Position numbers and translations under genes: made by a program
The notes under the pieces: generated by a model
The model's input: only the letters and a program-made list of their open reading frames with translations
Database searches by the model: none
Told to the model about the DNA's origin: nothing
Shown here: piece after piece, positions 1-64,000 of the stretch
Layout: the number at the start of each line of letters is the position of its first letter
Position numbering within the stretch: the first letter of the stretch is position 1
Source: Candidatus Electrothrix aestuarii
GTDB taxonomy: Bacteria > Desulfobacterota > Desulfobulbia > Desulfobulbales > Desulfobulbaceae
Direction of reading: 5' to 3'
DNA: 64,000 nt
Assembly: GCA_032595685.2 (NCBI GenBank)
Contig: CP159373.1
Span: 269,001 to 333,000, forward strand

Positions 1-628
1 GAACAGCCAGCCGCAAGAGCCAGATATACTTCCTGACCTCAGCAGGTCCAAGGGAAAGCCCCTCTGCATCTCCGGGGCTCGGTATCACCCGATCTGTCCA
101 AAGATGGTTGATATTGAGGCGATTACAGAGAAAGGATAATTTCAATATATCCTTATAATTTTTCTTCGTTGCGGTGAAGGAGACACTTGTTCTGATACCT
201 GCGGCGACCAGCTGCCTAATCCCCTGTACTGCCCTGGTAAAACTCCCCTTCCCTCGGATGAGCTCATGCTTCTCTTTGGTGCCGTCTAAGCTGATTTGCA
301 CATAGGCAGGGGGATGTTTTTTCAGGAATTGAATACGCTCGGCATCGATATAATGCCCATTGGTGAGGAGGCTATAACTTCGGATGGTTTTCTGCGCATG
401 CACCTTTTCTATCAGGGCCTCAAGGTGCGGGAACAAAAAGGGCTCGCCACCGGTGAGGGTAAGATGAAGAGGTCCCCGCGACCGGTATCTGATCCGGAAT
501 TGCTCAATCTGGGTCAGCACCTGCTCTATCTCCTCCAACGAAAGCTCGCTGGCATCCTCATAGCTCTGCTGGTAGCAATGCAGGCAGCGAAGGTTACAGC
601 GATTTGTAATATGCCATTGAAAGATCAT
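1..628 (-). CDS. Radical SAM protein, 3' end cut by window edge
   Basis: The reading frame is open from the ATG at 628 to the left edge, giving about 209 residues of the N-terminal part. Residues 11-18 hold the radical SAM cluster motif CNLRCLHC (CxxxCxxC), followed by the LTGGEPF glycine-rich SAM-binding segment near residue 58 and an ISLDG strand near 113. This is the fold of peptide-modifying or heme-d1/PQQ-type radical SAM enzymes; the C-terminal part, which would show SPASM clusters, lies outside the window, so the substrate is unknown. An in-frame stop lies six codons upstream of the ATG, which fixes the start. The gene begins 22 bases after the helicase stop on the same strand, so the two are probably cotranscribed. 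Confidence 0.85.
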   Translation of the reverse strand, partial: MIFQWHITNRCNLRCLHCYQQSYEDASELSLEEIEQVLTQIEQFRIRYRSRGPLHLTLTGGEPFLFPHLEALIEKVHAQKTIRSYSLLTNGHYIDAERIQFLKKHPPAYVQISLDGTKEKHELIRGKGSFTRAVQGIRQLVAAGIRTSVSFTATKKNYKDILKLSFLCNRLNINHLWTDRVIPSPGDAEGLSLGPAEVRKYIWLLRLAV

Positions 629-650
629 AACCTTGCCCTCAAATCACTAC

Positions 651-2009
651 CTACTGCCAACGTGTAAAGATATCTGCCCGGGCAAGGCCAGAACGAAGCA
701 GCACTCCGACCTTGCCATCCACATAATCAATAACCAGGGCCTTCTTGCCCTCAGCTGGTCGCATGATCCGCCCCACCACTTGGAGGAGACGACCCTCAAA
801 ACGAATCGGTGTTGCCAGCACCAGGGTGGCAAGACCAGGGCAATCAAAGCCCTCGCTGATCAGCTGCAAGGTGGAGAGCAGCACCTGGACCTCGCCCTTT
901 TGCACCCGCCGAACAATATCGGCCCGCGCATTCAATGAAATACTGCCGGTGAGCATCTCAGCAATAATGCCCTCTTGTTGCAGACTGTTCAGCAAGGTCT
1001 GGCAATGAGCCACCCGATCAGAAACCAGCAGGATGGTCCCCTCATTGCCCTGCTGGATCATCGCCACCACATCTTCGACGATCTGTTGATTACGCTTGGG
1101 GTCCTTGGTCAGGGCCTTGATTAATTTGGGATACTCCCCGGAATAGGGGGCAAAGAACTCGGTCTCGTGCTGGATAAGATCGGGCCGGACAACCGCGCCT
1201 GTTTCAGCCAGCAGACCAGGGTCTACGGCATGGACCCGGTCCCCCATATAGCTATAGATGAGCTTGGTCATGCCCATCTCACGGCGAAAGGCCGTGGCAG
1301 ACAGCCCCAGCATGTAATAGGTATCAAATCCGCTCACCACATCGGTGAAAAGAGTCGACGGAACCCGATGGCATTCGTCGACTATGAGTTGACCAAAACG
1401 AGGCACCAAGTCATCCAGGCGATTACGAGCCGTGTTGACAATAGCCACAGTCACAGGCCGGGGATCATAACGGCCACCACCAGCCTGACCAGCCCGGATA
1501 TTGAGAAAGGCCGCGATGCGCTCCATCCATTGTTCCAGGAGCTCGCGGGAATGCACAAGAATGATGGTGGGTTGCCGACGCTCGGCAATAATCTTTAAGG
1601 CCATGACCGTCTTGCCGGAACCGGTGCCCGCCTCCAGCACCCCAAAGGAATGACCCGCAAAGGCCTGGACAGCCTCCTCCTGGTAGGGACGGAGTTCTCC
1701 CAAAAAATCACAATTGATGGGGGCCACTTTCCGCCGCTGATCAATCAGGACGGGGTCCTCCCCCATGAAGCGACGGCAAAGAAGGACAGCACGGTTACCG
1801 AAGCCTCGGGGAAAGACCAGGCTCTGCCCCTCCTGGCGATAGAAATGGAGTTTGGGTTTGAGCTGTTTGCCCACCCAACGGGAGTAACGCTGTGCATCCA
1901 GATATTTGGGATTATCAATGGTCAGCTGCTCCCGGATAGCGGTACACAGCTCCTCCGAGGCCCCGCTCAAAAAACACTCTGCGTTCACAATGAGCTGCGC
2001 TGCTGCCAT
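651..2009 (-). CDS. SF2 DEAD/DEAH-type helicase (XPB/UvsW-like)
   Basis: A 452-residue superfamily 2 helicase. Visible motifs are GTGSGKT (Walker A, about residue 128), DECHR (motif II, about 212), LSAT (motif III, about 235) and QVVGRIMRP (motif VI, about 415). The compact two-lobe layout with a short N-terminal extension fits the type III restriction Res-subunit/RAD25 group, which unwinds DNA or branched structures in repair. No nuclease or methylase domain is attached and no restriction partner is adjacent, so a repair role is more likely than restriction. It precedes the edge-truncated radical SAM gene in the same direction. Family assignment is firm; the substrate is not known. Confidence 0.9.
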   Translation of the reverse strand: MAAAQLIVNAECFLSGASEELCTAIREQLTIDNPKYLDAQRYSRWVGKQLKPKLHFYRQEGQSLVFPRGFGNRAVLLCRRFMGEDPVLIDQRRKVAPINCDFLGELRPYQEEAVQAFAGHSFGVLEAGTGSGKTVMALKIIAERRQPTIILVHSRELLEQWMERIAAFLNIRAGQAGGGRYDPRPVTVAIVNTARNRLDDLVPRFGQLIVDECHRVPSTLFTDVVSGFDTYYMLGLSATAFRREMGMTKLIYSYMGDRVHAVDPGLLAETGAVVRPDLIQHETEFFAPYSGEYPKLIKALTKDPKRNQQIVEDVVAMIQQGNEGTILLVSDRVAHCQTLLNSLQQEGIIAEMLTGSISLNARADIVRRVQKGEVQVLLSTLQLISEGFDCPGLATLVLATPIRFEGRLLQVVGRIMRPAEGKKALVIDYVDGKVGVLLRSGLARADIFTRWQ

Positions 2010-2044
2010 ATAGTTTTCTCTCCCTTTTCTTCTTTACCAGACCA

Positions 2045-2305
2045 ATGCTCTCCTCTACCGTAAAACGCCTTCACCTCGATCCTCAGTTCAAGGGAGGTAA
2101 CTTGCCTCTGCAAAATAGCATTCTTTCCCTGCGAGGTCAATTTATTGCCAATGATCCCCTCCTTGTCACAGATTATCATGCCAATAAAAGTCTCCGTGAT
2201 CTTGCCTCAAAAATAGGGATATTTCTCATGGGAATGCTCTGGTTAGTTGCACTCTGGAAAAAACGTAGTAGGATAGGCAAAACAATACGTACACAACACG
2301 GATAA
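2045..2305 (+). CDS. Possible small membrane protein
   Basis: An 86-codon frame, divergent from the helicase, with a single hydrophobic stretch (IGIFLMGMLWLVALW, about residues 57-71) followed by basic residues, as in a C-terminally anchored small protein. Its stop codon falls inside the first arm of a terminator-like hairpin at 2301-2334, which mildly favours a real transcript. No family is recognised, there is no strong ribosome binding site, and overlapping frames exist on the other strand, so this is tentative. Confidence 0.3.
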   Translation: MLSSTVKRLHLDPQFKGGNLPLQNSILSLRGQFIANDPLLVTDYHANKSLRDLASKIGIFLMGMLWLVALWKKRSRIGKTIRTQHG

Positions 2306-2334
2306 AAGCCTGCGGATAACCTGCGGGTTTTATC
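2301..2334 (+). terminator. Hairpin with AT-rich outer stem
   Basis: GATAAAAGCC at 2301-2310 pairs with GGGTTTTATC at 2325-2334, with one mismatch. The T-rich 3' arm makes it a plausible intrinsic terminator for transcription arriving from the small frame at 2045, and its mirror could serve the other strand. Confidence 0.45.
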
Positions 2335-2369
2335 TGTTCTCTCAACAGCTTTTTCTTTGGTCAAAATAT

Positions 2370-3059
2370 ATGATTGCCCGTTCTCTTCGTCCTCTGTTTC
2401 TGCTGATAATCTGTGCTGCGTTTCTGGTTACTGCACCGGCAAAGGCTGGACAAATACAACCGGTTACCCTGACCCTCCCCATTGCCACCCTGCATCAGGC
2501 CCTGCGCACCCTGCTTCCCCTTCCCATTGAACAACATAAAAAAAATCGTAATTTCCAGGGAACCTTTGTTGTGGAGTCCATCAGCAAACTGACAGTGCGA
2601 CAGGACAATGTCCTGGCCCTGCAAGGACAACTCAGCGGCAGAAATATGGCTGTTAATGCCCAAGTTGGCAACCAGACCATTCAGATCAAACTAGGACAAG
2701 TTGATCTCCCGGTCAGCTGTGATATCGCCCTCCGATACGACAGAAAAAGAAGGTCACTTTTTCTCCGACCGACCTTTTATAACCAAGCTCGGCAACAGGA
2801 CCCCACTGTAGCTTCTTTGGCCCCCATGCTGGACGGCCTGAGCAAAGATTATGCCCTGCCTCTGGACAAACTGGATCCTCTGGTTGGAAGCCTGGGCACA
2901 ACCCCGATCTTTGTTCAGCTGGAGCCCGTGGATATCCGCTTAACAGGTGATTCCCTGATCCTGCAATTCATACCCCATGCCGGGAAAATTGGTCCCAAGA
3001 AAAAGATCAAACAACAGGCAGGAAGAAAGATAAAGCAACAAGTTATGGACGCTCCCTGA
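2370..3059 (+). CDS. Exported protein of unknown function
   Basis: 229 residues starting with a clear signal peptide: basic MIARSLR, hydrophobic core FLLIICAAFLV and cleavage near APAKAG-Q (about residue 27). The mature part is rich in beta-strand patterns (repeated alternating hydrophobics such as VDLPVSCDIALRYD) and ends in a very basic tail of Lys, Gln and Arg (KKKIKQQAGRKIKQQ). It probably acts in the periplasm or at the inner face of the outer membrane. I do not recognise a named family. It is followed 61 bases later by hinT in the same direction. Confidence 0.75.
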   Translation: MIARSLRPLFLLIICAAFLVTAPAKAGQIQPVTLTLPIATLHQALRTLLPLPIEQHKKNRNFQGTFVVESISKLTVRQDNVLALQGQLSGRNMAVNAQVGNQTIQIKLGQVDLPVSCDIALRYDRKRRSLFLRPTFYNQARQQDPTVASLAPMLDGLSKDYALPLDKLDPLVGSLGTTPIFVQLEPVDIRLTGDSLILQFIPHAGKIGPKKKIKQQAGRKIKQQVMDAP

Positions 3060-3120
3060 GCAAAGTTCTCAACACCCTTCCCCTTGAAGGAAAATCATAC
3101 GTCAAAAAAGGAGTCACCCT

Positions 3121-3462
3121 ATGGCAGAGAATTGTCTTTTCTGTAAAATCATCAAGGGAGAAATTCCCTCAGATAAACTCTATGAAGACGATGAGGTGCT
3201 GGTCTTTCGGGATATCGCCCCTACAGCCCCTGTCCACTTTCTCGTCATCCCGAAAAAACACATCAACGGCCCGGCTGCGGTAGCAGAAGAGGACCAGGCG
3301 CTCATCGGCAAGCTGATGCGGATTGGCTCGCAGGTTGCCAAAGAAGAGGGAATTGAAGCATTTCGGGTTGTCTTTAATAACGGTGCCGAGGCAGGTCAGA
3401 CAGTTTTTCACATCCACATGCATATCATCGGTGGACGCAGCCTGAATTGGCCTCCAGGTTGA
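3121..3462 (+). CDS. hinT: HIT family nucleotide-binding hydrolase HinT
   Basis: 113 residues, the usual length of bacterial HinT purine nucleoside phosphoramidases. The N-terminal CLFCKIIKGEIPS segment and the C-terminal histidine triad in VFHIHMHIIGGR (about residues 94-105) are both intact. The enzyme hydrolyses AMP-lysine and related phosphoramidates in the cytoplasm. A good ribosome binding site (AAGGAG) sits 8 bases before the ATG. A small membrane protein gene follows in the same direction. Confidence 0.95.
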   Translation: MAENCLFCKIIKGEIPSDKLYEDDEVLVFRDIAPTAPVHFLVIPKKHINGPAAVAEEDQALIGKLMRIGSQVAKEEGIEAFRVVFNNGAEAGQTVFHIHMHIIGGRSLNWPPG

Positions 3463-3502
3463 GAAACGTCTTACGGATCAAGGCAAAGGAGAGGGATTAC
3501 GA

Positions 3503-3739
3503 ATGTCAAAGCATGAAACCCTTGATAATCTGACAGCACTCCAGAAAATAATTCTGGTGATCGCGGTTGCGGTAGTGGGAATAGGGGCATCGGGAATGAT
3601 GCTCAGTGTACGCTATATGCTCACAGCGGGCCCCCGCTATGTTGCCGCAGCGGCGGCCGTCTTTGTCGGCAGTTCAATCTTTGTCGCGGGTGGCCTGATT
3701 GCCTCGGCAGTGATATCCACTGTTCATACCACGGTCTAA
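3503..3739 (+). CDS. Small two-helix membrane protein
   Basis: 78 residues with two hydrophobic segments (about 14-33 IILVIAVAVVGIGASG, and 46-73 VAAAAAVFVGSSIFVAGG), both with small-residue patterns typical of tightly packed helices. The ribosome binding site AAAGGAGAGG lies just before the ATG and the gene follows hinT by 40 bases, so cotranscription is likely. No family is recognised. Confidence 0.65.
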   Translation: MSKHETLDNLTALQKIILVIAVAVVGIGASGMMLSVRYMLTAGPRYVAAAAAVFVGSSIFVAGGLIASAVISTVHTTV

Positions 3740-3776
3740 GGGAATTCACAAAAAATAAGTCCCCCGTTTTGAGTTG

Positions 3777-3833
3777 TAGGGGGCAGACCTGCGTGTCTGC
3801 CCGGTATAAAAGGGCAAACACATAGGTTTGCCC
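3777..3833. repeat. Dispersed GTAGGGGC palindromic repeat, copy 1
   Basis: Two adjoining small palindromes: GGGGCAGACC/GTCTGCCC, then AGGGCAAACA/TTTGCCCCT. The same layout recurs at 20262-20335, 25870-25941 and 51467-51527. Unlike the others, this copy ends in CCCCTTG rather than CCCCTAC, just where the IS110 element appears to begin. Confidence 0.85.
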
Positions 3834-3839
3834 CTTGTA

Positions 3840-5016
<1,177 letters not shown>

Positions 5017-5320
5017 TTGTACATAAAATAAACATACAATACTCTGTTCTCCCGTAGTCAGCTCTTTTGTCCGAGCCCTGCCGGAGGCGCTCCTCCGCGT
5101 CGCCGCTTTCAGGTTCAGCGCAGGAACGAAAAGCTGTCAGGGCTGCGAGCCCGAGCGAGTACCCGAAGGGCATGGCCTTGACTGCTTTGAGGTCCGTGCT
5201 ACACAAAAAAGCCTTGACGGGCATAACAGTATCTACGTCTCTCGGAGACTTCGACAAGCTGGCTCATCAAACAACGGGTTACCTCTCTGCCCGACAGAGA
5301 TGAGCCAGTTTGCTGAATTT
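5017..5320. other. Gene-free stretch after the IS110 element
   Basis: About 300 bases with a GC-rich partial palindrome (GCCGGAGGCGCTCCTCCGC near 5080). The frames that cross it have no ribosome binding site and no recognisable protein pattern. I see no gene here. Confidence 0.6.
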
Positions 5321-6631
5321 CTATTCTATCTGCTCGTAAATATACCGGAGATCCTGCAAGAGCATGCTTTCCAGGGTGGCATCAAGAAAGGGCTTTCGGC
5401 AATCGACCTGCCCCATATGTCCGTCACGCTGATAAGCCATATAGCGACAGCCACCAAAACAGAGCGGCAGGTATTTGCATTTCTGGCATTTCTCTTCTCG
5501 TTGCCAGTGCAAGAGATGGTGGGACTCCTGATAATCCTCAGTCACACCCTGCCAAACATCGCCGATTTTATACTGTTCGTGCCCCACCCAGCACACGCAT
5601 TTATAGAGGCTGCCGTCGTAATGCACCGTAAAGGCATCATCCATCTCGACAGCACAGGGTTCCGGGCCCAGTTCTCCGATGGGATAGCCCCGTTGTAAGA
5701 CCTCCTTACGTACATGAAGCGAAGCGTCACGCAGCCAGGGTTCGTTGATGGTGGCGCAGCCTCCCACGAATTCATTGCTGGTAATTTTATCCCGGACCTT
5801 CATTACGATATTAAAGCTGACCCGGTCTGTCTTATCCGGGCTGATGCCTTCCTCGGCAAGTAGATCAAGGACCGTTGCGAAATCATGGTATGTCTCGTTG
5901 GTGTAATTACCTCCCAGGCGAATATTGGTCTTGGAGCATACCTTTTTCAAATTACCTGCAATAACATCAAAGCTCCCGACACCTGACTTGAAGGGGCGGA
6001 ATTGATTATGGTTCTCCGGTGGTCCGTCGACGGTCACCTTGACACCGTCCAGGCCCCATGCATTGAGCTCATCCACCACTTTTTCCGTGAGCAGAGAACC
6101 GTTAGAAATCAGATCGAAAACAAACTCCGCTCCTCTTTCCTCAACAAAGGGTTTCAAACGCTCTGCCAGATAAATAATCCGTTTGGTATAAAGGAGCGGT
6201 TCGCCGCCGTAGATCTGTAAGATCAGCTTCTTCTTGCCGGGCTTGAAACGCTCTTTGATAAAGGCGATGAGCTGGTCTGCGGTCCGGTCATCCATCGCCT
6301 TTTCTCCTCCCTTCTGCAGCCCTTCAAAACAGTATTTGCAAGCGAAGTTGCATTCCATTCCCAGGATAAGGGCCAGGGTGAGATTGGGATTATAGCGATT
6401 AATGTCTTCCATATATCGCGCTACTTCCTGGTGTTCTGCCTCCAGGTCTTGGACGAGAAATCCCATCTCCGTGAGGGGGGCGATGTACTCGTTTTCCGTG
6501 TCCCCGTTTTGCAGGGCGGTAAAATCCTCTTCCGGTAAGAGGACAAGCGCACCGGTCTTGGTGGAAAAAAGCAGGACCTGTCCTGGGATGGAAGAATGTC
6601 GGTGGACGGTGAGGTAGGGGGTGAAATACAT
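5321..6631 (-). CDS. Radical SAM/SPASM peptide maturase
   Basis: 436 residues from the ATG at 6631. An upstream ATG at 6691 is open, but its first codons are made of the terminator hairpin at 6651-6674, so it is not used here. The N-terminal ~80 residues (YFTPYLTVHRH... LLPEEDFTAL) resemble a precursor-recognition region. The radical SAM core has CNFACKYCF (CxxxCxxC) and YGGEPLL, with SNGSLL and VTVDGP strands after it. The C-terminal SPASM region has Cys in CAVEMDDAF, CVCWVG, CQKCKYLPLCFGGC and a last Cys, enough for two auxiliary Fe-S clusters. Such enzymes install cross-links or epimerise residues in ribosomal peptides. The likely substrate is the 32-residue precursor just upstream. The layout resembles the maturases named for geopeptides, which I cannot confirm here. 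Confidence 0.9.
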   Translation of the reverse strand: MYFTPYLTVHRHSSIPGQVLLFSTKTGALVLLPEEDFTALQNGDTENEYIAPLTEMGFLVQDLEAEHQEVARYMEDINRYNPNLTLALILGMECNFACKYCFEGLQKGGEKAMDDRTADQLIAFIKERFKPGKKKLILQIYGGEPLLYTKRIIYLAERLKPFVEERGAEFVFDLISNGSLLTEKVVDELNAWGLDGVKVTVDGPPENHNQFRPFKSGVGSFDVIAGNLKKVCSKTNIRLGGNYTNETYHDFATVLDLLAEEGISPDKTDRVSFNIVMKVRDKITSNEFVGGCATINEPWLRDASLHVRKEVLQRGYPIGELGPEPCAVEMDDAFTVHYDGSLYKCVCWVGHEQYKIGDVWQGVTEDYQESHHLLHWQREEKCQKCKYLPLCFGGCRYMAYQRDGHMGQVDCRKPFLDATLESMLLQDLRYIYEQIE

Positions 6632-6650
6632 TTTTCTGACCAAAGGAAAT

Positions 6651-6674
6651 AAAAAAGGAGAGCCGAAGCTCTCC
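6651..6674 (-). terminator. UUCG hairpin with U-run between precursor and maturase
   Basis: On the minus strand GGAGAGC, loop TTCG, then GCTCTCC is followed by six T. This is a near-ideal intrinsic terminator with an extra-stable tetraloop, placed after the precursor stop and before the maturase start. Partial read-through would give much more precursor than enzyme mRNA. Confidence 0.85.
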
Positions 6675-6700
6675 TCAATAAAAAACAACAAACTAATGCG

Positions 6701-6799
6701 TTACTTGTCAGCTGAAGGCACGCTTTTACAACAAATACCCTCAGCAGCTACTGATTTAACTTTTTTTCCTTTTTTGAGAATAAGCATTTTCTTTTTCAT
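6701..6799 (-). CDS. Ribosomal peptide precursor (32 residues)
   Basis: A 32-codon gene that is easy to miss. It starts MKKKMLILKKGKKVKS, a lysine-rich leader, and ends VAAEGICCKSVPSADK, with a vicinal Cys-Cys pair at residues 23-24 in the C-terminal core. The start is set by a strong ribosome binding site, GGAGGA, 9 bases upstream. It sits directly before a radical SAM/SPASM maturase and is separated from it by a terminator hairpin, the usual layout of RiPP operons. It is inferred that the Cys pair or nearby residues are modified. Product activity and export are unknown: no peptidase or ABC exporter is adjacent, though a TonB receptor gene lies directly upstream. Confidence 0.75.
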   Translation of the reverse strand: MKKKMLILKKGKKVKSVAAEGICCKSVPSADK

Positions 6800-6885
6800 A
6801 CTAATTTTCCTCCATATTAAAATTTCCTAAAGCAATCTCCTCTACAAAAAAGAGGATCTTTCCAGAGAGAGAGAGAAAAGTCAAG

Positions 6886-8799
6886 TTAAAATTTCACAGT
6901 AAGTCCCGCCTCTAACCAATATTCAGGGTTAGAATAGTCTCTATCAAAATACTGCTCTCCATTAAAAATATTATGTCCCTTGAGATAGATTTCGCCATTG
7001 AGTGGAGAGAAATTAACATCCTTAGCAACAAGAACGTCCCAAAGAAGGGTGCTATCTTCGGGCCGTTCGTTCTTTACGAGATCACTCATCCTGTAATAGT
7101 GACCAACAAATTGAGCCCTCACTCCATATTGAGTGTTCAGGTAGGAAAGAATCAAATTACCGGTAGAGCTCTCATCGTTTTGCCAAGTATTGGCATCAGA
7201 TATCTTATTTTTTCCTGTAATATAGGTAAAATTGGAGGTCAGGCTTAAACCATGATAGACAGCGGTCTTTACTTCAAGCTCAAGACCGTTGATACGTATA
7301 GTACCTGTGTTGACCCAAGTGATCTCATAGACATTCCAGGCATCTTCAATGTCTTGATGAAAGACAGTCCCCTTGACATGAAAAAAGGGAATATAACCGG
7401 TTTCTATTCCTGCCTGATAAGTCCAGGTGTTTTCTGGTTCGAGGTCTGGAAAAAGAGAAGAAGCCGCTAGATAAGGGGCTGAAAAGCCCTTGGCAATGGA
7501 TCCCCTGAGTAGAACATCAGCGCTCAATAGATAGGTAATACCCAAAGAAGGATTTACCGATTCTTCCGAATTGGAATGATCGTCATAGCGTAAGCCAGGG
7601 GTGACGGAAAGATTGCCTTTGCCATAGGTAACATTAGCATATACACCGTACCGATCTTCTGTTATCGGATCATCTTCTGTGGCTAATGGGCCATCAAAAA
7701 ATATCCCTAAGCGACTTGCATATTGCATTTCGCTGTGGCTCGACTCAAAACCGAGGTTGGTGGCAACGGATTCACTCGCCCAGGTGAGTCGGCCAGCAAA
7801 AGAGTTAGACTCTTCCTCCCATTCTTCTCCAAATATCATATCACCTTGAGCCCCTCCCAGCCCACTCCCCAGAGAACGTCGATCAGCGGCATAGGTATTG
7901 TCAAAATGCTGACCAGAGAGATGAAGACTGAGGTTTTGTGTTAATTCGGTATCAAAATAGAGCGTACCCCAAATGTTTTTACTTTCAACATCAGTATAGA
8001 GATTAAGATTGCTAATTCCCCAGGCATCCTCCCAGTTCAGACCCTTATAAAATGGATCACTGGAACCAGCAGTAAAGGTCAAGTGCGAACCGTGGGTCAG
8101 ATCAAACCGCATCTTACCGTAAACGGAATCTCTTTCGGCGTAGCGATCAAGGCGTAGGCCGTCTGAATCAATATTACCGCCATACAGATAATAGCTAAAA
8201 GCCTTGATCTGACCAGCCACATCAGCGGAAACATCACGACTGGCTCTCTCGCCATAACTTACATTGATATTGCCGGTTGGTCGTTCTGTTTTACCTACAT
8301 CCTTGGTGATAATATTGATCACCCCACCAAGGGCAGATCCCCAGGAGGAGGAGGCTGCTCCCTTGATGATCTCAATACGTTTGATAATTCCAATGGGTAT
8401 AAAACTAGTTAAGGCAAAGCCGCTTGAATTCTGATTCAGGCGTACTCCGTCAAGAAGCAATAAGACATGGTGTCGTCCAGTTCCCAGAAGCCGGACAGCT
8501 GCGTCTCCAAGAAAATCCTGACCAAAAAAATCAACAAACACTCCAGACTGCCGGTTGAGGACCTCAGCCAGAGTATGGGCATGCATGGCCTCAATCTCTT
8601 CAGCGGTAACGATGGTTACATTCTCCGCCACCTGACTGATGGGTTTTGGAGAGCGGGTAGCTGTTTCAACCAGCTCTTCTTCGTCAAAATAGAGTTCCAG
8701 GAGTTTTTCATCCTGATATGGAGTATTCGCCCGAGCAGATGGGGCAGTAAGAAAGGTTGCGAGGAGCAGTAGAATTGCGAGAGAATTATCACTTTTCAT
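6886..8799 (-). CDS. TonB-dependent outer membrane receptor
   Basis: 637 residues. A signal peptide (cleavage near SARA-N, residue 24) is followed by the plug domain (TATRSPKPISQVAENVTIVT, VLNRQSGVFVDFFGQ, LLLLDGVRLNQ, IKRIEIIKGAASSSWGS, GGVINIITK) and a barrel ending in the aromatic-terminated strand LEAGLTVKF. The plug resembles the BtuB/vitamin B12 and siderophore group, but the ligand cannot be read from sequence. It lies upstream of the peptide precursor in the same direction, 86 bases away, and is divergent from the binding-protein/histidine-kinase operon. A role in uptake of a ligand linked to either cluster is inference. Confidence 0.92.
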   Translation of the reverse strand: MKSDNSLAILLLLATFLTAPSARANTPYQDEKLLELYFDEEELVETATRSPKPISQVAENVTIVTAEEIEAMHAHTLAEVLNRQSGVFVDFFGQDFLGDAAVRLLGTGRHHVLLLLDGVRLNQNSSGFALTSFIPIGIIKRIEIIKGAASSSWGSALGGVINIITKDVGKTERPTGNINVSYGERASRDVSADVAGQIKAFSYYLYGGNIDSDGLRLDRYAERDSVYGKMRFDLTHGSHLTFTAGSSDPFYKGLNWEDAWGISNLNLYTDVESKNIWGTLYFDTELTQNLSLHLSGQHFDNTYAADRRSLGSGLGGAQGDMIFGEEWEEESNSFAGRLTWASESVATNLGFESSHSEMQYASRLGIFFDGPLATEDDPITEDRYGVYANVTYGKGNLSVTPGLRYDDHSNSEESVNPSLGITYLLSADVLLRGSIAKGFSAPYLAASSLFPDLEPENTWTYQAGIETGYIPFFHVKGTVFHQDIEDAWNVYEITWVNTGTIRINGLELEVKTAVYHGLSLTSNFTYITGKNKISDANTWQNDESSTGNLILSYLNTQYGVRAQFVGHYYRMSDLVKNERPEDSTLLWDVLVAKDVNFSPLNGEIYLKGHNIFNGEQYFDRDYSNPEYWLEAGLTVKF

Positions 8800-8951
8800 G
8801 GATAGATCGAACTTTTTACGACGCCATTATTTTTCGAGAATGATGGGTTTAAAATAAAATACTACCCGAATCTATCCAATATATCTTTATTTTTTTTTCT
8901 AAAAGATCATTCCCCCTGCAAATCCTGGAAAATATTTCACGCAAAAATTCC

Positions 8952-8971
8952 TTGTAAATATTTGTTTACAA
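8952..8971. promoter_or_regulatory. Inverted repeat TTGTAAA-N6-TTTACAA
   Basis: A perfect 7-bp inverted repeat with a 6-base spacer in the divergent region between the TonB receptor and the binding-protein operon. A TATACT box lies at 8981-8986. It is a plausible operator; no regulator gene is identified for it. Confidence 0.4.
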
Positions 8972-9045
8972 AGCTATTGATATACTCGTTACATTCGGAC
9001 AGTAAAAAGCCTTTTCTCCCAAGAGAACACACACCTTTTTTACTC

Positions 9046-9960
9046 ATGAATAAGTATCTCCTTCTTATCATTCTTTCATTTTTCAGTCTGGCAGATAAAG
9101 CCTATGGCTATGAGATAGTGATACTCAAAAATAGTACGAGCAAAATTAACCAAGATATTCAGGATGTCTTTACGAAAGAATTTAATCAGCGCACTCCTCA
9201 GGGTGGTCTCAAAACCATACAACGAAACCAAATAAAAGATATCCTCATGACCAAGGAGGAGAAAGGGAGCTACACTAGTGCAATACAAAGCTTCCATCCT
9301 GATCTGATCCTCGCCATTGGTAGCCAAGCGCTGGAAGAGGCCCTCCTCGTTCCTGATGTTCCTGTTGTTCACCTCCTCGTCGTTCATCCAGAAGACATTA
9401 TCACTGAGAGTAAGCCCGTCATAGGTGTGAGCCTTTCCATACCACCGAAAGTACAACTGGATGAAATGAGTAATAAACTCCCCAAGGTAAAACGAGTGGG
9501 GATTATCTATGACCCTGGGCAAAGCAGCGAAATGGTCGAGCAGATGAAAGCGCTCAGGCCTGATCTGGATTTCATCGCTCTGGGCACGCAAGACATATCT
9601 GTGGTTCCTGACTTGATCCATTCCTTACGTGGCAAGGTGGACCTCCTCTGGATGCTGCCTGACCTCACAGCAACCAACAAGATAACCATTCAGAGCTATG
9701 TCCTCTTCTCAGCGAGAAACAAAATTCCTCTGCTGACTTTTTCTGAGAAACTCCTTAACCAGGGAGCGACCCTCGCCATAACCTTTGCTATAGATGAGAT
9801 AGCCAAACAGGCTGCAATCTTGGCTATGGACATGCTGCTTCATCCTATCAGGAGAGAACAGACAGGTCTTGTTCCCCCTCCGGTGCATACCAAATTTAAT
9901 CCTGTCATGGCGGCAAAGTTAGGAATACCCACCCCAGAGACGAGAGGAACAGATGAATAA
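9046..9960 (+). CDS. Periplasmic ABC_sub_bind-family protein
   Basis: 304 residues from the ATG at 9046; this start gives a proper signal peptide (MNKYLLLIILSFFSLADKAYG) whereas the longer frame begins at TTG with a polar extension. The mature part has the ABC_sub_bind layout: YEIVILKNS, FHPDLILAIGSQALEEAL, VPVVHLLVVHPEDI, PKVKRVGIIYDPGQSSEMVEQM, LLWMLPDLTA, IPLLTFSEKLLNQGA. These proteins bind small ligands in the periplasm. No permease or ATPase is adjacent; the next gene, overlapping by 8 bases, is a membrane histidine kinase. The protein is therefore more likely a ligand sensor for that kinase than a transporter part. Confidence 0.88.
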   Translation: MNKYLLLIILSFFSLADKAYGYEIVILKNSTSKINQDIQDVFTKEFNQRTPQGGLKTIQRNQIKDILMTKEEKGSYTSAIQSFHPDLILAIGSQALEEALLVPDVPVVHLLVVHPEDIITESKPVIGVSLSIPPKVQLDEMSNKLPKVKRVGIIYDPGQSSEMVEQMKALRPDLDFIALGTQDISVVPDLIHSLRGKVDLLWMLPDLTATNKITIQSYVLFSARNKIPLLTFSEKLLNQGATLAITFAIDEIAKQAAILAMDMLLHPIRREQTGLVPPPVHTKFNPVMAAKLGIPTPETRGTDE

Positions 9961-11707
9961 GCCCTTTCTTCTTTTTCCGAAGAGCTTGAGCGCCAAAATA
10001 TTTTTCTTCCTGATTATATCTATGGTGTGTATTATCGCAGTGTTTAATATTATTTTAATCGATATCCAAAAAAGGACGTATAAATCTTCCCACGATGCAC
10101 ATGGGGCTACCCTTATGCGCCTGCTTGTCCACTCGGTCACTCTGCCCGTTATTACTGAAAGAAAAGCTGATATATCTGCTTCTGTATCGGGGCTGCTACA
10201 GCAGGATGATGTGCTTGAGGTGGTTATTTGGAATAAAGAGGGACAAGTACTCCTGCAAGAAACAAAAGATCCAAAAGCCCCAAAAAGCATCACAAAAAGC
10301 GCTCTGGAAATAGAAAAGTCTTTTCACAAACTGCATGCGAAAGGCCAGCAGAGCATGGAAAAAGAGGATAGCTTTATTTTATGGGGGCCGGTTTTTTTAA
10401 ATGCACATCAAACCACAGAAGAATATTGGTATTTTGAAGAAGAGAATAAGAGCTCAGATAAAGAATTTGTTGGCTCTGCGGCAATTGTTCTGTCGAAAAA
10501 ATTCTTTGACAAAGGCATGCATAATATTCTTGTGCAAACAGGAACCTCGGCCCTTATCGTTCTTGCCATCATCGTATTGACAACATTTCTCATTATCCAA
10601 AATGTAACGGAACCATTACGGGAATTAATCCTGACTATAAGGGCGCGAGAAGGAAGAAACGACCAGCCCAGTGATTTGAAGATGTTGACCGAAACCTATA
10701 CCAACATGCTTGAGGATCTGGAGCAGTCTTTTCAAACCATTAGCGAATTAAACGAAGGACTTGAAGAGCAAGTAAACATCCGAACAGCCCAGCTCACCGA
10801 GGCAAATAAGGAACTCCATCAGAAACAACAAAAACTTGAGCGCAGTAATACGGATCTGGTCGAGGCACTGAATCGCTTAAAAGAAACCCAGGAGCAACTC
10901 ATCCAGAAAGAAAAACTTGCAGCTATAGGACAGCTTGTGGCTGGAGTGGCACATGAACTGAACAATACAGTGAATTTTATTTCCGGTGCTTTCCCTTCTT
11001 TGCAACGTTCTCTAGCAGAAATGAAAGAAGTCCTTGCCGGATATGAAGCAGTCGAAGAAGCAAGAGGAACCAATCTACTGGAAAAAAAATTTGAGGAGGT
11101 AGAAAGTACAAAAGAAAAACTTGCTTATGAGGAGCTGCTGCTTACCATTGATCAACTGATGGAAAATATAGAAGAAGGAACCACACGTACAACGCGTATC
11201 GTTCGCGATCTTAAAATCTTTTCCCGAGAAGATGCGGAAAAGATTATGCCGATTGATCTGCACACAATTATTGATTCCACGCTTAATTATATTGATAAAC
11301 AATCATTACAGGATATAACTATTCATCGTACCTACGGCTCTTTGCCGCTCGTTCATTGCCTGCCCGGACGAATAGGCCAGGTATTTCTCAATATCATAAA
11401 TAACGGCATTCAGGCTATGGACGGAACAGGGCAATTGACGATTAGGACGGAGCAGAGAAATGAACAGATTCATGTGATTTTTTCCGACACGGGCTGCGGC
11501 ATTCATGCAGAGGACGTAGCAAATATTTTTGATCCTTTTTTTACCACCAAGGAAGTTGGCTTAGGAACCGGGCTTGGGCTTGGGATATCGTACTCAATCA
11601 TCAAACAACATGGTGGCGATATCAAAGTACGGAGCGTTGTTGGCAAGGGATCGACATTTGAAATTATTTTACCAATAAATCCCAGAGAACTCTCTCAAGA
11701 TGCATAA
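9953..11707 (+). CDS. Membrane sensor histidine kinase
   Basis: 584 residues. Transmembrane helices at about 14-36 and 195-220 enclose a periplasmic sensor domain of about 155 residues. After the second helix come a HAMP-like linker and a long coiled coil (about 255-325). The HisKA domain has AAIGQLVAGVAHELNNTVNF with the phospho-acceptor His at 334. The ATPase domain has NIINNGIQAMDGTG, FSDTGCGIH, DPFFTTKE and GTGLGLGISYSIIKQHGG. The gene overlaps the binding-protein gene by 8 bases (translational coupling), so a periplasmic ligand complex probably drives it. The adjacent REC-kinase hybrid is the likely next element. Confidence 0.93.
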   Translation: MNKPFLLFPKSLSAKIFFFLIISMVCIIAVFNIILIDIQKRTYKSSHDAHGATLMRLLVHSVTLPVITERKADISASVSGLLQQDDVLEVVIWNKEGQVLLQETKDPKAPKSITKSALEIEKSFHKLHAKGQQSMEKEDSFILWGPVFLNAHQTTEEYWYFEEENKSSDKEFVGSAAIVLSKKFFDKGMHNILVQTGTSALIVLAIIVLTTFLIIQNVTEPLRELILTIRAREGRNDQPSDLKMLTETYTNMLEDLEQSFQTISELNEGLEEQVNIRTAQLTEANKELHQKQQKLERSNTDLVEALNRLKETQEQLIQKEKLAAIGQLVAGVAHELNNTVNFISGAFPSLQRSLAEMKEVLAGYEAVEEARGTNLLEKKFEEVESTKEKLAYEELLLTIDQLMENIEEGTTRTTRIVRDLKIFSREDAEKIMPIDLHTIIDSTLNYIDKQSLQDITIHRTYGSLPLVHCLPGRIGQVFLNIINNGIQAMDGTGQLTIRTEQRNEQIHVIFSDTGCGIHAEDVANIFDPFFTTKEVGLGTGLGLGISYSIIKQHGGDIKVRSVVGKGSTFEIILPINPRELSQDA

Positions 11708-11788
11708 TCAGGAGCGCGTTATCTTGGATATTTACGAATGATTTCAAATTGAAATCCAAAAACATAGGGCGTTATCAGGAGAGGCGTT

Positions 11789-12862
11789 TTGACAAAACTC
11801 AAGCTGCTGTATGTTGACGATGAACGGGTCAACCTAACGAATTTTACAATTGCTTTTAAAAAAAAATACCAGATATATACAGCGAACTCCGGCCCGGAAG
11901 CACTGAAGATTTTTCAGGAGAATGACGATATCGCCATTGTTGTCACGGACCAACGTATGCCCGGCATGACAGGCGTTGAGTTACTGCAACATATTAAAGA
12001 ACATAATGAGGATGCTATCCGGATTATCTTAACAGCCTATACGGATGCTACGGATATAATTGACTCAATCAATAAGGGGCATATTTACCAGTACATCGTC
12101 AAACCTTGGGTGGAGAATGAAATATTACAGGTGCTTGACAAGGCCGGTGAAATTTTTCTCCTTGTCCGTGAAAATAAACGCCTTGTAAAAGAATTACAGC
12201 GCCTCTCTGCCCGGCTTATCGATGCCCAGGAAAATGAAAGAAAGCGTATTGCAATGGAACTGCATGATGATATTGGGCAAAACCTTATAGCATTGAAAAT
12301 GCAATTCAATAATTTTTGTTTTCAGCTTGAATCAAGCGACAAGGAAGAGATACAGGAAACAGCCACTATTATCAGTAGCACCTTGCAAAGAACCCTGGAA
12401 AGCACCAGATGTATTTGCCAGAATCTCTGGCCACTGGTTGTTGAAAAATTCGGCTGTGACCTGGCCCTGAAGGAATTGCTGGATAACTTCAGCCGAGATT
12501 ACAGTATAGAAGTTATTTCAGGCGGTATTCAAATTCAGCAGTACTTCTCAAAACACGATCAATACCAAATCTATCGAATACTACAAGAAATATTAAACAA
12601 TATCGGAAAACATTCTGGAACGAAAAAGATCAAGATTCAGGCGACCTGCAACGAGGACTCCCTGTGTATTGAAATCGCCGACTTTGGCTGTGGTTTTGAC
12701 CCACCGGATCTGGCTGGCAATCAGGAGAAAAAAGGCTGCTTGGGCTTAACGACCATCCGGGAAAGAGCAACTATCCTCGGGGGCAGCATTGATATCCAGA
12801 GTTGCCGAGAAAAAGGAACGCAATGCATCTTGGTATTACCTCACTCCGGTGCTCTTTACTAA
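11789..12862 (+). CDS. Response regulator receiver fused to HisKA_3-type kinase
   Basis: 357 residues starting with TTG, supported by the AGGAGAGG site a few bases upstream. The receiver domain (1-125) has LYVDDE, the phosphorylatable Asp at 54 in VVTDQRMPG, LTAY and VKPW. It is followed by a NarL-class dimerisation helix, RIAMELHDDIGQNL with His at 159, and an ATPase domain with EILNNIGKHS, IADFGCGFD and GLTTIRERA. There is no DNA-binding domain, so it passes phosphate to another regulator outside the window. The receiver likely takes phosphate from the preceding kinase. Confidence 0.92.
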   Translation: MTKLKLLYVDDERVNLTNFTIAFKKKYQIYTANSGPEALKIFQENDDIAIVVTDQRMPGMTGVELLQHIKEHNEDAIRIILTAYTDATDIIDSINKGHIYQYIVKPWVENEILQVLDKAGEIFLLVRENKRLVKELQRLSARLIDAQENERKRIAMELHDDIGQNLIALKMQFNNFCFQLESSDKEEIQETATIISSTLQRTLESTRCICQNLWPLVVEKFGCDLALKELLDNFSRDYSIEVISGGIQIQQYFSKHDQYQIYRILQEILNNIGKHSGTKKIKIQATCNEDSLCIEIADFGCGFDPPDLAGNQEKKGCLGLTTIRERATILGGSIDIQSCREKGTQCILVLPHSGALY

Positions 12863-12872
12863 GACAGAGAAA

Positions 12873-12891
12873 CTCAGGGAGTTTCCCTGAG
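12873..12891. terminator. Hairpin CTCAGGGA-GTT-TCCCTGAG
   Basis: A perfect 8-bp stem with a 3-base loop 11 bases after the stop of the REC-kinase gene. No T-run follows on either side, so termination by it is uncertain. Confidence 0.4.
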
Positions 12892-12905
12892 CAGAGAGCC
12901 TCTTC

Positions 12906-13296
12906 TCAGCACCAAATCACTTCAGCAAACAAAACCCCGGAAAGCATGCTTTCTGCCGGAATCCTGACCGGACGATCCGGCACAGGGATGTCAAACCGAG
13001 TCACCCATCGCCTGACAGCATCCACCATCACGGACATAGCCCGTTCCACCTCGGTTACCTCCTGGCAATGCTCAATAGTGACAAACGGACCACCGCCTCG
13101 ATTCCCACGTTAATCTCATGCATCCAGGACTGGAAAAAGGTGGTTTTGCCGGTCTGGCGTGGTGCGCGCAAAACCCAGTAAAGTTCGTCCCGGATATAGC
13201 ACGGTCCAGGTTAGCATCTATCAGCCGGTCCTTGGGCGGCAGCATGTAGTGCAGGCGGGGGAAGCAGGGACCGGTGGTGTTGAAGTGTTTTGCCAT
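12906..13296 (-). pseudogene. N-terminal relic of an AAA ATPase
   Basis: The ATG at 13296 opens MAKHFNTTGPCFPRLHYMLP, typical of AAA-ATPase_like proteins that often accompany PD-(D/E)XK nucleases. After LDR a base is missing near 13200 and the frame continues YIRDELYWVLRAPRQTGKTT, which carries the Walker A motif. A second shift near 13100 continues FVTIEHCQEVTEVERAMSVM and reaches a stop at 12906. Only about 130 of the several hundred expected residues remain. It lies immediately downstream of the nuclease copies and is clearly non-functional as read. Confidence 0.75.
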
Positions 13297-13320
13297 GATA
13301 TGTTTTTTTCCTCATGATTG

Positions 13321-13349
13321 AAGGGGCACGACACGTCGTGTACCCTTAC
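13321..13349. repeat. Small palindrome of the AGGGGCACGACAC type
   Basis: AGGGGCACGAC and GTCGTGTACCCT face each other around a short centre. It resembles the palindrome at 19910-19937 in size and in its purine-rich outer arms, and is probably another dispersed repeat. Confidence 0.5.
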
Positions 13350-13364
13350 GGAGCTGTCCAGAGA

Positions 13365-14224
13365 TTATTTTTTGCCGAGCTGTTGCTTTAATTCCTCAAT
13401 AAGCTTTTTCTGATCATCAAGCTCTCTTCTCTGATCATCAAGTTCCCTTTTCTGATCATTGATGGTTTTATCACGCACCGCGATGATGCGTTCAAGACCG
13501 CCGAGTTCCTCTATGATTTCATCCTCTACATCCATCGTTCTCCTGACCTGGGGTTCGGAAGCCGCTTTTATCAGTCTTCGGATCACCTCCCTGTACTCCG
13601 CAGGGTACTCGGACTCAGAAATATCAAGAAAATGGGGCGTCTTCACCGAAGCGGGCTGCTCGAACACTGCCAGCACCTTTTCCAGCAGGTTTCTCCGTTT
13701 TTTCTGAGTTCGGGGATCTGAATGACGAAGCTGTCGTGGGTCAGGCTTTCAATAAATTCTTCCTGAACCGGAAGTTCCCCGCCCGTGGCGTTGTCGTAAT
13801 ACTTCCGCTCCACCCTGATGACCGGAACATGAACATTGTCCAGCCGGTGGCCCAGAAAATAAATACTCAGGATCGGACATGCCTTTGATCTGTCCCCCTG
13901 TTCGTACACGTTGTTTTTATTGGAGTACTGTTTGCCGAGATAATTGCGGAACCGCATGATGTCGGTGGAGAATTTAGCCTTCTGTATTTCAATAATAATT
14001 CGTTTGAAATTCCCGTCGGGCAGGCGCACGGTCGCGGCAAAGTCGAGCCGGTAGACCGTGAGCGATCTGTTTCCCTTGTCCACATCATCGCTGTATTCTG
14101 TGGGCTGGAATTCAAGGCTTTCTATCTCCTCGCCAATGATGAGAGAGATGATCTTTTTTGCTACGCTGTTGTCGTCCATCAGATATTTGAACACAACATC
14201 ATACACCGGATTCGCTATCTGCAC
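13365..14224 (-). pseudogene. Rpn/PD-(D/E)XK nuclease family, copy A, frame-broken
   Basis: First (downstream) of three tandem copies. The frame from 14224 encodes MQIANPVYDVVFKYLMDD..., with the nuclease signature Asp61 (YRLDFAA), Glu79 and Gln81 (IIIEIQK). It shifts at 13697-13703, where the minus strand reads A AAA AAC; a -1 slip there joins it to the downstream frame ending in a coiled coil (repeats of KRELDDQ) and LGKK. The joined product would be about 285 residues, the normal size of this family (PDDEXK_2/TIGR01784-like, related to E. coli RpnA, which cleaves DNA and promotes RecA-independent recombination). It may be a decayed gene or one read by frameshifting. Confidence 0.8.
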
Positions 14225-14243
14225 TGTTTTCGTCCTGATATTT

Positions 14244-15315
14244 TTATTTTTTGCCCAGTTTTCGCTTTAATTCCGCAATGAGCCTGTCCTTCTCGTCAAG
14301 CTCCCTGTCTTTCTGCTCGATGGTTTTATCACGCACCGCGATGATGCGTTCAAGACCGCCGAGTTCCTCTATGATTTCATCCTCTACATCCATCGTTCTC
14401 CTGACCTGGGGTTCGGAAGCAGCTTTTATCAGTCTTCGGATCACCTCCCTGTACTCCGCAGGGTACTCGGACTCAGAAATATCAAGAAAATGGGGCGTTT
14501 TTTCGAAACGGGCTGTTCAAATACCGCCAGCACCTTTTCCAGCAGGTTTCTCCGTTTCCGCCTGAGTTCGGGAATCTGAATGACGAAGCTGTCGTGGGTC
14601 AGGCTTTCAATAAATTCTTCCCGAACCGGAAGTTCCCCGCCCGTGGCGTTGTCGTAATACTTCCGCTCCACCCTGATGACCGGAACATGAACATTGTCCA
14701 GCCGGTGGCCCAGAAAATAAATACTCAGGATCGGACATGCCTTTGATCTGTCCCCCTGTTCGTACACGTTGTTTTTATTGGAGTACTGTCTGGCGAGATA
14801 ATTGCGGAACCGCATGATGTCGGTGGAGAATTTAGCCTTCTGTATTGGGTGCGGCTCTTCTGTTTTGATGTTAACATATTTATAATATATCAATTGTAGA
14901 TTTCAAATTGAGTGTTATTCGCTCGAACTGCTCTACTTTTAATCCGGTAAAAATAGACCCCATAATTACCACCACATTAACAGGAGCAGTTTAGACAAAT
15001 AGCACTTAAAGTGAAATGAAGTATTGGCACTTTTTCAATACCCTAGCTTTGATTTAGAAGAGCCGCACCCTTCTGTATTTCAATAATAATTCGTTTGAAA
15101 TTTCCGTCGGGCAGGCGCACGGTTGCGGCGAAGTCGAGCCGGTAGACCGTGAGCGATCTGTTTCCCTTGTCCACATCATCGCTGTATTCCGTGGGCTGGA
15201 ATTCAAGGCTTTCTATCTCCTCGCCAATGATGAGAGAGATGATCTTTTTTGCTACGCTGTTGTCGTCCATCAGATATTTGAAGACAACATCATACACCGG
15301 ATTCGCTATCTGCAC
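14244..15315 (-). pseudogene. Rpn/PD-(D/E)XK nuclease family, copy B, split by a MITE
   Basis: Middle tandem copy. The N-terminal part (15315 down to about 15071) is identical in plan to the other copies up to IIIEIQK. A 224-bp element at 14847-15070 then interrupts it, and the frame resumes at AKFSTDIMRFRNYL. Here the ELRRKRRNLLEK region is in frame, unlike copies A and C, but a different A-run at 14498-14503 (TCG AAA AAA CGC) shifts the frame before the TPHFLDISE segment. The last part, ending near 14244, is again the coiled-coil tail. This copy cannot make a full protein as read. Confidence 0.85.
14847..15070. mobile_element. MITE-like element, 224 bp, 15-bp inverted ends
   Basis: Both ends carry the inverted repeat GGGTGCGGCTCTTCT (14847-14861 and 15056-15070). 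It is flanked by a perfect 9-bp target duplication, TTCTGTATT, at 14838-14846 and 15071-15079. Comparing with copies A and C shows the empty site directly: they have one TTCTGTATT and continuous nuclease sequence. The interior is AT-rich and has no gene. The parent transposase is not in the window. Confidence 0.95.
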
Positions 15316-15334
15316 TGTTTTTGTCCTGATATTT

Positions 15335-16173
15335 TTATTTTTTGCCCAGTTGTTGCTTTAATTTCGCAATGAGTCTGTCCTTCTCGTCAAGCTCCCTGTC
15401 TTTCTGCTCGATGGTTTTATCACGCACCGCGATGATGCGTTCAAGACCGCCGAGTTCCTCTATGATTTCATCCTCTATATCCATCGTTCTCCTGACCCGG
15501 GGTTCGGAAGCGGCTTTTATCAGTCTTCGGATCACCTCCCTGTACTCCGCAGGGTACTCGGACTCAGAAATATCAAGAAAATGGGGCGTTTTCTTCGAAA
15601 CGGGCTGCTCGAACACCGCCAGCACCTTTTCCAGCAGGTTTCTCCGTTTTTCCTGAGTTCGGGGATCTGAATGACAAAGCTGTCGTGGGTCAGGCTTTCA
15701 ATAAATTCTTCCTGAACCGGAAGTTCTCCGCCTGTGGCGTTGTCGTAATACTTCCGCTCCACCCTGATGACCGGAACATGAACCTTGTCCAGCCGGTGGC
15801 CCAGAAAATAAATACTCAGGATCGGACAGGCCTTTGATCTGTCCCCCTGTTCGTACACGTTGTTTTTATTGGAGTACTGTTTGCCGAGATAATTGCGGAA
15901 CCGCATGATGTCGGTGGAGAATTTAGCCTTCTGTATTTCAATAATAATTCGTTTGAAATTCCCGTCGGGCAGGCGCACGGTCGCGGCGAAGTCGAGCCGG
16001 TAGACCGTGAGCGATCTGTTTCCCTTGTCCACATCATCGCTGTATTCCGTGGGCTGGAATTCAAGGCTTTCTATCTCCTCGCCGATGATGAGAGAGATGA
16101 TCTTTTTTGCTACGCCGTTGTCGTCCATCAGATATTTGAACACAACATCATACACCGGATTCGCTATCTGCAC
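15335..16173 (-). pseudogene. Rpn/PD-(D/E)XK nuclease family, copy C, frame-broken
   Basis: First copy in transcription order. The N-terminal frame starts at 16173 with the same MQIANPVYD opening and carries Asp61/Glu79/Gln81. The frame changes at 15646-15652 (minus strand G AAA AAC), the same place as in copy A but with a five-A run, and the C-terminal frame runs to 15335. Copies A, B and C are separated by only 19 bases and are nearly identical, so they arose by recent tandem duplication. The common need for a -1 shift is notable; decay, programmed slippage or base-call error are all possible. Confidence 0.8.
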
Positions 16174-16327
16174 TGTTTTCGTCCTGATATTTTAATATTA
16201 ACGGTGCGCAGAACGCACTCTAATTGACTGTATTTTAAAGAAGTATTACCTTGCAGCTTTAACGATAGCTTGTTTCTGGGTGGGTGGCAAGCTGGTTCAA
16301 AGAAGAGAGAGAATACCAAAAACAAAC

Positions 16328-19300
16328 CTACCTAACCTCTCGATCAGGTATATCAGGTATCTTTGTCTGCCCCAAAGGATCTTTCATTCTTTGAATTACT
16401 GCTGGAACAAACAAAAAATCTCCTCCATCATGACCAGTCATCCTTATATTTGCGTACTGAGGCGTTTGGTATGAATTGAGAACAACGAAATATTTAACCT
16501 GATCAAACAAAGAATCTCCATCTAAAATTTCTTGATTTTTCTCTAGTTCCTCAAGAAATGCTTTTGCAAAAACAGAATGTCTCCCCCCAGCGGAATCCAT
16601 AACAAATTCATTACCTCCTGATGTCAGGACAGTGCGTGATCGTCTCTCAAACATCCGTTGGAGCCATTTTATCTTAGGCATACCTTCAATAAGTTTTACA
16701 CCATGATGCCGCGCCACCAAGTTGGAAGAATCCCCCTGCACCACAGGATCGGAAGAATCACCCTGCACCAATGGGTTAGAAGATTCATCCCTCAATAGCG
16801 AGTTAGCAAGCTCAAAGCCATCAGACACTACCAACACATGCTTTGCCGGGATTGCTTTGAGCGCAGGCAACACACTTAGCATGGGAATCCAGTTAACATC
16901 GACCTCTGGTTCCGCATCCACGGGTAACCAGTAGCCCCCCCCGCCACCAGGCCACCCCAGAGCAGCATACCCTGCATAATAAATCAACAGATTGCTTTTT
17001 TCTTCATTCACATTTTTACGCAAAAGATAAATTTCTCTCATAATCTGATATCTATCAGCATCAATCAACAGTTTAACAGCAAAGTTATATTTTTTTTCCA
17101 AGATGTTGGCTACAGCTATTGCATCACTCTCAGGTGTTCTCAATTTACTAAGGTATTTATAATTTTGATTCCCTATCACAAGAGCATGAAATTTTCCAAA
17201 AAAATTTTCAGATGAACCACTTAACAATTTTCCCTGTTCCACTTTATCGATTTCATTATTCTTTAAATTGGACAAGATTGCATTCTTCTGATCTGATGCT
17301 ATTTCTAAAACTTCTTTCTTGTTTTGTAAAACAGTCACCTGATGCCAAGCTGTGTTGATATTCAATGCCTGCGGCTGGATATCGTACTTCCCTATTGGCA
17401 ACACCAGAGTACGATTAGCCCGAGCCGTAACCGCAAACAGAGGTCCGCGCAGGGTAATTTCGCTATCACGAAGCACATTACGTTCTTTATCCGTAACAAC
17501 CAGCTCACCGGTTTTACCCTGGGACTCCTCTACCTTTTCATATCTCAATCGAACAAGCTGATTCTCGTTGATCGACCCAAGATCTACCGTATAGGCAGGC
17601 TGTAACTCCTGATCATAAAAGACCAACTGCCATTCTTTCCGCAAAGACAAACGGGTTTCCACAGGAAGACGCAGCAGTCCCTCTGTGCTGGACCGTTTTT
17701 TAGGTGTACTCCCGCTTTCCTCTACCCCAACCCAACCAGTGCCTCCACTCTCTTCCGCCAGCACAGACAGACGGACCTCTCCCTGTCCTGCCCCCTGCCA
17801 TTGCTGAATCCCCAAGCCGGAAGCCATCAAAAGAGCCAGAACCAACACCACTGCCCCTCCCCATTGCAACCAGCTCAGGGGATAACGCTTCAGTAAGGAA
17901 AGACCACTCCGCTTACCGAAAAGCCGGGCGAGTCTTTGTAAACTATCCTTGCTCCTTGCCAACCTCTCGCGTAACGGAATTGGGTTCACCCCTTCTAAAG
18001 AAGCCTTGAGAGAATACTCAAGCGGCGTCCCCTCAAGTACAGCTAATCCTTTCAGGGCCTGATCCGGCTTAAGGTGAATATTTAAAAGCTGATAATGCTT
18101 TTGCCAGGCAAGATAGGCCAAACTCCCCTCGACACTGGCCTGATCACCCAATGCCCTGTCCCTGCTTTTCTCCAACTCTGTCAGGATATACTGAAGTATT
18201 TCCTCCTGTCGTCCCTGCTCAAACCGGGTGAAAAATCCCTGCTCCAAGACCTCCCGCACCGCAGAGGAAAAGGAAATCCCTCCCTTACCCAAACTGCTTC
18301 CGGGCAGACCCATCAGGCGCTCAATCCGTTCCGGGGCTAGCCTGGCAAAGAATTCCCTGCGCAGGCCATCAGCAAGCCCCAGTGGGGTCGGCTGCAACAG
18401 GGCACAAGCTTGTGCCCAGGGTAGAGCATCACCCAGCCGGGTTTCCAGCTGCATGTTGATATCTGCATCCCCTCGCAACAGAGGAGCCTGCCGTGCTCCC
18501 GAACTGACCTCCTGCCGGGAAGTGCTCTCGGTGAGAAAACGGGTAAAGGCAGCAAGCAGGCCAGCCTTGGTCGCAGGATAGGTGGCAATGCCGTAGCGGG
18601 TACTCACCGCTGCGTCCTGTTGGAAACGATCCGTCCGCAACTGCATCCAGGCAAGATAGGGCCAGCGGGCCAGTTCTTCCAGAGTATGACCGTAGCGCTT
18701 CCTATCCACCTGTGCAGAGAAGATCAGGAGGAGGTAGCCATTCCTCCCCGCCTCGTAATCAGCCAGAAAACGCATGCGCCCATCTTCCGGGTAAAAGATG
18801 GCCGGATCATCGTAATACCGCCCGAAAACAAGCTGCACCCCAAGCCTTGTCAGACCCGCCCGAAGTTCCCCAGCAAGGGGATTAAGGCGAAGGGCCTCAG
18901 GATTGCTCTGATTAACCAGGATAATGACCCGGCGCAGCTCTTTCTTCTGGGGAAAAACCATGCTGGGCAGCCCAGCATGTTCGGCAGTGGCTGCCACCGA
19001 ACGGAGGATATCCGGTTCGCGGCCCGGTCGGTCGCTTTGGAAATAACCGAGACAATCGGCAAGATGGGACAGGGTTTCCCGGTCAATCCGTGATGCTGGT
19101 TTGCCGCCCACCCGGTCTAAAGGAAAAAGACGGGGCAGCGTGGGGTCATCTTTCTTCCAAAAGGCCGGTTCATCCTTGGGAACCCTCTGTGCACGATACA
19201 AATACAACCCATAGAGGAGACAAAGGAGAAAGATCCCAGCGGCTATCCCTGCGGTTTGCTTCCAGGCATCATTGCCCGCAAGAGGGGTGAGTTCCCGGCT

Positions 19301-19882
19301 GGCAATAACCGGTCGTCTCGGCTGAACCACATAACGAGGGAGATTATTGATATCCGCTGTCGGCTCCGGTTGCTGAACCTTGGTTTCTTGGGGAGCAGAT
19401 GTTTCCGGCAGGACAACATCTTCTTGCAAGGGGCTGGGGAGGAAAATAACAACAAGAACCGACAGGAGGATGCACAGAAAAAGCCCGAGCCGAAGCCAGG
19501 CATGTCTTTTTTCTGTCAGGGGTTTTCCGAAAATATCATTCCCTGTTTTTGCGACATATCGTAGGGGTAGACCCCTGTGTCTGCCCGGTCGGAGCAGCTC
19601 TAGCTCCGACCTGATAGCATCGAGATTAATTGCTGCGTCAATCTCCGTCCCCGCAAAGGTCGCTTCAGGAAGCTCAGCAAAAAAATCCGTAAAACGTCGG
19701 GCAAAAAGCTCCTGCTGCTCCTCATTGCGCACCAACAGAGTGCGCAGCACAGAACGTAACCTTGCCAGAGTCCACTCGCCATCCGTGGCCAGCACCAAGG
19801 CAATGCGGTCGTAATCCCGGACGGTCAGGCGAAAACCATCCTGTTCCAGGATACGGAGAAATGCCGCAAGGGGGAACATCAT
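16328..19882 (-). CDS. Membrane pseudo-caspase with vWA/CoxE-like N-terminal part
   Basis: 1184 residues. Residues 1-75 form an all-helical domain (LAAFLRILEQDGF, RSVLRTLLVRNEEQQELFARRF) like the N-terminus of CoxE-type vWA proteins that pair with MoxR ATPases. Helices at about 129-148, 209-229 and 693-715 are membrane-spanning. Residues 316-470 (RRVIILVNQSNPEAL ... LLLIFSAQV) look like a vWA domain without its metal site. The C-terminal caspase (C14) domain starts at about 898 with FHALVIGNQNYKYLSKLRTP. The catalytic His position reads YYAGY (Tyr972, codon TAT for CAT) and the Cys position reads SDGFE (Phe1023), so it should be proteolytically dead. The SGGNEFVMDSAGGRHSVF end of the fold is kept. 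Residues 1034-1057 are a short repeat (VQGDSS). Last gene of the conflict operon. Confidence 0.85.
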   Translation of the reverse strand: MMFPLAAFLRILEQDGFRLTVRDYDRIALVLATDGEWTLARLRSVLRTLLVRNEEQQELFARRFTDFFAELPEATFAGTEIDAAINLDAIRSELELLRPGRHRGLPLRYVAKTGNDIFGKPLTEKRHAWLRLGLFLCILLSVLVVIFLPSPLQEDVVLPETSAPQETKVQQPEPTADINNLPRYVVQPRRPVIASRELTPLAGNDAWKQTAGIAAGIFLLCLLYGLYLYRAQRVPKDEPAFWKKDDPTLPRLFPLDRVGGKPASRIDRETLSHLADCLGYFQSDRPGREPDILRSVAATAEHAGLPSMVFPQKKELRRVIILVNQSNPEALRLNPLAGELRAGLTRLGVQLVFGRYYDDPAIFYPEDGRMRFLADYEAGRNGYLLLIFSAQVDRKRYGHTLEELARWPYLAWMQLRTDRFQQDAAVSTRYGIATYPATKAGLLAAFTRFLTESTSRQEVSSGARQAPLLRGDADINMQLETRLGDALPWAQACALLQPTPLGLADGLRREFFARLAPERIERLMGLPGSSLGKGGISFSSAVREVLEQGFFTRFEQGRQEEILQYILTELEKSRDRALGDQASVEGSLAYLAWQKHYQLLNIHLKPDQALKGLAVLEGTPLEYSLKASLEGVNPIPLRERLARSKDSLQRLARLFGKRSGLSLLKRYPLSWLQWGGAVVLVLALLMASGLGIQQWQGAGQGEVRLSVLAEESGGTGWVGVEESGSTPKKRSSTEGLLRLPVETRLSLRKEWQLVFYDQELQPAYTVDLGSINENQLVRLRYEKVEESQGKTGELVVTDKERNVLRDSEITLRGPLFAVTARANRTLVLPIGKYDIQPQALNINTAWHQVTVLQNKKEVLEIASDQKNAILSNLKNNEIDKVEQGKLLSGSSENFFGKFHALVIGNQNYKYLSKLRTPESDAIAVANILEKKYNFAVKLLIDADRYQIMREIYLLRKNVNEEKSNLLIYYAGYAALGWPGGGGGYWLPVDAEPEVDVNWIPMLSVLPALKAIPAKHVLVVSDGFELANSLLRDESSNPLVQGDSSDPVVQGDSSNLVARHHGVKLIEGMPKIKWLQRMFERRSRTVLTSGGNEFVMDSAGGRHSVFAKAFLEELEKNQEILDGDSLFDQVKYFVVLNSYQTPQYANIRMTGHDGGDFLFVPAVIQRMKDPLGQTKIPDIPDREVR
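19561..19610. repeat. Dispersed repeat fragment lying in frame inside the pseudo-caspase gene
   Basis: GTAGGGGTAGACCCCTGTG followed by TCTGCCCGG and a second hairpin (GGTCGGAGC/GCTCCGACC). The first half matches the 5' half of the dispersed GTAGGGGC repeats. It is read as residues about 92-109 (PGRHRGLPLRY) without breaking the frame, between the N-terminal helical domain and the first membrane helix. Confidence 0.75.
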
Positions 19883-19909
19883 GGGGTGAAATTAAACCGG
19901 GTCAGGCAG

Positions 19910-19937
19910 GTAGGGACACGGCATGCCGTATCCCTAC
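19910..19937. repeat. 28-bp palindrome between trypco1 and pseudo-caspase genes
   Basis: GTAGGGACACGGC and GCCGTATCCCTAC form an almost perfect palindrome centred on CATG. It overlaps the last codon of the trypco1 gene and lies before the pseudo-caspase start, so it could attenuate transcription or stabilise the upstream mRNA. Confidence 0.65.
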
Positions 19938-20239
19938 TCCTCCGCAAAGGTCAGGGTAATGCTGCCCTTTACCCCGGCATTGCCGATCAGGACAATACCG
20001 GCCTTGGCATCAATACCAGCCTGAATCTGCACCTCTTTGAGTTTAAAGCCACCAACCTTTTTGGTATCCCGAATAATGGTGGCAAATTCCTCTGATAGGG
20101 CTGTGATGGAGTTGCGCAGTTTTTCCGCAGAGATGCTGCCGATATTTGTTTTCTTATCCCCACCACCCCGGAGATTTCCGCTCAGAGTTCCTGACGGCCC
20201 CTGTTTTTCCTCTTCAACATAAATAGGTAAATCGCCCAT
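19934..20239 (-). CDS. Trypsin-co-occurring domain (trypco1)-like protein
   Basis: 101 residues. The sequence begins with a strand (LPIYVEEE), has a Gly-rich linker, a helix (EKLRNSITALSEEFATIIRD) and ends with paired strands, LKEVQIQAGIDAKAGIVLI and GSITLTFAEE. This is the pattern of the trypco1/CU044_2847 family, small proteins found beside trypsin-like, CHAT and caspase effectors in bacterial conflict loci. The ribosome binding site AGGAGA is well placed. It lies between the MoxR ATPase and the pseudo-caspase, with a dispersed repeat just upstream. Confidence 0.8.
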   Translation of the reverse strand: MGDLPIYVEEEKQGPSGTLSGNLRGGGDKKTNIGSISAEKLRNSITALSEEFATIIRDTKKVGGFKLKEVQIQAGIDAKAGIVLIGNAGVKGSITLTFAEE

Positions 20240-20261
20240 GATGTTCTCCTATCTAGATTAT

Positions 20262-20335
20262 CGTAGGGGCAAACCTGTGTGTTTGCCCTTGATGTTGCCC
20301 TCTGAACAAGGGCGGACACATAGGTCCGCCCCTAC
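20262..20335. repeat. Dispersed GTAGGGGC palindromic repeat, copy 2
   Basis: GTAGGGGCAAACC/GTTTGCCC then GGGCGGACAC/GTCCGCCCCTAC, two hairpins joined by about 20 bases. It occupies the gap between the MoxR and trypco1 genes and adds strong secondary structure to the operon mRNA. Confidence 0.9.
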
Positions 20336-20374
20336 AAAAAACGATATTATTTTGTCAAACCGCCCCTACCTGGT

Positions 20375-21325
20375 TTATTTTTTGATATCCGCCATATCCT
20401 GATGATCCTTGATCAGCACCCCGAGATGCGGCAGTTTGGCAAGGTCCTCATCAAGCCTGGGGTATTCCCTGGCCCGCAGGCCGAGGATGCGTAGCCAGAC
20501 CAAAAGCTCACCACTGGCTGGTCGTTTACGCAGACCGCTTTCCCGTAAACGGAGAAAACGGTCCACCGCCATCCGCCGAAAACCCTCATCCAGGGCCGGG
20601 TATTCATCCCGACGGCTCTCAACAATCTGACGAATGAGCTCCTGATCAAAGCGGATATGATGATACACGCAGCGCCGGAGAAAGGGTTCGGGCAGGCGGC
20701 GTTCACTGTTGGAGGTGATAAAGACCAGGGGCTGATTATCCCGATTACAGGTAATCTTGTCGCCGATTTCCGGTATCGAGAATTCCCACTCATGCAATTC
20801 ATGGAGTAGGTCATTGGGGAAATCACGCGGGGCCTTGTCGATTTCATCGATCAACAATAAACGTGGTTTATCAGCGGTCAGGGCCTGCCACATCTCCCGT
20901 TTTTCAATATACTCCTTTTTGTCCGGCAAGGCCTGCTGTTGGGTGCCAGCAAGATGGGCATCATGAAAATACCGGACCGTATCAAAATGGTAGAGCAGGT
21001 CACGGGCCACGGTTTCGGATTTCACCTGAAAATGAAGAACCTCGCCCAACCCCAGTTTCCAGGCCGTATAATAGGCAGCCGTGGTCTTGCCGGTGCCCGG
21101 TTCTCCGGTGATGAGCAGGGGTTCGTTCACGGCAATGGCGGTATTTATAGCATATTCCAGGTCCTGCCCCGGCACAAACCGACGCGCATCCGCAGCCAGA
21201 GAGCCTTCCGAATTCTCCCCGCCTCCCCCTTCCGGGCGGCGGGCCGGGCGTTGCCGCAACATGGCAAGATCGGCAAAGGGTTCTTTCCGGTCATGATTAA
21301 CCAGGCGAAAGGTGTACTTGCTCAT
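20375..21325 (-). CDS. MoxR-type AAA+ ATPase
   Basis: 316 residues. Walker A GEPGTGKT is at 74-81, Walker B LLLIDEID at 157-163, sensor 1 VFITSNSERRLPEPF near 220 and an arginine-containing FLRRCVYHH after it. This is the MoxR/AAA_5 group, chaperone-like ATPases that remodel vWA-domain partners. A GGAGG site precedes the ATG and the gene starts 9 bases after the CHAT stop. In the ternary conflict systems described by Aravind and colleagues a MoxR ATPase works with a vWA protein and an effector; here the vWA-like part seems to be inside the pseudo-caspase. Cytoplasmic. Confidence 0.93.
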   Translation of the reverse strand: MSKYTFRLVNHDRKEPFADLAMLRQRPARRPEGGGGENSEGSLAADARRFVPGQDLEYAINTAIAVNEPLLITGEPGTGKTTAAYYTAWKLGLGEVLHFQVKSETVARDLLYHFDTVRYFHDAHLAGTQQQALPDKKEYIEKREMWQALTADKPRLLLIDEIDKAPRDFPNDLLHELHEWEFSIPEIGDKITCNRDNQPLVFITSNSERRLPEPFLRRCVYHHIRFDQELIRQIVESRRDEYPALDEGFRRMAVDRFLRLRESGLRKRPASGELLVWLRILGLRAREYPRLDEDLAKLPHLGVLIKDHQDMADIKK

Positions 21326-21334
21326 TGTCCCTCC

Positions 21335-23254
21335 TTATAATCCGTAATCATCATCTTCGTCCGCTGCTGACACATTTTCTTCGCCTCCCTGTTGCCAAAT
21401 CCGACTTTCCAGATATTCCAACTCATCAATAACACGATCATAACAGCCCTTACTGCGGACAAGGATTTCATCAATCACTTTATCGCGAAGCTCCAGGTCT
21501 GCGGGAACGGCTATCCTATGGGTGCGGATAAAATCAATCAAATCACGACGGGTTACCTGCTCCAGTTCATCTAAAAACTCAAGCACGGCATGGGACATGG
21601 AAAAATCATCCAGTCGTTCTTTCTGAACAAGAGAGCGATAAAATTTAGCTGGATTTTTCGTATAATATGAGATACCCAGCAGAACATGAGCATTTTGGGG
21701 AACCAGAGGAAGAAATTTTCGATTCCACCAGTCCAGATAAAGCCGTATTTTTTTCGGGTCAAAAAAATCCTTTGTTGGCGTAACTGGCCGATGACAAATA
21801 TAGACCAAGGTCTTCCTGCCACTGACCCTGCGTGAGAACTCGCGTATCCGACCTGAAATATGCTCAGGCATACTCTTATCCACATCAAAGACATGACAAA
21901 GCATGTCACTAAATGAGCGGGACGGATCATAGAGGTCTTCCGGCCATTCCGGCTTCACCGGATAGACGATTATATCGGTTAACTTCTCCTGGAGCTCCAC
22001 AGAAAGCCGACGATGGAAGATCTCAAGCCCTTGGTCCTGAGTACCGTACCAGAGATAGGCCAAGCCCCTGGGCTTCTGTTCCAGCAACATCTGGTGGGTC
22101 TGATAAAAAACCTTGCTGAACTGATTCACCCGATCCACCTTGAGATGCCAGTGCGGGTCACGTTCCAGTCGGCTGGGTGGCTCTGGCGGATTGGCCGTCC
22201 AGGTATCGTAGCGGCAATGCAGGACCGGGGTCATCCAGCGAATATCCGCTGTGGTCAGACCAAGACCACCGAGACGGGCATGGCTTGCGGTGAGAGCGGT
22301 ATGAGGAGCTTCGCCTCTGAGAAGAAGGGCCTCCCAAAAAGCCAGGGCCTGGGGCCGGGCCGCATCAATAAAGGCGGTGGTCCGGTTGGTGACCACGGCA
22401 GGAATATGGGGGAGCAACTGCCTACCCACTCCGAGCAGACCACCACTATCTCCCTGACAGCAATTGATATAGGCAAGTTGAGGCCGTCCGTGCTCAGGGA
22501 GGCTCTGAAGGGCTGCTGCCAGATCCGGCAAAGGGGTTTCCCTGACCTGACCGTGCTGGTCTGCAAAAAGCAAACGGGTTGTTTGCTCGTTCCCGATACC
22601 GTGGCCGTAATAATAGAGGATATCCGGTTGCAGGTCCTCCAGCTCAGCATAAAATGAGGAAAGATCAGCAACAACTCGGAAACGGGCAGGATCACCATAG
22701 GCAAGATCAGCAGCAGTGAGCAGTTCTTTCATCTCCTGAAGATGCTCATCAGCACAGGTAAGTTCCAGCGCCTTTGGTTGGGGCATAATGGCGAGAATCT
22801 TCGGTCGTGGCGGCAACTCGCAAAAAACAGCTGGAGGGGCTGTGGCCAGGGAAATGCCCCAGCCCATTGCGGAGAGAAAAACACCATTATAGGCAAGCAG
22901 CACCCAGGGAAGACGAGCGATATGTTCATCTTTGGTGATAATTCGCAGCTCAATGCCTGTCCCCTCTTCAGTCAGATCATAGGGAGTAAGCTCGCCGAAA
23001 ATCTCTTGATAGAGATACTGCCCAATTTCCAGCTGGCCCCGTTCATCAAGAAATTCCGTCAGCCAATCATGATGATACGTATTCAGAGCCAGGCAAAGAT
23101 CAGTCAGGGAAATCTCGCTCCCTTTCAGCCTGATCCGCGCTTCAGGTAAAAGCCTTGGGCCAGTTTTCGAGACGATGGCCCGTTCCTCTCCCCAGCGAGC
23201 AACCTGAAGATGGCCTTCTGTGAGTGTGACAAGATATCTGCAAGATCCGGCCAT
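21335..23254 (-). CDS. CHAT-domain cysteine protease
   Basis: 639 residues. Residues about 150-345 form a CHAT domain: KILAIMPQP, ILYYYGHGIGNE with the catalytic His at 218, and LAYINCCQGDSGG with the catalytic Cys at 266, followed by VVTNRTTAFIDAARPQALAFWEALL. Both catalytic residues are present, so unlike its neighbour this protease should be active. The N-terminal 140 residues are a separate beta-rich domain with TEFLDERGQLEIGQYLY. The C-terminal 280 residues (LAYLWYGTQDQGLEIFHRRL ... LVYICHRPV) resemble an inactive STAND-like NTPase, a known partner domain in these loci. The stop is 9 bases before the MoxR start. Confidence 0.88.
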   Translation of the reverse strand: MAGSCRYLVTLTEGHLQVARWGEERAIVSKTGPRLLPEARIRLKGSEISLTDLCLALNTYHHDWLTEFLDERGQLEIGQYLYQEIFGELTPYDLTEEGTGIELRIITKDEHIARLPWVLLAYNGVFLSAMGWGISLATAPPAVFCELPPRPKILAIMPQPKALELTCADEHLQEMKELLTAADLAYGDPARFRVVADLSSFYAELEDLQPDILYYYGHGIGNEQTTRLLFADQHGQVRETPLPDLAAALQSLPEHGRPQLAYINCCQGDSGGLLGVGRQLLPHIPAVVTNRTTAFIDAARPQALAFWEALLLRGEAPHTALTASHARLGGLGLTTADIRWMTPVLHCRYDTWTANPPEPPSRLERDPHWHLKVDRVNQFSKVFYQTHQMLLEQKPRGLAYLWYGTQDQGLEIFHRRLSVELQEKLTDIIVYPVKPEWPEDLYDPSRSFSDMLCHVFDVDKSMPEHISGRIREFSRRVSGRKTLVYICHRPVTPTKDFFDPKKIRLYLDWWNRKFLPLVPQNAHVLLGISYYTKNPAKFYRSLVQKERLDDFSMSHAVLEFLDELEQVTRRDLIDFIRTHRIAVPADLELRDKVIDEILVRSKGCYDRVIDELEYLESRIWQQGGEENVSAADEDDDYGL

Positions 23255-23265
23255 AAGCGCAATCC

Positions 23266-23898
23266 CTACCCTTTCTTTTCCTGAAACCGCTCCCCCTGAA
23301 AGACCCGTACCGGGTTGCCCCGCTCCAGCTCATTATGCAGGCCCCACTGTTCCTGCTGGGACTGCTTGACCCGCGCATTCTGCTCTTCCTGAATTCTGGC
23401 GAGTAAGCGGGTCAGGGCCAGCTTCTTATTCATATGCTGGGAACGTTCTTCCTGGGCCATTGCAGTCAGGCCGGTCGGCAGATGGGTCACCCGGATGGCA
23501 CTGTTTACCTTATTGACATGCTGTCCACCCGGCCCGGAGGCCCGCATGCTCTCAAACCTGAAGTCCTTATTGCCCAGTTCTTTTTCTTCCGGTGGCACCA
23601 CCTGCTGCACTCCGACAAACCAATTCTTGCGCTTATGACGGGGACGAAAGGGGCTTTGGGCAATCCATTGGATGGTTCCTTCCCAGGAGCGGATAAAAGC
23701 AGCACAATCCTTCCCGGCAAGTGATAGCAAGGCAGACCGCAAGGTCTTGGGATGTTCACCCTGGATTATTTCAAGACAGTCCACCCTGATATCCCTTTGG
23801 GCGGCTTCATCAGACAAGGCCCGGAGAAGGAGAAAGACTGCTCGGGCACACTCTTCAGGCCCCCTGCCCGCTGTGATCTGGAGCCAGCAGGTTTCCAT
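23266..23898 (-). CDS. prfH: PrfH-type peptide chain release factor
   Basis: 210 residues. The catalytic loop SGPGGQHVNKVNSAIRVTH has GGQ at 124-126, and the C-terminal tail is basic with TAMAQEERSQHMNKKLALTRL, as in class I release factors. There is no codon-recognition domain 2 with PxT or SPF. This is the PrfH plan: PrfH proteins rescue ribosomes with a cleaved decoding centre so that RtcB2 can reseal the 16S rRNA. The start overlaps the rtcB stop in the sequence TGATG, so the two are translationally coupled. A CHAT protease gene starts 11 bases downstream. Confidence 0.92.
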   Translation of the reverse strand: METCWLQITAGRGPEECARAVFLLLRALSDEAAQRDIRVDCLEIIQGEHPKTLRSALLSLAGKDCAAFIRSWEGTIQWIAQSPFRPRHKRKNWFVGVQQVVPPEEKELGNKDFRFESMRASGPGGQHVNKVNSAIRVTHLPTGLTAMAQEERSQHMNKKLALTRLLARIQEEQNARVKQSQQEQWGLHNELERGNPVRVFQGERFQEKKG

Positions 23899-25040
23899 CA
23901 GCCCTTCCTGGCCTCTTTCCTGACCTCTTTTCTGACCTTATAGGTGATCAGGGGTTGGAGCACAGCTAGCACCTTGAGCAGACCGGCATCCTGGAGATCC
24001 TGCACAATAACAGAGATATTCTTATAGGCCTGAGGAGCTTCTTCATAAAGCAGATCCCGATCCTCGCAGATCACCCGGCTCCCAAAGCTTGTCTGCAATA
24101 AGGACTCGCAGGTGTATTTGTCCTTGAGCCTGCTACGGGTGCCACTCCTTTTCCATTTCCGGCCTGCCCCGTGGGCCAGGGAAAAGCAGTTTTCCTCCTG
24201 GCTGCCTGTGGGCTGGACCAGATAGGTATGGCTTCCGCGTGATCCAGGGATAACCATCAATCCTTCGTCTGAGGGCGCAGCCCCTTTTCGATGCAACCAG
24301 CCGGAAAAACCCTCCAGCTCCATCGGGGTCACGCTGTTATGGCAACGATCCAGAATACGCTCTCCCTCAGTACCCAGCATATCAAGAAAGCGATCCGCAA
24401 TAATTGCCCTGTTCAGCCGAGCCCATTGCAGGGCATGACCATGCTGCTCCAGGTAGGCCGCTGCTGCCTCGCTCCCTACTTCCAGACCATTATTTCTGTA
24501 CTGCTCAATATGCTGATTGAGAATATGCTGTCCCAGACCTCGGGAACCGCTATGGACAAGGAGGAAAAGCTTGCCGCTTTCCAGGCCAGCCTGGACAAAG
24601 GCCTCTTTATCCTCAATAGAAGCAATGGACTGCAATTCGACGAAATGATTCCCTCCGCCAATGGTACCCAAGGCAGCATCCCAGCCACTGGGAGCGAGCC
24701 CTTCCGCTGTCAGCCAGGGCGCAGGATCTCCCTCCCAAGGCTCTTCCAGGCCGTGCAGTTTTTTCACCCAACGGTCCCGCTTGGCCTTTCTCTGCTTGAG
24801 ATTGGTCTGCCAGAACCCCATACCACAACCGATATCATTGCCGATGAGATAGGGATAGAGGATGCCCTGACTGAAAAAGGCCCCGCCAATGGGGCCTCCC
24901 TTGCCCGGATGCAAATCCGGCAGACCGATGACCTTATGCATACCCGGCAGTTGGGCCACTTGCTCAAGCTGCTGCACGGCCTCGCCTTCCATACGATTTT
25001 CTTCCGAGGCAATAATGCGGATTGTGGCCGGATTAGTCAC
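23898..25040 (-). CDS. rtcB: RtcB-family RNA ligase (PrfH-linked)
   Basis: 380 residues, shorter than housekeeping RtcB, as usual for the PrfH-linked group. Conserved segments are GLPDLHPGKGGPIGGAF, LIGNDIGCGMGF (metal-binding Cys), GGGNHFVELQ, LVHSGSRGLGQHI and SLAHGAGRKWKRS, which includes the His that takes GMP. The enzyme ligates 3'-phosphate or 2',3'-cyclic phosphate to 5'-OH RNA ends using GTP and Mn. Pairing with PrfH indicates repair of 16S rRNA cut by ribotoxins such as colicin E3-like or other decoding-centre nucleases. The start overlaps the end of trmJ by 8 bases. Confidence 0.93.
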   Translation of the reverse strand: MTNPATIRIIASEENRMEGEAVQQLEQVAQLPGMHKVIGLPDLHPGKGGPIGGAFFSQGILYPYLIGNDIGCGMGFWQTNLKQRKAKRDRWVKKLHGLEEPWEGDPAPWLTAEGLAPSGWDAALGTIGGGNHFVELQSIASIEDKEAFVQAGLESGKLFLLVHSGSRGLGQHILNQHIEQYRNNGLEVGSEAAAAYLEQHGHALQWARLNRAIIADRFLDMLGTEGERILDRCHNSVTPMELEGFSGWLHRKGAAPSDEGLMVIPGSRGSHTYLVQPTGSQEENCFSLAHGAGRKWKRSGTRSRLKDKYTCESLLQTSFGSRVICEDRDLLYEEAPQAYKNISVIVQDLQDAGLLKVLAVLQPLITYKVRKEVRKEARKG

Positions 25041-25812
25041 CGTTCTTTATCTCCTGCTGCTCCAACCCTTCCTGCCCACTATGCCAAAGGAACTTTCTGC
25101 ACACCCCGCGAATCAGACTAGCCTCTTTCTTTTTCAGGCGGGTCCGGCTGAGGAAATGACGGATATTGCGCATCCAGTACGTTTTATTGGTGTGCCGAAT
25201 AAAGGTGATCCTGGTCAGGGCCTCTTCGATATGTTCGTACATCCCCTCCAGATCATAGGAGTTGGCATATTGATTCTCGCCACCTAAATTTTCAGGTTCT
25301 TCCAGCCTGCTCATGGCCTGAGAGAGCTCATAGCAGTGGATAGCAACAGCCTGAGCCAGGTTGAGTGAAGAGAAATCCGCCGTAGGTATGGTGGAAAAAA
25401 ACTGGCAATAGTCAAGATCCTCATTGGTCAGCCCGCTGCTTTCCGGGCCGAACATCAAGGCGATATGATTATGCTGAGCAGCTAAGGGTGCCAACTCCTG
25501 CATAACCGAGCTGGGGGTATGCTCCAAGACCCGATTTTTTCCCTGCCGCGCTGTTGTCCCGACAATAAAATGATAGGGTTCTGCCGCCTCCCGGGTGGTT
25601 CCGACGACCCGAAGAGCATGGATAAGATGGGCCGCCTTATGAGTGGCCATTTTCAGCATCCGCTCCTGATCAGGTGCTTCATCCGCGACCACTGTGAGTT
25701 GCTCTATACCAAAATTGCAGGCAATACGAGCAGAAGCCCCGATATTTTCCGGGTACTTGGGTTGAACCAGAATTACACCACTTCCGGCCAAGGTGTTGAT
25801 TGGTTGTGACAA
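25033..25812 (-). CDS. trmJ: TrmJ-like tRNA 2'-O-methyltransferase
   Basis: 259 residues of the SpoU/SPOUT class. Motif 1 is VQPKYPENIGASARIACNFG, motif 2 IALMFGPESSGLTNEDL and motif 3 STIPTADFSSLNLAQAVAIHCYEL, which form the trefoil knot binding S-adenosylmethionine. TrmJ methylates position 32 of tRNA. The C-terminal helical part (LEEALTRITFIRHTNKTYWM...LSRTRLKKKEASLIRG) matches TrmJ/LasT. It appears to be the first gene of the operon that continues with rtcB and prfH, tying tRNA modification to rRNA repair. Confidence 0.9.
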   Translation of the reverse strand: MSQPINTLAGSGVILVQPKYPENIGASARIACNFGIEQLTVVADEAPDQERMLKMATHKAAHLIHALRVVGTTREAAEPYHFIVGTTARQGKNRVLEHTPSSVMQELAPLAAQHNHIALMFGPESSGLTNEDLDYCQFFSTIPTADFSSLNLAQAVAIHCYELSQAMSRLEEPENLGGENQYANSYDLEGMYEHIEEALTRITFIRHTNKTYWMRNIRHFLSRTRLKKKEASLIRGVCRKFLWHSGQEGLEQQEIKNGD

Positions 25813-25869
25813 GACTTCGATACTCCTTAGAAATTCAATAAGAAATACCTTCCCGCTGTGCCCGAATCA

Positions 25870-25941
25870 TAGGGGCAGGTCTCCGTGCCTGCCCGATACC
25901 TCTTGGCAGAGAACAGGACGAACACAGGGGTTCGCCCCTAC
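25870..25941. repeat. Dispersed GTAGGGGC-type palindromic repeat, copy 3
   Basis: ATAGGGGCAGGTC/GCCTGCCC and GGACGAACAC/GTTCGCCCCTAC, the same two-hairpin plan as the other copies. It lies in the 180-base gap upstream of trmJ, between it and the coiled-coil membrane protein gene. Confidence 0.88.
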
Positions 25942-25991
25942 AGAGATACAGTAACAAGAGGGAATTATTTACGATGGATGTTTATAAAAAC

Positions 25992-26510
25992 TTACAGGTT
26001 GGCAGGGTCTTCAAGCTCCAGATGCCGGTTGCGAGGCTTCTTCTCTTCTGAAGAGGACTGAGAATAGGAAGCCGGAGAGGAACCGGTCATCCGTTTAAAA
26101 AAGGGCAAGATGCCTTTTTCCGCATTACGCATCTCTTCTTCTGCCTCTTTCAGGGTAATCTGCCACGCCGGGGCAAAACCAGGAGACTTCTCAAACATGG
26201 TCTCTATGGCTTTCTGATAGATTTGGGTCTGACGAATTTCCTGTTTGCTCGGCTTCTGATTCAGGACCTGAATCATATTGCGGAGATTATCCCGCTCCTG
26301 CCGGACCTGGGTCAGTTCTTCTTTGCGGCGCTCGTTATCCTCAGATTCAATCTCGAACTTGGTGTGCAGATGCTCACGCAGTTTTTTGATCTCGCCGTTG
26401 AGCTGTCGTGCCTTCATCAAAGAACGCATCCAGAAAACCACAGCTATGACCAGGCCGATAACTAAGCCGAATAAAAAAGGATAATCGGTCAATTTTGTCA
26501 ACTCTTCCAT
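25992..26510 (-). CDS. Membrane-anchored coiled-coil protein
   Basis: 172 residues. One N-terminal helix (LFGLVIGLVIAVVFWM, about 14-29) anchors a cytoplasmic coiled coil (about 35-95, ARQLNGEIKKLREHL, NERRKEELTQVRQERDNLRN). A second region has FEKSPGFAPAWQITLKEAEEEM and a Ser/Pro-rich, charged tail. No named family is recognised. It is transcribed after rnr with a 160-base gap. Confidence 0.7.
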   Translation of the reverse strand: MEELTKLTDYPFLFGLVIGLVIAVVFWMRSLMKARQLNGEIKKLREHLHTKFEIESEDNERRKEELTQVRQERDNLRNMIQVLNQKPSKQEIRQTQIYQKAIETMFEKSPGFAPAWQITLKEAEEEMRNAEKGILPFFKRMTGSSPASYSQSSSEEKKPRNRHLELEDPANL

Positions 26511-26672
26511 GATGGACCTCGTAGACGGAAATTTTTTTGTGCGCTTCCCTCAGGAGAAATACAGAAAACGCAGGTTAAATTGTACCTGAAAGTACAGATA
26601 AGATATTTATTGGAATTCAGCAGGTTCGTCAAGAAAAGAAGAAAGCAGGACCTGACACCATTTCACTCATCC

Positions 26673-28904
26673 CTATTTCTCTCGCTTACCAATAAGAGAA
26701 AAGGTGATTTTTCTTGAGAGCATATCAACTTGCTCCAGTTGCACCTGAATCAGATCGCCCAGGCGATGCACCTTACCGGTACGCTCGCCCACCAGCTTAT
26801 GGCCCTTGTTATCGTAATGATAATAATCATCCGTCATTTCACTAACTGGGATGGCACCACTAATCAGGCAGTCAACCAGCTCCACAAAAAAACCAAAAGA
26901 GGTCACCCCGGAGACGATGGCGTCGAACTGCTCGCCTATCTTATCCCGGAGATACAGGGCTGCAAGCCGGGCCTGGATATCCCGCTCCGCATCCACTGCC
27001 ACCCGTTCACGGGCAGAGAGGAAGGTACCTGCGGCCTCTGGATTCACCCCATTGGGCAAAATTTTTCCTGGGCTCCCTTTGCCACCACCTTTGCCACCAC
27101 CTCTGCCACCTGCTTTTTTCCCGGATTTATGCAGGAGTACATTCTGGAGGACCCGATGAGCAACCAAATCCGGGTAGCGCCGGATGGGTGAGGTAAAGTG
27201 GATATAATACTCTGCAGCCAGACCGAAATGACCATAATTCGCTGGCGTATATCGTGCTCGCTGCATGGTGCGCAAGAGGAGATTATTCACCACATATTCG
27301 GTGGGCGAATCTTTGGAGAGATCCAGGACCCCGGCAAACCAGGAAGGCGTAATTTCCACCTTGGGGAGTTTCAATCCCAGGGACCAAGCCAGCTCAGAGA
27401 AATCCTTAACCTTATCTTCGTCAGGTTCCTCATGAACTCGAAACAGGACCGCAGCCCCGGCCCGATCCAGGGTCTCGCCCACAGCCTCATTGGCTGCCAG
27501 CATGAACTCCTCAATCAGGAGATGGGCCTTGTTGCGTTTGAGCCGACCAATGGAACTGACCTTATCCTCTTCAAGGCGGATATCGTTCTCCGGCACGGTG
27601 AAGCCCAGGGCACCTCGTTGCGTACGCTGTTTATTGAGCAGGCCAGCAAGCTCTTTGGCCTTTTCCAACATGGGCAGCAGGGATTTATGCTCCTGGCGTG
27701 CTTCCTTCTCCCGAAGGTAGATTGCCTGATGAACGGTATCATAGGTGAAACGCTGATGACTGCGGATTATGCTCCGGGTAAACTTTGCCCCGATCCGTTT
27801 TCCCTCCTCATCAAAGTCCAGAATGGCACTAAAGGCAGGCCGGTCCTGATCAGGTACCAGGGAACAGAGATCATTGGAAAGTCGCTCCGGCAACATAGGA
27901 AGGACCAAATCTGGCAAATACACGCTGGTCCCGCGTTGATAGGCCTCTTGGTCAATGGCAGAGCCCGGCTGCACATAATAGCTAACATCAGCAATGGAGA
28001 CAAAGAGACGATACCCGGACTTTGTCTTCTGGACCGCAATGGCATCATCAAAATCCTTGGCTGTGGCCCCATCAATGGTAACGTGTCGCAAATAGCGTAA
28101 ATCTTTCCTGCCAGGTTCCGGCTCAGTCAGCGGTACCAGTTGGTCAGCTGCCTGCTCCACATTTTTCGGAAAAAAACGGGGAAGCTGGAATCGTTCCACT
28201 GTCAGGCGAATTTGCACCTCCACCGAATCAGCCGGACCAAGTATTTCCACGACCTTGCCCACGGGCATGCGTTGCTTGGCCCCATAGTCCAGGATCTCCA
28301 CCCGCACCGCCATCCCATCCTCGGCATTCATGGCATCATTGCGGCGCACCTGAATACTGGTGGGTAGCTTATCATTATCCGGGGCCACATAACCGGTATT
28401 CTTCCCGCTCATGTAGATCCCACAGACATGGGTGAAGGCCCGCTTTTCCACCTGCACCACCTCGCCCTCTGGGCGTTTGGGGGATCCTCCAGGTTGCACC
28501 AGGACTGTATCGCCGTGGGTAGCCCCATTCAGGGCTGAGGCAGGGATAAAGATATCCTTTTGCTCCCTGGCCACATTGCCTTCCAGCACAGCAAAACCGA
28601 ACCCCTTTGCGGTCAAGGAAAGAGTCGCCCGGACAGGCTTTGTTCGCTCTGCAATCACCCAACAATGCTTTTGCCGTCGCAGCTTACCCGCCCGTTCCAA
28701 ATCGGCAAGCACCTCTTTGACCAATTTACGGGGGGGCTGGGAGGACCCCATATCCTCAAGAAACGTCTTCAGGGAGACAGGTTCTTTCTGGCGCTGAAAA
28801 TAGGAAAGCAAGGTATTGCTGAGGGAAGACTCCTTCCCTTGCTGCCGCCCTGTCCCCTGAGTGCGGGTTTTCTGTCTGCTCCCTCTATGTCTTTTTTTCG
28901 TCAT
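26673..28904 (-). CDS. rnr: Ribonuclease R (RNB-family exoribonuclease)
   Basis: 743 residues in the RNase R order: N-terminal winged-helix (LLSYFQRQKEPVSLKTFLEDM), two cold-shock domains (ATLSLTAKGFGFAVLEG...KDIFIPASALNGATHGDTV), the RNB catalytic domain with the metal-binding Asp cluster in IDGATAKDFDDAIAV, YLPDLVLPMLPERLSNDLCSL, HFTSPIRRYPDLVAHR, and a C-terminal S1 domain (FDAIVSGVTSFGFFVEL). A Gly/Lys-rich insert (KKAGGRGGGKGGGKG) interrupts the RNB domain near residue 615. It degrades structured RNA 3' to 5'. Confidence 0.96.
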   Translation of the reverse strand: MTKKRHRGSRQKTRTQGTGRQQGKESSLSNTLLSYFQRQKEPVSLKTFLEDMGSSQPPRKLVKEVLADLERAGKLRRQKHCWVIAERTKPVRATLSLTAKGFGFAVLEGNVAREQKDIFIPASALNGATHGDTVLVQPGGSPKRPEGEVVQVEKRAFTHVCGIYMSGKNTGYVAPDNDKLPTSIQVRRNDAMNAEDGMAVRVEILDYGAKQRMPVGKVVEILGPADSVEVQIRLTVERFQLPRFFPKNVEQAADQLVPLTEPEPGRKDLRYLRHVTIDGATAKDFDDAIAVQKTKSGYRLFVSIADVSYYVQPGSAIDQEAYQRGTSVYLPDLVLPMLPERLSNDLCSLVPDQDRPAFSAILDFDEEGKRIGAKFTRSIIRSHQRFTYDTVHQAIYLREKEARQEHKSLLPMLEKAKELAGLLNKQRTQRGALGFTVPENDIRLEEDKVSSIGRLKRNKAHLLIEEFMLAANEAVGETLDRAGAAVLFRVHEEPDEDKVKDFSELAWSLGLKLPKVEITPSWFAGVLDLSKDSPTEYVVNNLLLRTMQRARYTPANYGHFGLAAEYYIHFTSPIRRYPDLVAHRVLQNVLLHKSGKKAGGRGGGKGGGKGSPGKILPNGVNPEAAGTFLSARERVAVDAERDIQARLAALYLRDKIGEQFDAIVSGVTSFGFFVELVDCLISGAIPVSEMTDDYYHYDNKGHKLVGERTGKVHRLGDLIQVQLEQVDMLSRKITFSLIGKREK

Positions 28905-29058
28905 TCCTTCTCTGTTTCTCCCTGTTCCTTCGTTTTCAACCAGGAAAAAACAAATTTTCTCCTTCGTTGCTTCAGTTATCTTAGTTTGCTAATCGTGAAG
29001 AGTAGTGTACATTACTTTGCGGTAAATAAAAAGCAACGTCTAAGTAAAGGAAAGGAAT

Positions 29059-31161
29059 ATGGGGCAGTTTGATCTGGAAAGGTATAGACAGGAAATGTCT
29101 TCGTTCATAGGGGCAGGAGAGGAGACTGCGGTATTCTATGAAGCCCTGGACTTCGCCTTTGCCGCCCATGACGGCCAGATGCGCAAATCCGGTGACCCGT
29201 ACATCATCCATCCCTGTGCCACCGCCCGCATTCTTGCCGAGGAGATGGACATCCAGAACTGCGAGATCCTGGCCGCTGGCTTGCTCCACGACACCATTGA
29301 GGATGTGGAAGAAATCACCCCCGAAACGATCCGGGAAAAATTCGGTCCTAATGTGGAGGCCATTGTCGTCGGATGTACCAAGGTAAAGCACCATAGCGGA
29401 GATAAGCAGGCCCTGAAAAAACTGGTCCACCGTAACCTTTTTACCGGGGCAGCGGTTCGGCCCGAGGTAATGATCGTCAAACTGGCGGATCGGATGCATA
29501 ATCTCCGCACCCTGGGTTCCATGCCTCGCCATAAACGACAGCGCATTGCTGAGGAGACCCTGGATTTTTACGCCCCCTTGGCCACCATTCTTGGTCTTTT
29601 CGGCCTGAAACGGGAACTCTACACTCGGGCTCTTTCCTATAAATTCCCTAAGCAGGGACAAAAACTCCGGCAATATATCAACAGGCTGGAAAGAAATCCA
29701 AACTTATTAGCTCTGACTGGCAATCTGAGCAAAAAACTATCCGCAGCAGGTGTGAAGGCCCAAATCTCTGTGCGCACCAAGGGGCTTTGGGGCTATTATG
29801 ATGTTCGCAACCAGATTCTAAAAAAAGAACTGGAGGTCCCTCAGGAACTACTGGTCACCGTGGAAGACCGGGTCAGCTGTTACCAGACTCTGGGCATTCT
29901 GAACGAACTTTACCCTCCTATCCCTCGGACCATCCGAGATTTCATAGCCAACCCCAAACCCACCGGCTATCAGGGGCTGCATGCACGGGCAATCATTGAA
30001 GGTAGCAAATATCTCTTCAAAATCCGCACCGAAGAAATGGCTCGTAGCGCCCAACGCGGCTTAGTCAAAGACTGGAATCCCAACGAAAAAAAACAGGGTC
30101 GTTTTGTCCGGGAAATCCAGGAGATGTTCGATATCCTTGGCAATAACGAGGCGGTTTCCTACCGGGACATGATCGCGGCGGGCGGGCGCAAAGAGATCTA
30201 CACCTATACCCCCCAGGGAGATCTTATCTGTTTGCCGGTGAATTCGGTAGTGCTGGACTTTGCCTTCCGCATCCATACCGATATCGGTCACACCTGTACC
30301 GGGGCGATTATCGGCGACCGGAAAGTCAAGCCGGATGAAATCCTACAGGATGGGAATGTGGTGAGGGTTCTGCGCCAGAACAATCCCGTAAATTTTGACC
30401 TGGACATGCAACATTGCTGCCAGACCCCACGGGCCAGAAGCGAACTGACCAAGGTCTTCCGCAAACGCATCCAAGCAGTCTCTGTGGAAACAGGTCGTGC
30501 TGTGCTGGAACAGGAAATGCGACGCTACGGCCTGTCCTATGACCTACTGGAGCAGGAGGGCATGGAAAACATCCAGATCTATTTCAATCTGGCTTCACGG
30601 GATGAACTTTTGCAGGAGGTAGGACAGGGGCAGTTACGCCTACGGGAATTGATCTATGAGATCCGCAACGGCCTGCAAATGATGAGTAGTGAAATCCTTC
30701 CGCAGCCCACAGGTATCCTCAATAGAATTGAATTGACCACTGTGGACCCGGTAGTGGTGAAGTCGTCAGCCTGCTGCAAACCAACCCCCCTGGACAAGGG
30801 CAGCGTGGGCCTGCTGAGCAGACGGGGTATCTCCCTGCATTGCAAGGACTGTTTTCAATTGCAAAAACTCAAGATTCAGCGAGAAGATGCAGTTGAGGTG
30901 CGCTGGAAGCTCTCGGCCACTCCGGTAAAGAAGGAGCAGAAATTCACTATCGTCTCAGCAACAGCGAAGCGGGTCTTCAAGCTTATCTCCCTTGCCCCGG
31001 AGAGCCTGCATGTCACCGGCGTACTAAGGACCGGGAAAAAAACCACAGCCGTTCCCTCCTGGGAGGTGCGCTTTATTGTGGACAACCTCCAGGGCTTAAA
31101 AAGAATTATTCGCCATCTTGATCGCTCAGACCTGCGCTATTCCTTTGACTTTGAGCAGTAG
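29059..31161 (+). CDS. Rel/Spo-family (p)ppGpp enzyme with degraded synthetase half
   Basis: 700 residues. The hydrolase domain is complete: RKSGDPYIIHP (Arg42, His51), LLHDTIEDV (His77-Asp78, Glu81-Asp82) and KLADRMHNLRTL (Asp144). In the synthetase region the fold pattern remains (CYQTLGILNELYPPIPRTIRDFIANPKPTGYQGLH), but the usual Asp-x-x-Ala-x-Arg strand reads VTVEDRVS, and the EIQIRT strand that carries the catalytic Glu reads YLFKIRT (Leu319). A TGS domain (IYTYTPQGDLICLPVNS...AFRIHTDIGH) and a C-terminal ACT-like part follow. It is inferred to be mainly a (p)ppGpp hydrolase. Divergent from rnr. Confidence 0.9.
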   Translation: MGQFDLERYRQEMSSFIGAGEETAVFYEALDFAFAAHDGQMRKSGDPYIIHPCATARILAEEMDIQNCEILAAGLLHDTIEDVEEITPETIREKFGPNVEAIVVGCTKVKHHSGDKQALKKLVHRNLFTGAAVRPEVMIVKLADRMHNLRTLGSMPRHKRQRIAEETLDFYAPLATILGLFGLKRELYTRALSYKFPKQGQKLRQYINRLERNPNLLALTGNLSKKLSAAGVKAQISVRTKGLWGYYDVRNQILKKELEVPQELLVTVEDRVSCYQTLGILNELYPPIPRTIRDFIANPKPTGYQGLHARAIIEGSKYLFKIRTEEMARSAQRGLVKDWNPNEKKQGRFVREIQEMFDILGNNEAVSYRDMIAAGGRKEIYTYTPQGDLICLPVNSVVLDFAFRIHTDIGHTCTGAIIGDRKVKPDEILQDGNVVRVLRQNNPVNFDLDMQHCCQTPRARSELTKVFRKRIQAVSVETGRAVLEQEMRRYGLSYDLLEQEGMENIQIYFNLASRDELLQEVGQGQLRLRELIYEIRNGLQMMSSEILPQPTGILNRIELTTVDPVVVKSSACCKPTPLDKGSVGLLSRRGISLHCKDCFQLQKLKIQREDAVEVRWKLSATPVKKEQKFTIVSATAKRVFKLISLAPESLHVTGVLRTGKKTTAVPSWEVRFIVDNLQGLKRIIRHLDRSDLRYSFDFEQ

Positions 31162-31184
31162 TAGGTGCATTGACGGAGCGGCGA

Positions 31185-31883
31185 TCAAGGTTTATCTTGA
31201 CCGAGAAGCCGCCACGGTGCCTGCGGCCTGATCTGCTGAATAAACTGCTCCAGGAGCTCATCAAATTCCTCACGATTTCGCTCCCGACTTCCGAAACGAA
31301 GCATATGTTTGGTGGTCATCTGGCAATCAATAGCGCGGATGTTCAGGTGCTCCGCATTCTGCATAAAGGTGGCCAGGGCAACCTTGGAGGCATCGTTCCT
31401 GCGGCTGAACATAGATTCCCCGAAAAAGAACCGATCCAGGCAGATTCCGTATAAACCACCTACCAACTCGCCTTCAAACCAGGTCTCCAGAGAATGGGCA
31501 AAGCCTAAATTATGAAGCTGAACATAGGCCTCCTGCATGTCCTTGGTGATCCAGGTTCCTTCTCCGGCCTCCTGCCGTACGGTAGCACAGGAGGAAATCA
31601 CCTGGGCAAAGGCCGTGTCTGCACGAACCTCAAAGATATTTTTCCGAAGCGTACGGGCAAGTCGTTTAGGGAGATGAAATTCTTCCGGCAGAAGGACCAA
31701 CCTTGGAACAGGAGACCACCAGAGGATGGGCTCGTTATCAGAATACCAGGGAAAAATCCCCTGATGGTAGGCCGCAATAATGCGCCCCGGACTGAGATCT
31801 CCTCCCACAGCAAGTAATCCATCCGGTTCTGCAAGTTGAGGATCAGGAAAAACTATCTCCTGGGGAAGACGAAAAACAGGCAT
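31185..31883 (-). CDS. aat: Leucyl/phenylalanyl-tRNA--protein transferase
   Basis: 232 residues, the family's usual length. Recognisable segments are FPDPQLAEPDGLLAVGGDLSP, AYHQGIFPWYSDNEPILWWSP, CATVRQEAGEGTWITKDM, HSLETWFEGELVGGLYGI and FFGESMFSRRNDASKVAL. The enzyme adds Leu or Phe to N-terminal Arg/Lys of proteins, marking them for ClpAP/ClpS. It converges with the Rel gene, 23 bases away. Confidence 0.95.
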   Translation of the reverse strand: MPVFRLPQEIVFPDPQLAEPDGLLAVGGDLSPGRIIAAYHQGIFPWYSDNEPILWWSPVPRLVLLPEEFHLPKRLARTLRKNIFEVRADTAFAQVISSCATVRQEAGEGTWITKDMQEAYVQLHNLGFAHSLETWFEGELVGGLYGICLDRFFFGESMFSRRNDASKVALATFMQNAEHLNIRAIDCQMTTKHMLRFGSRERNREEFDELLEQFIQQIRPQAPWRLLGQDKP

Positions 31884-31910
31884 AGATAAAAGAAGTGAAG
31901 AAAAGGCAGG

Positions 31911-32342
31911 TTACAGCTCTGGAGTTGCCCATTCGATAGCAAAGAAACCGCAATAGGTGATTTCCTTGGTTTCGGTATGCTTTCCCTCAGGGCGGGGGTG
32001 TTCTTCGACAATTTGAAGAGAAAGCAGCTGAGGCCCATCAACCCGGATCAGAAGATTTTTAACCTGCGCGTCTTCGCCCAGCGCTTCATTATACGAGGAG
32101 AGGGCCTTATGAAAATTGAGTGAGCCGCCTTGCCGTCTTCCCATAGGCATGACCACCTGCTTGGTTCGAAATTCACTTTTCAAGGCAGCAAGGTCATTTT
32201 CCGGGATACGAAAGCTTCCAGGCGGCATTCCTGTTGCCAAAGGATATCCCTCATCTTCTTCTCCAACCTGCTTGGTGCTATTGGTTATCGCGACACCAGC
32301 ATCATAGAGCGCTACACTGTGGGCTTGACGGTACTCGTTCAT
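31911..32342 (-). CDS. Hypothetical cytoplasmic protein
   Basis: 143 residues with no signal or membrane segment. It contains a Gly/Pro-rich stretch (GYPLATGMPPGSFRIPEN), a helix with RTKQVVMPMGRRQGG, and C-terminal strands (LLIRVDGPQLLSLQIV, ITYCGFFAIEWATPEL). No family is recognised. It lies 27 bases upstream of aat in the same direction, so it may be cotranscribed with it. Confidence 0.65.
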   Translation of the reverse strand: MNEYRQAHSVALYDAGVAITNSTKQVGEEDEGYPLATGMPPGSFRIPENDLAALKSEFRTKQVVMPMGRRQGGSLNFHKALSSYNEALGEDAQVKNLLIRVDGPQLLSLQIVEEHPRPEGKHTETKEITYCGFFAIEWATPEL

Positions 32343-32482
32343 TGCATGTCATCCTTGGGCAGGTCTAATTCGATATACAGCATTCTCCATCTCTGTCTTT
32401 GAGCACAGCAGACAGCTCAAGTCTACCCTTTCAGCTGAACACAAAGCAGCGAAAAAGTCAATATCCGGCCCGCAGATGTGGC

Positions 32483-32747
32483 TCAATTCTCCTGATCAAA
32501 CAGCCTCTGACGCAAAAAAAATGCCTCAGGTCGGGTTGGATTAGCCCGCTCCAGGTTACTGAGCAAATCCTGGGAGGCCTCCCTATCCACGGGATAGAGA
32601 TCATAGGCGATGGAGGAAAAAAACAGTAAAAAACAACCAGCACGCCCAGAGTTCCTCACCTTCTTCCCCCTTCCCAAAAGCCAAATAACGTCCTCCCGAA
32701 CAGCCAAACCTTGCAAAGTATTCTTGATGTTGTTGGCAAAAACGCAT
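32483..32747 (-). pseudogene. Small protein gene broken at a T7 run
   Basis: The ATG at 32747, after the good site AAGGGGTAGGA, opens MRFCQQHQEYFARFGCSGG and runs to a T-run (minus strand; A7 at 32617-32623 on plus). Removing one T joins it to SSIAYDLYPVDREASQDLL and on to a stop at 32483, giving 87 residues. The protein family is not recognised. A base-call error or phase-variable length of the run would explain it. Confidence 0.5.
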
Positions 32748-32805
32748 ATCCTACCCCTTATCCACTACCCCTTAGCCGACTTTATTGAAGAATGGATAAC
32801 AAAGA

Positions 32806-34332
32806 ATGAGCAGAGTTCTTGAGAAGTTGATCCCAAAACACTTTTTCTTCGTTAAAACGATCATCTTCTTCATCCTCTTTGCCATCATCTCCCTGCACCT
32901 GGCAACCGTCATCCCGACCCTGAACAGCCTGATCAAAGAATATCAGCAGGCTAAGCGCGTTTTTTTCCTCAACGACGTCAGCGACGACCTGTACACAGCC
33001 GTTGGCAACTACGGCTTTGAACGCGGCCGTGTCAACGTTGTCCTTAAAGATGCTGGTCCGGTAGAACGTATGGACATGAACCGGCAGTTCATTCTTGACC
33101 GCCGCGCTGAGGGGGATAAGGCCCTGCAAAGTGCTCTGAGCAAACTTGCTGATGTACAACGGGCGGATATAAAAAATGCCCTGACCACCATCACCCAATT
33201 AACAAGCAAGATAGAGGAGCTCAGGGAAGAGACCGCAAAGGACCTGGTGATTTCCAAGGACAAACGGAAGCAGGACCTTGCAGAGACATGGTTTGCCGCC
33301 ATGACCGCGTACATCGAGAGCATTGAATCCTTGCTTGTTGGTATTTCCAGCGATATCAGCGATGCAGACGGCATGATCAGTCGCTACTCTTCCTTAAAGC
33401 ACACAGCCTTATCCCTGCGCAACACAGCGGGCCCAGAGGTCTCCATTCTTTCTGCGACCATGCTCTCTCAAGCGCCCCTTCGTCCACAATTAATAGTTAA
33501 AATTCAGGATCTCCAGATCAGGACAGAGGAACGCTTTCGCAACCTGTCCCACCTCAGTCAGCCCTTGGCTGATCCAGAGATTCCGAACGCGCTTATTACC
33601 TTAAAGACCAGCTATTACGACGAATACCTCCCCTACAGCAAGACAACCTTTCAGCAGGCTATCTACGGCGGTCCCTACACCTACACCCCACCCCAATTTC
33701 TCAGCCACGGGGTAGAATTCCTGCTCCAGATCTCCATCTTTATGGATTGTATCGTCACGGTCACGAAAAACTATGCACAGAGCAAGCTCTCCGAAAGCCG
33801 CTGGCAGATTTTCTACCACCTTTTCAGTACCTCAGTTTCCTTAATCCTCATCTTCCTTATTTTTATCTTTGCCCATTACCGCATCATTCAACCCATTACC
33901 CAGGTTACCGAGGCCACCCTTCGACTGGCGCAAAAAAATCTTGATACCCAAGTTCCCCAGCAGCATATGCAAAACGAAATAGGCAAACTGGCACGGGCTG
34001 TTGCGGTCTTCAAGGAGATGGCTCTGCAACAGAAAGAAGATGTCGCGGCCCTGGAGAAGGCCTCTGTGGAACGGGAACTGCTTGTCAGCGAACTCCGGGA
34101 AAGCCTTGCCGAGATCAAGGTATTGCGCGGCATCCTGCCCATCTGTTCCTTTTGCAAAAAAATACGCAATGATGATGGATACTACGAGCAACTCGAATCC
34201 TACATCTATAAGCATTCCGGCGTGGATTTCAGCCATACAATCTGCCCGTCCTGCATGCGGAAACATTATCCTGAGGAACATGAGTTCCTCTGCAAAAAGA
34301 AACAGGATCAGCAGGATTCGAGCCTGGGCTGA
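32806..34332 (+). CDS. HAMP sensor protein with C-terminal CxxC/CxxC module
   Basis: 508 residues. A helix at about 13-35 and a second at about 340-362 enclose a long helical periplasmic domain (about 300 residues). A HAMP region follows (RIIQPITQVTEATLRLAQKN) and then a coiled coil (EALEKASVERELLVSELRESLAEIKVLRG). The last 60 residues, LPICSFCKKIRNDDGYYEQL...FSHTICPSCMRKHYPEE, are a small conserved C-terminal module with four Cys seen at the ends of many bacterial signalling proteins; it may bind zinc. There is no kinase, cyclase or methyl-accepting domain, so the output is unknown. Confidence 0.82.
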   Translation: MSRVLEKLIPKHFFFVKTIIFFILFAIISLHLATVIPTLNSLIKEYQQAKRVFFLNDVSDDLYTAVGNYGFERGRVNVVLKDAGPVERMDMNRQFILDRRAEGDKALQSALSKLADVQRADIKNALTTITQLTSKIEELREETAKDLVISKDKRKQDLAETWFAAMTAYIESIESLLVGISSDISDADGMISRYSSLKHTALSLRNTAGPEVSILSATMLSQAPLRPQLIVKIQDLQIRTEERFRNLSHLSQPLADPEIPNALITLKTSYYDEYLPYSKTTFQQAIYGGPYTYTPPQFLSHGVEFLLQISIFMDCIVTVTKNYAQSKLSESRWQIFYHLFSTSVSLILIFLIFIFAHYRIIQPITQVTEATLRLAQKNLDTQVPQQHMQNEIGKLARAVAVFKEMALQQKEDVAALEKASVERELLVSELRESLAEIKVLRGILPICSFCKKIRNDDGYYEQLESYIYKHSGVDFSHTICPSCMRKHYPEEHEFLCKKKQDQQDSSLG

Positions 34333-34379
34333 AACACGCCACATTTCCTTCTATAGAACAAAAGGGGTAAAAGGATGAT

Positions 34380-35159
34380 ATGAAACTCGCCATGTATCAA
34401 ATCGATGCCTTTGCCGATAGGGCATTTACAGGGAATCCTGCTGCTGTTATCCCACTTCAGGAATGGATACCAGATGCCTTAATGCAGGCCATTGCAGCAG
34501 AGAATAATCTCTCAGAAACTGCCTTCTTTGTCCCTACAGCTCAGGGCTTTCATATCCGCTGGTTTACCCCGAACAAGGAGGTGAAACTCTGTGGACATGC
34601 AACGCTGGCCTCTGCCTTTGTCCTCTTCAATATTTTGGCGTATCCGGCGGACAGTATTCACTTTGACTCCCTCTCCGGCCCGCTTGCCGTTGTGAAAAAC
34701 GATTCGTTACTCACCCTTGACTTCCCCACCCAGAAACCAGAACCTTGTGATATACCTGAAGCGCTGGTCCACGGTTTGGGAAAAACTCCATCTGCATGCT
34801 ATAGAAACGAAGATCTTGTTGCCATTTTCGAACAAGAAGAAGATATTGCGGCAATGCAGCCCAAATTTGCAGAGCTGGAAAAACTGAACCTGCGAGGAGT
34901 CATCATCACCGCCCCATCGCGGAAGAATGATTTTGTTGCTCGCTTCTTTGCCCCGAAATTCGGCATCCCGGAAGATCCGGTGACAGGCTCAGCCTATACC
35001 CAGCTCACACCCTATTGGGCTGAGAGGTTAGGAAAAAATAAACTCACAGCCAAGCAGCTTTCTGCCCGAGGTGGTATGGTGTATTGCGAGCTCAAGGGAG
35101 ACAGGGTACTTATCTCTGGTTCGGCAATCAAATTTATGGAGGGAGAGATTGAGGTATAA
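34380..35159 (+). CDS. PhzF-family isomerase/epimerase-like protein
   Basis: 259 residues with the PhzF fold: YQIDAFADRAFTGNPAAV at the N-terminus, AENNLSETAFFVP (catalytic Glu), FTPNKEVKLCGHATLASAFVLF and the C-terminal EDPVTGSAYTQLTPYWAE. The conserved Glu and the DPVTGSA motif are present. Known members isomerise small acids; the substrate here is not predictable. It starts 47 bases after the sensor gene, in the same direction. Confidence 0.9.
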   Translation: MKLAMYQIDAFADRAFTGNPAAVIPLQEWIPDALMQAIAAENNLSETAFFVPTAQGFHIRWFTPNKEVKLCGHATLASAFVLFNILAYPADSIHFDSLSGPLAVVKNDSLLTLDFPTQKPEPCDIPEALVHGLGKTPSACYRNEDLVAIFEQEEDIAAMQPKFAELEKLNLRGVIITAPSRKNDFVARFFAPKFGIPEDPVTGSAYTQLTPYWAERLGKNKLTAKQLSARGGMVYCELKGDRVLISGSAIKFMEGEIEV

Positions 35160-35191
35160 CCAACAACTTTACAACATATTATCTAGTAGAT

Positions 35192-36472
35192 ATGGCGCAG
35201 ATATCTCTACAATGCAATCTCGAGTTACTTCTCAACAGAAAGAGCCCTGTTTGGCAGGACATCTCAAATATTGATTTGTTTATAGACGAATTAGCCTCAT
35301 TTTTTATTAAAAATTTTTCTTCAGAAGGAAGCTCGTCACGAAACAAATTTGAAGAATTAATAACCCTTCGTAAAGTTACTTGGCTTCTTGATCGGCTTGT
35401 CCCTGAAAACCAACCTGATTTTTTCAATTCGCTCCTTAAAGAGACAGAAGACCCAAACAGGTATGCGCGTCTTATTTATGCCTGGGCCCGAAGAATTGAG
35501 AAAAAAAAGAGGGAAGATATCTTCCAGCTTCCAGGAGTTGATATAAACAAGAGCTATCAGGCGCTAACAACTGCCTGGTGCGATTTATGCACAGAAAGCA
35601 GCCCTGAAACCCTCATTGACTGGTGGAATTTATCAAAGAAATATTGCGAGATCAGTATCCCCAATATTTGGCAATACTCTCCGCTCATTATAAAAGAGTA
35701 TGCAGCACGAATTACCGGCACCGAAAAGTATCGTGAAGCTCTGCTCCAACTTTTACAGAACAGACTCCCTCATTATTCAACATTCAAGACAGCGCGACGT
35801 TTAATAACAGAGGAGATTGTACACCATTTTCCCGCTCCCCAAGAAGAGCTCCCCAAGGAAACACGGGCAAAATTAGATTGGTTTTACCAATGCCTCCTCG
35901 ACAAAGGATTTGATGATGTCGTAGAAATTTTTAAAAGCGACAAAGAACGTCAGCCGGACTTATATTCTTTACCTGTCTTTTTTTGGGCAAGACGACATCT
36001 CTCCATGCCTTGGGAGCAGCTTAGGGAACGCGTCGACAGAATTGACCGTGATTTACCATATGAAGGTATTTTTCTCGCGGAACAAAAAATTCCAAAGGAT
36101 CAAATTAGCGAATGGTGGATATATCTAAACCCTTTTCGAGATATGCTTCAGGGGTCAAGAGGACTCTTCCCTATAATTGCTTTTTGCAATTGGCTTGAGA
36201 ATGACTACCGAGATGTTCTCATACCTTTTTTTCATCATTCAGATATTGATGTAGCTGTTTGTGCTTATCAAGCGTATCTTCATAAAGCACCTGAGGCTGT
36301 CACGGAATATATGGTTAAAAACCAATTACGAATTCCATCCTGGCAGGCCGATATCCTCGACAGATTCATGTATGCGCCCAAAAGTATTAGGCCTCGGAGA
36401 TTCTTGCCAGATATTCAAATGGTAGAGTATGACATGAGATTATGTGATCCCCTAAATCACCGGGCTCTTTAA
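35192..36472 (+). CDS. Large alpha-helical protein of unknown function
   Basis: 426 residues with no signal or membrane helix and many Trp/Tyr-rich helices (VTWLLDRLVPENQPDFF, YARLIYAWARRIEKKK, IDWWNLSKKYCEISIPNIW). The repeated helix pairs suggest a HEAT/TPR-like scaffold. No family is recognised. Its final codons GCT CTT TAA are the 9-bp target duplicated by the IS4-like element that follows, so the stop codon survives the insertion unchanged. AT-rich compared with the phzF gene before it. Confidence 0.7.
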   Translation: MAQISLQCNLELLLNRKSPVWQDISNIDLFIDELASFFIKNFSSEGSSSRNKFEELITLRKVTWLLDRLVPENQPDFFNSLLKETEDPNRYARLIYAWARRIEKKKREDIFQLPGVDINKSYQALTTAWCDLCTESSPETLIDWWNLSKKYCEISIPNIWQYSPLIIKEYAARITGTEKYREALLQLLQNRLPHYSTFKTARRLITEEIVHHFPAPQEELPKETRAKLDWFYQCLLDKGFDDVVEIFKSDKERQPDLYSLPVFFWARRHLSMPWEQLRERVDRIDRDLPYEGIFLAEQKIPKDQISEWWIYLNPFRDMLQGSRGLFPIIAFCNWLENDYRDVLIPFFHHSDIDVAVCAYQAYLHKAPEAVTEYMVKNQLRIPSWQADILDRFMYAPKSIRPRRFLPDIQMVEYDMRLCDPLNHRAL

Positions 36473-37911
36473 CAGCAATTATAAATTTGACAACGTACTA
36501 TTTTATTTAACGAATATGTGTTATTGAAAGGCATGATCAATATCACACGAGTCCTCTGCTTATGCCTTCAAATACCAAAGAATTAACATTCGATACGTTT
36601 GTCAATCAGATCCATAGCATATTTGATGAACTCCCGGATTACCGGAAATTCAGCCCAAACCTCACATATTCAATGAAGGATGCGGCGTTAGGTGCGTTTT
36701 CCATGTTTTTCAACCAATCCCCATCATTCTTATCTCATCAGCGGGCAATGCAGCAGGCTCACGGGCATAATAATGCTCAAAGTTTGTTCGGAATAACACA
36801 GATCATGTCGGACAATCAGACCCGCAATCTTCTTGACACCCTTACTTCTGATAATTTTTATCCAATTTTTTCAGAAACTTTTGATCGGCTTGAAAGTGCT
36901 GGACACTTGGATCGTTATAGAGTGCTGGATGAATATTTGTTGGTTCCGATAGATGGTACAGAATTTTTTCGTTCCTCCAAAATACATTGTGAAAACTGTT
37001 CCGTTGCTCGTAACTCCAACGGAACGGTAAGTTATTCCCATAAGGTTCTTACCCCGGTGGTAGCTGCACCGGACAACAACAAGGTCATCGCTCTGGAACC
37101 AGAATTCGTCACCCCTCAGGATGGTTCAGCAAAACAGGATTGCGAGTTGAATGCTGCTAAGCGCTGGATTGAACGGAACTCTTCTTTATCGGCTCGAAAA
37201 GTTATCATCCTGGGAGACGATTTGTTTTCCAGAGGGCCGTTTTGCAACTTATTATCGGCACACAGTTTTCGTTTTATCCTGATTTGCAAACCCTCCTCAC
37301 ATACGACCCTTTATCAGTATGTTGCCGAACTTGAAAAGAAAGATGGTATTACAGTAAGTTCTCAAAGAAAATGGAACGGAAAATTTCACGAGCTTCATAC
37401 TTATCGTTATGCTAATGACTTACCCCTCAAGCAGGGGGATGACGCTCCTTCTGTCAATTGGGTTGAGTTGACCGTCATTAACACCAAAACACAAGAGGTT
37501 CTGTATAAAAATTCTTTTATCACTGATTTTAAAATAGACAGAACCAATGTTCAATCTATAGTACAAGCCGGAAGAACTCGATGGAAGGTGGAAAATGAAA
37601 ATAATAATATCCTGAAAACAAAAGGCTATCATTTAGATCACAATTTCGGACATGGTGATAAATTTCTCTCGAACACCTTGCTGACTCTCAACTTGGTCGC
37701 ATTTCTGGCCCATACTTTCCTGGAATTTGTTGATAAAAAATACAAAGCCGTCAGATCGGTCTTGTCTGTCCGGAAAACATTTTTTAATGACCTGAAAGCA
37801 TTAACCAAATATTTATTTTTCAGTAATTGGTCTCAGCTGATAAATTTTATGTTTGAACAGCTTGAGATTAAAAGGCTATCGACTTGATAATAATAAAATT
37901 TAAAATTACTG
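36473..37911 (+). mobile_element. IS4-like insertion sequence, 1439 bp
   Basis: The ends are imperfect inverted repeats: CAGCAATTATAAATTT on the left and CAGTAATTTTAAATTT (reverse complement) on the right. The 9-bp target duplication GCTCTTTAA is at 36464-36472 and 37912-37920. One transposase gene fills the interior. The ends and duplication are intact, so this is a recent, possibly active insertion. Confidence 0.9.
36562..37887 (+). CDS. DDE transposase (IS4-like)
   Basis: 441 residues. The catalytic triad can be placed at Asp in LVPIDGTEFFR, Asp in VIILGDDLFSR and Glu in TRWKVENENNNILKTKG, a YREK-like region with a following GHG. The N-terminus (FDELPDYRKFSPNLTYSMKDA) and the C-terminal helices (FLSNTLLTLNLVAFLAHTFL) fit IS4-superfamily proteins. 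The frame is complete and lies within intact inverted repeats. Confidence 0.9.
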   Translation: MPSNTKELTFDTFVNQIHSIFDELPDYRKFSPNLTYSMKDAALGAFSMFFNQSPSFLSHQRAMQQAHGHNNAQSLFGITQIMSDNQTRNLLDTLTSDNFYPIFSETFDRLESAGHLDRYRVLDEYLLVPIDGTEFFRSSKIHCENCSVARNSNGTVSYSHKVLTPVVAAPDNNKVIALEPEFVTPQDGSAKQDCELNAAKRWIERNSSLSARKVIILGDDLFSRGPFCNLLSAHSFRFILICKPSSHTTLYQYVAELEKKDGITVSSQRKWNGKFHELHTYRYANDLPLKQGDDAPSVNWVELTVINTKTQEVLYKNSFITDFKIDRTNVQSIVQAGRTRWKVENENNNILKTKGYHLDHNFGHGDKFLSNTLLTLNLVAFLAHTFLEFVDKKYKAVRSVLSVRKTFFNDLKALTKYLFFSNWSQLINFMFEQLEIKRLST

Positions 37912-37990
37912 GCTCTTTAAGGACCACCAGTGCGCATGCGTTTCATAACATTCCATTTTATACCAATCAACTCATACAGTAACAAACCAC

Positions 37991-38686
37991 ATGAAGGCAC
38001 ATTACTTCCAGCACGTTCCCTTTGAAGGACTCGGATCCATAGAATCCTGGTTAGAGAAAAACAACTTCACTATCACCAGCACCAAGTTCTTTGCAGAACC
38101 GACCTTACCCGATCCTGAGCAGGTTGATTTTCTCATTATCATGGGTGGTCCCATGAGCGTCAACGATCAGGAGGAGTATCCTTGGTTGCACGATGAGCTC
38201 AACTTTATTCGCGAGTTCATCCAACGTGACAAACCTGTTCTCGGTGTCTGCTTAGGCGCGCAACTCATTGCCTCGGCAATGGGTTCGAAAATCTATCCCA
38301 ACAAGGAAAAAGAAATCGGCTGGTTCCCCATTCAGGGTTCGCAGCAGCAAACAGAGGGTACCTTCTCTTTTCCCGCTTCTGCCACGGTCTTTCACTGGCA
38401 CGGTGAGACCTTTGATCTCCCGGAAGGAGCTACTCATCTCGCCCAAAGCGAGGCCTGTAAGAACCAGGCATTTCAAAAAGGAAATGCCATCGGTCTGCAA
38501 TGTCATTTGGAGACTACACCTGAGTCAGCCCGAAATATTATCAGCCACTGCCGAAACGAGCTGGTTCCTGCCCAATATATCCAGGATGAGCAAACGATTC
38601 TCTCTGCCGATGCGGAGGTGTATGCATCGCTTAACCAGCTCATGGCAAAGGTACTCGATTTTCTCAGCAAGCAGATCAACTCATAA
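37991..38686 (+). CDS. Class I glutamine amidotransferase-like protein
   Basis: 231 residues. The nucleophile elbow is GVCLGAQLIA (Cys about 84), with LIIMGGPMSV before it and the His-containing strand IGLQCHLETTPES after it; FHWHGETFDLP is also typical of GATase1-like proteins. It is a stand-alone amidotransferase similar to GMP-synthase-like proteins, with an unknown acceptor. It lies just downstream of the IS4-like element and upstream of an AEC transporter gene. Confidence 0.9.
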   Translation: MKAHYFQHVPFEGLGSIESWLEKNNFTITSTKFFAEPTLPDPEQVDFLIIMGGPMSVNDQEEYPWLHDELNFIREFIQRDKPVLGVCLGAQLIASAMGSKIYPNKEKEIGWFPIQGSQQQTEGTFSFPASATVFHWHGETFDLPEGATHLAQSEACKNQAFQKGNAIGLQCHLETTPESARNIISHCRNELVPAQYIQDEQTILSADAEVYASLNQLMAKVLDFLSKQINS

Positions 38687-38717
38687 TCTCATAAGAATGC
38701 CCTGACCAGAAGCCATT

Positions 38718-39620
38718 ATGGAAAATTTCATCATTACTATAACCTTCCTGCTGATTGGGATGCTTATCAAACACCTCCCCAATTTCCCTGATACGACCGG
38801 GAGCGTCCTTAACCTCTTTGTGATCTACATCTCCCTCCCGGCCCTAGTCTTACTCAAAATCCCGGAGCTAGCTTTCTCCCGGGAGCTCCTGGTGCCAGCA
38901 ATCATGCCCTGGGTTATGCTCCTGTTCTCCGCAGCCCTAATTCTCTTCCTCGCAAAAACCTTCCACTGGGACCGACCAACAACAGGCTGCCTTCTTCTCA
39001 TCATCCCTTTAGGCAATACCTCCTTTCTCGGCATCCCGATGGTGAAGGCCTTTTTCGGCGAAACCGCCATCTCTTACGCCTTAATCTATGACCAGCTGGG
39101 TTCCTTTCTGGCCCTGGCCACCTACGGCTCCTTCATTCTTGCTCTCTACGGAACCGGTGGGGATAAACCCAGCATACACAGCGTGATAAAAAAAATTGCA
39201 ACCTTTCCCCCTTTCATAGCCCTGCTACTCGCTTTTCTTTTGAAGTCCTTCACCTATCCTGCGACTCTGACAAATCTACTCAAAATGATGGCCGCCACCT
39301 TGGTTCCCTTAGTGATGGTCGCCGTCGGTTTCCAGCTCACCCTGAAGCTGAACAAAAAGGTCGTTTCTCAGTTGAGTATAGGACTTGCGATAAAGCTGCT
39401 TATCGCGCCCTTAGCAGCACTCCTCATGTGCAAGATGTCCGGACTGAAGGGCGAGGCGGTACAGGTCTCGATCTTTGAGGCAGGAATGCCACCGATGGTC
39501 TCAGCCGGGGCCTTAGCCATCCTTGCCAACCTGTCACCGGCCCTTACGGCGGCACTGGTCGGCATTGGAATTATTCTCAGCTTTGCCACCCTGCCATTGC
39601 TGTATCAGCTGCTGGCATGA
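38718..39620 (+). CDS. AEC-family transporter
   Basis: 300 residues, about ten hydrophobic helices in two halves. The first half has LLIGMLIKHLPNFPDTTGSVLNLFVIYISLPALVL and the second LVPLVMVAVGFQLTL and EAGMPPMVSAGALAILANLSP, the conserved core of auxin efflux carrier-like permeases. It probably exports or exchanges organic acids. The stop overlaps the start of the next gene by 4 bases. Confidence 0.9.
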   Translation: MENFIITITFLLIGMLIKHLPNFPDTTGSVLNLFVIYISLPALVLLKIPELAFSRELLVPAIMPWVMLLFSAALILFLAKTFHWDRPTTGCLLLIIPLGNTSFLGIPMVKAFFGETAISYALIYDQLGSFLALATYGSFILALYGTGGDKPSIHSVIKKIATFPPFIALLLAFLLKSFTYPATLTNLLKMMAATLVPLVMVAVGFQLTLKLNKKVVSQLSIGLAIKLLIAPLAALLMCKMSGLKGEAVQVSIFEAGMPPMVSAGALAILANLSPALTAALVGIGIILSFATLPLLYQLLA

Positions 39621-40000
39621 GCAATATACGAAGAAAATTTCTCAGGCGACAAATCAAAGCCGGGAAAATCAAGAAACCATCGAAGAAAATAAATTGGCTT
39701 GGTTTCTCGGCAATACTCATCGCTTTTTTTGCATTAGCTGGTACCGTATATTTCTACAGTAGCCCTATTGCGACCGAATTTGTTTTTGGGAAAGTCACGA
39801 TGCTTAACGACACTACTTCAACATCTGGAAGCCGTCGGTGGGTTGTGGTTAAGCTCAAGGATGGCCGGTTTGTACAAGTTGCCCTCCCAAAGCAGTTCAC
39901 CTTTGAGAAGGGCGCGACCGTCAAACTCAGAAAAGTAACAACCGGGCTTTTTGGGGCAGAACTCTTCCGCTTCGTAGGATATCAAAAAAATCAGCTGTAA
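39617..40000 (+). CDS. Small single-pass membrane protein
   Basis: 127 residues: a basic N-terminus (IRRKFLRRQIKAGKIKKPSKK), one helix (LGFSAILIAFFALAGTVYFY, about 35-54) and a small beta-rich periplasmic domain (RRWVVVKLKDGRFVQVALP). It overlaps the AEC transporter by 4 bases in ATGA fashion, so it is translationally coupled and may be an accessory of it. No family is recognised. Confidence 0.72.
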   Translation: MSNIRRKFLRRQIKAGKIKKPSKKINWLGFSAILIAFFALAGTVYFYSSPIATEFVFGKVTMLNDTTSTSGSRRWVVVKLKDGRFVQVALPKQFTFEKGATVKLRKVTTGLFGAELFRFVGYQKNQL

Positions 40001-40196
40001 TACCAAGGAGCAACAACCGTAAAACGTTTTTCAGAGATATGAATACCTCAGCATTGTTCTTTGACTTCCTCCTCTCTTCAGTATATTCTTTTATATGGTA
40101 CCGTTTTTAAAGATCAGCTTCACATATATCAGGCTGTCTTGAGAACTAGTAAGCTTCCTTTTTTACAAAAAAAATACTCTAACAAACAATAAAAAA

Positions 40197-40796
40197 ATGG
40201 AACAGGATCGTATTAAAGTATTAAGAGCTAAGATCGATTATGCAGAAACGGTTCGAGATAATTATAAAAATACCCCCCCAGTTCTTCAAGAAGTCAATTC
40301 TTGCTACCTCGACACGTTAAATCAAGAGATTGAAGACCTAGAGAAGTCATATATTGCTGATAAAAATCAACGTAAATATTCCCGGGTAAAAATCCAACGA
40401 CCTGTACACCTTAAATTCTCATCAGCTCAGTATGAAGGTATTCTGGACAACATCTCCTTGGGCGGCTTTTTCGTTAATGGCGTGTTCAAGCAACCGAAAA
40501 GCAATATTTGCAAAATCGACCTGAAAGAGTCCGCTAGATCTTTAAAGCATTCTATTCACGCTGTCGGTTTAATAGTCAGAATTTTCAACTCAGGCATTGC
40601 CATTGTATTCGTCGGCATGAAATCAAAATATTACAGAAACTTAAAAATAGAATTATTAACTCATGCTACTATTCCTTCGGTATTGCGAGATGAAATTGCT
40701 CAACAGGACATTTTTGAATTTGATGGTGATTTCGTGTGCAACAGGAACTTTACTCTTAACAGAGATAAGCTCAAGAAATTGCTGGATCGCCCTTAG
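40197..40796 (+). CDS. PilZ-domain c-di-GMP-binding protein
   Basis: 199 residues. The PilZ signature is RKYSR (about 60-64) followed by DNISLGG (about 84-90), which fits RxxxR and (D/N)xSxxG and indicates c-di-GMP binding. An N-terminal helix of about 55 residues precedes it. The protein has no output enzyme and likely acts by protein contacts. It is followed by a hairpin terminator of the conserved family at 40888-40926. Confidence 0.85.
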   Translation: MEQDRIKVLRAKIDYAETVRDNYKNTPPVLQEVNSCYLDTLNQEIEDLEKSYIADKNQRKYSRVKIQRPVHLKFSSAQYEGILDNISLGGFFVNGVFKQPKSNICKIDLKESARSLKHSIHAVGLIVRIFNSGIAIVFVGMKSKYYRNLKIELLTHATIPSVLRDEIAQQDIFEFDGDFVCNRNFTLNRDKLKKLLDRP

Positions 40797-40887
40797 CCGG
40801 TAACGCTATTTTTCCAGCTGCTCATCCAACCATCCAATCGTTCAATCGTTCAACTATTGGCAGAATCAATATTGACCTGACAGGTTA

Positions 40888-40926
40888 CCGGGTACGTGCT
40901 CAACGCGTGGCCCGGTCTCTTATTTA
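40888..40926 (+). terminator. Conserved-family hairpin terminator, copy 1
   Basis: CCGGGTACGTGCTCAACGCG folds with CGTGGCCCGG and is followed by TCTCTTATTTA. It is one of five like elements in the window sharing a CCCGGGTA-loop-AACGCGT core. It lies 92 bases after the PilZ stop. The rest of the gap to 41108 contains no gene. Confidence 0.75.
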
Positions 40927-41108
40927 CCCCTATCGCAGCACCATCTGATTTCAGGACGTGATATCCTGACGAATGTTTTTTCGAGTAACTATTGAACTTT
41001 TTGTTTACTTTTCAGATCCAGCGTGTTCTCCTTGCTTCTATAAAAGAACCACGCGGTAACATCCAGATATAATGATTAATAACCGTCAAAAAATATAAGA
41101 AAAGTAAG

Positions 41109-41972
41109 ATGAAATTTTGTAAGTCTACATTAGCGCTGGCGTTTCTTCTCGCTGTCGTAACTGATATTGCCGCTCAGGATCTGAATCAGGCACCGTCACC
41201 TCCCCCCTTGTTTAAATGTGGCCCTGGATTTACGACGTATTCTGTAAAATCTTTAGACGGCGCTGAAGGAGAAGGGGTACGTTGTGTCATGACTGATCAT
41301 CTCCAAACGGTTGAAGGAAAATATCTTGCAGGTGTCTATTGGTATGGGGAGGGGACCTGGGACGATAAGACATACCGCCACATCGGCTGCACCCATAATA
41401 ATGAGGGGTTTCAATCTTTCGTGACCGACATTTTCGGAAACGGCGAAAGCTCCCATAATGAGGTGAGCAGCTTATTATTAACCTCCAACGACAAGCTGCG
41501 TCATATCCGTGTAACCGGCGGTGGATGGAATGAAGAATGGGTCCGTGAACCCGATGGAGAAGCGGACAATTACCGTAGCACCTTGAACAAGGTAACCAGT
41601 TGCGGAAATTATCTCGAAAAAGCTTCAGTGAACCCACTTGATGGCTTAACTTCAGAAGGTAATGGAATTCGTTGTCTCAAACGGAGCCCCTCCTCTTCGC
41701 TACCGGACATATGGTATGGCGCAGGAGAACAGGATGGCAAACCATACCACCATTTCGGCTTTATCACGAAAGGCAACAACATGACATCAGGAACGGCTGC
41801 TGATCTCTGTAATAACCCTGAATCCTCTTGCAGGAAAACTGCCAAAAATGGGCTTACTATTACACCTGAAATGGACTGCTGGCAAGAGACGCAATATCTC
41901 ATTACAGGAGACTGGAATGAACGTTGGAACGGCAGTAAGGAGTATGACTGTAAGATAATATTACAGTATTAA
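41109..41972 (+). CDS. Secreted protein with internal duplication
   Basis: 287 residues with a signal peptide (cleavage near IAAQ, residue 22). The mature part carries a duplicated unit: residues 41-66 (YSVKSLDGAEGEGVRC) and 170-190 (ASVNPLDGLTSEGNGIRC) each followed by a Tyr/Trp-rich strand (VYWYGEGTWDDKTYRHIG and DIWYGAGEQDGKPYHHFG) and a Cys. Eight Cys suggest disulfides. No family is recognised; carbohydrate binding is possible but not shown. Confidence 0.7.
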   Translation: MKFCKSTLALAFLLAVVTDIAAQDLNQAPSPPPLFKCGPGFTTYSVKSLDGAEGEGVRCVMTDHLQTVEGKYLAGVYWYGEGTWDDKTYRHIGCTHNNEGFQSFVTDIFGNGESSHNEVSSLLLTSNDKLRHIRVTGGGWNEEWVREPDGEADNYRSTLNKVTSCGNYLEKASVNPLDGLTSEGNGIRCLKRSPSSSLPDIWYGAGEQDGKPYHHFGFITKGNNMTSGTAADLCNNPESSCRKTAKNGLTITPEMDCWQETQYLITGDWNERWNGSKEYDCKIILQY

Positions 41973-42027
41973 ACCGCAGAATACGTAGCATACGCAGAAC
42001 AGGAAATCCAGCAATAGAATCCCCCTC

Positions 42028-43488
42028 ATGATACTTATCATACAATTCGGCCTCTACCTCCTGCTCATGCTGGGCATCGGGTATTACGCCATGCGCCGCA
42101 CCCAAAATAATGAGGACTTTATCATTGGCGGCCGCACCTTGGGACCGATTACAACGGCCATCAGCGCCGGAGCCTCGGACATGAGCAGCTGGCTGCTGCT
42201 GGGACTCCCCGGTGCAGTCTTTGCCAGCGGTCTGGTTGAGGGCGTCTGGATTTCCCTGGGGCTTATCCTGGGTGCTTATGCTAATTGGCGTATTGTGGCA
42301 CCGCGCCTCAGGGCTTATAGCGAGCAGCTCAATGCGGTCACCCTGCCCACCTACCTCTCTGATCGTTTTGAGGACAGCTCAGGCATCCTCAAAAGCGTTT
42401 CCACCGTATTAATCCTGATCTTTTTCACCCTCTATGTTGCCTCTGGACTGAAAGGCGGTACCCTGCTCTTTGCTCATAGTTTCGAGGCCAGCGAACAAAC
42501 CGCCCTGCTGATTACCACGGTGGTCATTGTTTCTTATACCTTTCTCGGTGGCTACTTGGCGGTCTGCTGGACAGACCTGGTTCAGGGATTGCTTATGCTC
42601 GCCGCCTTGGTTGCTTGCTCTCTGCTCGCCCTCTTTGCCATTTCCGGCTCAGGAGTGGATATTACCGCAACAAAACCAGAGGCATTCCAGCTTAAGACAA
42701 CCTGGCTCACCGGAGCCTCACTCATGGCCTGGGGCCTGGGATATTCCGGGCAACCCCATATTCTGGCTCGGTTCATCGGGATCAAAGGGGTTGAAGACGT
42801 TACCGCTGCCCGTTGGATCGGCATGAGCTGGATGATCATTTGCCTAATTCTTGCGGTTGAAATCGGTCTGCTTGGTATCGGCTATAATACCATTGCCCCA
42901 CTGGATGGCCTTGCCCAGCAAAGTGGCAATAGCGAACTCATCTTTCTCGCTCTTGTCAGCGCCCTGTTCCATCCCCTTATTGCGGGCTTTATCCTGGCCG
43001 CTGTCCTGGCAGCAGTAATGTCCACTGCGGATTCCCAGCTCCTGGTGCTCAGCTCGGCTTTAACCGAGGACCTCCCCTTGTTCAAGCGCCTCAGCAGCAA
43101 ACAACGGGCCTGGGTCAGCAGATTTGGAGTAGTCGGCTTTGCCCTGCTTGCCTACTATCTGGCCTCAGCCAGCAATGACACCATCCTGACGATGGTCGGT
43201 TATGCCTGGGGTGGCTTTGGAGCCGCCTTTGGCCCTGTGGTTATTCTTTCTTTGATCTGGCGCAAGACCACCAAATACGGGGCCTTGGCAGGAATGCTCG
43301 CCGGTGCAGCCACGATTTATATCGTGAAGAACTATATCAGTCTGGAGGAGGAGTATCTCTATGAGCTGCTGCCTGGCTTTATCGTTGCCTTTCTGACCAT
43401 TATCCTCATCAGTGCGCTCACCGAGATGCCCTCAGAAAAGGCACTCCAAAAATTCGATGCGGCAAGGCAGCAGGTGAAAAACAAGTAA
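42028..43488 (+). CDS. putP: Sodium/proline symporter
   Basis: 486 residues with 12-13 helices of the sodium:solute symporter family. Diagnostic segments are DFIIGGRTLGPITTAISAGASDMSSWLLLG, YVASGLKGGTLLF, AWGLGYSGQPHILARFIG and ILAAVLAAVMSTADSQLLV, which match PutP closely. It imports proline with sodium, for osmoprotection or as a carbon source. It is not next to a putA gene. Confidence 0.93.
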   Translation: MILIIQFGLYLLLMLGIGYYAMRRTQNNEDFIIGGRTLGPITTAISAGASDMSSWLLLGLPGAVFASGLVEGVWISLGLILGAYANWRIVAPRLRAYSEQLNAVTLPTYLSDRFEDSSGILKSVSTVLILIFFTLYVASGLKGGTLLFAHSFEASEQTALLITTVVIVSYTFLGGYLAVCWTDLVQGLLMLAALVACSLLALFAISGSGVDITATKPEAFQLKTTWLTGASLMAWGLGYSGQPHILARFIGIKGVEDVTAARWIGMSWMIICLILAVEIGLLGIGYNTIAPLDGLAQQSGNSELIFLALVSALFHPLIAGFILAAVLAAVMSTADSQLLVLSSALTEDLPLFKRLSSKQRAWVSRFGVVGFALLAYYLASASNDTILTMVGYAWGGFGAAFGPVVILSLIWRKTTKYGALAGMLAGAATIYIVKNYISLEEEYLYELLPGFIVAFLTIILISALTEMPSEKALQKFDAARQQVKNK

Positions 43489-43688
43489 AAGACGTCTCAT
43501 CAAACACCACCTCTCCTCCATAGCATCCAGCGAGGATGTGAAGAAAATACTGCTCGACAGCTCTGCTAATAACGAATACATTTCACCATCTTTATGATCT
43601 AGCAATCTGGTCATAGGCTCGGCCTCCCTACAGCAGGTTAAGCAGCCGCCTATGGCTCTCCTTGGCTTGTTCCTTCTGATTTCCCGTT

Positions 43689-44981
43689 ATGACAATGGGA
43701 GAACTTATGCTTATGCAAAAGATACGCAACCTTCTCAGAACATTCTCTGTCATCCCTCTGGCTGGCTGGCTCCTCGGCGCGCTGGTGGCAGCCTTACTGG
43801 AATATTATTTTGGCGATACAATTTCTTACCAGCTCTATCTTCCCAAGATACCTGTCCTCTTCGGCACCCTGATTATGTTGAAGGACCCCGCGCTGATTCC
43901 ATCGGTCCTGGGGTATGACCTAATCATTTATATACTCCCGATTCTCCTGGTCGGACGTTTATCCGCCGGGATAAGCAATAAACTTGCAGAGCTGCTGACC
44001 CGGCTCCCTGTATGGGCCGCCACCCTGCTGCATCTGGCTGCCTTTTACGGCATCCTCCATCTCTGGGCCGGGATCAGTGATTACCGGGTCCTGGTGGTCA
44101 AACTGACCATGATTGCCATTATCCTGACCATCAGCCTCAATATTATTAATGGGTACCAGGGCGAGTTCTCCTGTTCCCATCCAGGCTTTATGGCCTTGGG
44201 CGCCTATACCTCCTCTACCCTGAGCCTCTGGCTCTTTGCCGATGACAAACTTTTCGGCCCGGCCCTGCTCAACCCCTCACTGGGGCCTTGGCTCTTCCCC
44301 CTGATTCTTATTGCCGGGGGCGCAACCGCAGCAATTGGCTCGCTCATTGTTGCCATCCCCTCTTTCCGCACCCGAGGTGATTATCTGGCCATCATTTCCC
44401 TGGCCTTTATGTTCATTGTCAAAAGCGCTATTGAAAACCTGGAAGTCATTGGTGGGCCACGTGGCATGAGCAGTCAGCCAGCCTACTCCTCCCTGCCCGT
44501 GGTATTCATCTGGACCATCCTCTGCATCTGGATCATCCATAACTTCACCACCTCCATCATGGGCAAGGCCCTCAATGCCGTGCGCGATAACGAGGCGGCT
44601 GCCGACTCCATGACCGTCAACACCCGCAAAACCAAGATGACCGCCTTTATGTTCGGCGCCTTCTGGGCCGGGGTGGCGGGCGGCCTGTTCGCCCATGTCT
44701 ACAGCTTCATCAGTCCGGGAGGCTTCGGCATCAGGAACCTGGCGGAAATGCTGGCAATGGTCTATTTCGGAGGACTCAACTCCATAGTCGGCTCCATTGT
44801 CGGCGCCGTTAGCATCAATGTGCTCAGCGAGGCCCTTCGTCCTCTGGAACTCTTTAAATGGATCATCATTCCCTTGATCCTCATCCTCATTATGATCTTC
44901 CGGCCCCACGGCTTGATCTCCTTTACCGAGCTGAATGTGCGAAAACTGATGCGGCCTGGAGGCATTTCTGGAAAAGACTAA
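43689..44981 (+). CDS. livM: Branched-chain amino acid ABC permease, LivM-like
   Basis: 430 residues, about 11 helices. The conserved BPD_transp_2 core is ISLNIINGYQGEFSCSHPGFMALGAYTS, SFRTRGDYLAIISLAFMFIVKSAIENLE, ALNAVRDNEAAADSMTVNTRKTKMTAFMFGAFWAG and GLNSIVGSIVGAVS. Several ATGs are possible; the GGGAGA site favours 43707. The N-terminal ~110 residues add extra helices, as in many LivM. The partner livH, ATPase and binding-protein genes are not in this window, so it is either an orphan or the partners are elsewhere. Confidence 0.88.
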   Translation: MTMGELMLMQKIRNLLRTFSVIPLAGWLLGALVAALLEYYFGDTISYQLYLPKIPVLFGTLIMLKDPALIPSVLGYDLIIYILPILLVGRLSAGISNKLAELLTRLPVWAATLLHLAAFYGILHLWAGISDYRVLVVKLTMIAIILTISLNIINGYQGEFSCSHPGFMALGAYTSSTLSLWLFADDKLFGPALLNPSLGPWLFPLILIAGGATAAIGSLIVAIPSFRTRGDYLAIISLAFMFIVKSAIENLEVIGGPRGMSSQPAYSSLPVVFIWTILCIWIIHNFTTSIMGKALNAVRDNEAAADSMTVNTRKTKMTAFMFGAFWAGVAGGLFAHVYSFISPGGFGIRNLAEMLAMVYFGGLNSIVGSIVGAVSINVLSEALRPLELFKWIIIPLILILIMIFRPHGLISFTELNVRKLMRPGGISGKD

Positions 44982-45086
44982 GTAACTATATTCTATTCCC
45001 CCACAGGACGCCGTATCCGTCGCTGCCTTAGCAGCACGAAACCACTATACTTTACTCTGTAAACCTGAGTAAAAAAGGAGAGAACA

Positions 45087-46535
45087 TTGGCATCTCTTGA
45101 TCAAGCAAAAACCATAATTGGCTGTGAAGAATGGTGCGCCTTCCCGGAGTTGATGATTCCTGCGCTCAAAGCCCGCATTGACTCGGGAGCCAAGACCTCT
45201 TCCATCCATGCTTTTAACATTCAACCCTTTAAGAGGCATGGGCAATCCTGGGTAAGCTTTGAGGTCCACCCTATCCAGAATAACCGCCGTATTGTTATCC
45301 GCTGCGAAAGGCCGGTGGTTGATCGCCGCTCGGTCAAGAGCTCCAGCGGACTTGCGGAGACACGCTATGTTATTGCGGCCACCATGAAGCTGGGAGAGGA
45401 GGTCTGGGAGATCGAGCTGACTCTTGCTAACCGCGACTCTATGGGCTATCGCATGCTGCTGGGGCGGGAGGCTATGGGCAAACGCCTTATCATTGATCCA
45501 TCGCAACGCTTCTGCCTGGGAAGAATTTCACCCAAGCGCGTCCTTGCCTTGTACGAGAAGGCAGAACCCAAGAAAAGCGGCCTCAAGATCGCCTTAGTGG
45601 CAAGCAATATTGATCTGTACAGCAACCAGCGCATCCTGGAGGCCGGGGAAGAACGCGGGCACGAGATGGAGTTTCTCGATATCAAGCAATGCTATATGAA
45701 GCTTGATGCCAAGGAGCCGGAAGTGCATTATCGAGGCGGCAAATCGCTCAACGATCTTGATGCCGTGGTCACCAGGATTAAACCCAGCATGACCTTTTAC
45801 GGTTGTGCGCTGGCCCGCCAGTTCGAGAGCATGCAGGTCTACACGGTCAACTCCTCAGACTCCATTGCCCAATCCCGGGACAAACTCTTTTCCCTCCAGC
45901 TGATGCTGAAAAGCGGTGTCGATATTCCAACCACGGGCTTTGCCAACTCGCCCATGGACACCAAGGATCTTATCGAGATGGTGGGCGGCGCGCCACTGAT
46001 CGTCAAACTTCTGGAAGGAACCCAAGGGCGTGGAGTGGTGCTGGCCGAGACCAGGAAGGCTGCGGAAAGTGTCATCAATGCCTTTAAGGCACTGCGCGCC
46101 AACCTCTTGGTGCAGGAATTTATTAAAGAAGCAGGAGGCAAAGACCTGCGCTGCTTTGTCATTGATGGCAAGGTGGTGGCTTCAATACAGCGTACTGCCG
46201 CACCAGGAGAATTCCGGGCCAATCTCCATCAAGGAGGATCTGCCAACGTTGTGAAGATTACCCCGGCAGAACGGAAGCTGGCTGTTACCGCAGCCAAGGT
46301 ACTTGGTCTCACCTTTGCAGGTGTGGATATCATCCGCTCTGAGAACGGGCCGCTCCTTCTGGAGGTAAACTCCTCACCTGGCCTGGAAGGAATAGAGACC
46401 GCCACAGGCAAGGATGTTGCTGGAATGATGATCGCCTCTATAGAAAAGAAGCTGGGATGGAAGCGGGAGTTAGCAACAGCAACAGCAACAGCAGCGACTC
46501 CTCCTGCACCTCCTCCTCCTACCGATGAAGCATGA
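45087..46535 (+). CDS. RimK-like ATP-grasp ligase fused to a Zn-protease-like domain
   Basis: 482 residues from the TTG at 45087, supported by AAAGGAG 8 bases upstream. Residues 1-155 are an aspartic-protease-like/Zn-protease domain (PF05618-like), with [13 protein letters not shown] and LLGREAMG. The ATP-grasp domain (about 280-465) has [45 protein letters not shown] and [14 protein letters not shown]. RimK-type ligases add amino acids such as Glu to a peptide or protein. The C-terminal tail is a low-complexity Ala/Thr/Pro repeat (about 465-482), encoded by GCAACA repeats. Confidence 0.9.
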
Positions 46536-46586
46536 CCATAATCTTCTCTTACAACACGCCATCTTGCCAACCTAAAACGTGCAGTC

Positions 46587-46651
46587 GTAGAGATGCACCG
46601 TGTGAAGCCCCCGGCGCCAATGTGGCGCCACCCCCTCAACCTTGCACCTAC
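46587..46651. repeat. Inverted-repeat element with GTAG ends
   Basis: GTAGAGATGCACC faces TTGCACCTAC, around an inner palindrome (GGCGCC-AATGT-GGCGCC). It resembles the dispersed repeats elsewhere in its ends and size. The gene-free stretch from 46536 to 46872 contains nothing else that I can support. Confidence 0.5.
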
Positions 46652-46872
46652 AAAGTATCCCTATTGCCAGCCCCTTTCTCCCAAGCATTTATCATTGACA
46701 AAGCACCTACCCTCTCCTACCATACCCATATCTGTTTGATTTAAGGCAATGCCATGCAGTTTATCCTTTCGCAAAGAGAACCTCTATGCTTATAAGCAGA
46801 CAATCGCAGACACAAAGAGCACAGTATTCCGCATTACAGCTTCACAAGTTCACATAATAGATCACGCTTCTC

Positions 46873-48492
46873 ATGAAAAAAAAATGTACCATCAGTACCA
46901 AAGTCTTCTGCCTTGCAGTAACCATCACCGTAATATCAACTGCCGTCCACGGTTTTATAGCCTATCACGAACAACACAAGGAGTTTATCAATGGTGTACA
47001 TGAAAAGCTCTTTGCAGCGGCTTGGGCACTCCCCAGCATGCTTCCTGTCGATGCAATTCACGATAAAATAAAAGGGCCAGATTCCATCTCGCCAGAGGAA
47101 CATCTGAAATATCTCACTACCCTCAGTAAGTACACCAAAAAAATTAAAATCGCCTATCTCTACACCTACATAAAATTTGATGATGCCTTTAGGGTTGCAA
47201 CCACGAATGCAACGCCCACGGAGCTAAAAAACGGAGAAGAAACAGCCTTCTTTACAAAATACCAGAAAGTCCCGAAAGAAATGCAGGATGCCTGGAAAAC
47301 CCAAACGATTCAATACGGTGAGTATGGCGATGAATGGGGACATTTCCTCTCTATCTTTGTGCCTATGCAGACAAAATCCGGCACCCCTTATATTATTGGC
47401 GCAGATGTTTCCCTTGACTTTGTTTCCGGGAAGCTCGCCCAAGCCCTGCTCTTTCACACAGGAATAGGTCTCTGCTTCATCTTTATTATTTTGCTCCTCT
47501 GCTGGTCAGTTGTTCACAAGTATATAAGCCCTATTGGAAAGCTTGCTGCCTTTACCAAGGAACTGGCCAGCACAGACTTTCAACTTTCAGAGGAAAAACG
47601 AGAGGAACTCACATTTATCAAAGAACAATACACCGATGAGGTAGGCCAGCTTGCCGAAGCTTTTTTAGAGATGCAGGGCAAGCTCACAGAATACATCCAT
47701 AACCTCCAGGAAACCACTGCTGCCAAGGAACGCATTGAAAGCGAACTCCGTATTGCCAACAGCATCCAGATGAGCTTCCTCAACAAACAATTCCCTCCCT
47801 TTCCTGAACGCCATGAATTTGACCTCTATGCAATTCTGGTCCCAGCCAGAGAGGTTGGAGGCGACCTGTACGATTTCTGCCTCCTGGATGAAGATCATCT
47901 CCTGTTCTACATAGGAGATGTGGCTGGCAAAGGGGTACCAGCAGCCCTTTTTATGGCCGTGACCATGACCCTGATGCATGATACCGCAAAAACCGATTAC
48001 ACATCAGTGGCAGACCCGGCAGATATACTCAAAAAAGTGAACATAAGCCTCTGTAGAAAGAACGAAAGCCTCCTCTTTGTTACCCTCACCTGCTTTATCC
48101 TTAACCTCAAAACCGGCATGCTGACCTACTCCAATGCAGGACATAATCCTCCAGTGGTCCTCAGAAACGACGGAAGCACCGAATGGATGGAACTGCCCAA
48201 GGGGCTCGTTCTCGGCATCATGCCGGAGGCCACCTTTAGCAGCAAAACCTTTCAACTCCATCCCGGCGACAAGATCGTGCTGGAAACCGATGGGGTGACT
48301 GAGGCCATGAGCCCTGAAGAAACGCTCTATTCATCAGAGCGCTTCATCGAGACGATCAGCGTTCAGCACGGAAGGACGGCTGAAGAGATCTCCAAGGCCA
48401 TCATGCGCAGCGTTACTGAGCACGCAAACGGTGCGCCCCCATCTGATGACCTCACCATTATGTCCCTGGAATACAGAGGCGCACTCCTCTAA
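46873..48492 (+). CDS. SpoIIE/RsbU-type PP2C phosphatase with membrane sensor
   Basis: 539 residues. Helices at about 12-30 and 195-217 enclose a periplasmic sensor domain. A HAMP-like region and a coiled coil lead into the PP2C domain: IQMSFLNKQFPPFPERHEFDL, PAREVGGDLYDF (metal-binding Asp), FYIGDVAGKGVPAALFMA, GHNPPVVL, ETDGVTEAMSPEE and PSDDLTIMSLEY. Such phosphatases dephosphorylate a STAS-domain anti-anti-sigma factor. The STAS protein at 57844 is the natural candidate partner in this window. Confidence 0.93.
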   Translation: MKKKCTISTKVFCLAVTITVISTAVHGFIAYHEQHKEFINGVHEKLFAAAWALPSMLPVDAIHDKIKGPDSISPEEHLKYLTTLSKYTKKIKIAYLYTYIKFDDAFRVATTNATPTELKNGEETAFFTKYQKVPKEMQDAWKTQTIQYGEYGDEWGHFLSIFVPMQTKSGTPYIIGADVSLDFVSGKLAQALLFHTGIGLCFIFIILLLCWSVVHKYISPIGKLAAFTKELASTDFQLSEEKREELTFIKEQYTDEVGQLAEAFLEMQGKLTEYIHNLQETTAAKERIESELRIANSIQMSFLNKQFPPFPERHEFDLYAILVPAREVGGDLYDFCLLDEDHLLFYIGDVAGKGVPAALFMAVTMTLMHDTAKTDYTSVADPADILKKVNISLCRKNESLLFVTLTCFILNLKTGMLTYSNAGHNPPVVLRNDGSTEWMELPKGLVLGIMPEATFSSKTFQLHPGDKIVLETDGVTEAMSPEETLYSSERFIETISVQHGRTAEEISKAIMRSVTEHANGAPPSDDLTIMSLEYRGALL

Positions 48493-48524
48493 TACACGCA
48501 GCAAAAAATTTATCTACCTACCTT

Positions 48525-48920
48525 ATGGGACTTGACAACTTTGCCTGGAGTTTTGCCGACTTTATCTTTAATGGTTGCTTTCCCTCGCGTCTACATGACC
48601 AACTCGCGGGCGAGCTGGTCAAGGCGAGGCTCATGAAGGCCTCAAGACGCTTTGACGAAGCCCTTGAGGTCATCGATAAAACGCTCCAGAGAATGCCCAA
48701 GTACCCGGAAGCGCTTTTCCTGAAGGCACAGATACTCTGGGAAGGCTATGCCGATTATTCAGGGGCAAAAGCCTGCCTCCAACAGGTTCTTCAGCTGAAG
48801 AAAATGCGGAACGAAAAGGACGAGACCATCCGCCGCTGGTCTGAGCACATGCTCAAGGAAATGCGGGAGGAACGGCGGGCGCAACGCAGGAGAGTGGAGA
48901 AGGATAAGCGGCAGGGGTAG
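48525..48920 (+). CDS. Small TPR-like protein
   Basis: 131 residues with one or two TPR-like helix pairs: RLMKASRRFDEALEVIDKTLQRMPKYPEALFLKAQIL and YSGAKACLQQVLQLKK. The C-terminus is extremely basic and acidic mixed (REERRAQRRRVEKDKRQG). It starts 33 bases after the phosphatase and may be cotranscribed with it. Function unknown. Confidence 0.7.
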   Translation: MGLDNFAWSFADFIFNGCFPSRLHDQLAGELVKARLMKASRRFDEALEVIDKTLQRMPKYPEALFLKAQILWEGYADYSGAKACLQQVLQLKKMRNEKDETIRRWSEHMLKEMREERRAQRRRVEKDKRQG

Positions 48921-49001
48921 GATGCATCACGGGGAGGGGAAAACAGAGGGCGCAACAGATACTATCGGATGATCCGGGCCAATATGCCCGAGTGGTTGAT
49001 T

Positions 49002-49030
49002 GCCTGCATTGGTGCTGATCCAATGCAGGC
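49002..49030. repeat. Hairpin GCCTGCATTGG / CCAATGCAGGC
   Basis: A perfect 11-bp stem with a 7-base loop, carrying the same AATGCAGGC sequence that heads each unit of the second tandem array. The flank after it (GCATTTGTATATTACGA) recurs in slightly altered form at 49393-49413 after the array, so the arrays lie between two related copies. Confidence 0.75.
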
Positions 49031-49092
49031 ATTTGTATATTACGACTACATGGTCGCGTACTCATCAAGAGCAGAGTCAGGTTTCTCTCCTG

Positions 49093-49253
49093 ACGAGTGT
49101 CAGCGTTTGATCCTCACGAGTGTCAGCGTCCGATCCTCACGAGTGTCAGCGTTCGACCCTCACGAGTGTCAGCGTCCGACTCTCACGAGTGTCAGCGTTT
49201 GATCCTCACGAGTGTCAGCGTTTGATCCTCACGAGTGTCAGCGTTTGATCAAA
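49093..49253. repeat. Tandem array 1, seven 23-bp units
   Basis: Seven contiguous units with starts at 49093, 49116, 49139, 49162, 49185, 49208 and 49231, each ACGAGTGTCAGCGTYYGAYC with minor changes. There is no spacer, so this is not CRISPR. It passes directly into array 2 through a shared GATC. Confidence 0.95.
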
Positions 49254-49411
49254 TGCAGGCATTCGGTCCAATCAAATGCAGGCATTCGGTCCAATCAAAT
49301 GCAGGCATTCGTTCCAATCAAATGCAGGCATTCGTTCCAATCAAATGCAGGCATTCGATCCGATTAAATGCATGCATTCGATCCGATCAAATGCATGCAG
49401 TTGTATGTTAC
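49251..49411. repeat. Tandem array 2, seven 23-bp units
   Basis: Units start at 49251, 49274, 49297, 49320, 49343, 49366 and 49389 with core AAATGCAGGCATTCG and tail GGTCCAATC or GATCCGATC. The period is exactly that of array 1 although the unit sequence differs. Each unit holds an imperfect palindrome (ATGCAGGCAT). Between 48921 and 49479 I see no gene. Confidence 0.95.
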
Positions 49412-49479
49412 GAATGCAGGGTTTCGTGTGCAGGGAAAGCGGTGGGGTGGGAGGAGCTTTGTCCTGGCCGGGGCAAAGG

Positions 49480-51441
49480 TTACGGGGTGGGCTTGGCCTT
49501 ATTGGCCTCCAGCAATTGTTCGGCCATATCAAGATGGCCTTGGAGATGGGGCGCCTGCTTGATGAGGGACTGGAGGAGCTCCCGCGCTTCCTGGGCATAG
49601 GCCACAGACTTGTCCTTGTCCGGTACGGACTCAAGGTAGAAGATGCTCAGATTGAGCAAGGTCTCTGCCAAATCCTGATTAAAGGCCCCCGGCTCCTTTG
49701 CCGCCAGGTCGCGCCTGATCTTGAGTGCCTCCTCATATTCGGCCAGGGCCGGGCCGAAGTCCTTAGTATCACTGTGCAGGTTGGCCAGATTGTTCAGGGT
49801 CATTGCTACATTGGGCAGGAAGGCGTTTGGCTCTTTCTCCGCCAGGTCGCGCCTGATCTTGAGTGCCTCCTCATATTCGGCCAGGGCCGGGCCGAAGTCC
49901 TTAGTATCACTGTGCAGGAGCCCAAGATTGTTCAGGGTGCCTGCCACACCCGGCAGGAAGGCGTCCGGCTCTTTCTCCGCCAGACCGCGATAGAGCTTGA
50001 GTGCCTCCTCGTATGCCGCCAGGGACGGGGCAAAGTCCTTGGTTGCATAATGCAGGATGGCCAGATTATTCAGGGTCATTGCCACATCGGGCAGGAATGC
50101 GTCCGGTTCTTTTTTTGCCAGGCCACGATAGAGCTTGAGGGCCTCCTCATATTCCGCCAGGGCAGGGGCAAAGTTGCCGGTATCACTGTGCAGGATGGCC
50201 AGATTGTTCAGGGTGGTTGCCACCTTGGGCAGGAAGGCCTCCGGCTCTTTCTTCGCCAGGTCGCGATAGAGCTTGTGGGCCTCCTCATATTCCGCCAGGG
50301 CCGGGCCAAAGTCCTTGGTTGTCTAGTGCAGGATAGCCAGATTGTTCAGGGTCATTGCCACATCGGGCAGGAAGGCCTCCGGCTCTTTCTCCGCCAGGCC
50401 GCGATAGAGCGTGAGGGCCTCCTCATATTCGGCCAGGGCCGGGGCAAAGGCCTTGGTGTCCATATGCAGGATGGCCAGATTGTTCAGGGTGGTTGCCACG
50501 TCGGGCAGAAAGGCATCAGGGTTCTCCTCGGCCTTGCTGCGGAGCAGTTGCAGGGCTTCCTGATAGAGCGGCTCGGCCCTGCTGAAGGCGTTCTGTTCCT
50601 GAAGGAACTTAGCATACTCAAACAGCACCTCTGCCGTCCGTGCCGTTGCCAGGGCCTGCTTAAACCAGTGCTCTGTCCGCCCAAACCTGTCCTCTCCCTC
50701 TGCCACCGGATTGAGCAGGGACAACCGGGCCTTGAGCAGGAACTCGTTGGCCCGCCCCGCCAAATCCTCGCGCACTGCTGCCAGCCGGTCCGCTGCTGCC
50801 TGTTCTTCCAGCTTCAGCCGCTCCACATCCTGCTGAATCTCCCCGGCCTTGAGCACGGCATCGGCCTCCCGGAACTCGCCCTTATCAAAATGGGCCTTGG
50901 CCCTGCGCAGCCGCTCATTATCAATGGGAATCCGGGTGAACATCTCATGGAGGCGGAACACATCTTCCTTGAAGTCCTCCAAGTCCTTTTTCAGTTTCTT
51001 GACCTTGGCGGCCTGCTTCAGACGCAGCTCAATTTTGTCTTGGGGAAGGACTGCCAGCATCTCTTCCGCATCCTTGAGTTCCTGCACAAGCTGCTTGTAA
51101 TCCTCAGAACCGCTCAGGTTCGGATTGATGATCTTGTCCCGCCCTACAATATCGCCTGTGCCGCTATGCGTCTGGTGAATGGAGTTGTCATTGCTGACGT
51201 TCTTGTCCCGCCCGACATTATCCCCGATGCCGCTGTGGGTCTGATGAACCGAGCTGGCAGGCGGCGGAGCAAACAGAGCATAGGCGCCACCGCCTATCCC
51301 GGCCAGCAGAAGCACAGCAAGCAGCACAGTACGCGGCTTCAGAGGGCGATTGTAGTAGTGATTTTCCTGCTTACCTATGGGCCTGTCACCCTGAGCAATG
51401 TTCTGGTCTTTGCCGCTATTGCTGAACTCGTTGTCCGTCAT
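49480..51441 (-). pseudogene. Membrane TPR protein interrupted by an in-frame amber codon
   Basis: Read through, this is one frame of 653 codons from the ATG at 51441 (GGAGGAG site upstream). Residues 40-58 form a membrane helix. Then come HQTHSGIGDNVGRDKN and HQTHSGTGDIVGRDKI, a repeated motif typical of effector-associated proteins in bacterial conflict loci, and a coiled coil. From about residue 300 there are at least six 46-residue TPR units (FLPDVATTLNNLAILH...EYEEALKLYRGLAEKEPDA). A single TAG at 50323-50325 stands where the parallel repeats have TAT (Tyr) or a similar codon; frame and protein similarity continue unbroken for 280 codons. Either a recent nonsense mutation or read-through. 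Confidence 0.85.
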
Positions 51442-51466
51442 TCCCCACTCCTCCGCTCATCCTGCC

Positions 51467-51527
51467 GTAGGGGCGAACCTATGTGTTCGCCCTGTAATTA
51501 CGGGCAGACACGCAGGTCTGCCCCTAC
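51467..51527. repeat. Dispersed GTAGGGGC palindromic repeat, copy 4
   Basis: GTAGGGGCGAACC/GTTCGCCC and CGGGCAGACAC/GTCTGCCCCTAC, as in the other copies. It lies just upstream of the TPR gene; the rest of the gap 51442-51778 holds no gene. Confidence 0.9.
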
Positions 51528-51778
51528 AAAACCTCCTATCCCCCTTCTGTTACGCTGAGCCCGGAACAGGATACCATCTCCGGCAGGGAGCAGCAAGGGC
51601 CGTACCTATCGTCTCAGGGAGAACAAGGAGCGGAGTGGACGGACAGAAGCTGTCTATCAGTCCCTTCGAGTAAAATAATGTAAAAAAATCCTCGCAATAA
51701 TAGACCAACGGGTATAATGCAATAACGTGAACCTGGCTCAACGTATAACGCATCGCGAAAAAACCAAGGAGGAGACCC

Positions 51779-52801
51779 ATGCAGCAAGAGCTACGCCCGG
51801 ATTTTTCCCTGCCCGGAGAAAAGGAAATCTTCAAGGACATGATCAAACTCACCATCAATATGATGGAGGAATCGCAAGATGGATGCCCGCTCCGGGTACA
51901 GCATGCCAAGGCGGCAGCCTGCCTGACTGCCTCCTTTGAGGTTGCTTCCAACATTCCGGCTGATCTTCAGCACGGGGTTTTCAGCCAACCGGACAAGGTA
52001 TTTGAGGCCATTGTCCGCTTTTCCACGGCCCAGGGAACCATTGAGCCTGACACTGATCCCACCGCACGGGGGCTGGCTATCAAGCTGCTTGATGTTGCCG
52101 GAGATCGGGCAATGGAGAACGACACCGACCGAAGCCAGGACTTCCTCTTTGTTGATCATCCGGTCTTTCCCTTTCCTACCCCCAAAGAATACAAAGAAAT
52201 TATAAAATGCAAAAGCTTCCCACTGATTGGGGACTTCTTTGCTTTGGCTCACCTCCTGATCTTTGACCCGGACCAGTTGAAAATTATTCAGGAGATCCGA
52301 AAAAAGACTGTAGCTAATCCCCTTCAAATCACCTACTGGAGCGGCTCGCCCTACTGGCTGGGTAATGCAGCCAGCACAAGCGGCCAGGCTGTAAAGTACT
52401 CGGTTATTCCGTCTGCCTTGCCTGCTCCCGGCACAGCCCCTGCTCATCTGGACAAACTCCCTGACGACTACCTGCGCGAGGCCATTGCCGAACAGCTGGC
52501 ACAAGGGGAAGTGCTCTTTGACTTCACGGTCCAACGACAAAGTGATCCAGAGCAAATGCCCATTGAAGACACCTCGGTCCCTTGGGATGAGCAGCAATCA
52601 GTCCCTGTCAAACTGGCTACATTACGTATCAAAAAGCAAAAGGTCAGCAAGGACTCTGCCTTGGAAAGGCACTGCGAAGCCATGTCCTTCAATCCCTGGC
52701 ACGCCCTGAAAGAGCATCGTCCGCTGGGTGGAATTAACCGGCTGCGCAAGGCAGTGTATGAGGCCAGCTTCACAGAACGTACACGGCGAGCCACGCCATG
52801 A
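51779..52801 (+). CDS. Catalase-like heme protein
   Basis: 340 residues, shorter than true catalases. The distal His region is RVQHAKAAACLTASFEV (His42), followed by VRFSTAQGTIEPDTDPTARGLAIKLLDV and DFLFVDHPVFPFPTP, which follow the catalase core. The C-terminus has NPWHALKEHRPLGGINRLRKAVYEAS, typical of the catalase-like y4iL-type subgroup. It may handle peroxide or lipid peroxides. An AAGGAGGAG site sits just before the ATG. It converges with copA. Confidence 0.88.
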   Translation: MQQELRPDFSLPGEKEIFKDMIKLTINMMEESQDGCPLRVQHAKAAACLTASFEVASNIPADLQHGVFSQPDKVFEAIVRFSTAQGTIEPDTDPTARGLAIKLLDVAGDRAMENDTDRSQDFLFVDHPVFPFPTPKEYKEIIKCKSFPLIGDFFALAHLLIFDPDQLKIIQEIRKKTVANPLQITYWSGSPYWLGNAASTSGQAVKYSVIPSALPAPGTAPAHLDKLPDDYLREAIAEQLAQGEVLFDFTVQRQSDPEQMPIEDTSVPWDEQQSVPVKLATLRIKKQKVSKDSALERHCEAMSFNPWHALKEHRPLGGINRLRKAVYEASFTERTRRATP

Positions 52802-52839
52802 ATGCGATGTCGTTACGGTGATTGTACTGGAGGCCTAGA

Positions 52840-55299
52840 TTATTCCGGCTTGAAGAAACGCAGCCGATTGGCATTAGAGACCACAGTCACGGAGGACAGG
52901 GCCATCGCTGCCGAGGCAAACATAGGCGGGAGCAGCCAGCCGGTAAAGGGGAAGAACAGGCCTGCGGCCAACGGAATGCCCAGGACATTATAGATAAAGG
53001 CCCCGAACAGGTTCTGCTTAATATTCCCTAAGGTGGCTCTGGAGATGCCCACAGCTACCGACACCAGGGCCAGCGAATCACCAGCCAAGGTGATATCCCC
53101 GTTATCAATGGCCACATCGGTTCCTGAACCAATGGCAAAACCGGTATCTGCCTGGGCCAGAGCCGGAGCATCATTCACCCCATCCCCTGCCATACCAACC
53201 TTGTATCCCTTTGCCTGGAGCTCCTGCACCACCTGGAGTTTTTCCTGGGGCAGCATCTCTGCATGGACCTCCTTGATCCCCAACTCTGCTGCCACGGCCT
53301 CTGCTGCGGCCCGACTGTCCCCGGTACACATCACCACCGTGATGCCCTGAGCCTGTAATTTCCGCACAGCCGCCGCAGAATCAGCACGGACAGGATCACG
53401 CAGGATCAGCAGGCCTTGCACCTGTTCCTCATCGGCCAGCCAGATCGGGGTTGCCCCCTGAGCAGCCTGCTCTTCAGCAATCGCCACCAGTTGCTCCGGT
53501 AACTCCTGCTGAGCCAACCCCTTCTCTTGGCGCTGTTCTTCCATAAAACGCCGGTTACCGAGATACCAGGTCTGCTCAGCAATCCGGGCCTGTACGCCCT
53601 TGCCCGGTACAGAGGAGAACTCTCGCAGAGAAAGCAGCGAGATCTCTCTTTCCGCTGCACTCCTGATCACTGCCTCAGCCAGAGGATGCTCTGAGCTGGC
53701 TTCAAGACTGGCTGCGATCTGGAGCAATCTCGTCTCATCATCCCCTGTGGCCGGATACAAAGCTGTCACTGTAGGGCGACCTTGGGTCAGGGTACCGGTC
53801 TTGTCCACCACGAGATGGGTTGTGGATGCTGCGGATTGCAGCCCATCGGGGTTGCGCACCAGGATATTCAGTTCAGCAGCCCGACTGGTCCCTACCATGA
53901 TAGCAATGGGCGAGGCAAGCCCCAAGGCGCAGGGACAGGCAATCACCAGGACCGCAATAGCAGCGGTCAGGGCATGTGGGAGGGCTGGGCTGGGCCCAAC
54001 CCCAAGCCAGACGCCAAAGACGAGCAGAGAAATAAGGATGACTGTAGGAACAAAAACAGCCGCAACCCGGTCCGCCAATCTCCCGATAGGCGGCTTGCCG
54101 AGCTGGGCCTGTTTCACCATGCGGATGATATGGGCAAGGGTGGTATCCTCACCAATGCCTGTCACCGTGAAGAGGAAAGACCCGGTGGTATTGACCGTGC
54201 CGCCGGTCACCTGGTCGCCTGCCTTCTTCTTCACGGGCAAAGGTTCTCCGGTCAGCATGGATTCATCCACCGCTGTCGAGCCCTCCTTAATCTTGCCATC
54301 AAGAGGGATCTTTTCTCCTGGTCGTACCCGGACTGTATCTCCAAGACGAACAAAAGAAACCGGCAATTCCAACTCACCGCTTACGTCCCCACCCTGCCGC
54401 AGGATTCGGGCAGACTTTGCCCGCAGACCAACCAGGGAACTGATTGCCTCCCGGGTGGTTTGCTTGGCCCGAACCTCCAAAGCATGGCCGAATTGGAGAA
54501 AGGCCAGGATCATGACAGAGGCATCAAGGTACAGGTGCGCATGCCGCCCTGGCACAAAGTCCGGCCAAATAATCAACAGAAGAGAGGCCAGCCAGGCTGC
54601 CGAGGTACTCAGCGCCACCAAGGTATCCATGCTGGAACTCTTATGCCGGGCATGTTTCCAGGCCGTGATATAGTACATCCCACCACTGAAGGACATCACG
54701 CCAAGACAGAGTAAGGCAAGGAGAAACCAGAAAAAACGGGCCTCAGCTAAAGGTGGGAACAGGCCGGACATCTCACCGGCCATGATACCGAAACCGACCA
54801 CAGCAGCAAGAATGGCCTTTTGCCAGGAACGGCGGATTTCTTTGCGAGTCGCCTCGGCTTCCTGCACATAAGGATCGTCGTACTGCTCTTCGATCTGCGC
54901 AGTAATCCCGGCCTCTTGCAAGAGCAGCAGGACATCTGCCGGATGTAGGATGGTCGACACCTGTAAGCGACCATCCTGCTCCAGAAGCTTTACGTCTGCG
55001 TCGTACACGGAGAGAAGCTGAAGGACTCCATCTTGCTCTGGTTTACCCTCTGGAAAAGATAAGAGGAAATCCCCGGCCTCTTCTTTGATGACAAGGCTTG
55101 CCTCATATCCACGCTGAATAATAGCCTCAACAACCTGTTGCGGGTCGCCGCCAACAACTTCGGCATTTTTCTCTATCAGATTAACAGTACCGTTCTTGAC
55201 CCCTTCCACTGCTGTGATCGCCTGCTCAACCCGGCGCACGCAGGCAGCGCAGGTCATATCATTCACTCGGATAGTATAAGGATCACTGTTCTCTGACAT
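52840..55299 (-). CDS. copA: Copper-translocating P-type ATPase
   Basis: 819 residues from the ATG at 55299, chosen because TGGAGG stands 6 bases upstream; the longer frame to 55536 runs through a simple repeat and a terminator. An HMA domain with [14 protein letters not shown] is at the N-terminus. Eight helices are present, with the Cu(I) site [10 protein letters not shown], the phosphorylation motif [11 protein letters not shown], the [10 protein letters not shown] nucleotide motif and [15 protein letters not shown]. It exports Cu(I). The leader upstream is structured, which may regulate it. It converges with the catalase-like gene. Confidence 0.95.
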
Positions 55300-55417
55300 A
55301 GAAACCTCCATCCCGATAAACCGGGAAACCAAATATGACTCTTCCATCCCGCGCTCCATCGGACCGGGACACATATAAAAAAGGGAAGCTTGGTCAGCCT
55401 CCCCTGCCTGCTCCTCT

Positions 55418-55449
55418 TGTTGAAATGTTGAAATGTTGAAATGTTGAAA
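55418..55449. repeat. Four tandem TGTTGAAA units
   Basis: Four exact copies of the 8-bp unit TGTTGAAA in the leader of copA, next to a terminator hairpin. An 8-bp period changes the frame and is prone to slippage, so its length may vary between strains. Confidence 0.85.
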
Positions 55450-55456
55450 TAAACAA

Positions 55457-55476
55457 CCCTGCCCCAAGAGGCAGGG
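55457..55476 (-). terminator. CCCTGCC hairpin upstream of copA
   Basis: Minus strand CCCTGCC-TCTTGG-GGCAGGG followed by TTGTTTATTTC. It ends transcription of the 55625-56128 gene or acts as an attenuator in the copA leader. Confidence 0.65.
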
Positions 55477-55483
55477 TATCAGA

Positions 55484-55585
55484 TTCGAAGCTGTGCAATG
55501 AAAGTGGTCGGTAAAACCGGCCAAGCTAACTTTCATGTATTGCTGTCTCGGCTCAACGAGTCGAAATGGCAGTGAGACAGTTCGC
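55484..55585 (-). promoter_or_regulatory. Structured leader upstream of copA
   Basis: On the minus strand there are two strong stems before the terminator: CTGTCTC...GAGACAG, and ATGAAAGT paired with ACTTTCAT, which encloses GGCCGGT-TT-ACCGACC. Such nested stems before a terminator are typical of attenuators. No known riboswitch class is recognised. Confidence 0.35.
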
Positions 55586-55624
55586 TTGCTGGAAGGGCAG
55601 AAAATTGGAACGACACCTTGCCTG

Positions 55625-56128
55625 TTAGATAATATCCAAGGTTTTCGTTGCCAAGGGAATCTCTACATCGGGCTCACCGCTCACCTGACAGGTGAGCTGG
55701 GTACTGCCCGTTGCAAGGGCTATACCTTTCAGGCTGAGCACATCACTATCACCGATTCCTAAGGCACCTGCCCCTTCAATGATTACCGGGCTGGCATCAC
55801 CCATATCTACCGGTTTGGTAACTGCTCGCGGAAAAAGGACCATCTCAGCAACTTCCGCATTCGGGGCAAGCTCAACAAGCTCTCCTGAGGCCGCATCCAC
55901 ACCTTTATAGCCGGTACCGTTATTATCAGGATTTGTCGGCGGCACAATCAATTTTGCCAAGGACGGGTCCTCTACCCGAACATGATATCGAACATTTTCC
56001 AAAGCAACCGCATCTGCCTCGGACGAGTTGATTGTGGTTACACTGAATGTAAACTTCTCGGTCGAACGAATTTCCCTGCTGTCGGTGAGATCAAACAAGG
56101 AATGAATTTGCACACTGATTTCAGCCAT
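55625..56128 (-). CDS. Beta-rich protein of unknown function
   Basis: 167 residues without signal or helices. The layout is one immunoglobulin-like beta sandwich: [29 protein letters not shown], then [17 protein letters not shown] and a C-terminal [18 protein letters not shown]. It could bind partners by strand exchange. No family is recognised. It stands before copA in the same direction, separated by a terminator, and may not be part of the same operon. Confidence 0.65.
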
Positions 56129-56220
56129 AATTTCCTCCTGAGTTTTTCAAGAAAAGTTGATAGGTCACGCTCCAACACTATACTGCTGTTATTCTCATAC
56201 TATCATACCACACGATCATC

Positions 56221-56724
56221 TCAAGAACACTTACATGATGAGGGGGAAGTTTTCTTAGAACCACCCCAAGCTGCGCGCCATTGTTTTCGACGGGTATAAA
56301 AATATCCTGCTATAAAAAAATCATATGCAACACAGAGAAATCCATATCCCAAGGGAAGTGAGGTCAAATCCCATGCATTCTCGTTCATACTCATATTGAA
56401 CTCATGAACTCCATCCCAAATCCCATGCAATAAATAGCCTATAATCAGCAAGGTTGTAAAACGAATACCGGCTAATCCTAAAACTGCAAAACCGAGGACA
56501 GAGACAATCTCTATAGTCCATGCGTCCTGCGCCCCAAAATACAGGGTAAAAGCCCAGTAGAAGGCCGCAATCAACACCAGAAGTACACCAAAAAAAACCT
56601 GTTCCATCTTCAGGTTAGAAAAGGCCTTTGTTAAATAAATCGACCCCAGACCTACTGTCACCCCAAAAATGGCATAAAAAACAGCAATTATAATATACCC
56701 TATAGCCGTTGATACTGCCTCCAT
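56221..56724 (-). CDS. Small multi-pass membrane protein
   Basis: 167 residues from the ATG at 56724 (AGGAGGGGAGG just upstream), with about five helices (IGYIIIAVFYAIFGVTVGLG, VFFGVLLVLIAAFYWAFTLY, VSVLGFAVLGLAGIRFTTLLIIGYLLHGIWDG, LPLGYGFLCVAYDFFIAGYFY). The C-terminus is basic with several Cys (CKCS). The HGIWDGVHEF motif suggests an unnamed family of integral membrane proteins. Function unknown. Confidence 0.72.
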   Translation of the reverse strand: MEAVSTAIGYIIIAVFYAIFGVTVGLGSIYLTKAFSNLKMEQVFFGVLLVLIAAFYWAFTLYFGAQDAWTIEIVSVLGFAVLGLAGIRFTTLLIIGYLLHGIWDGVHEFNMSMNENAWDLTSLPLGYGFLCVAYDFFIAGYFYTRRKQWRAAWGGSKKTSPSSCKCS

Positions 56725-56793
56725 CCTCCCCTCCTTTCTGTTAATGTTGATGGCCTGGTAAAAAGTCAGAAGATAGCAATTCTGCGACGACAA

Positions 56794-57244
56794 CTCAGTG
56801 AGTTACAATACGATTTTTCGTGATTTTGGACTTTTTGCGAAACCATCAATGTTTGAGCAACAAGTCAACAAACGAAAAAACAGCAAATCCAACAAACCTG
56901 CAAAAGATTATAGAAAAAAAGTGCTACGTGAAAAAGCTATATCTCAACTGGTTGAAAGAATTTGAAGGGCAATAGCATAATCCTGAATCGAGTGGTCTAA
57001 GTCTGAAATCAGACCAACGTTTTTGGATTGCTCTCCCCCCTCTACGAACTTGAAAGACTCTTAAATTTTCACGAATTCTCACGAGACAGCCCTGCACATA
57101 ACTTAAAAAAGTATGTCACAATGAACCGATAACAGTCAAGTTGAAATAGTTTCGCGTAGAGTAGCTCAATAAATTGCCCCTGGTTATTTTCTTTTCAAAA
57201 GGATACGATGTTCCCCTATCAAAAATATTAGCTAAGGACTCCCC
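56794..57244. other. Gene-free stretch with one doubtful peptide
   Basis: An ATG at 56849 opens a 38-codon frame (MFEQQVNKRKNSKSNKPAKD...) ending at 56965, very lysine-rich, without a ribosome binding site. I see nothing else; the region is AT-rich with short inverted segments. Confidence 0.5.
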
Positions 57245-57601
57245 ATGCCTTTCTTTCTCATTTTCATCTTACTGATCACAGGTACAGCCCACGCTGACGT
57301 TCCAGCAGCACAGCAGGCGGAGGTGGAGCATCTCCTCAGCTTTGTCCAAACCTCGACCTGCCTCATCGATCGGAACGGCTCAAGCCATACCGGTGAAGAA
57401 GCGGCTGCTCATATCAAAAAGAAATACGATTACTTCAGTAACAAAATTAAGACGACAGAGCAGTTTATTGAGTACTCAGCGACCAAGAGTACAATGAGTG
57501 GAAGCTATTATACGGTACGCTGTGACGGGCAGGAGCCGATTCGTACACGGGATTGGCTCCTGCGGGAGCTGAAGGCGTACCGGCGGAGTCGTAGTCGATA
57601 A
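57245..57601 (+). CDS. Secreted DUF5329-family protein
   Basis: 118 residues with a signal peptide (cleavage near AHA-D, residue 17). The mature part EVEHLLSFVQTSTCLIDRNG, HTGEEAAAHIKKKYDYFSNKI, SGSYYTVRCDGQEPIRTRDWLLRELKAYR matches the DUF5329 pattern, with two Cys likely forming a disulfide. Function unknown; probably periplasmic. Confidence 0.88.
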   Translation: MPFFLIFILLITGTAHADVPAAQQAEVEHLLSFVQTSTCLIDRNGSSHTGEEAAAHIKKKYDYFSNKIKTTEQFIEYSATKSTMSGSYYTVRCDGQEPIRTRDWLLRELKAYRRSRSR

Positions 57602-57843
57602 TACTCTATCGAGGTAGCAACTTATGAGCAATCTATAATTTCCATATCCAACCGCTTGCATATGCTGTTTTATAATTTTGACTGGAGAACATTGAGTTGA
57701 TCAGGTATTTTTATTACCCATTTTACCCCTATTCTTTCAATATTGATCCTAATTGATACTTAGTATAAATTATTTCCAGGGAAGGATAAAAAATAATACT
57801 AACTGCATCAGACAGTACAGATATATTTAGAGGGGGAAATCTC

Positions 57844-58173
57844 ATGAAAATTGAGCAAATGAACAATTGCCTGGTGGTTCGCTTCGAAGAAACACGACTG
57901 GATGCCTCCAGTGCGCCAAATTTCGTAAATGCTGTGTGTAACGCTTTTGAGCAATTAGCCGATTCCGTTCAATCTGTCATTCTTGACATGAAACAAATTC
58001 AATTTGCAGATAGTCGTGGACTTGGCTCTATCGTTTTAATTTTTCATAAACTAAAGGCCAATCTTCTGCTCTGCGGCGCCGGAGAACAAGTTGAGAAACT
58101 GATAAAGTTAACTCGATTGGACAGTGTATTGCAATTGTATCAAGATATCCCTTCTGCTCTAAAAGACGCCTGA
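57844..58173 (+). CDS. STAS-domain anti-anti-sigma factor-like protein
   Basis: 109 residues, a single STAS domain (VILDMKQIQFADSRGLGSIVLIFHKLKANLLLCGAG). The phosphorylatable Ser stands in ADSRGLG at about residue 58. Such proteins are switched by serine kinases and SpoIIE-type phosphatases; the phosphatase at 46873 is a candidate partner. Two hairpin terminators follow the stop. Confidence 0.9.
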   Translation: MKIEQMNNCLVVRFEETRLDASSAPNFVNAVCNAFEQLADSVQSVILDMKQIQFADSRGLGSIVLIFHKLKANLLLCGAGEQVEKLIKLTRLDSVLQLYQDIPSALKDA

Positions 58174-58218
58174 AGAAACAACATGTTACCCTAAACTAGC
58201 TTCCAACTGAACTTGAAT

Positions 58219-58250
58219 GGGCACGTGTTGAACACGTAGCCCTTTTTTAT
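58219..58250 (+). terminator. Conserved-family hairpin terminator, copy 2
   Basis: GGGCACGTGTTGAACACGTA with GCCC and a T7 run, 46 bases after the STAS stop. It shares its TTGAACACGTAGCCC core with copy 1. Confidence 0.85.
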
Positions 58251-58287
58251 TGGGCTGAGTAGTTACGCTAATTCTAAAATACAAAGA

Positions 58288-58319
58288 GGTCACCAACTTC
58301 CCAGCTGGTGGCCTTTTTC
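58288..58319 (+). terminator. Second terminator after the STAS gene
   Basis: GGTCACCA pairs with TGGTGGCC (one G-T) and is followed by five T. It stands 37 bases after copy 2 of the hairpin family; the two make a tandem terminator. Confidence 0.75.
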
Positions 58320-58350
58320 TGTTCACCTCGCAGCTAACCGAAGAAAAAAC

Positions 58351-58781
58351 CTACCACGCCCTTCCCCGATACTCCCCAAATACCCCGCGCAGCACACCAC
58401 AAATCTCACCCAACGAGCAATAAGCCCGTACTGCACCCAGCACAGGTTCCATGAGATCGGCCCCTTCTGTTTGAGCAGCTTTCTCCAACGCCGCAAGACA
58501 ACCCGCAACCTCATTTGCATCCCGCCCGGCTTTGACCTGCGCCAATTGCCGCACCTGCTCATCCTCAACTGCCGGATCAACCGTATCTGCAACCCCAGAC
58601 TCATGAGCAATAACTTGCTGAGTACGCAAAGCCGTGCGCACGGAATCCTCTGTGGGCAGAGAAAGCGCCTCATCACGGGAATTGGTATGCAGTCAGGCCG
58701 TTGGCAAGGGTGAAGGCCACCTCCTGGGCAGCAGTGGAGCCAGCCTCACGAATATGATAACCGGAAATGGAGATGGTATTA
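58351..58781 (-). pseudogene. Methylmalonyl-CoA mutase relic, C-terminal part
   Basis: Translation from 58781 gives [20 protein letters not shown] and VAFTLANG, a signature of the methylmalonyl-CoA mutase family. It then jumps, at an internal deletion, to [21 protein letters not shown] and [20 protein letters not shown], and jumps again to the C-terminal [21 protein letters not shown]. At least two internal deletions and a frame change are present. The IS1634-like element stands at its 5' end; a few residues continue beyond it at 60532-60556. Confidence 0.85.
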
Positions 58782-60531
58782 CCCACATTCCGCATACCCT
58801 TTGTCAATTTCAGGAATATAGTATTTCATACCTCGCACCCAACAATCTGAGTAGACGCAGGTGGTGCTCATTCAAATTTAAAACTGCTTGTTGCGCACCC
58901 CCGATAATCAGCACATGAATTCCTGAAAAAAACTGAAATACCCAACGGGCTGTAGGAGCAGAAACGGGCTTTCCCTTCTGATTTGGGAAAGTTTCGTTAT
59001 TTGTATCAAGCTCTTCCCGGATACGATACTCTAAAGCTGCATAAACGAGAAGGCAAAGGGTCATGACCATCATCAGGGCCATGATACGTTTTCGAGATTT
59101 CAGGAAAAGAGTGGAAGCCATGAAAAATGGATCTTTGAGGAAGCGAAAGCCCCGCTCAACCTTTTGCTGATCTTTGTACGCTTCCCGAAGTTCCTCATCG
59201 GACAACTCTTCGCAATCCAACTGGTTCGTTGCCAGAATAAAACAGCTTTTTCGCTCCAACAACCGAGTTCTCTCATGAAGCAGGGATGCTGGGTTGCCTT
59301 CAATTCGATAAACATAAAAATCCGGATGTTTCCCCTTGGCAGGTCGTCCTTTCCCCGTATGACGAGGCAAGGCAACAACATGAGCGCCATGAATTGAGAG
59401 CATTTTCAGTTTGTTTTCAAAACGGGAGAAGGCCTTTAACGCATCAGCCTCGCAAGAAAAATCCTGCTTGCATAATTTATCGAACTGCTTGGCCTCAGCT
59501 GTGCTCAACTTCAGACATTTTTTGTTCACGGTCTTGAGATTTCGTTGATATGCTTCAGGAGAATAGACAACTAACCAGCGCTGCCTGACATCGCCATACT
59601 CTATCCCGAGACTGCGAAAAGCTGCTTGTTCTGGATCCTTCATCAAATCTGGTGCTACTGCATGGATAACTTCCGGGACAGGGCCAAGGTCTCCGGCACT
59701 CGGGAAATCCACAAGATCCTGCTCAATTCCCTGAGTGTCTCCGCTGTATAGAGCGCACTGTCTGCAACCAGATACTTCAGGATGAAATCGTTTTTCAGCT
59801 GATCAATATGCGCTTGAATTGTTTTCCGAAAATCTGTTTTGTCGCTACTGTTGCCACTGAGCGGTTTCATGAGAAGCGGGATACCAGCTTGTCGTTCACA
59901 AATCAGCTGCAAAACAATCTGGTTTAGATCTGGACGATGATCCCGACTGTAGCCTTTTGTAATCCGAACAACACCATCTTCCTCTTCTGATCCGTTGTCC
60001 TGATAGCTGCCATCGGTATGAAAGCTTGTTGAATCCAAGTGGCCGAAACGGACAAATAATCCGAGACGCTCAACTGTCCTGACCGCAAGATACGCATATA
60101 ACTCTTCGGGATTATGCTTGTAAATTGTGTCCAAGGCCCGACCTAACACTGTGTCGTTCAGGTCCTGAGCCTTAATGCCTTCTCCGATGAGTCGATCCAC
60201 AGGCTTGTCCTGAAAAAAATGCGGGGTCAGATACAGTGCCCGATTTGCGAACCCCAACCCATTAACAACCATCGCCTTAACTGCCTGACCGACCGAGACC
60301 ACCCGTTTCTCTTTATCCTGAGGAATCAAACTGTCAATTAACTCGCCCAGTCCGAGTTCATCATACGTACCGGCTACTAAACCCAAATGATTGAGAATCT
60401 TACTGGAGCATTCCTGCGATAAAAGAGTTGTTTTGCTTTCCATACATCCTGTCTGATTGATGAGAAAAATATAGTTCTGTAGCAGCAGGTTATAAAATAT
60501 TTTTCTGAGATGTCAACGTGCGGAATGTGGG
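58782..60531 (-). mobile_element. IS1634-like insertion sequence, 1750 bp
   Basis: The inverted ends are CCCACATTCCGCA at both termini (58782-58794, and its reverse complement at 60519-60531). A 6-bp target duplication, GTATTA, lies at 58776-58781 and 60532-60537. The element sits in the methylmalonyl-CoA mutase relic: WCSTHAPKFNT on the right and [15 protein letters not shown] on the left join perfectly if it is removed. Confidence 0.92.
58810..60443 (-). pseudogene. IS1634-family transposase with one frameshift
   Basis: The ATG at 60443 opens an N-terminal DUF4277-type domain (LGLVAGTYDELGLGELID) and the first DDE residue in FGHLDSTSFHTDG, GYSRDHRPDLNQIVLQLIC, and LVADSALYT. The frame breaks near 59671-59677, where CCCGGAAG appears to lack one G relative to CCCGGGAAG, and resumes in a second frame (REVIHAV..., KVERGFRFLKDPFF, with the final Glu) to 58810. 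It is therefore probably inactive as read, or the base is missing through sequence error. Confidence 0.88.
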
Positions 60532-60556
60532 GTATTAAACTTCGGGGCATGAGTTG
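60532..60556 (-). pseudogene. Right-hand end of the methylmalonyl-CoA mutase relic
   Basis: Immediately beyond the IS, the minus strand encodes WCSTHAPKFNT, which joins to the [10 protein letters not shown] segment on the other side. Upstream of this the mutase sequence is lost and unrelated sequence begins. Confidence 0.6.
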
Positions 60557-60573
60557 AACACCACTGAAAGATA

Positions 60574-60855
60574 TTGGTGATCAACCGTATCAAGCTCTAC
60601 CAGCCGCGCAATAAGAAGAAGGGATGTAATGCTGATTGGTGCGAGGTTGGAAGATCCGAGCTGGACAACGACGGTTTCTACCAGATCGTGTACAAACATA
60701 CGGGTAAACCAACGGATTACCGTATGCTGATTGTTGGAGACCAAAACAGTGATACACCCGACTCCAACTGCGGCAACAGCGACCAACTGGTCAATCTGAA
60801 GGGTAACGAGTTTGAGGAGGTCAATTACTTTGGCCAGCCTGACAGCTGCCAATAA
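60574..60855 (+). CDS. C-terminal fragment of an unknown protein
   Basis: 93 residues opening at TTG 60574 without a clear ribosome binding site; a stop stands three codons upstream. The content is Cys- and Asn-rich (CNADWCEVGRSELDNDGFYQIV, DTPDSNCGNSDQLVNL, QPDSCQ), as in a secreted domain stabilised by disulfides. No signal peptide remains, so it is probably the 3' part of a gene cut at the junction with the mutase relic. A hairpin terminator follows at 60971. Confidence 0.45.
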   Translation: MVINRIKLYQPRNKKKGCNADWCEVGRSELDNDGFYQIVYKHTGKPTDYRMLIVGDQNSDTPDSNCGNSDQLVNLKGNEFEEVNYFGQPDSCQ

Positions 60856-60970
60856 GATGTAGCTTTCTCGGATAGAAGGAGTCGATGCAGGATTTGGCAA
60901 CAATCTCGCATCGACTTCCCCTCACCCCTCAACAATATGAAATAACTTTAAAATGAATTAATGCATTTTA

Positions 60971-61006
60971 CCGGGCACATTTGAAATGTGACCCGTTTTT
61001 TTATTA
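60971..61006 (+). terminator. Conserved-family hairpin terminator, copy 3
   Basis: CCGGGCACATTTGAAATGTG with ACCCGTTTTTTTATTA. It lies 115 bases after the fragment at 60855. Confidence 0.85.
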
Positions 61007-62137
61007 TCCAGTCCTTGAAATCCGCCCTCTCACCTGTCCTATATCCTACATCACTACGCGGCTTGAAAACAGGGCATGATACCGAGCTGGGTACATTTCA
61101 TTCCGTCAGTAGTACAATTTCCCCTTTACATTTTCTACCAATAATGTTTAAACGGTTTACGCTTTTGTAATTTTATATTCGCACTTCATGCTTAAAAAAA
61201 AGATGCACAATTACTTTCGCAATAAAAATTATCTTGCAACGTTCTCAGCGTTCGCATCTCCCTGACTCGCCATATATTTTTTCATTTGCGATTCCAATCC
61301 ATTAACCCTAGCTCCTTGAGGATCTGTAAAATGCATTTATCAATAAGTGAAAAATTGGAAATTTTCTTTTCTGTATTATTGTCAATTATGATAATGTTTT
61401 TCTTGCAGTTAACTTTTGAAGGAACACCAAATCTCGCTTCAATAAAATTCCCCGATTTCAAGCCAGTTGAAATCGCTAGCTTAGACACCAAGATAGCGCC
61501 CTAGTGAACACAAAGGGTAATTTACTATTTTTTCTAGTAAATCATCCTTCTTTTGCGCCCCTATTCACAGGGTATGTTCTCAACGCGTGGTCCGTTTTTT
61601 ATTACCCAACCTCTGGGATTCGCCCTTCTCTCTGCCCCGGATGGATGCGCAGCCTAAAAAAGAGATATCATATTATTATAATTACAATAACAACCGAGCA
61701 TATATATTAACCCTATAAAAAATAGGTAGTTCACCTCCCCTTTTCTCTCTCTATCTATCAATATTGATAATTATTCCTTTTCCATGATCATAAAGTTAGG
61801 AATTAGCTACATCTCGCAAAACAACTGCCCTATCCTGTTTATTTACTGCTGTCTTCTATAATTATTGCTGATCAAGGTAACTCTACTTATATTGAGCAAC
61901 AAAGAAAAAATCATGAAATTGATAGAAGAAAGTTCATATTACCTGCATTTCATCTTAATAGGATTTTCCAGTTGTTTGTGTGTATCAAGCATAAACTTTC
62001 TGCTTATCGGTATCTGCTTCCTTATAACTGGAGATCAAAATATTTTTCTTTATAAAAGACAGATCCAGTGCAATTAGTGAGTAAACAACGAGATCGGCTC
62101 TATGCCGATAGTGTGAAGAAAAAGGAGGAGTAACAAT
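61007..62137. other. AT-rich stretch with two doubtful small frames
   Basis: A frame at 61331-61504 (57 codons, one hydrophobic helix, IFFSVLLSIMIMFF) and another at 61865-62077 (70 codons, two helices, SSYYLHFILIGFSSCLCVSSINFLLIGICF) could encode small membrane peptides, but neither has a good ribosome binding site. A hairpin of the conserved terminator family lies at 61568-61604. Otherwise I see nothing. Confidence 0.45.
61568..61604 (+). terminator. Conserved-family hairpin terminator, copy 4
   Basis: GGGTATGTTCTCAACGCGTG with GTCCGTTTTTTATTACCC; the loop and 3' arm match copy 1 (CTCAACGCGTGG) closely although no clear gene precedes it. Confidence 0.8.
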
Positions 62138-62464
62138 ATGACTCTAAGAATATTATTATTGGGAGGGCTGCTCTTGGCCCTGCCATGTCTGGCAAATGCG
62201 AAAAGTGTCTTTATTGATCATGATTACAGCGTTGACTGCGAGACTCTTAATACAACGGAATGCACCGTGAAATCAAACAAAGCAATAAAGTCTGTTCGGG
62301 TGGAACTTTTGTCTCGCCAAGGTCACAATCGGAGCGGTTTTGTGAAAAAGGAGTACGAAGGATGCCCGACAGAAGTATCTGTCGGTTTTGATGCGTCGCC
62401 TAAGGCAAAGCTCTTTATTCAAACATGTGATGGCAGTAGTGGGGTTAAGGTCATTGGGTTGTGA
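62138..62464 (+). CDS. Small secreted protein
   Basis: 108 residues; start fixed by AAAGGAGGAG just upstream. A signal peptide (LLLGGLLLALPCLANA-K, cleavage near residue 21) precedes a beta-rich mature part with four Cys (DCETLNTTECTVKSNK, YEGCPTEVSVGF, FIQTCDGSSG). No family is recognised. A conserved-family terminator follows at 62514. Confidence 0.75.
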   Translation: MTLRILLLGGLLLALPCLANAKSVFIDHDYSVDCETLNTTECTVKSNKAIKSVRVELLSRQGHNRSGFVKKEYEGCPTEVSVGFDASPKAKLFIQTCDGSSGVKVIGL

Positions 62465-62513
62465 TCACCATATGTAGACCCCCATAACAAGACGAGGAGT
62501 TTTCGTTCGTTGA

Positions 62514-62551
62514 CCGGGTACACGCTGAGCGCGTTACCCGGTTTTTTATTA
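62514..62551 (+). terminator. Conserved-family hairpin terminator, copy 5
   Basis: CCGGGTACACGCTGAGCGCG with TTACCCGGTTTTTTATTA, 50 bases after the stop at 62464. It is the strongest stem of the set. Confidence 0.9.
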
Positions 62552-62831
62552 GCCGGAACATGAGATTAGAATCAGCTCCCCTACACTGTAACCCGTATGG
62601 TTGCGCTGTTTGAAAATGTCACGTGACACCAGAGTCAGTAGATTTCCCGTTACTGTTTACGGCGTGAGAGGCCGTAAAAAATGACCACTCCAGGCAATAA
62701 GAGACCATTTTAAACGGTTTTAAACGGTCTGAGTCGCACCAGTTGCACAAAACCGGCCCCCTTACGGCCCTCCAAACCGGTTTTTCGGCCATTTTCCCAT
62801 TTTTGGCCTTTATGAACGCCGTCATTTTTTA

Positions 62832-63013
62832 GGCATGCTTCATATACCCCGAAAAGTAGTTGACACTTTCCGCAAGAATTGTGCCAAGCTATCGGGACAG
62901 GACAAGCCTAATAGTATCGCAACAGTTTAACTTTACAGGTGTTGTAATAGATTTCTCGTCTTGGATGAGGCACGACTCATCCAGAAAGTGTCAACCGGCA
63001 TATGAAGCATGCC
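62832..63013. mobile_element. MITE-like element, 182 bp, ~30-bp imperfect inverted ends
   Basis: The ends GGCATGCTTCATAT and TTGACACTTTC face ATATGAAGCATGCC and GAAAGTGTCAA, differing only by a small insertion on the left. A perfect 8-bp target duplication, ATTTTTTA, lies at 62824-62831 and 63014-63021. An inner palindrome (GGATGAG...CTCATCC) is near 62965. No coding frame inside is credible. Confidence 0.92.
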
Positions 63014-63157
63014 ATTTTTTATGGCAATGCTATTTTTACCTTGACGACATTGATATCATTTTTTATACCTTACTTTGCAAAAAGTTCATATATTTAGACT
63101 AAGCATCTTTTGCCTCTAATCATTTATTTATTAACTTTACACATAGCGAGGTTTTAC

Positions 63158-63538
63158 ATGCGAACGGCAAAAACATTTACCTTATTAATTATATTAACCT
63201 TTACCCACTCTATAAATTTAGCAAATGCTGATGAATTACCCACTCAAGACACTTTGTCTGCTATAGGACAATTTGCTGATACAATATGTACAAAGGTGCC
63301 GTTAGCAGGAGCAGATCAAAGCATAGAGCTATCTGGAGAGGTAAAAGCTGAGTTAAAAGCATTTTTCAAAAAAATAGGAGATGCTGGCGTTAAAGGGCAA
63401 GGAAAACTTAATGCTGCAAGTTGGGAAGGACTCCTACAAAAGGATCTTACTGATATTATATCAAAAAACATGGACTGCCGATTACAGCTAGCTGAAAAAA
63501 TGATTGATCGATTATTTTCTACTCCAAAAAAAAAATAG
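63158..63538 (+). CDS. Small secreted protein
   Basis: 126 residues from the ATG at 63158, which gives a signal peptide (LLIILTFTHSINLANA-D); the longer frame at 63110 is less likely. The mature part is helical with two Cys (ADTICTKVPLAG, NMDCRLQLAEKM). The frame ends in a run of ten A (Pro-Lys-Lys-Lys-stop). A -1 slip there would extend it into the next frame. No family is recognised. Confidence 0.7.
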   Translation: MRTAKTFTLLIILTFTHSINLANADELPTQDTLSAIGQFADTICTKVPLAGADQSIELSGEVKAELKAFFKKIGDAGVKGQGKLNAASWEGLLQKDLTDIISKNMDCRLQLAEKMIDRLFSTPKKK

Positions 63539-63615
63539 ATTCTAACTTCAACAGAAGTAATCATAAAAAAAATAACAAAAGATATTCAAAGGTTGATTTA
63601 GTATTACCTTTAAAT

Positions 63616-63804
63616 ATGCTAGGAGCTCACATCTTGGTTGATAACCAACTTGCTCCTATCATTGAGAGGACCCCTTTAATAGTAACGTTGCAAGTTCCAT
63701 ATAAAGAGCATCCTATAAAAATTACAGCAAAAAAGGATAATCTAGAGTGCAGCACTCAACAAATCTTACCTAACCATAGAATAAGAATACAAATCTGCCA
63801 ATAA
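63616..63804 (+). CDS. PEGA-like domain frame, perhaps the end of the previous gene
   Basis: 62 residues from the ATG, LGAHILVDNQLAPIIERTPL and VTLQVPYKEHPIKITAKKDN, like a PEGA-type surface-protein domain. There is no ribosome binding site; the frame is open upstream to the A10 run at 63526-63535, so it may be the C-terminal part of the 63158 protein reached by slippage, or a separate relic. Confidence 0.45.
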   Translation: MLGAHILVDNQLAPIIERTPLIVTLQVPYKEHPIKITAKKDNLECSTQQILPNHRIRIQICQ

Positions 63805-63819
63805 TCCAATTTACATATA

Positions 63820-64000
63820 ATGAAAAACAAACTGCTACTATGTATTCTGACCAATATTTTTCTAGTAGTATTAAACTCTTTCTCTAATCAACTATTGGCT
63901 GATGATTTGCTAGGAGTGTACGTATGGAAATTCAATGCACCAGATGATTGGTCACTAGCAGATGTAGAGAGATTTCGAGATGATTTCAGAAGAAACTTGG
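63820..64000 (+). CDS. Secreted protein, 3' end cut by window edge
   Basis: 60 residues to the edge. MKNKLLLCILTNIFLVVLNS and a cleavage site near LLADD form a signal peptide. The mature start is DDLLGVYVWKFNAPDDWSLADVERF. The rest lies outside the window. It follows the previous frame by 15 bases. Confidence 0.75.
   Translation, partial: MKNKLLLCILTNIFLVVLNSFSNQLLADDLLGVYVWKFNAPDDWSLADVERFRDDFRRNL

Follow-up and report, generated by a model that had tools for sequence, protein, structure and literature searches.

The window, by which we mean the whole 64,000-nucleotide stretch of Candidatus Electrothrix aestuarii DNA analysed here, carries a compact locus in which the gene for a short peptide with two adjacent cysteines is followed, beyond a terminator-like hairpin, by the gene for a radical SAM/SPASM enzyme. 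Upstream of the peptide lie genes for a TonB-dependent receptor and, on the opposite strand, for a binding protein, a histidine kinase and a receiver/kinase protein (Table 1). The initial annotation had described a strong ribosome-binding site opening a 32-codon gene ahead of the enzyme, and this description was confirmed: a GGAGG site lies approximately 9 nt 5′ of the ATG of the peptide gene.

Table 1. Features of the peptide-maturase locus, with positions counted from the first letter of the window.
Feature	Position	Strand	Remarks
Radical SAM/SPASM maturase, 436 aa	5321..6631	(-)	Putative N-terminal RRE-like (leader-binding) region; two-auxiliary-cluster Cys set; conserved ATG start
Terminator-like hairpin, AGGAGAGC-TTCG-GCTCTCCT, T-rich tail	6647..6675	(-)	Between peptide and maturase
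Precursor peptide gene, 32 aa, MKKKMLILKKGKKVKSVAAEGICCKSVPSADK	6701..6799	(-)	Leader, Cys23-Cys24, 8-residue tail
TonB-dependent receptor	6886..8799	(-)	On the peptide's strand, 86 nt upstream of the peptide; conserved locus member
PF04392 periplasmic-type binding protein	8962..9960	(+)	Divergent from the TonB gene
Histidine kinase gene	9953..11707	(+)	8-nt overlap with the binding-protein gene
Receiver + HisKA_3/HATPase protein	11789..12862	(+)	Often the third gene of the divergent arm

The leader of the window peptide is rich in Lys. No NCBIfam model matched the peptide, and its only Pfam match (E 0.12) fell under the cut-off. Compared with the TIGR04229 'geopeptide' model (cut-off 30 bits), it failed membership and gave no match even at E 10. 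Within this genome we found one real peptide and one maturase over the cut-off, the other peptide match (E 1.12) containing an internal stop. Pairwise comparison of five same-genus peptides gave dN of 0.10–0.29 and dS of 0.45–1.88 (dS is unusable for all five pairs that include L103), and this excess of dS over dN argues for constraint on the protein. Among six close relatives, L103 included, nonsynonymous and synonymous codon differences stood at 55:48 in the core and 91:80 in the leader. The protein sequence of the peptide is under constraint, with the core no more constrained than the leader at this six-relative range. The 32-residue, two-Cys peptide is a real, unannotated gene.

The longest radical SAM frame (5321–6691, minus strand) begins at a TTG and would cross the hairpin. 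The methionine encoded by the ATG at 6631 is invariant across 48 aligned homologues, which makes this ATG, rather than the TTG of the longer frame, the likely start. The enzyme carries a CxxxCxxC motif (C94, C98 and C101) and seven further cysteines (C326, C345, C382, C385, C391, C395 and C411), a pattern that we take to be that of a radical SAM cluster and a two-cluster SPASM domain. All ten are invariant in 48 of 48 close homologues, bearing out the two-auxiliary-cluster Cys count that had been proposed for the enzyme, and in 50 of 50 wider ones (an alignment of 50 of the 75 available rows, with the L129 row shortened); C292 approaches invariance in the close set alone. The maturase passes the NCBIfam model TIGR04280, 'geopeptide radical SAM maturase', at 475.2 bits (cut-off 400), and the next models all score under their own cut-offs (CefB, 181; TIGR04463, 168; Clo7bot, 139; PapB, 134 bits). 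SPASM membership follows from TIGR04085 (56.9 bits, cut-off 27); in Pfam, Radical_SAM is over its cut-off and SPASM PF13186 is below (15.1 against 21.5). TIGR04280 is also passed by the maturases of loci L138, L132, L134, L136, L145 and L125, and not by those of the remoter L146 and L147; a maturase over its cut-off is present in 61 of 257 Desulfobulbia genomes. The 124 plasmid records that matched the enzyme all did so at less than 60% identity, the best rows reaching 28%. At L129 (5019–7097), the maturase ORF has a C-terminal extension of approximately 250 residues that matches no other ORF of the neighbourhoods compared.

To follow the peptide across relatives, we collected 86 distinct maturase loci, duplicates removed, comprising the Desulfobulbia loci and 27 from wider genome contigs (L119–L145, the first 27 of at least 80 loci in that scan to enter the locus counts). 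Five with no more than 40 nt of contig upstream were excluded (L068, L141, L142, L143 and L144). The initial annotation had proposed a RiPP precursor/SPASM maturase pair and had named the DNA upstream of homologous maturases as the place to look for its failure; a homologous peptide lies there in 80 of the 81 usable loci, which supports the pairing. These precursor-bearing loci include Desulfobulbaceae, Desulfurivibrionaceae, Desulfobacteraceae, Desulfuromonadales and Nitrospirae. The profile search recovered 78 precursors, with E-values of 5e-4 to 5e-16 (one match in L112, at -242 and E 3.2e-6, is a spurious frame), and those of L134 and L145 were recognised by eye. Beyond the proximal 700 nt, 38,161 frames of the same loci yielded no profile match below E 0.05 other than precursors of these systems. 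At the one locus without a peptide, L125, the contig stops within an MFS-like gene that is 43% identical to one lying between peptide and maturase in L070 and L121, so the peptide may be off the contig.

The second Cys is present in 80 of 80 peptides (counted without gaps) and is their sole invariant residue; we found no invariant candidate acceptor side chain. The first Cys occurs in 78, being replaced by Gly in L089 and by Asn in L090. The 69 profile seeds were picked for the Cys-Cys pair, which makes its conservation partly a matter of construction; the single-Cys L089 and L090 were not among the seeds. Other positions are frequent and variable: Val/Ile at -17 (74 of 80), Leu at -16 (53), Gly at -13 (53), Val at -7 (44), Ala at -6 (61) and Pro at +4 (48). 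A hydrophobic leader motif, IVL-xx-G, is widespread 13–19 residues before the Cys, and 35 of the 80 peptides, that of the window included, end exactly 8 residues past the second Cys. The second Cys and the leader motif are the conserved elements, and the GICC core of the initial annotation is not one of them, since the residues preceding the Cys pair differ among the 80 peptides. Peptide starts were chosen by script, and the rows of L121 and L086 run too far at the N-terminus and carry the extra Cys. Upstream of the L134 maturase (approximately 50–290 nt), a long histone-H1-like Lys/Ala repeat leader precedes GAACCMGKPYVLK. At L081, two tandem receptor-peptide-maturase systems occur in one genome; their peptides differ and their maturases are 72% and 49% identical to that of the window.

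The likeness to the geopeptide system is one of enzyme and layout. The window maturase passes TIGR04280, and the window peptide shares a V-L-x-x-G then Cys-Cys arrangement with the L138 peptide, a TIGR04229 member at 32.7 bits that differs little from the Desulfuromonadaceae L139 peptide. The window peptide departs from it in its Lys-rich leader and in giving no TIGR04229 match. This model reaches few precursors: 6 of 30 scanned touched it at E 10 or better, and, in ten scanned singly, L138 passed, L072 failed (18.8 bits) and eight gave no match. None of the 257 Desulfobulbia genomes has a TIGR04229 match over the cut-off; 139 have one at E 1, and among the matches listed only G165 C44 and G252 C12 lie at maturase loci. 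On these sequence comparisons, the window peptide is not filed as TIGR04229, its kinship resting on position, profile and an 80-peptide series that includes L138. By the same comparisons, the locus classes as a geopeptide-type system, with a maturase that is a family member and a precursor outside the present precursor model. The initial annotation had called product and activity unknown; the kind of system, at least, can now be named, and a thioether is the likeliest modification.

The hairpin between peptide and maturase recurs. Searching for exact stems with a required T-rich tail, we found one in 42 of 70 spacers of 30–140 nt, with stems of at least 7 in 37; 50 dinucleotide shuffles gave a mean of 2.3 hairpins and a maximum of 6. 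Its simplest meaning is more peptide than enzyme. Four spacers are long (954 nt in L069, 1610 in L070, 1755 in L121 and 731 in L145); the peptide is kept in all four, and its place beside the TonB gene is kept in L069, L121 and L145, the L070 contig being too short to show it. In L005/L069, an apparent antitoxin/PIN-toxin pair (identified by eye) separates precursor from maturase. In L145, a SAM-methyltransferase-like gene (by eye) follows the precursor, 23–662 nt upstream of the maturase, a possible source of extra tailoring.

Short ORFs are common in any stretch of DNA, and a random one might simply happen to precede a radical SAM gene. The presence of the peptide in 80 of 81 loci and the specificity of the profile reduce the probability of such a chance pairing to almost nothing, and we rejected it. 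A regulatory role for the ORF is better founded, in that Cys-Cys codons, the terminator-like hairpin found in so many spacers and the gene of an Fe-S enzyme follow one another, as they would for a leader peptide at which ribosome stalling on the two Cys codons decides termination before the enzyme gene. We nevertheless consider this account improbable and rejected it, chiefly on the ground that the peptide persists where 0.7–1.8 kb with other genes lie between it and the enzyme (L069, L070, L121 and L145). Two members have a single Cys, the hydrophobic-Gly motif before the Cys and the excess of dS over dN speak for the peptide itself, and the enzyme, with a predicted RRE-like region at its N-terminus, comes from a family of peptide maturases.

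An AlphaFold2 model of the maturase, built with 50 sequences, reached a pLDDT of 93.7 and a pTM of 0.92. Its top Foldseek match is CteB (5why, E 1.1e-21), and CteB is also the best structure match by sequence (5wgg, E 6.1e-19, residues 69–264). VIA-align superimposed the model on 5why over 382 residues (Z 29.1, rmsd 4.3, model residues 4–429) and on the sulfatase-maturing enzyme 4k38 over 332 residues without the N-terminus (Z 28.4, residues 82–435), which by Z ties with CteB; ChlB (Z 27.3) and TigE (8vpo, Z 24.8, 381 residues, 1–433) follow, TigE covering the N-terminal region. The full-length alignments begin at residue 4 (CteB) and residue 1 (TigE) of the model, whose N-terminal elements run, in order, E7-11, E18-23, E29-33, H34-41, H50-55 and H63-71. 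According to PMC8326336, an RRE is a winged helix built from three strands and three helices, a description that this order of elements fits; in CteB the N-terminal RRE holds the leader as a strand, an open iron on one auxiliary cluster is within reach of a peptide Cys, and the product is described with a Cys32-Thr34 gamma-carbon thioether. The predicted fold of the maturase is CteB-like, with a putative N-terminal leader-binding domain; a fold alone does not fix function.

The modeled full-length match to CteB, N-terminal region and SPASM domain included, places the maturase near the ranthipeptide synthases CteB (SCIFF/thermocellin) and PapB (freyrasin), and the corresponding models TIGR03974 and NF047865 are among its NCBIfam neighbours. 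However, it scores far under their cut-offs (102.1 of 425 and 134 of 340 bits, respectively). Moreover, the window precursor has 2 Cys in 32 residues, compared with six in about 45 for SCIFF, and falls outside SCIFF membership, and it lacks a repeated Cys-Asp pattern. The mark of a ranthipeptide is a thioether from the Cys sulfur to a non-alpha carbon, which in the window system is predicted by analogy.

The receptor gene is as regular a companion as the peptide. Of the 79 loci with at least 500 nt of upstream DNA, 76 have a TonB receptor gene no more than 4.5 kb upstream, 71 of them on the same strand (73 by ORF, 68 of them same-strand, and L112, L034 and L043 by tblastn). The three remaining loci are L070 and L125, which are on short contigs, and L136, which has TonB pieces downstream. 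In L137–L140 and L145 the gene is on the opposite strand, unlike the same-strand gene of the window. Upstream sequence reaches 6 kb or more in 54 loci, and in these a PF04392-like binding protein and a histidine kinase each occur upstream in 47, often with the receiver/kinase gene; in L133, binding protein and kinase are downstream instead. We identified these partners by BLAST against the proteins of the window, which favours grouping, and kinases are common proteins. In the window, no permease gene lies between the overlapping binding-protein/kinase pair and the receiver/kinase gene; with the 8-nt overlap, this is what a binding protein serving in sensing, not in transport, would be expected to show. 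A branch with support 100 sets the 64 locus receptors, together with 4 second receptors of these loci, apart from the 9 other TonB genes of this genome (a quick-method tree with long branches among the 9 outsiders). The second receptors, of the same lineage, lie upstream of the first in L118, L074, L091 and L078, where the profile found no precursor of their own. When 1025 neighbour ORFs of at least 60 aa were clustered, no conserved exporter or peptidase emerged. Past the maturase, TonB, kinase and binding-protein groups, the most widespread cluster reaches 12 loci (judged ABC-ATPase-like by eye, in scattered positions) and the next 9; MFS-like genes, named by eye from BLAST with two representatives, occur in at least 8 of 86 loci, that of L094 at only 25% identity.

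Two described systems resemble parts of this arrangement. The Itf cluster of Bacteroides thetaiotaomicron likewise encodes a radical SAM RiPP maturase with a TonB-dependent transporter, and PMC11002830 gives as its own features a YcaO protein, an ABC transporter/C39 peptidase and a C-C crosslink; the clustering of neighbours brought up no partner of the Itf type among those conserved at the present loci. PqqU, the TonB-dependent importer of PQQ, is a TonB receptor for a small molecule of ribosomal-peptide origin (PMC12124388), PQQ being derived from a ribosomal peptide (PMC8326336). PqqU is, however, a different receptor, the relevant model NF041535 scoring only 24.7 bits against a cut-off of 1200.

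The reading that best fits these observations, to which we assign a probability of roughly 0.78, is that of a RiPP precursor and its CteB-like maturase linked to a receptor/sensor module, in which the maturase probably modifies the adjoining peptide. In this scheme, a TonB-receptor/peptide/enzyme transcript would be thinned by the hairpin after the peptide, leaving more peptide than enzyme. By analogy with CteB, a hydrophobic leader strand (MLIL in the window, generally IVL-xx-G) would dock on the RRE-like region of the enzyme, and the thiolate of Cys24, the invariant second Cys, may be positioned at or close to the open iron of one of the auxiliary clusters, as the fold and Cys pattern suggest. 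A 5′-deoxyadenosyl radical would then make a Cys-centred bond, for which, on the CteB precedent, we rate a thioether slightly above an even chance. Leader removal and product export, the weakest step, would fall to factors outside the conserved locus. The receptor and sensor beside the pair suggest that the finished peptide is released, re-imported and sensed: the TonB receptor could take up the product or its metal complex, and the PF04392 protein could present it to the overlapping histidine kinase, which would control the locus. This return path is read from gene order, and we place it somewhat below even odds.

Both ends of this scheme have competitors. The same pair might yield an alpha-carbon sactionine, a heterocycle formed from Cys (a thiooxazole, for example) or some other Cys-centred change instead of a non-alpha thioether, an outcome that we place a little below even odds: Cys alone is conserved in the peptides while the acceptor is not, the fold also matches the sulfatase-maturing enzyme, ChlB and TigE, and SbtM, a radical SAM/SPASM enzyme, makes a thiooxazole (PMC11002830). 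What tilts the balance toward a thioether is that CteB comes first in Foldseek, that CteB and TigE span the whole length with the N-terminal region, and that the PapB and SCIFF thioether maturases are among the NCBIfam neighbours, though CefB, TIGR04463 and Clo7bot outscore them. The receptor, binding protein and kinase, for their part, could be an older metal or cofactor uptake module whose ligand switches on the pair, with the product acting inside the cell rather than as receptor ligand. PF04392 is common (200 of 257 Desulfobulbia genomes) and a further PF04392-TonB pair, distant and with no maturase, occurs in this genome, so the module may serve another ligand; the second TonB genes of L118, L074, L078 and L091 lack a precursor of their own by the profile, and among solved structures the receptors for vitamin B12, colicin I and enterobactin come closest to the receptor, over its plug region. 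We regard an independent uptake module as conceivable and somewhat doubtful, since the pair-adjoining receptors form one group apart from the genome's others and the link outlasts rearrangement, with the TonB strand flipped in five loci and the sensor genes moved downstream in L133.

Returning to the precursor-maturase reading with re-uptake, its broadest form would make geopeptides secreted, Cys-centred ribosomal metallophores or autoinducers, made by the maturase, re-imported by a dedicated TonB lineage and sensed by the binding protein and kinase; we offer this tentatively and with low confidence. If true, it would describe a RiPP acting through a Gram-negative uptake-and-sensing circuit common to several anaerobic lineages. 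We found no account of geopeptide, TIGR04280 or TIGR04229 in the open-licence literature searched. New here are the link to TonB receptor, binding protein and kinase and the recognition of one invariant Cys. The precursor set now extends well past the reach of the current model, with one Cys marked as the key residue, and the receptor and sensor beside the pair provide a functional lead for geopeptides, here so far a family name.

Several neighbouring features of the window deserve mention. An IS110/IS116-type transposase occupies 4045–5016 on the plus strand, approximately 300 bases from the 3′ end of the maturase gene. Another radical SAM protein, of 342 aa with the motif CNLRCLHCY, lies at 1–628 (minus strand) of the window and at 10601–11629 of L200; its TIGR04280 match is weak (41.8 bits), and it is not a geopeptide maturase. 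Downstream of it, on the same strand, are three small membrane-like ORFs.
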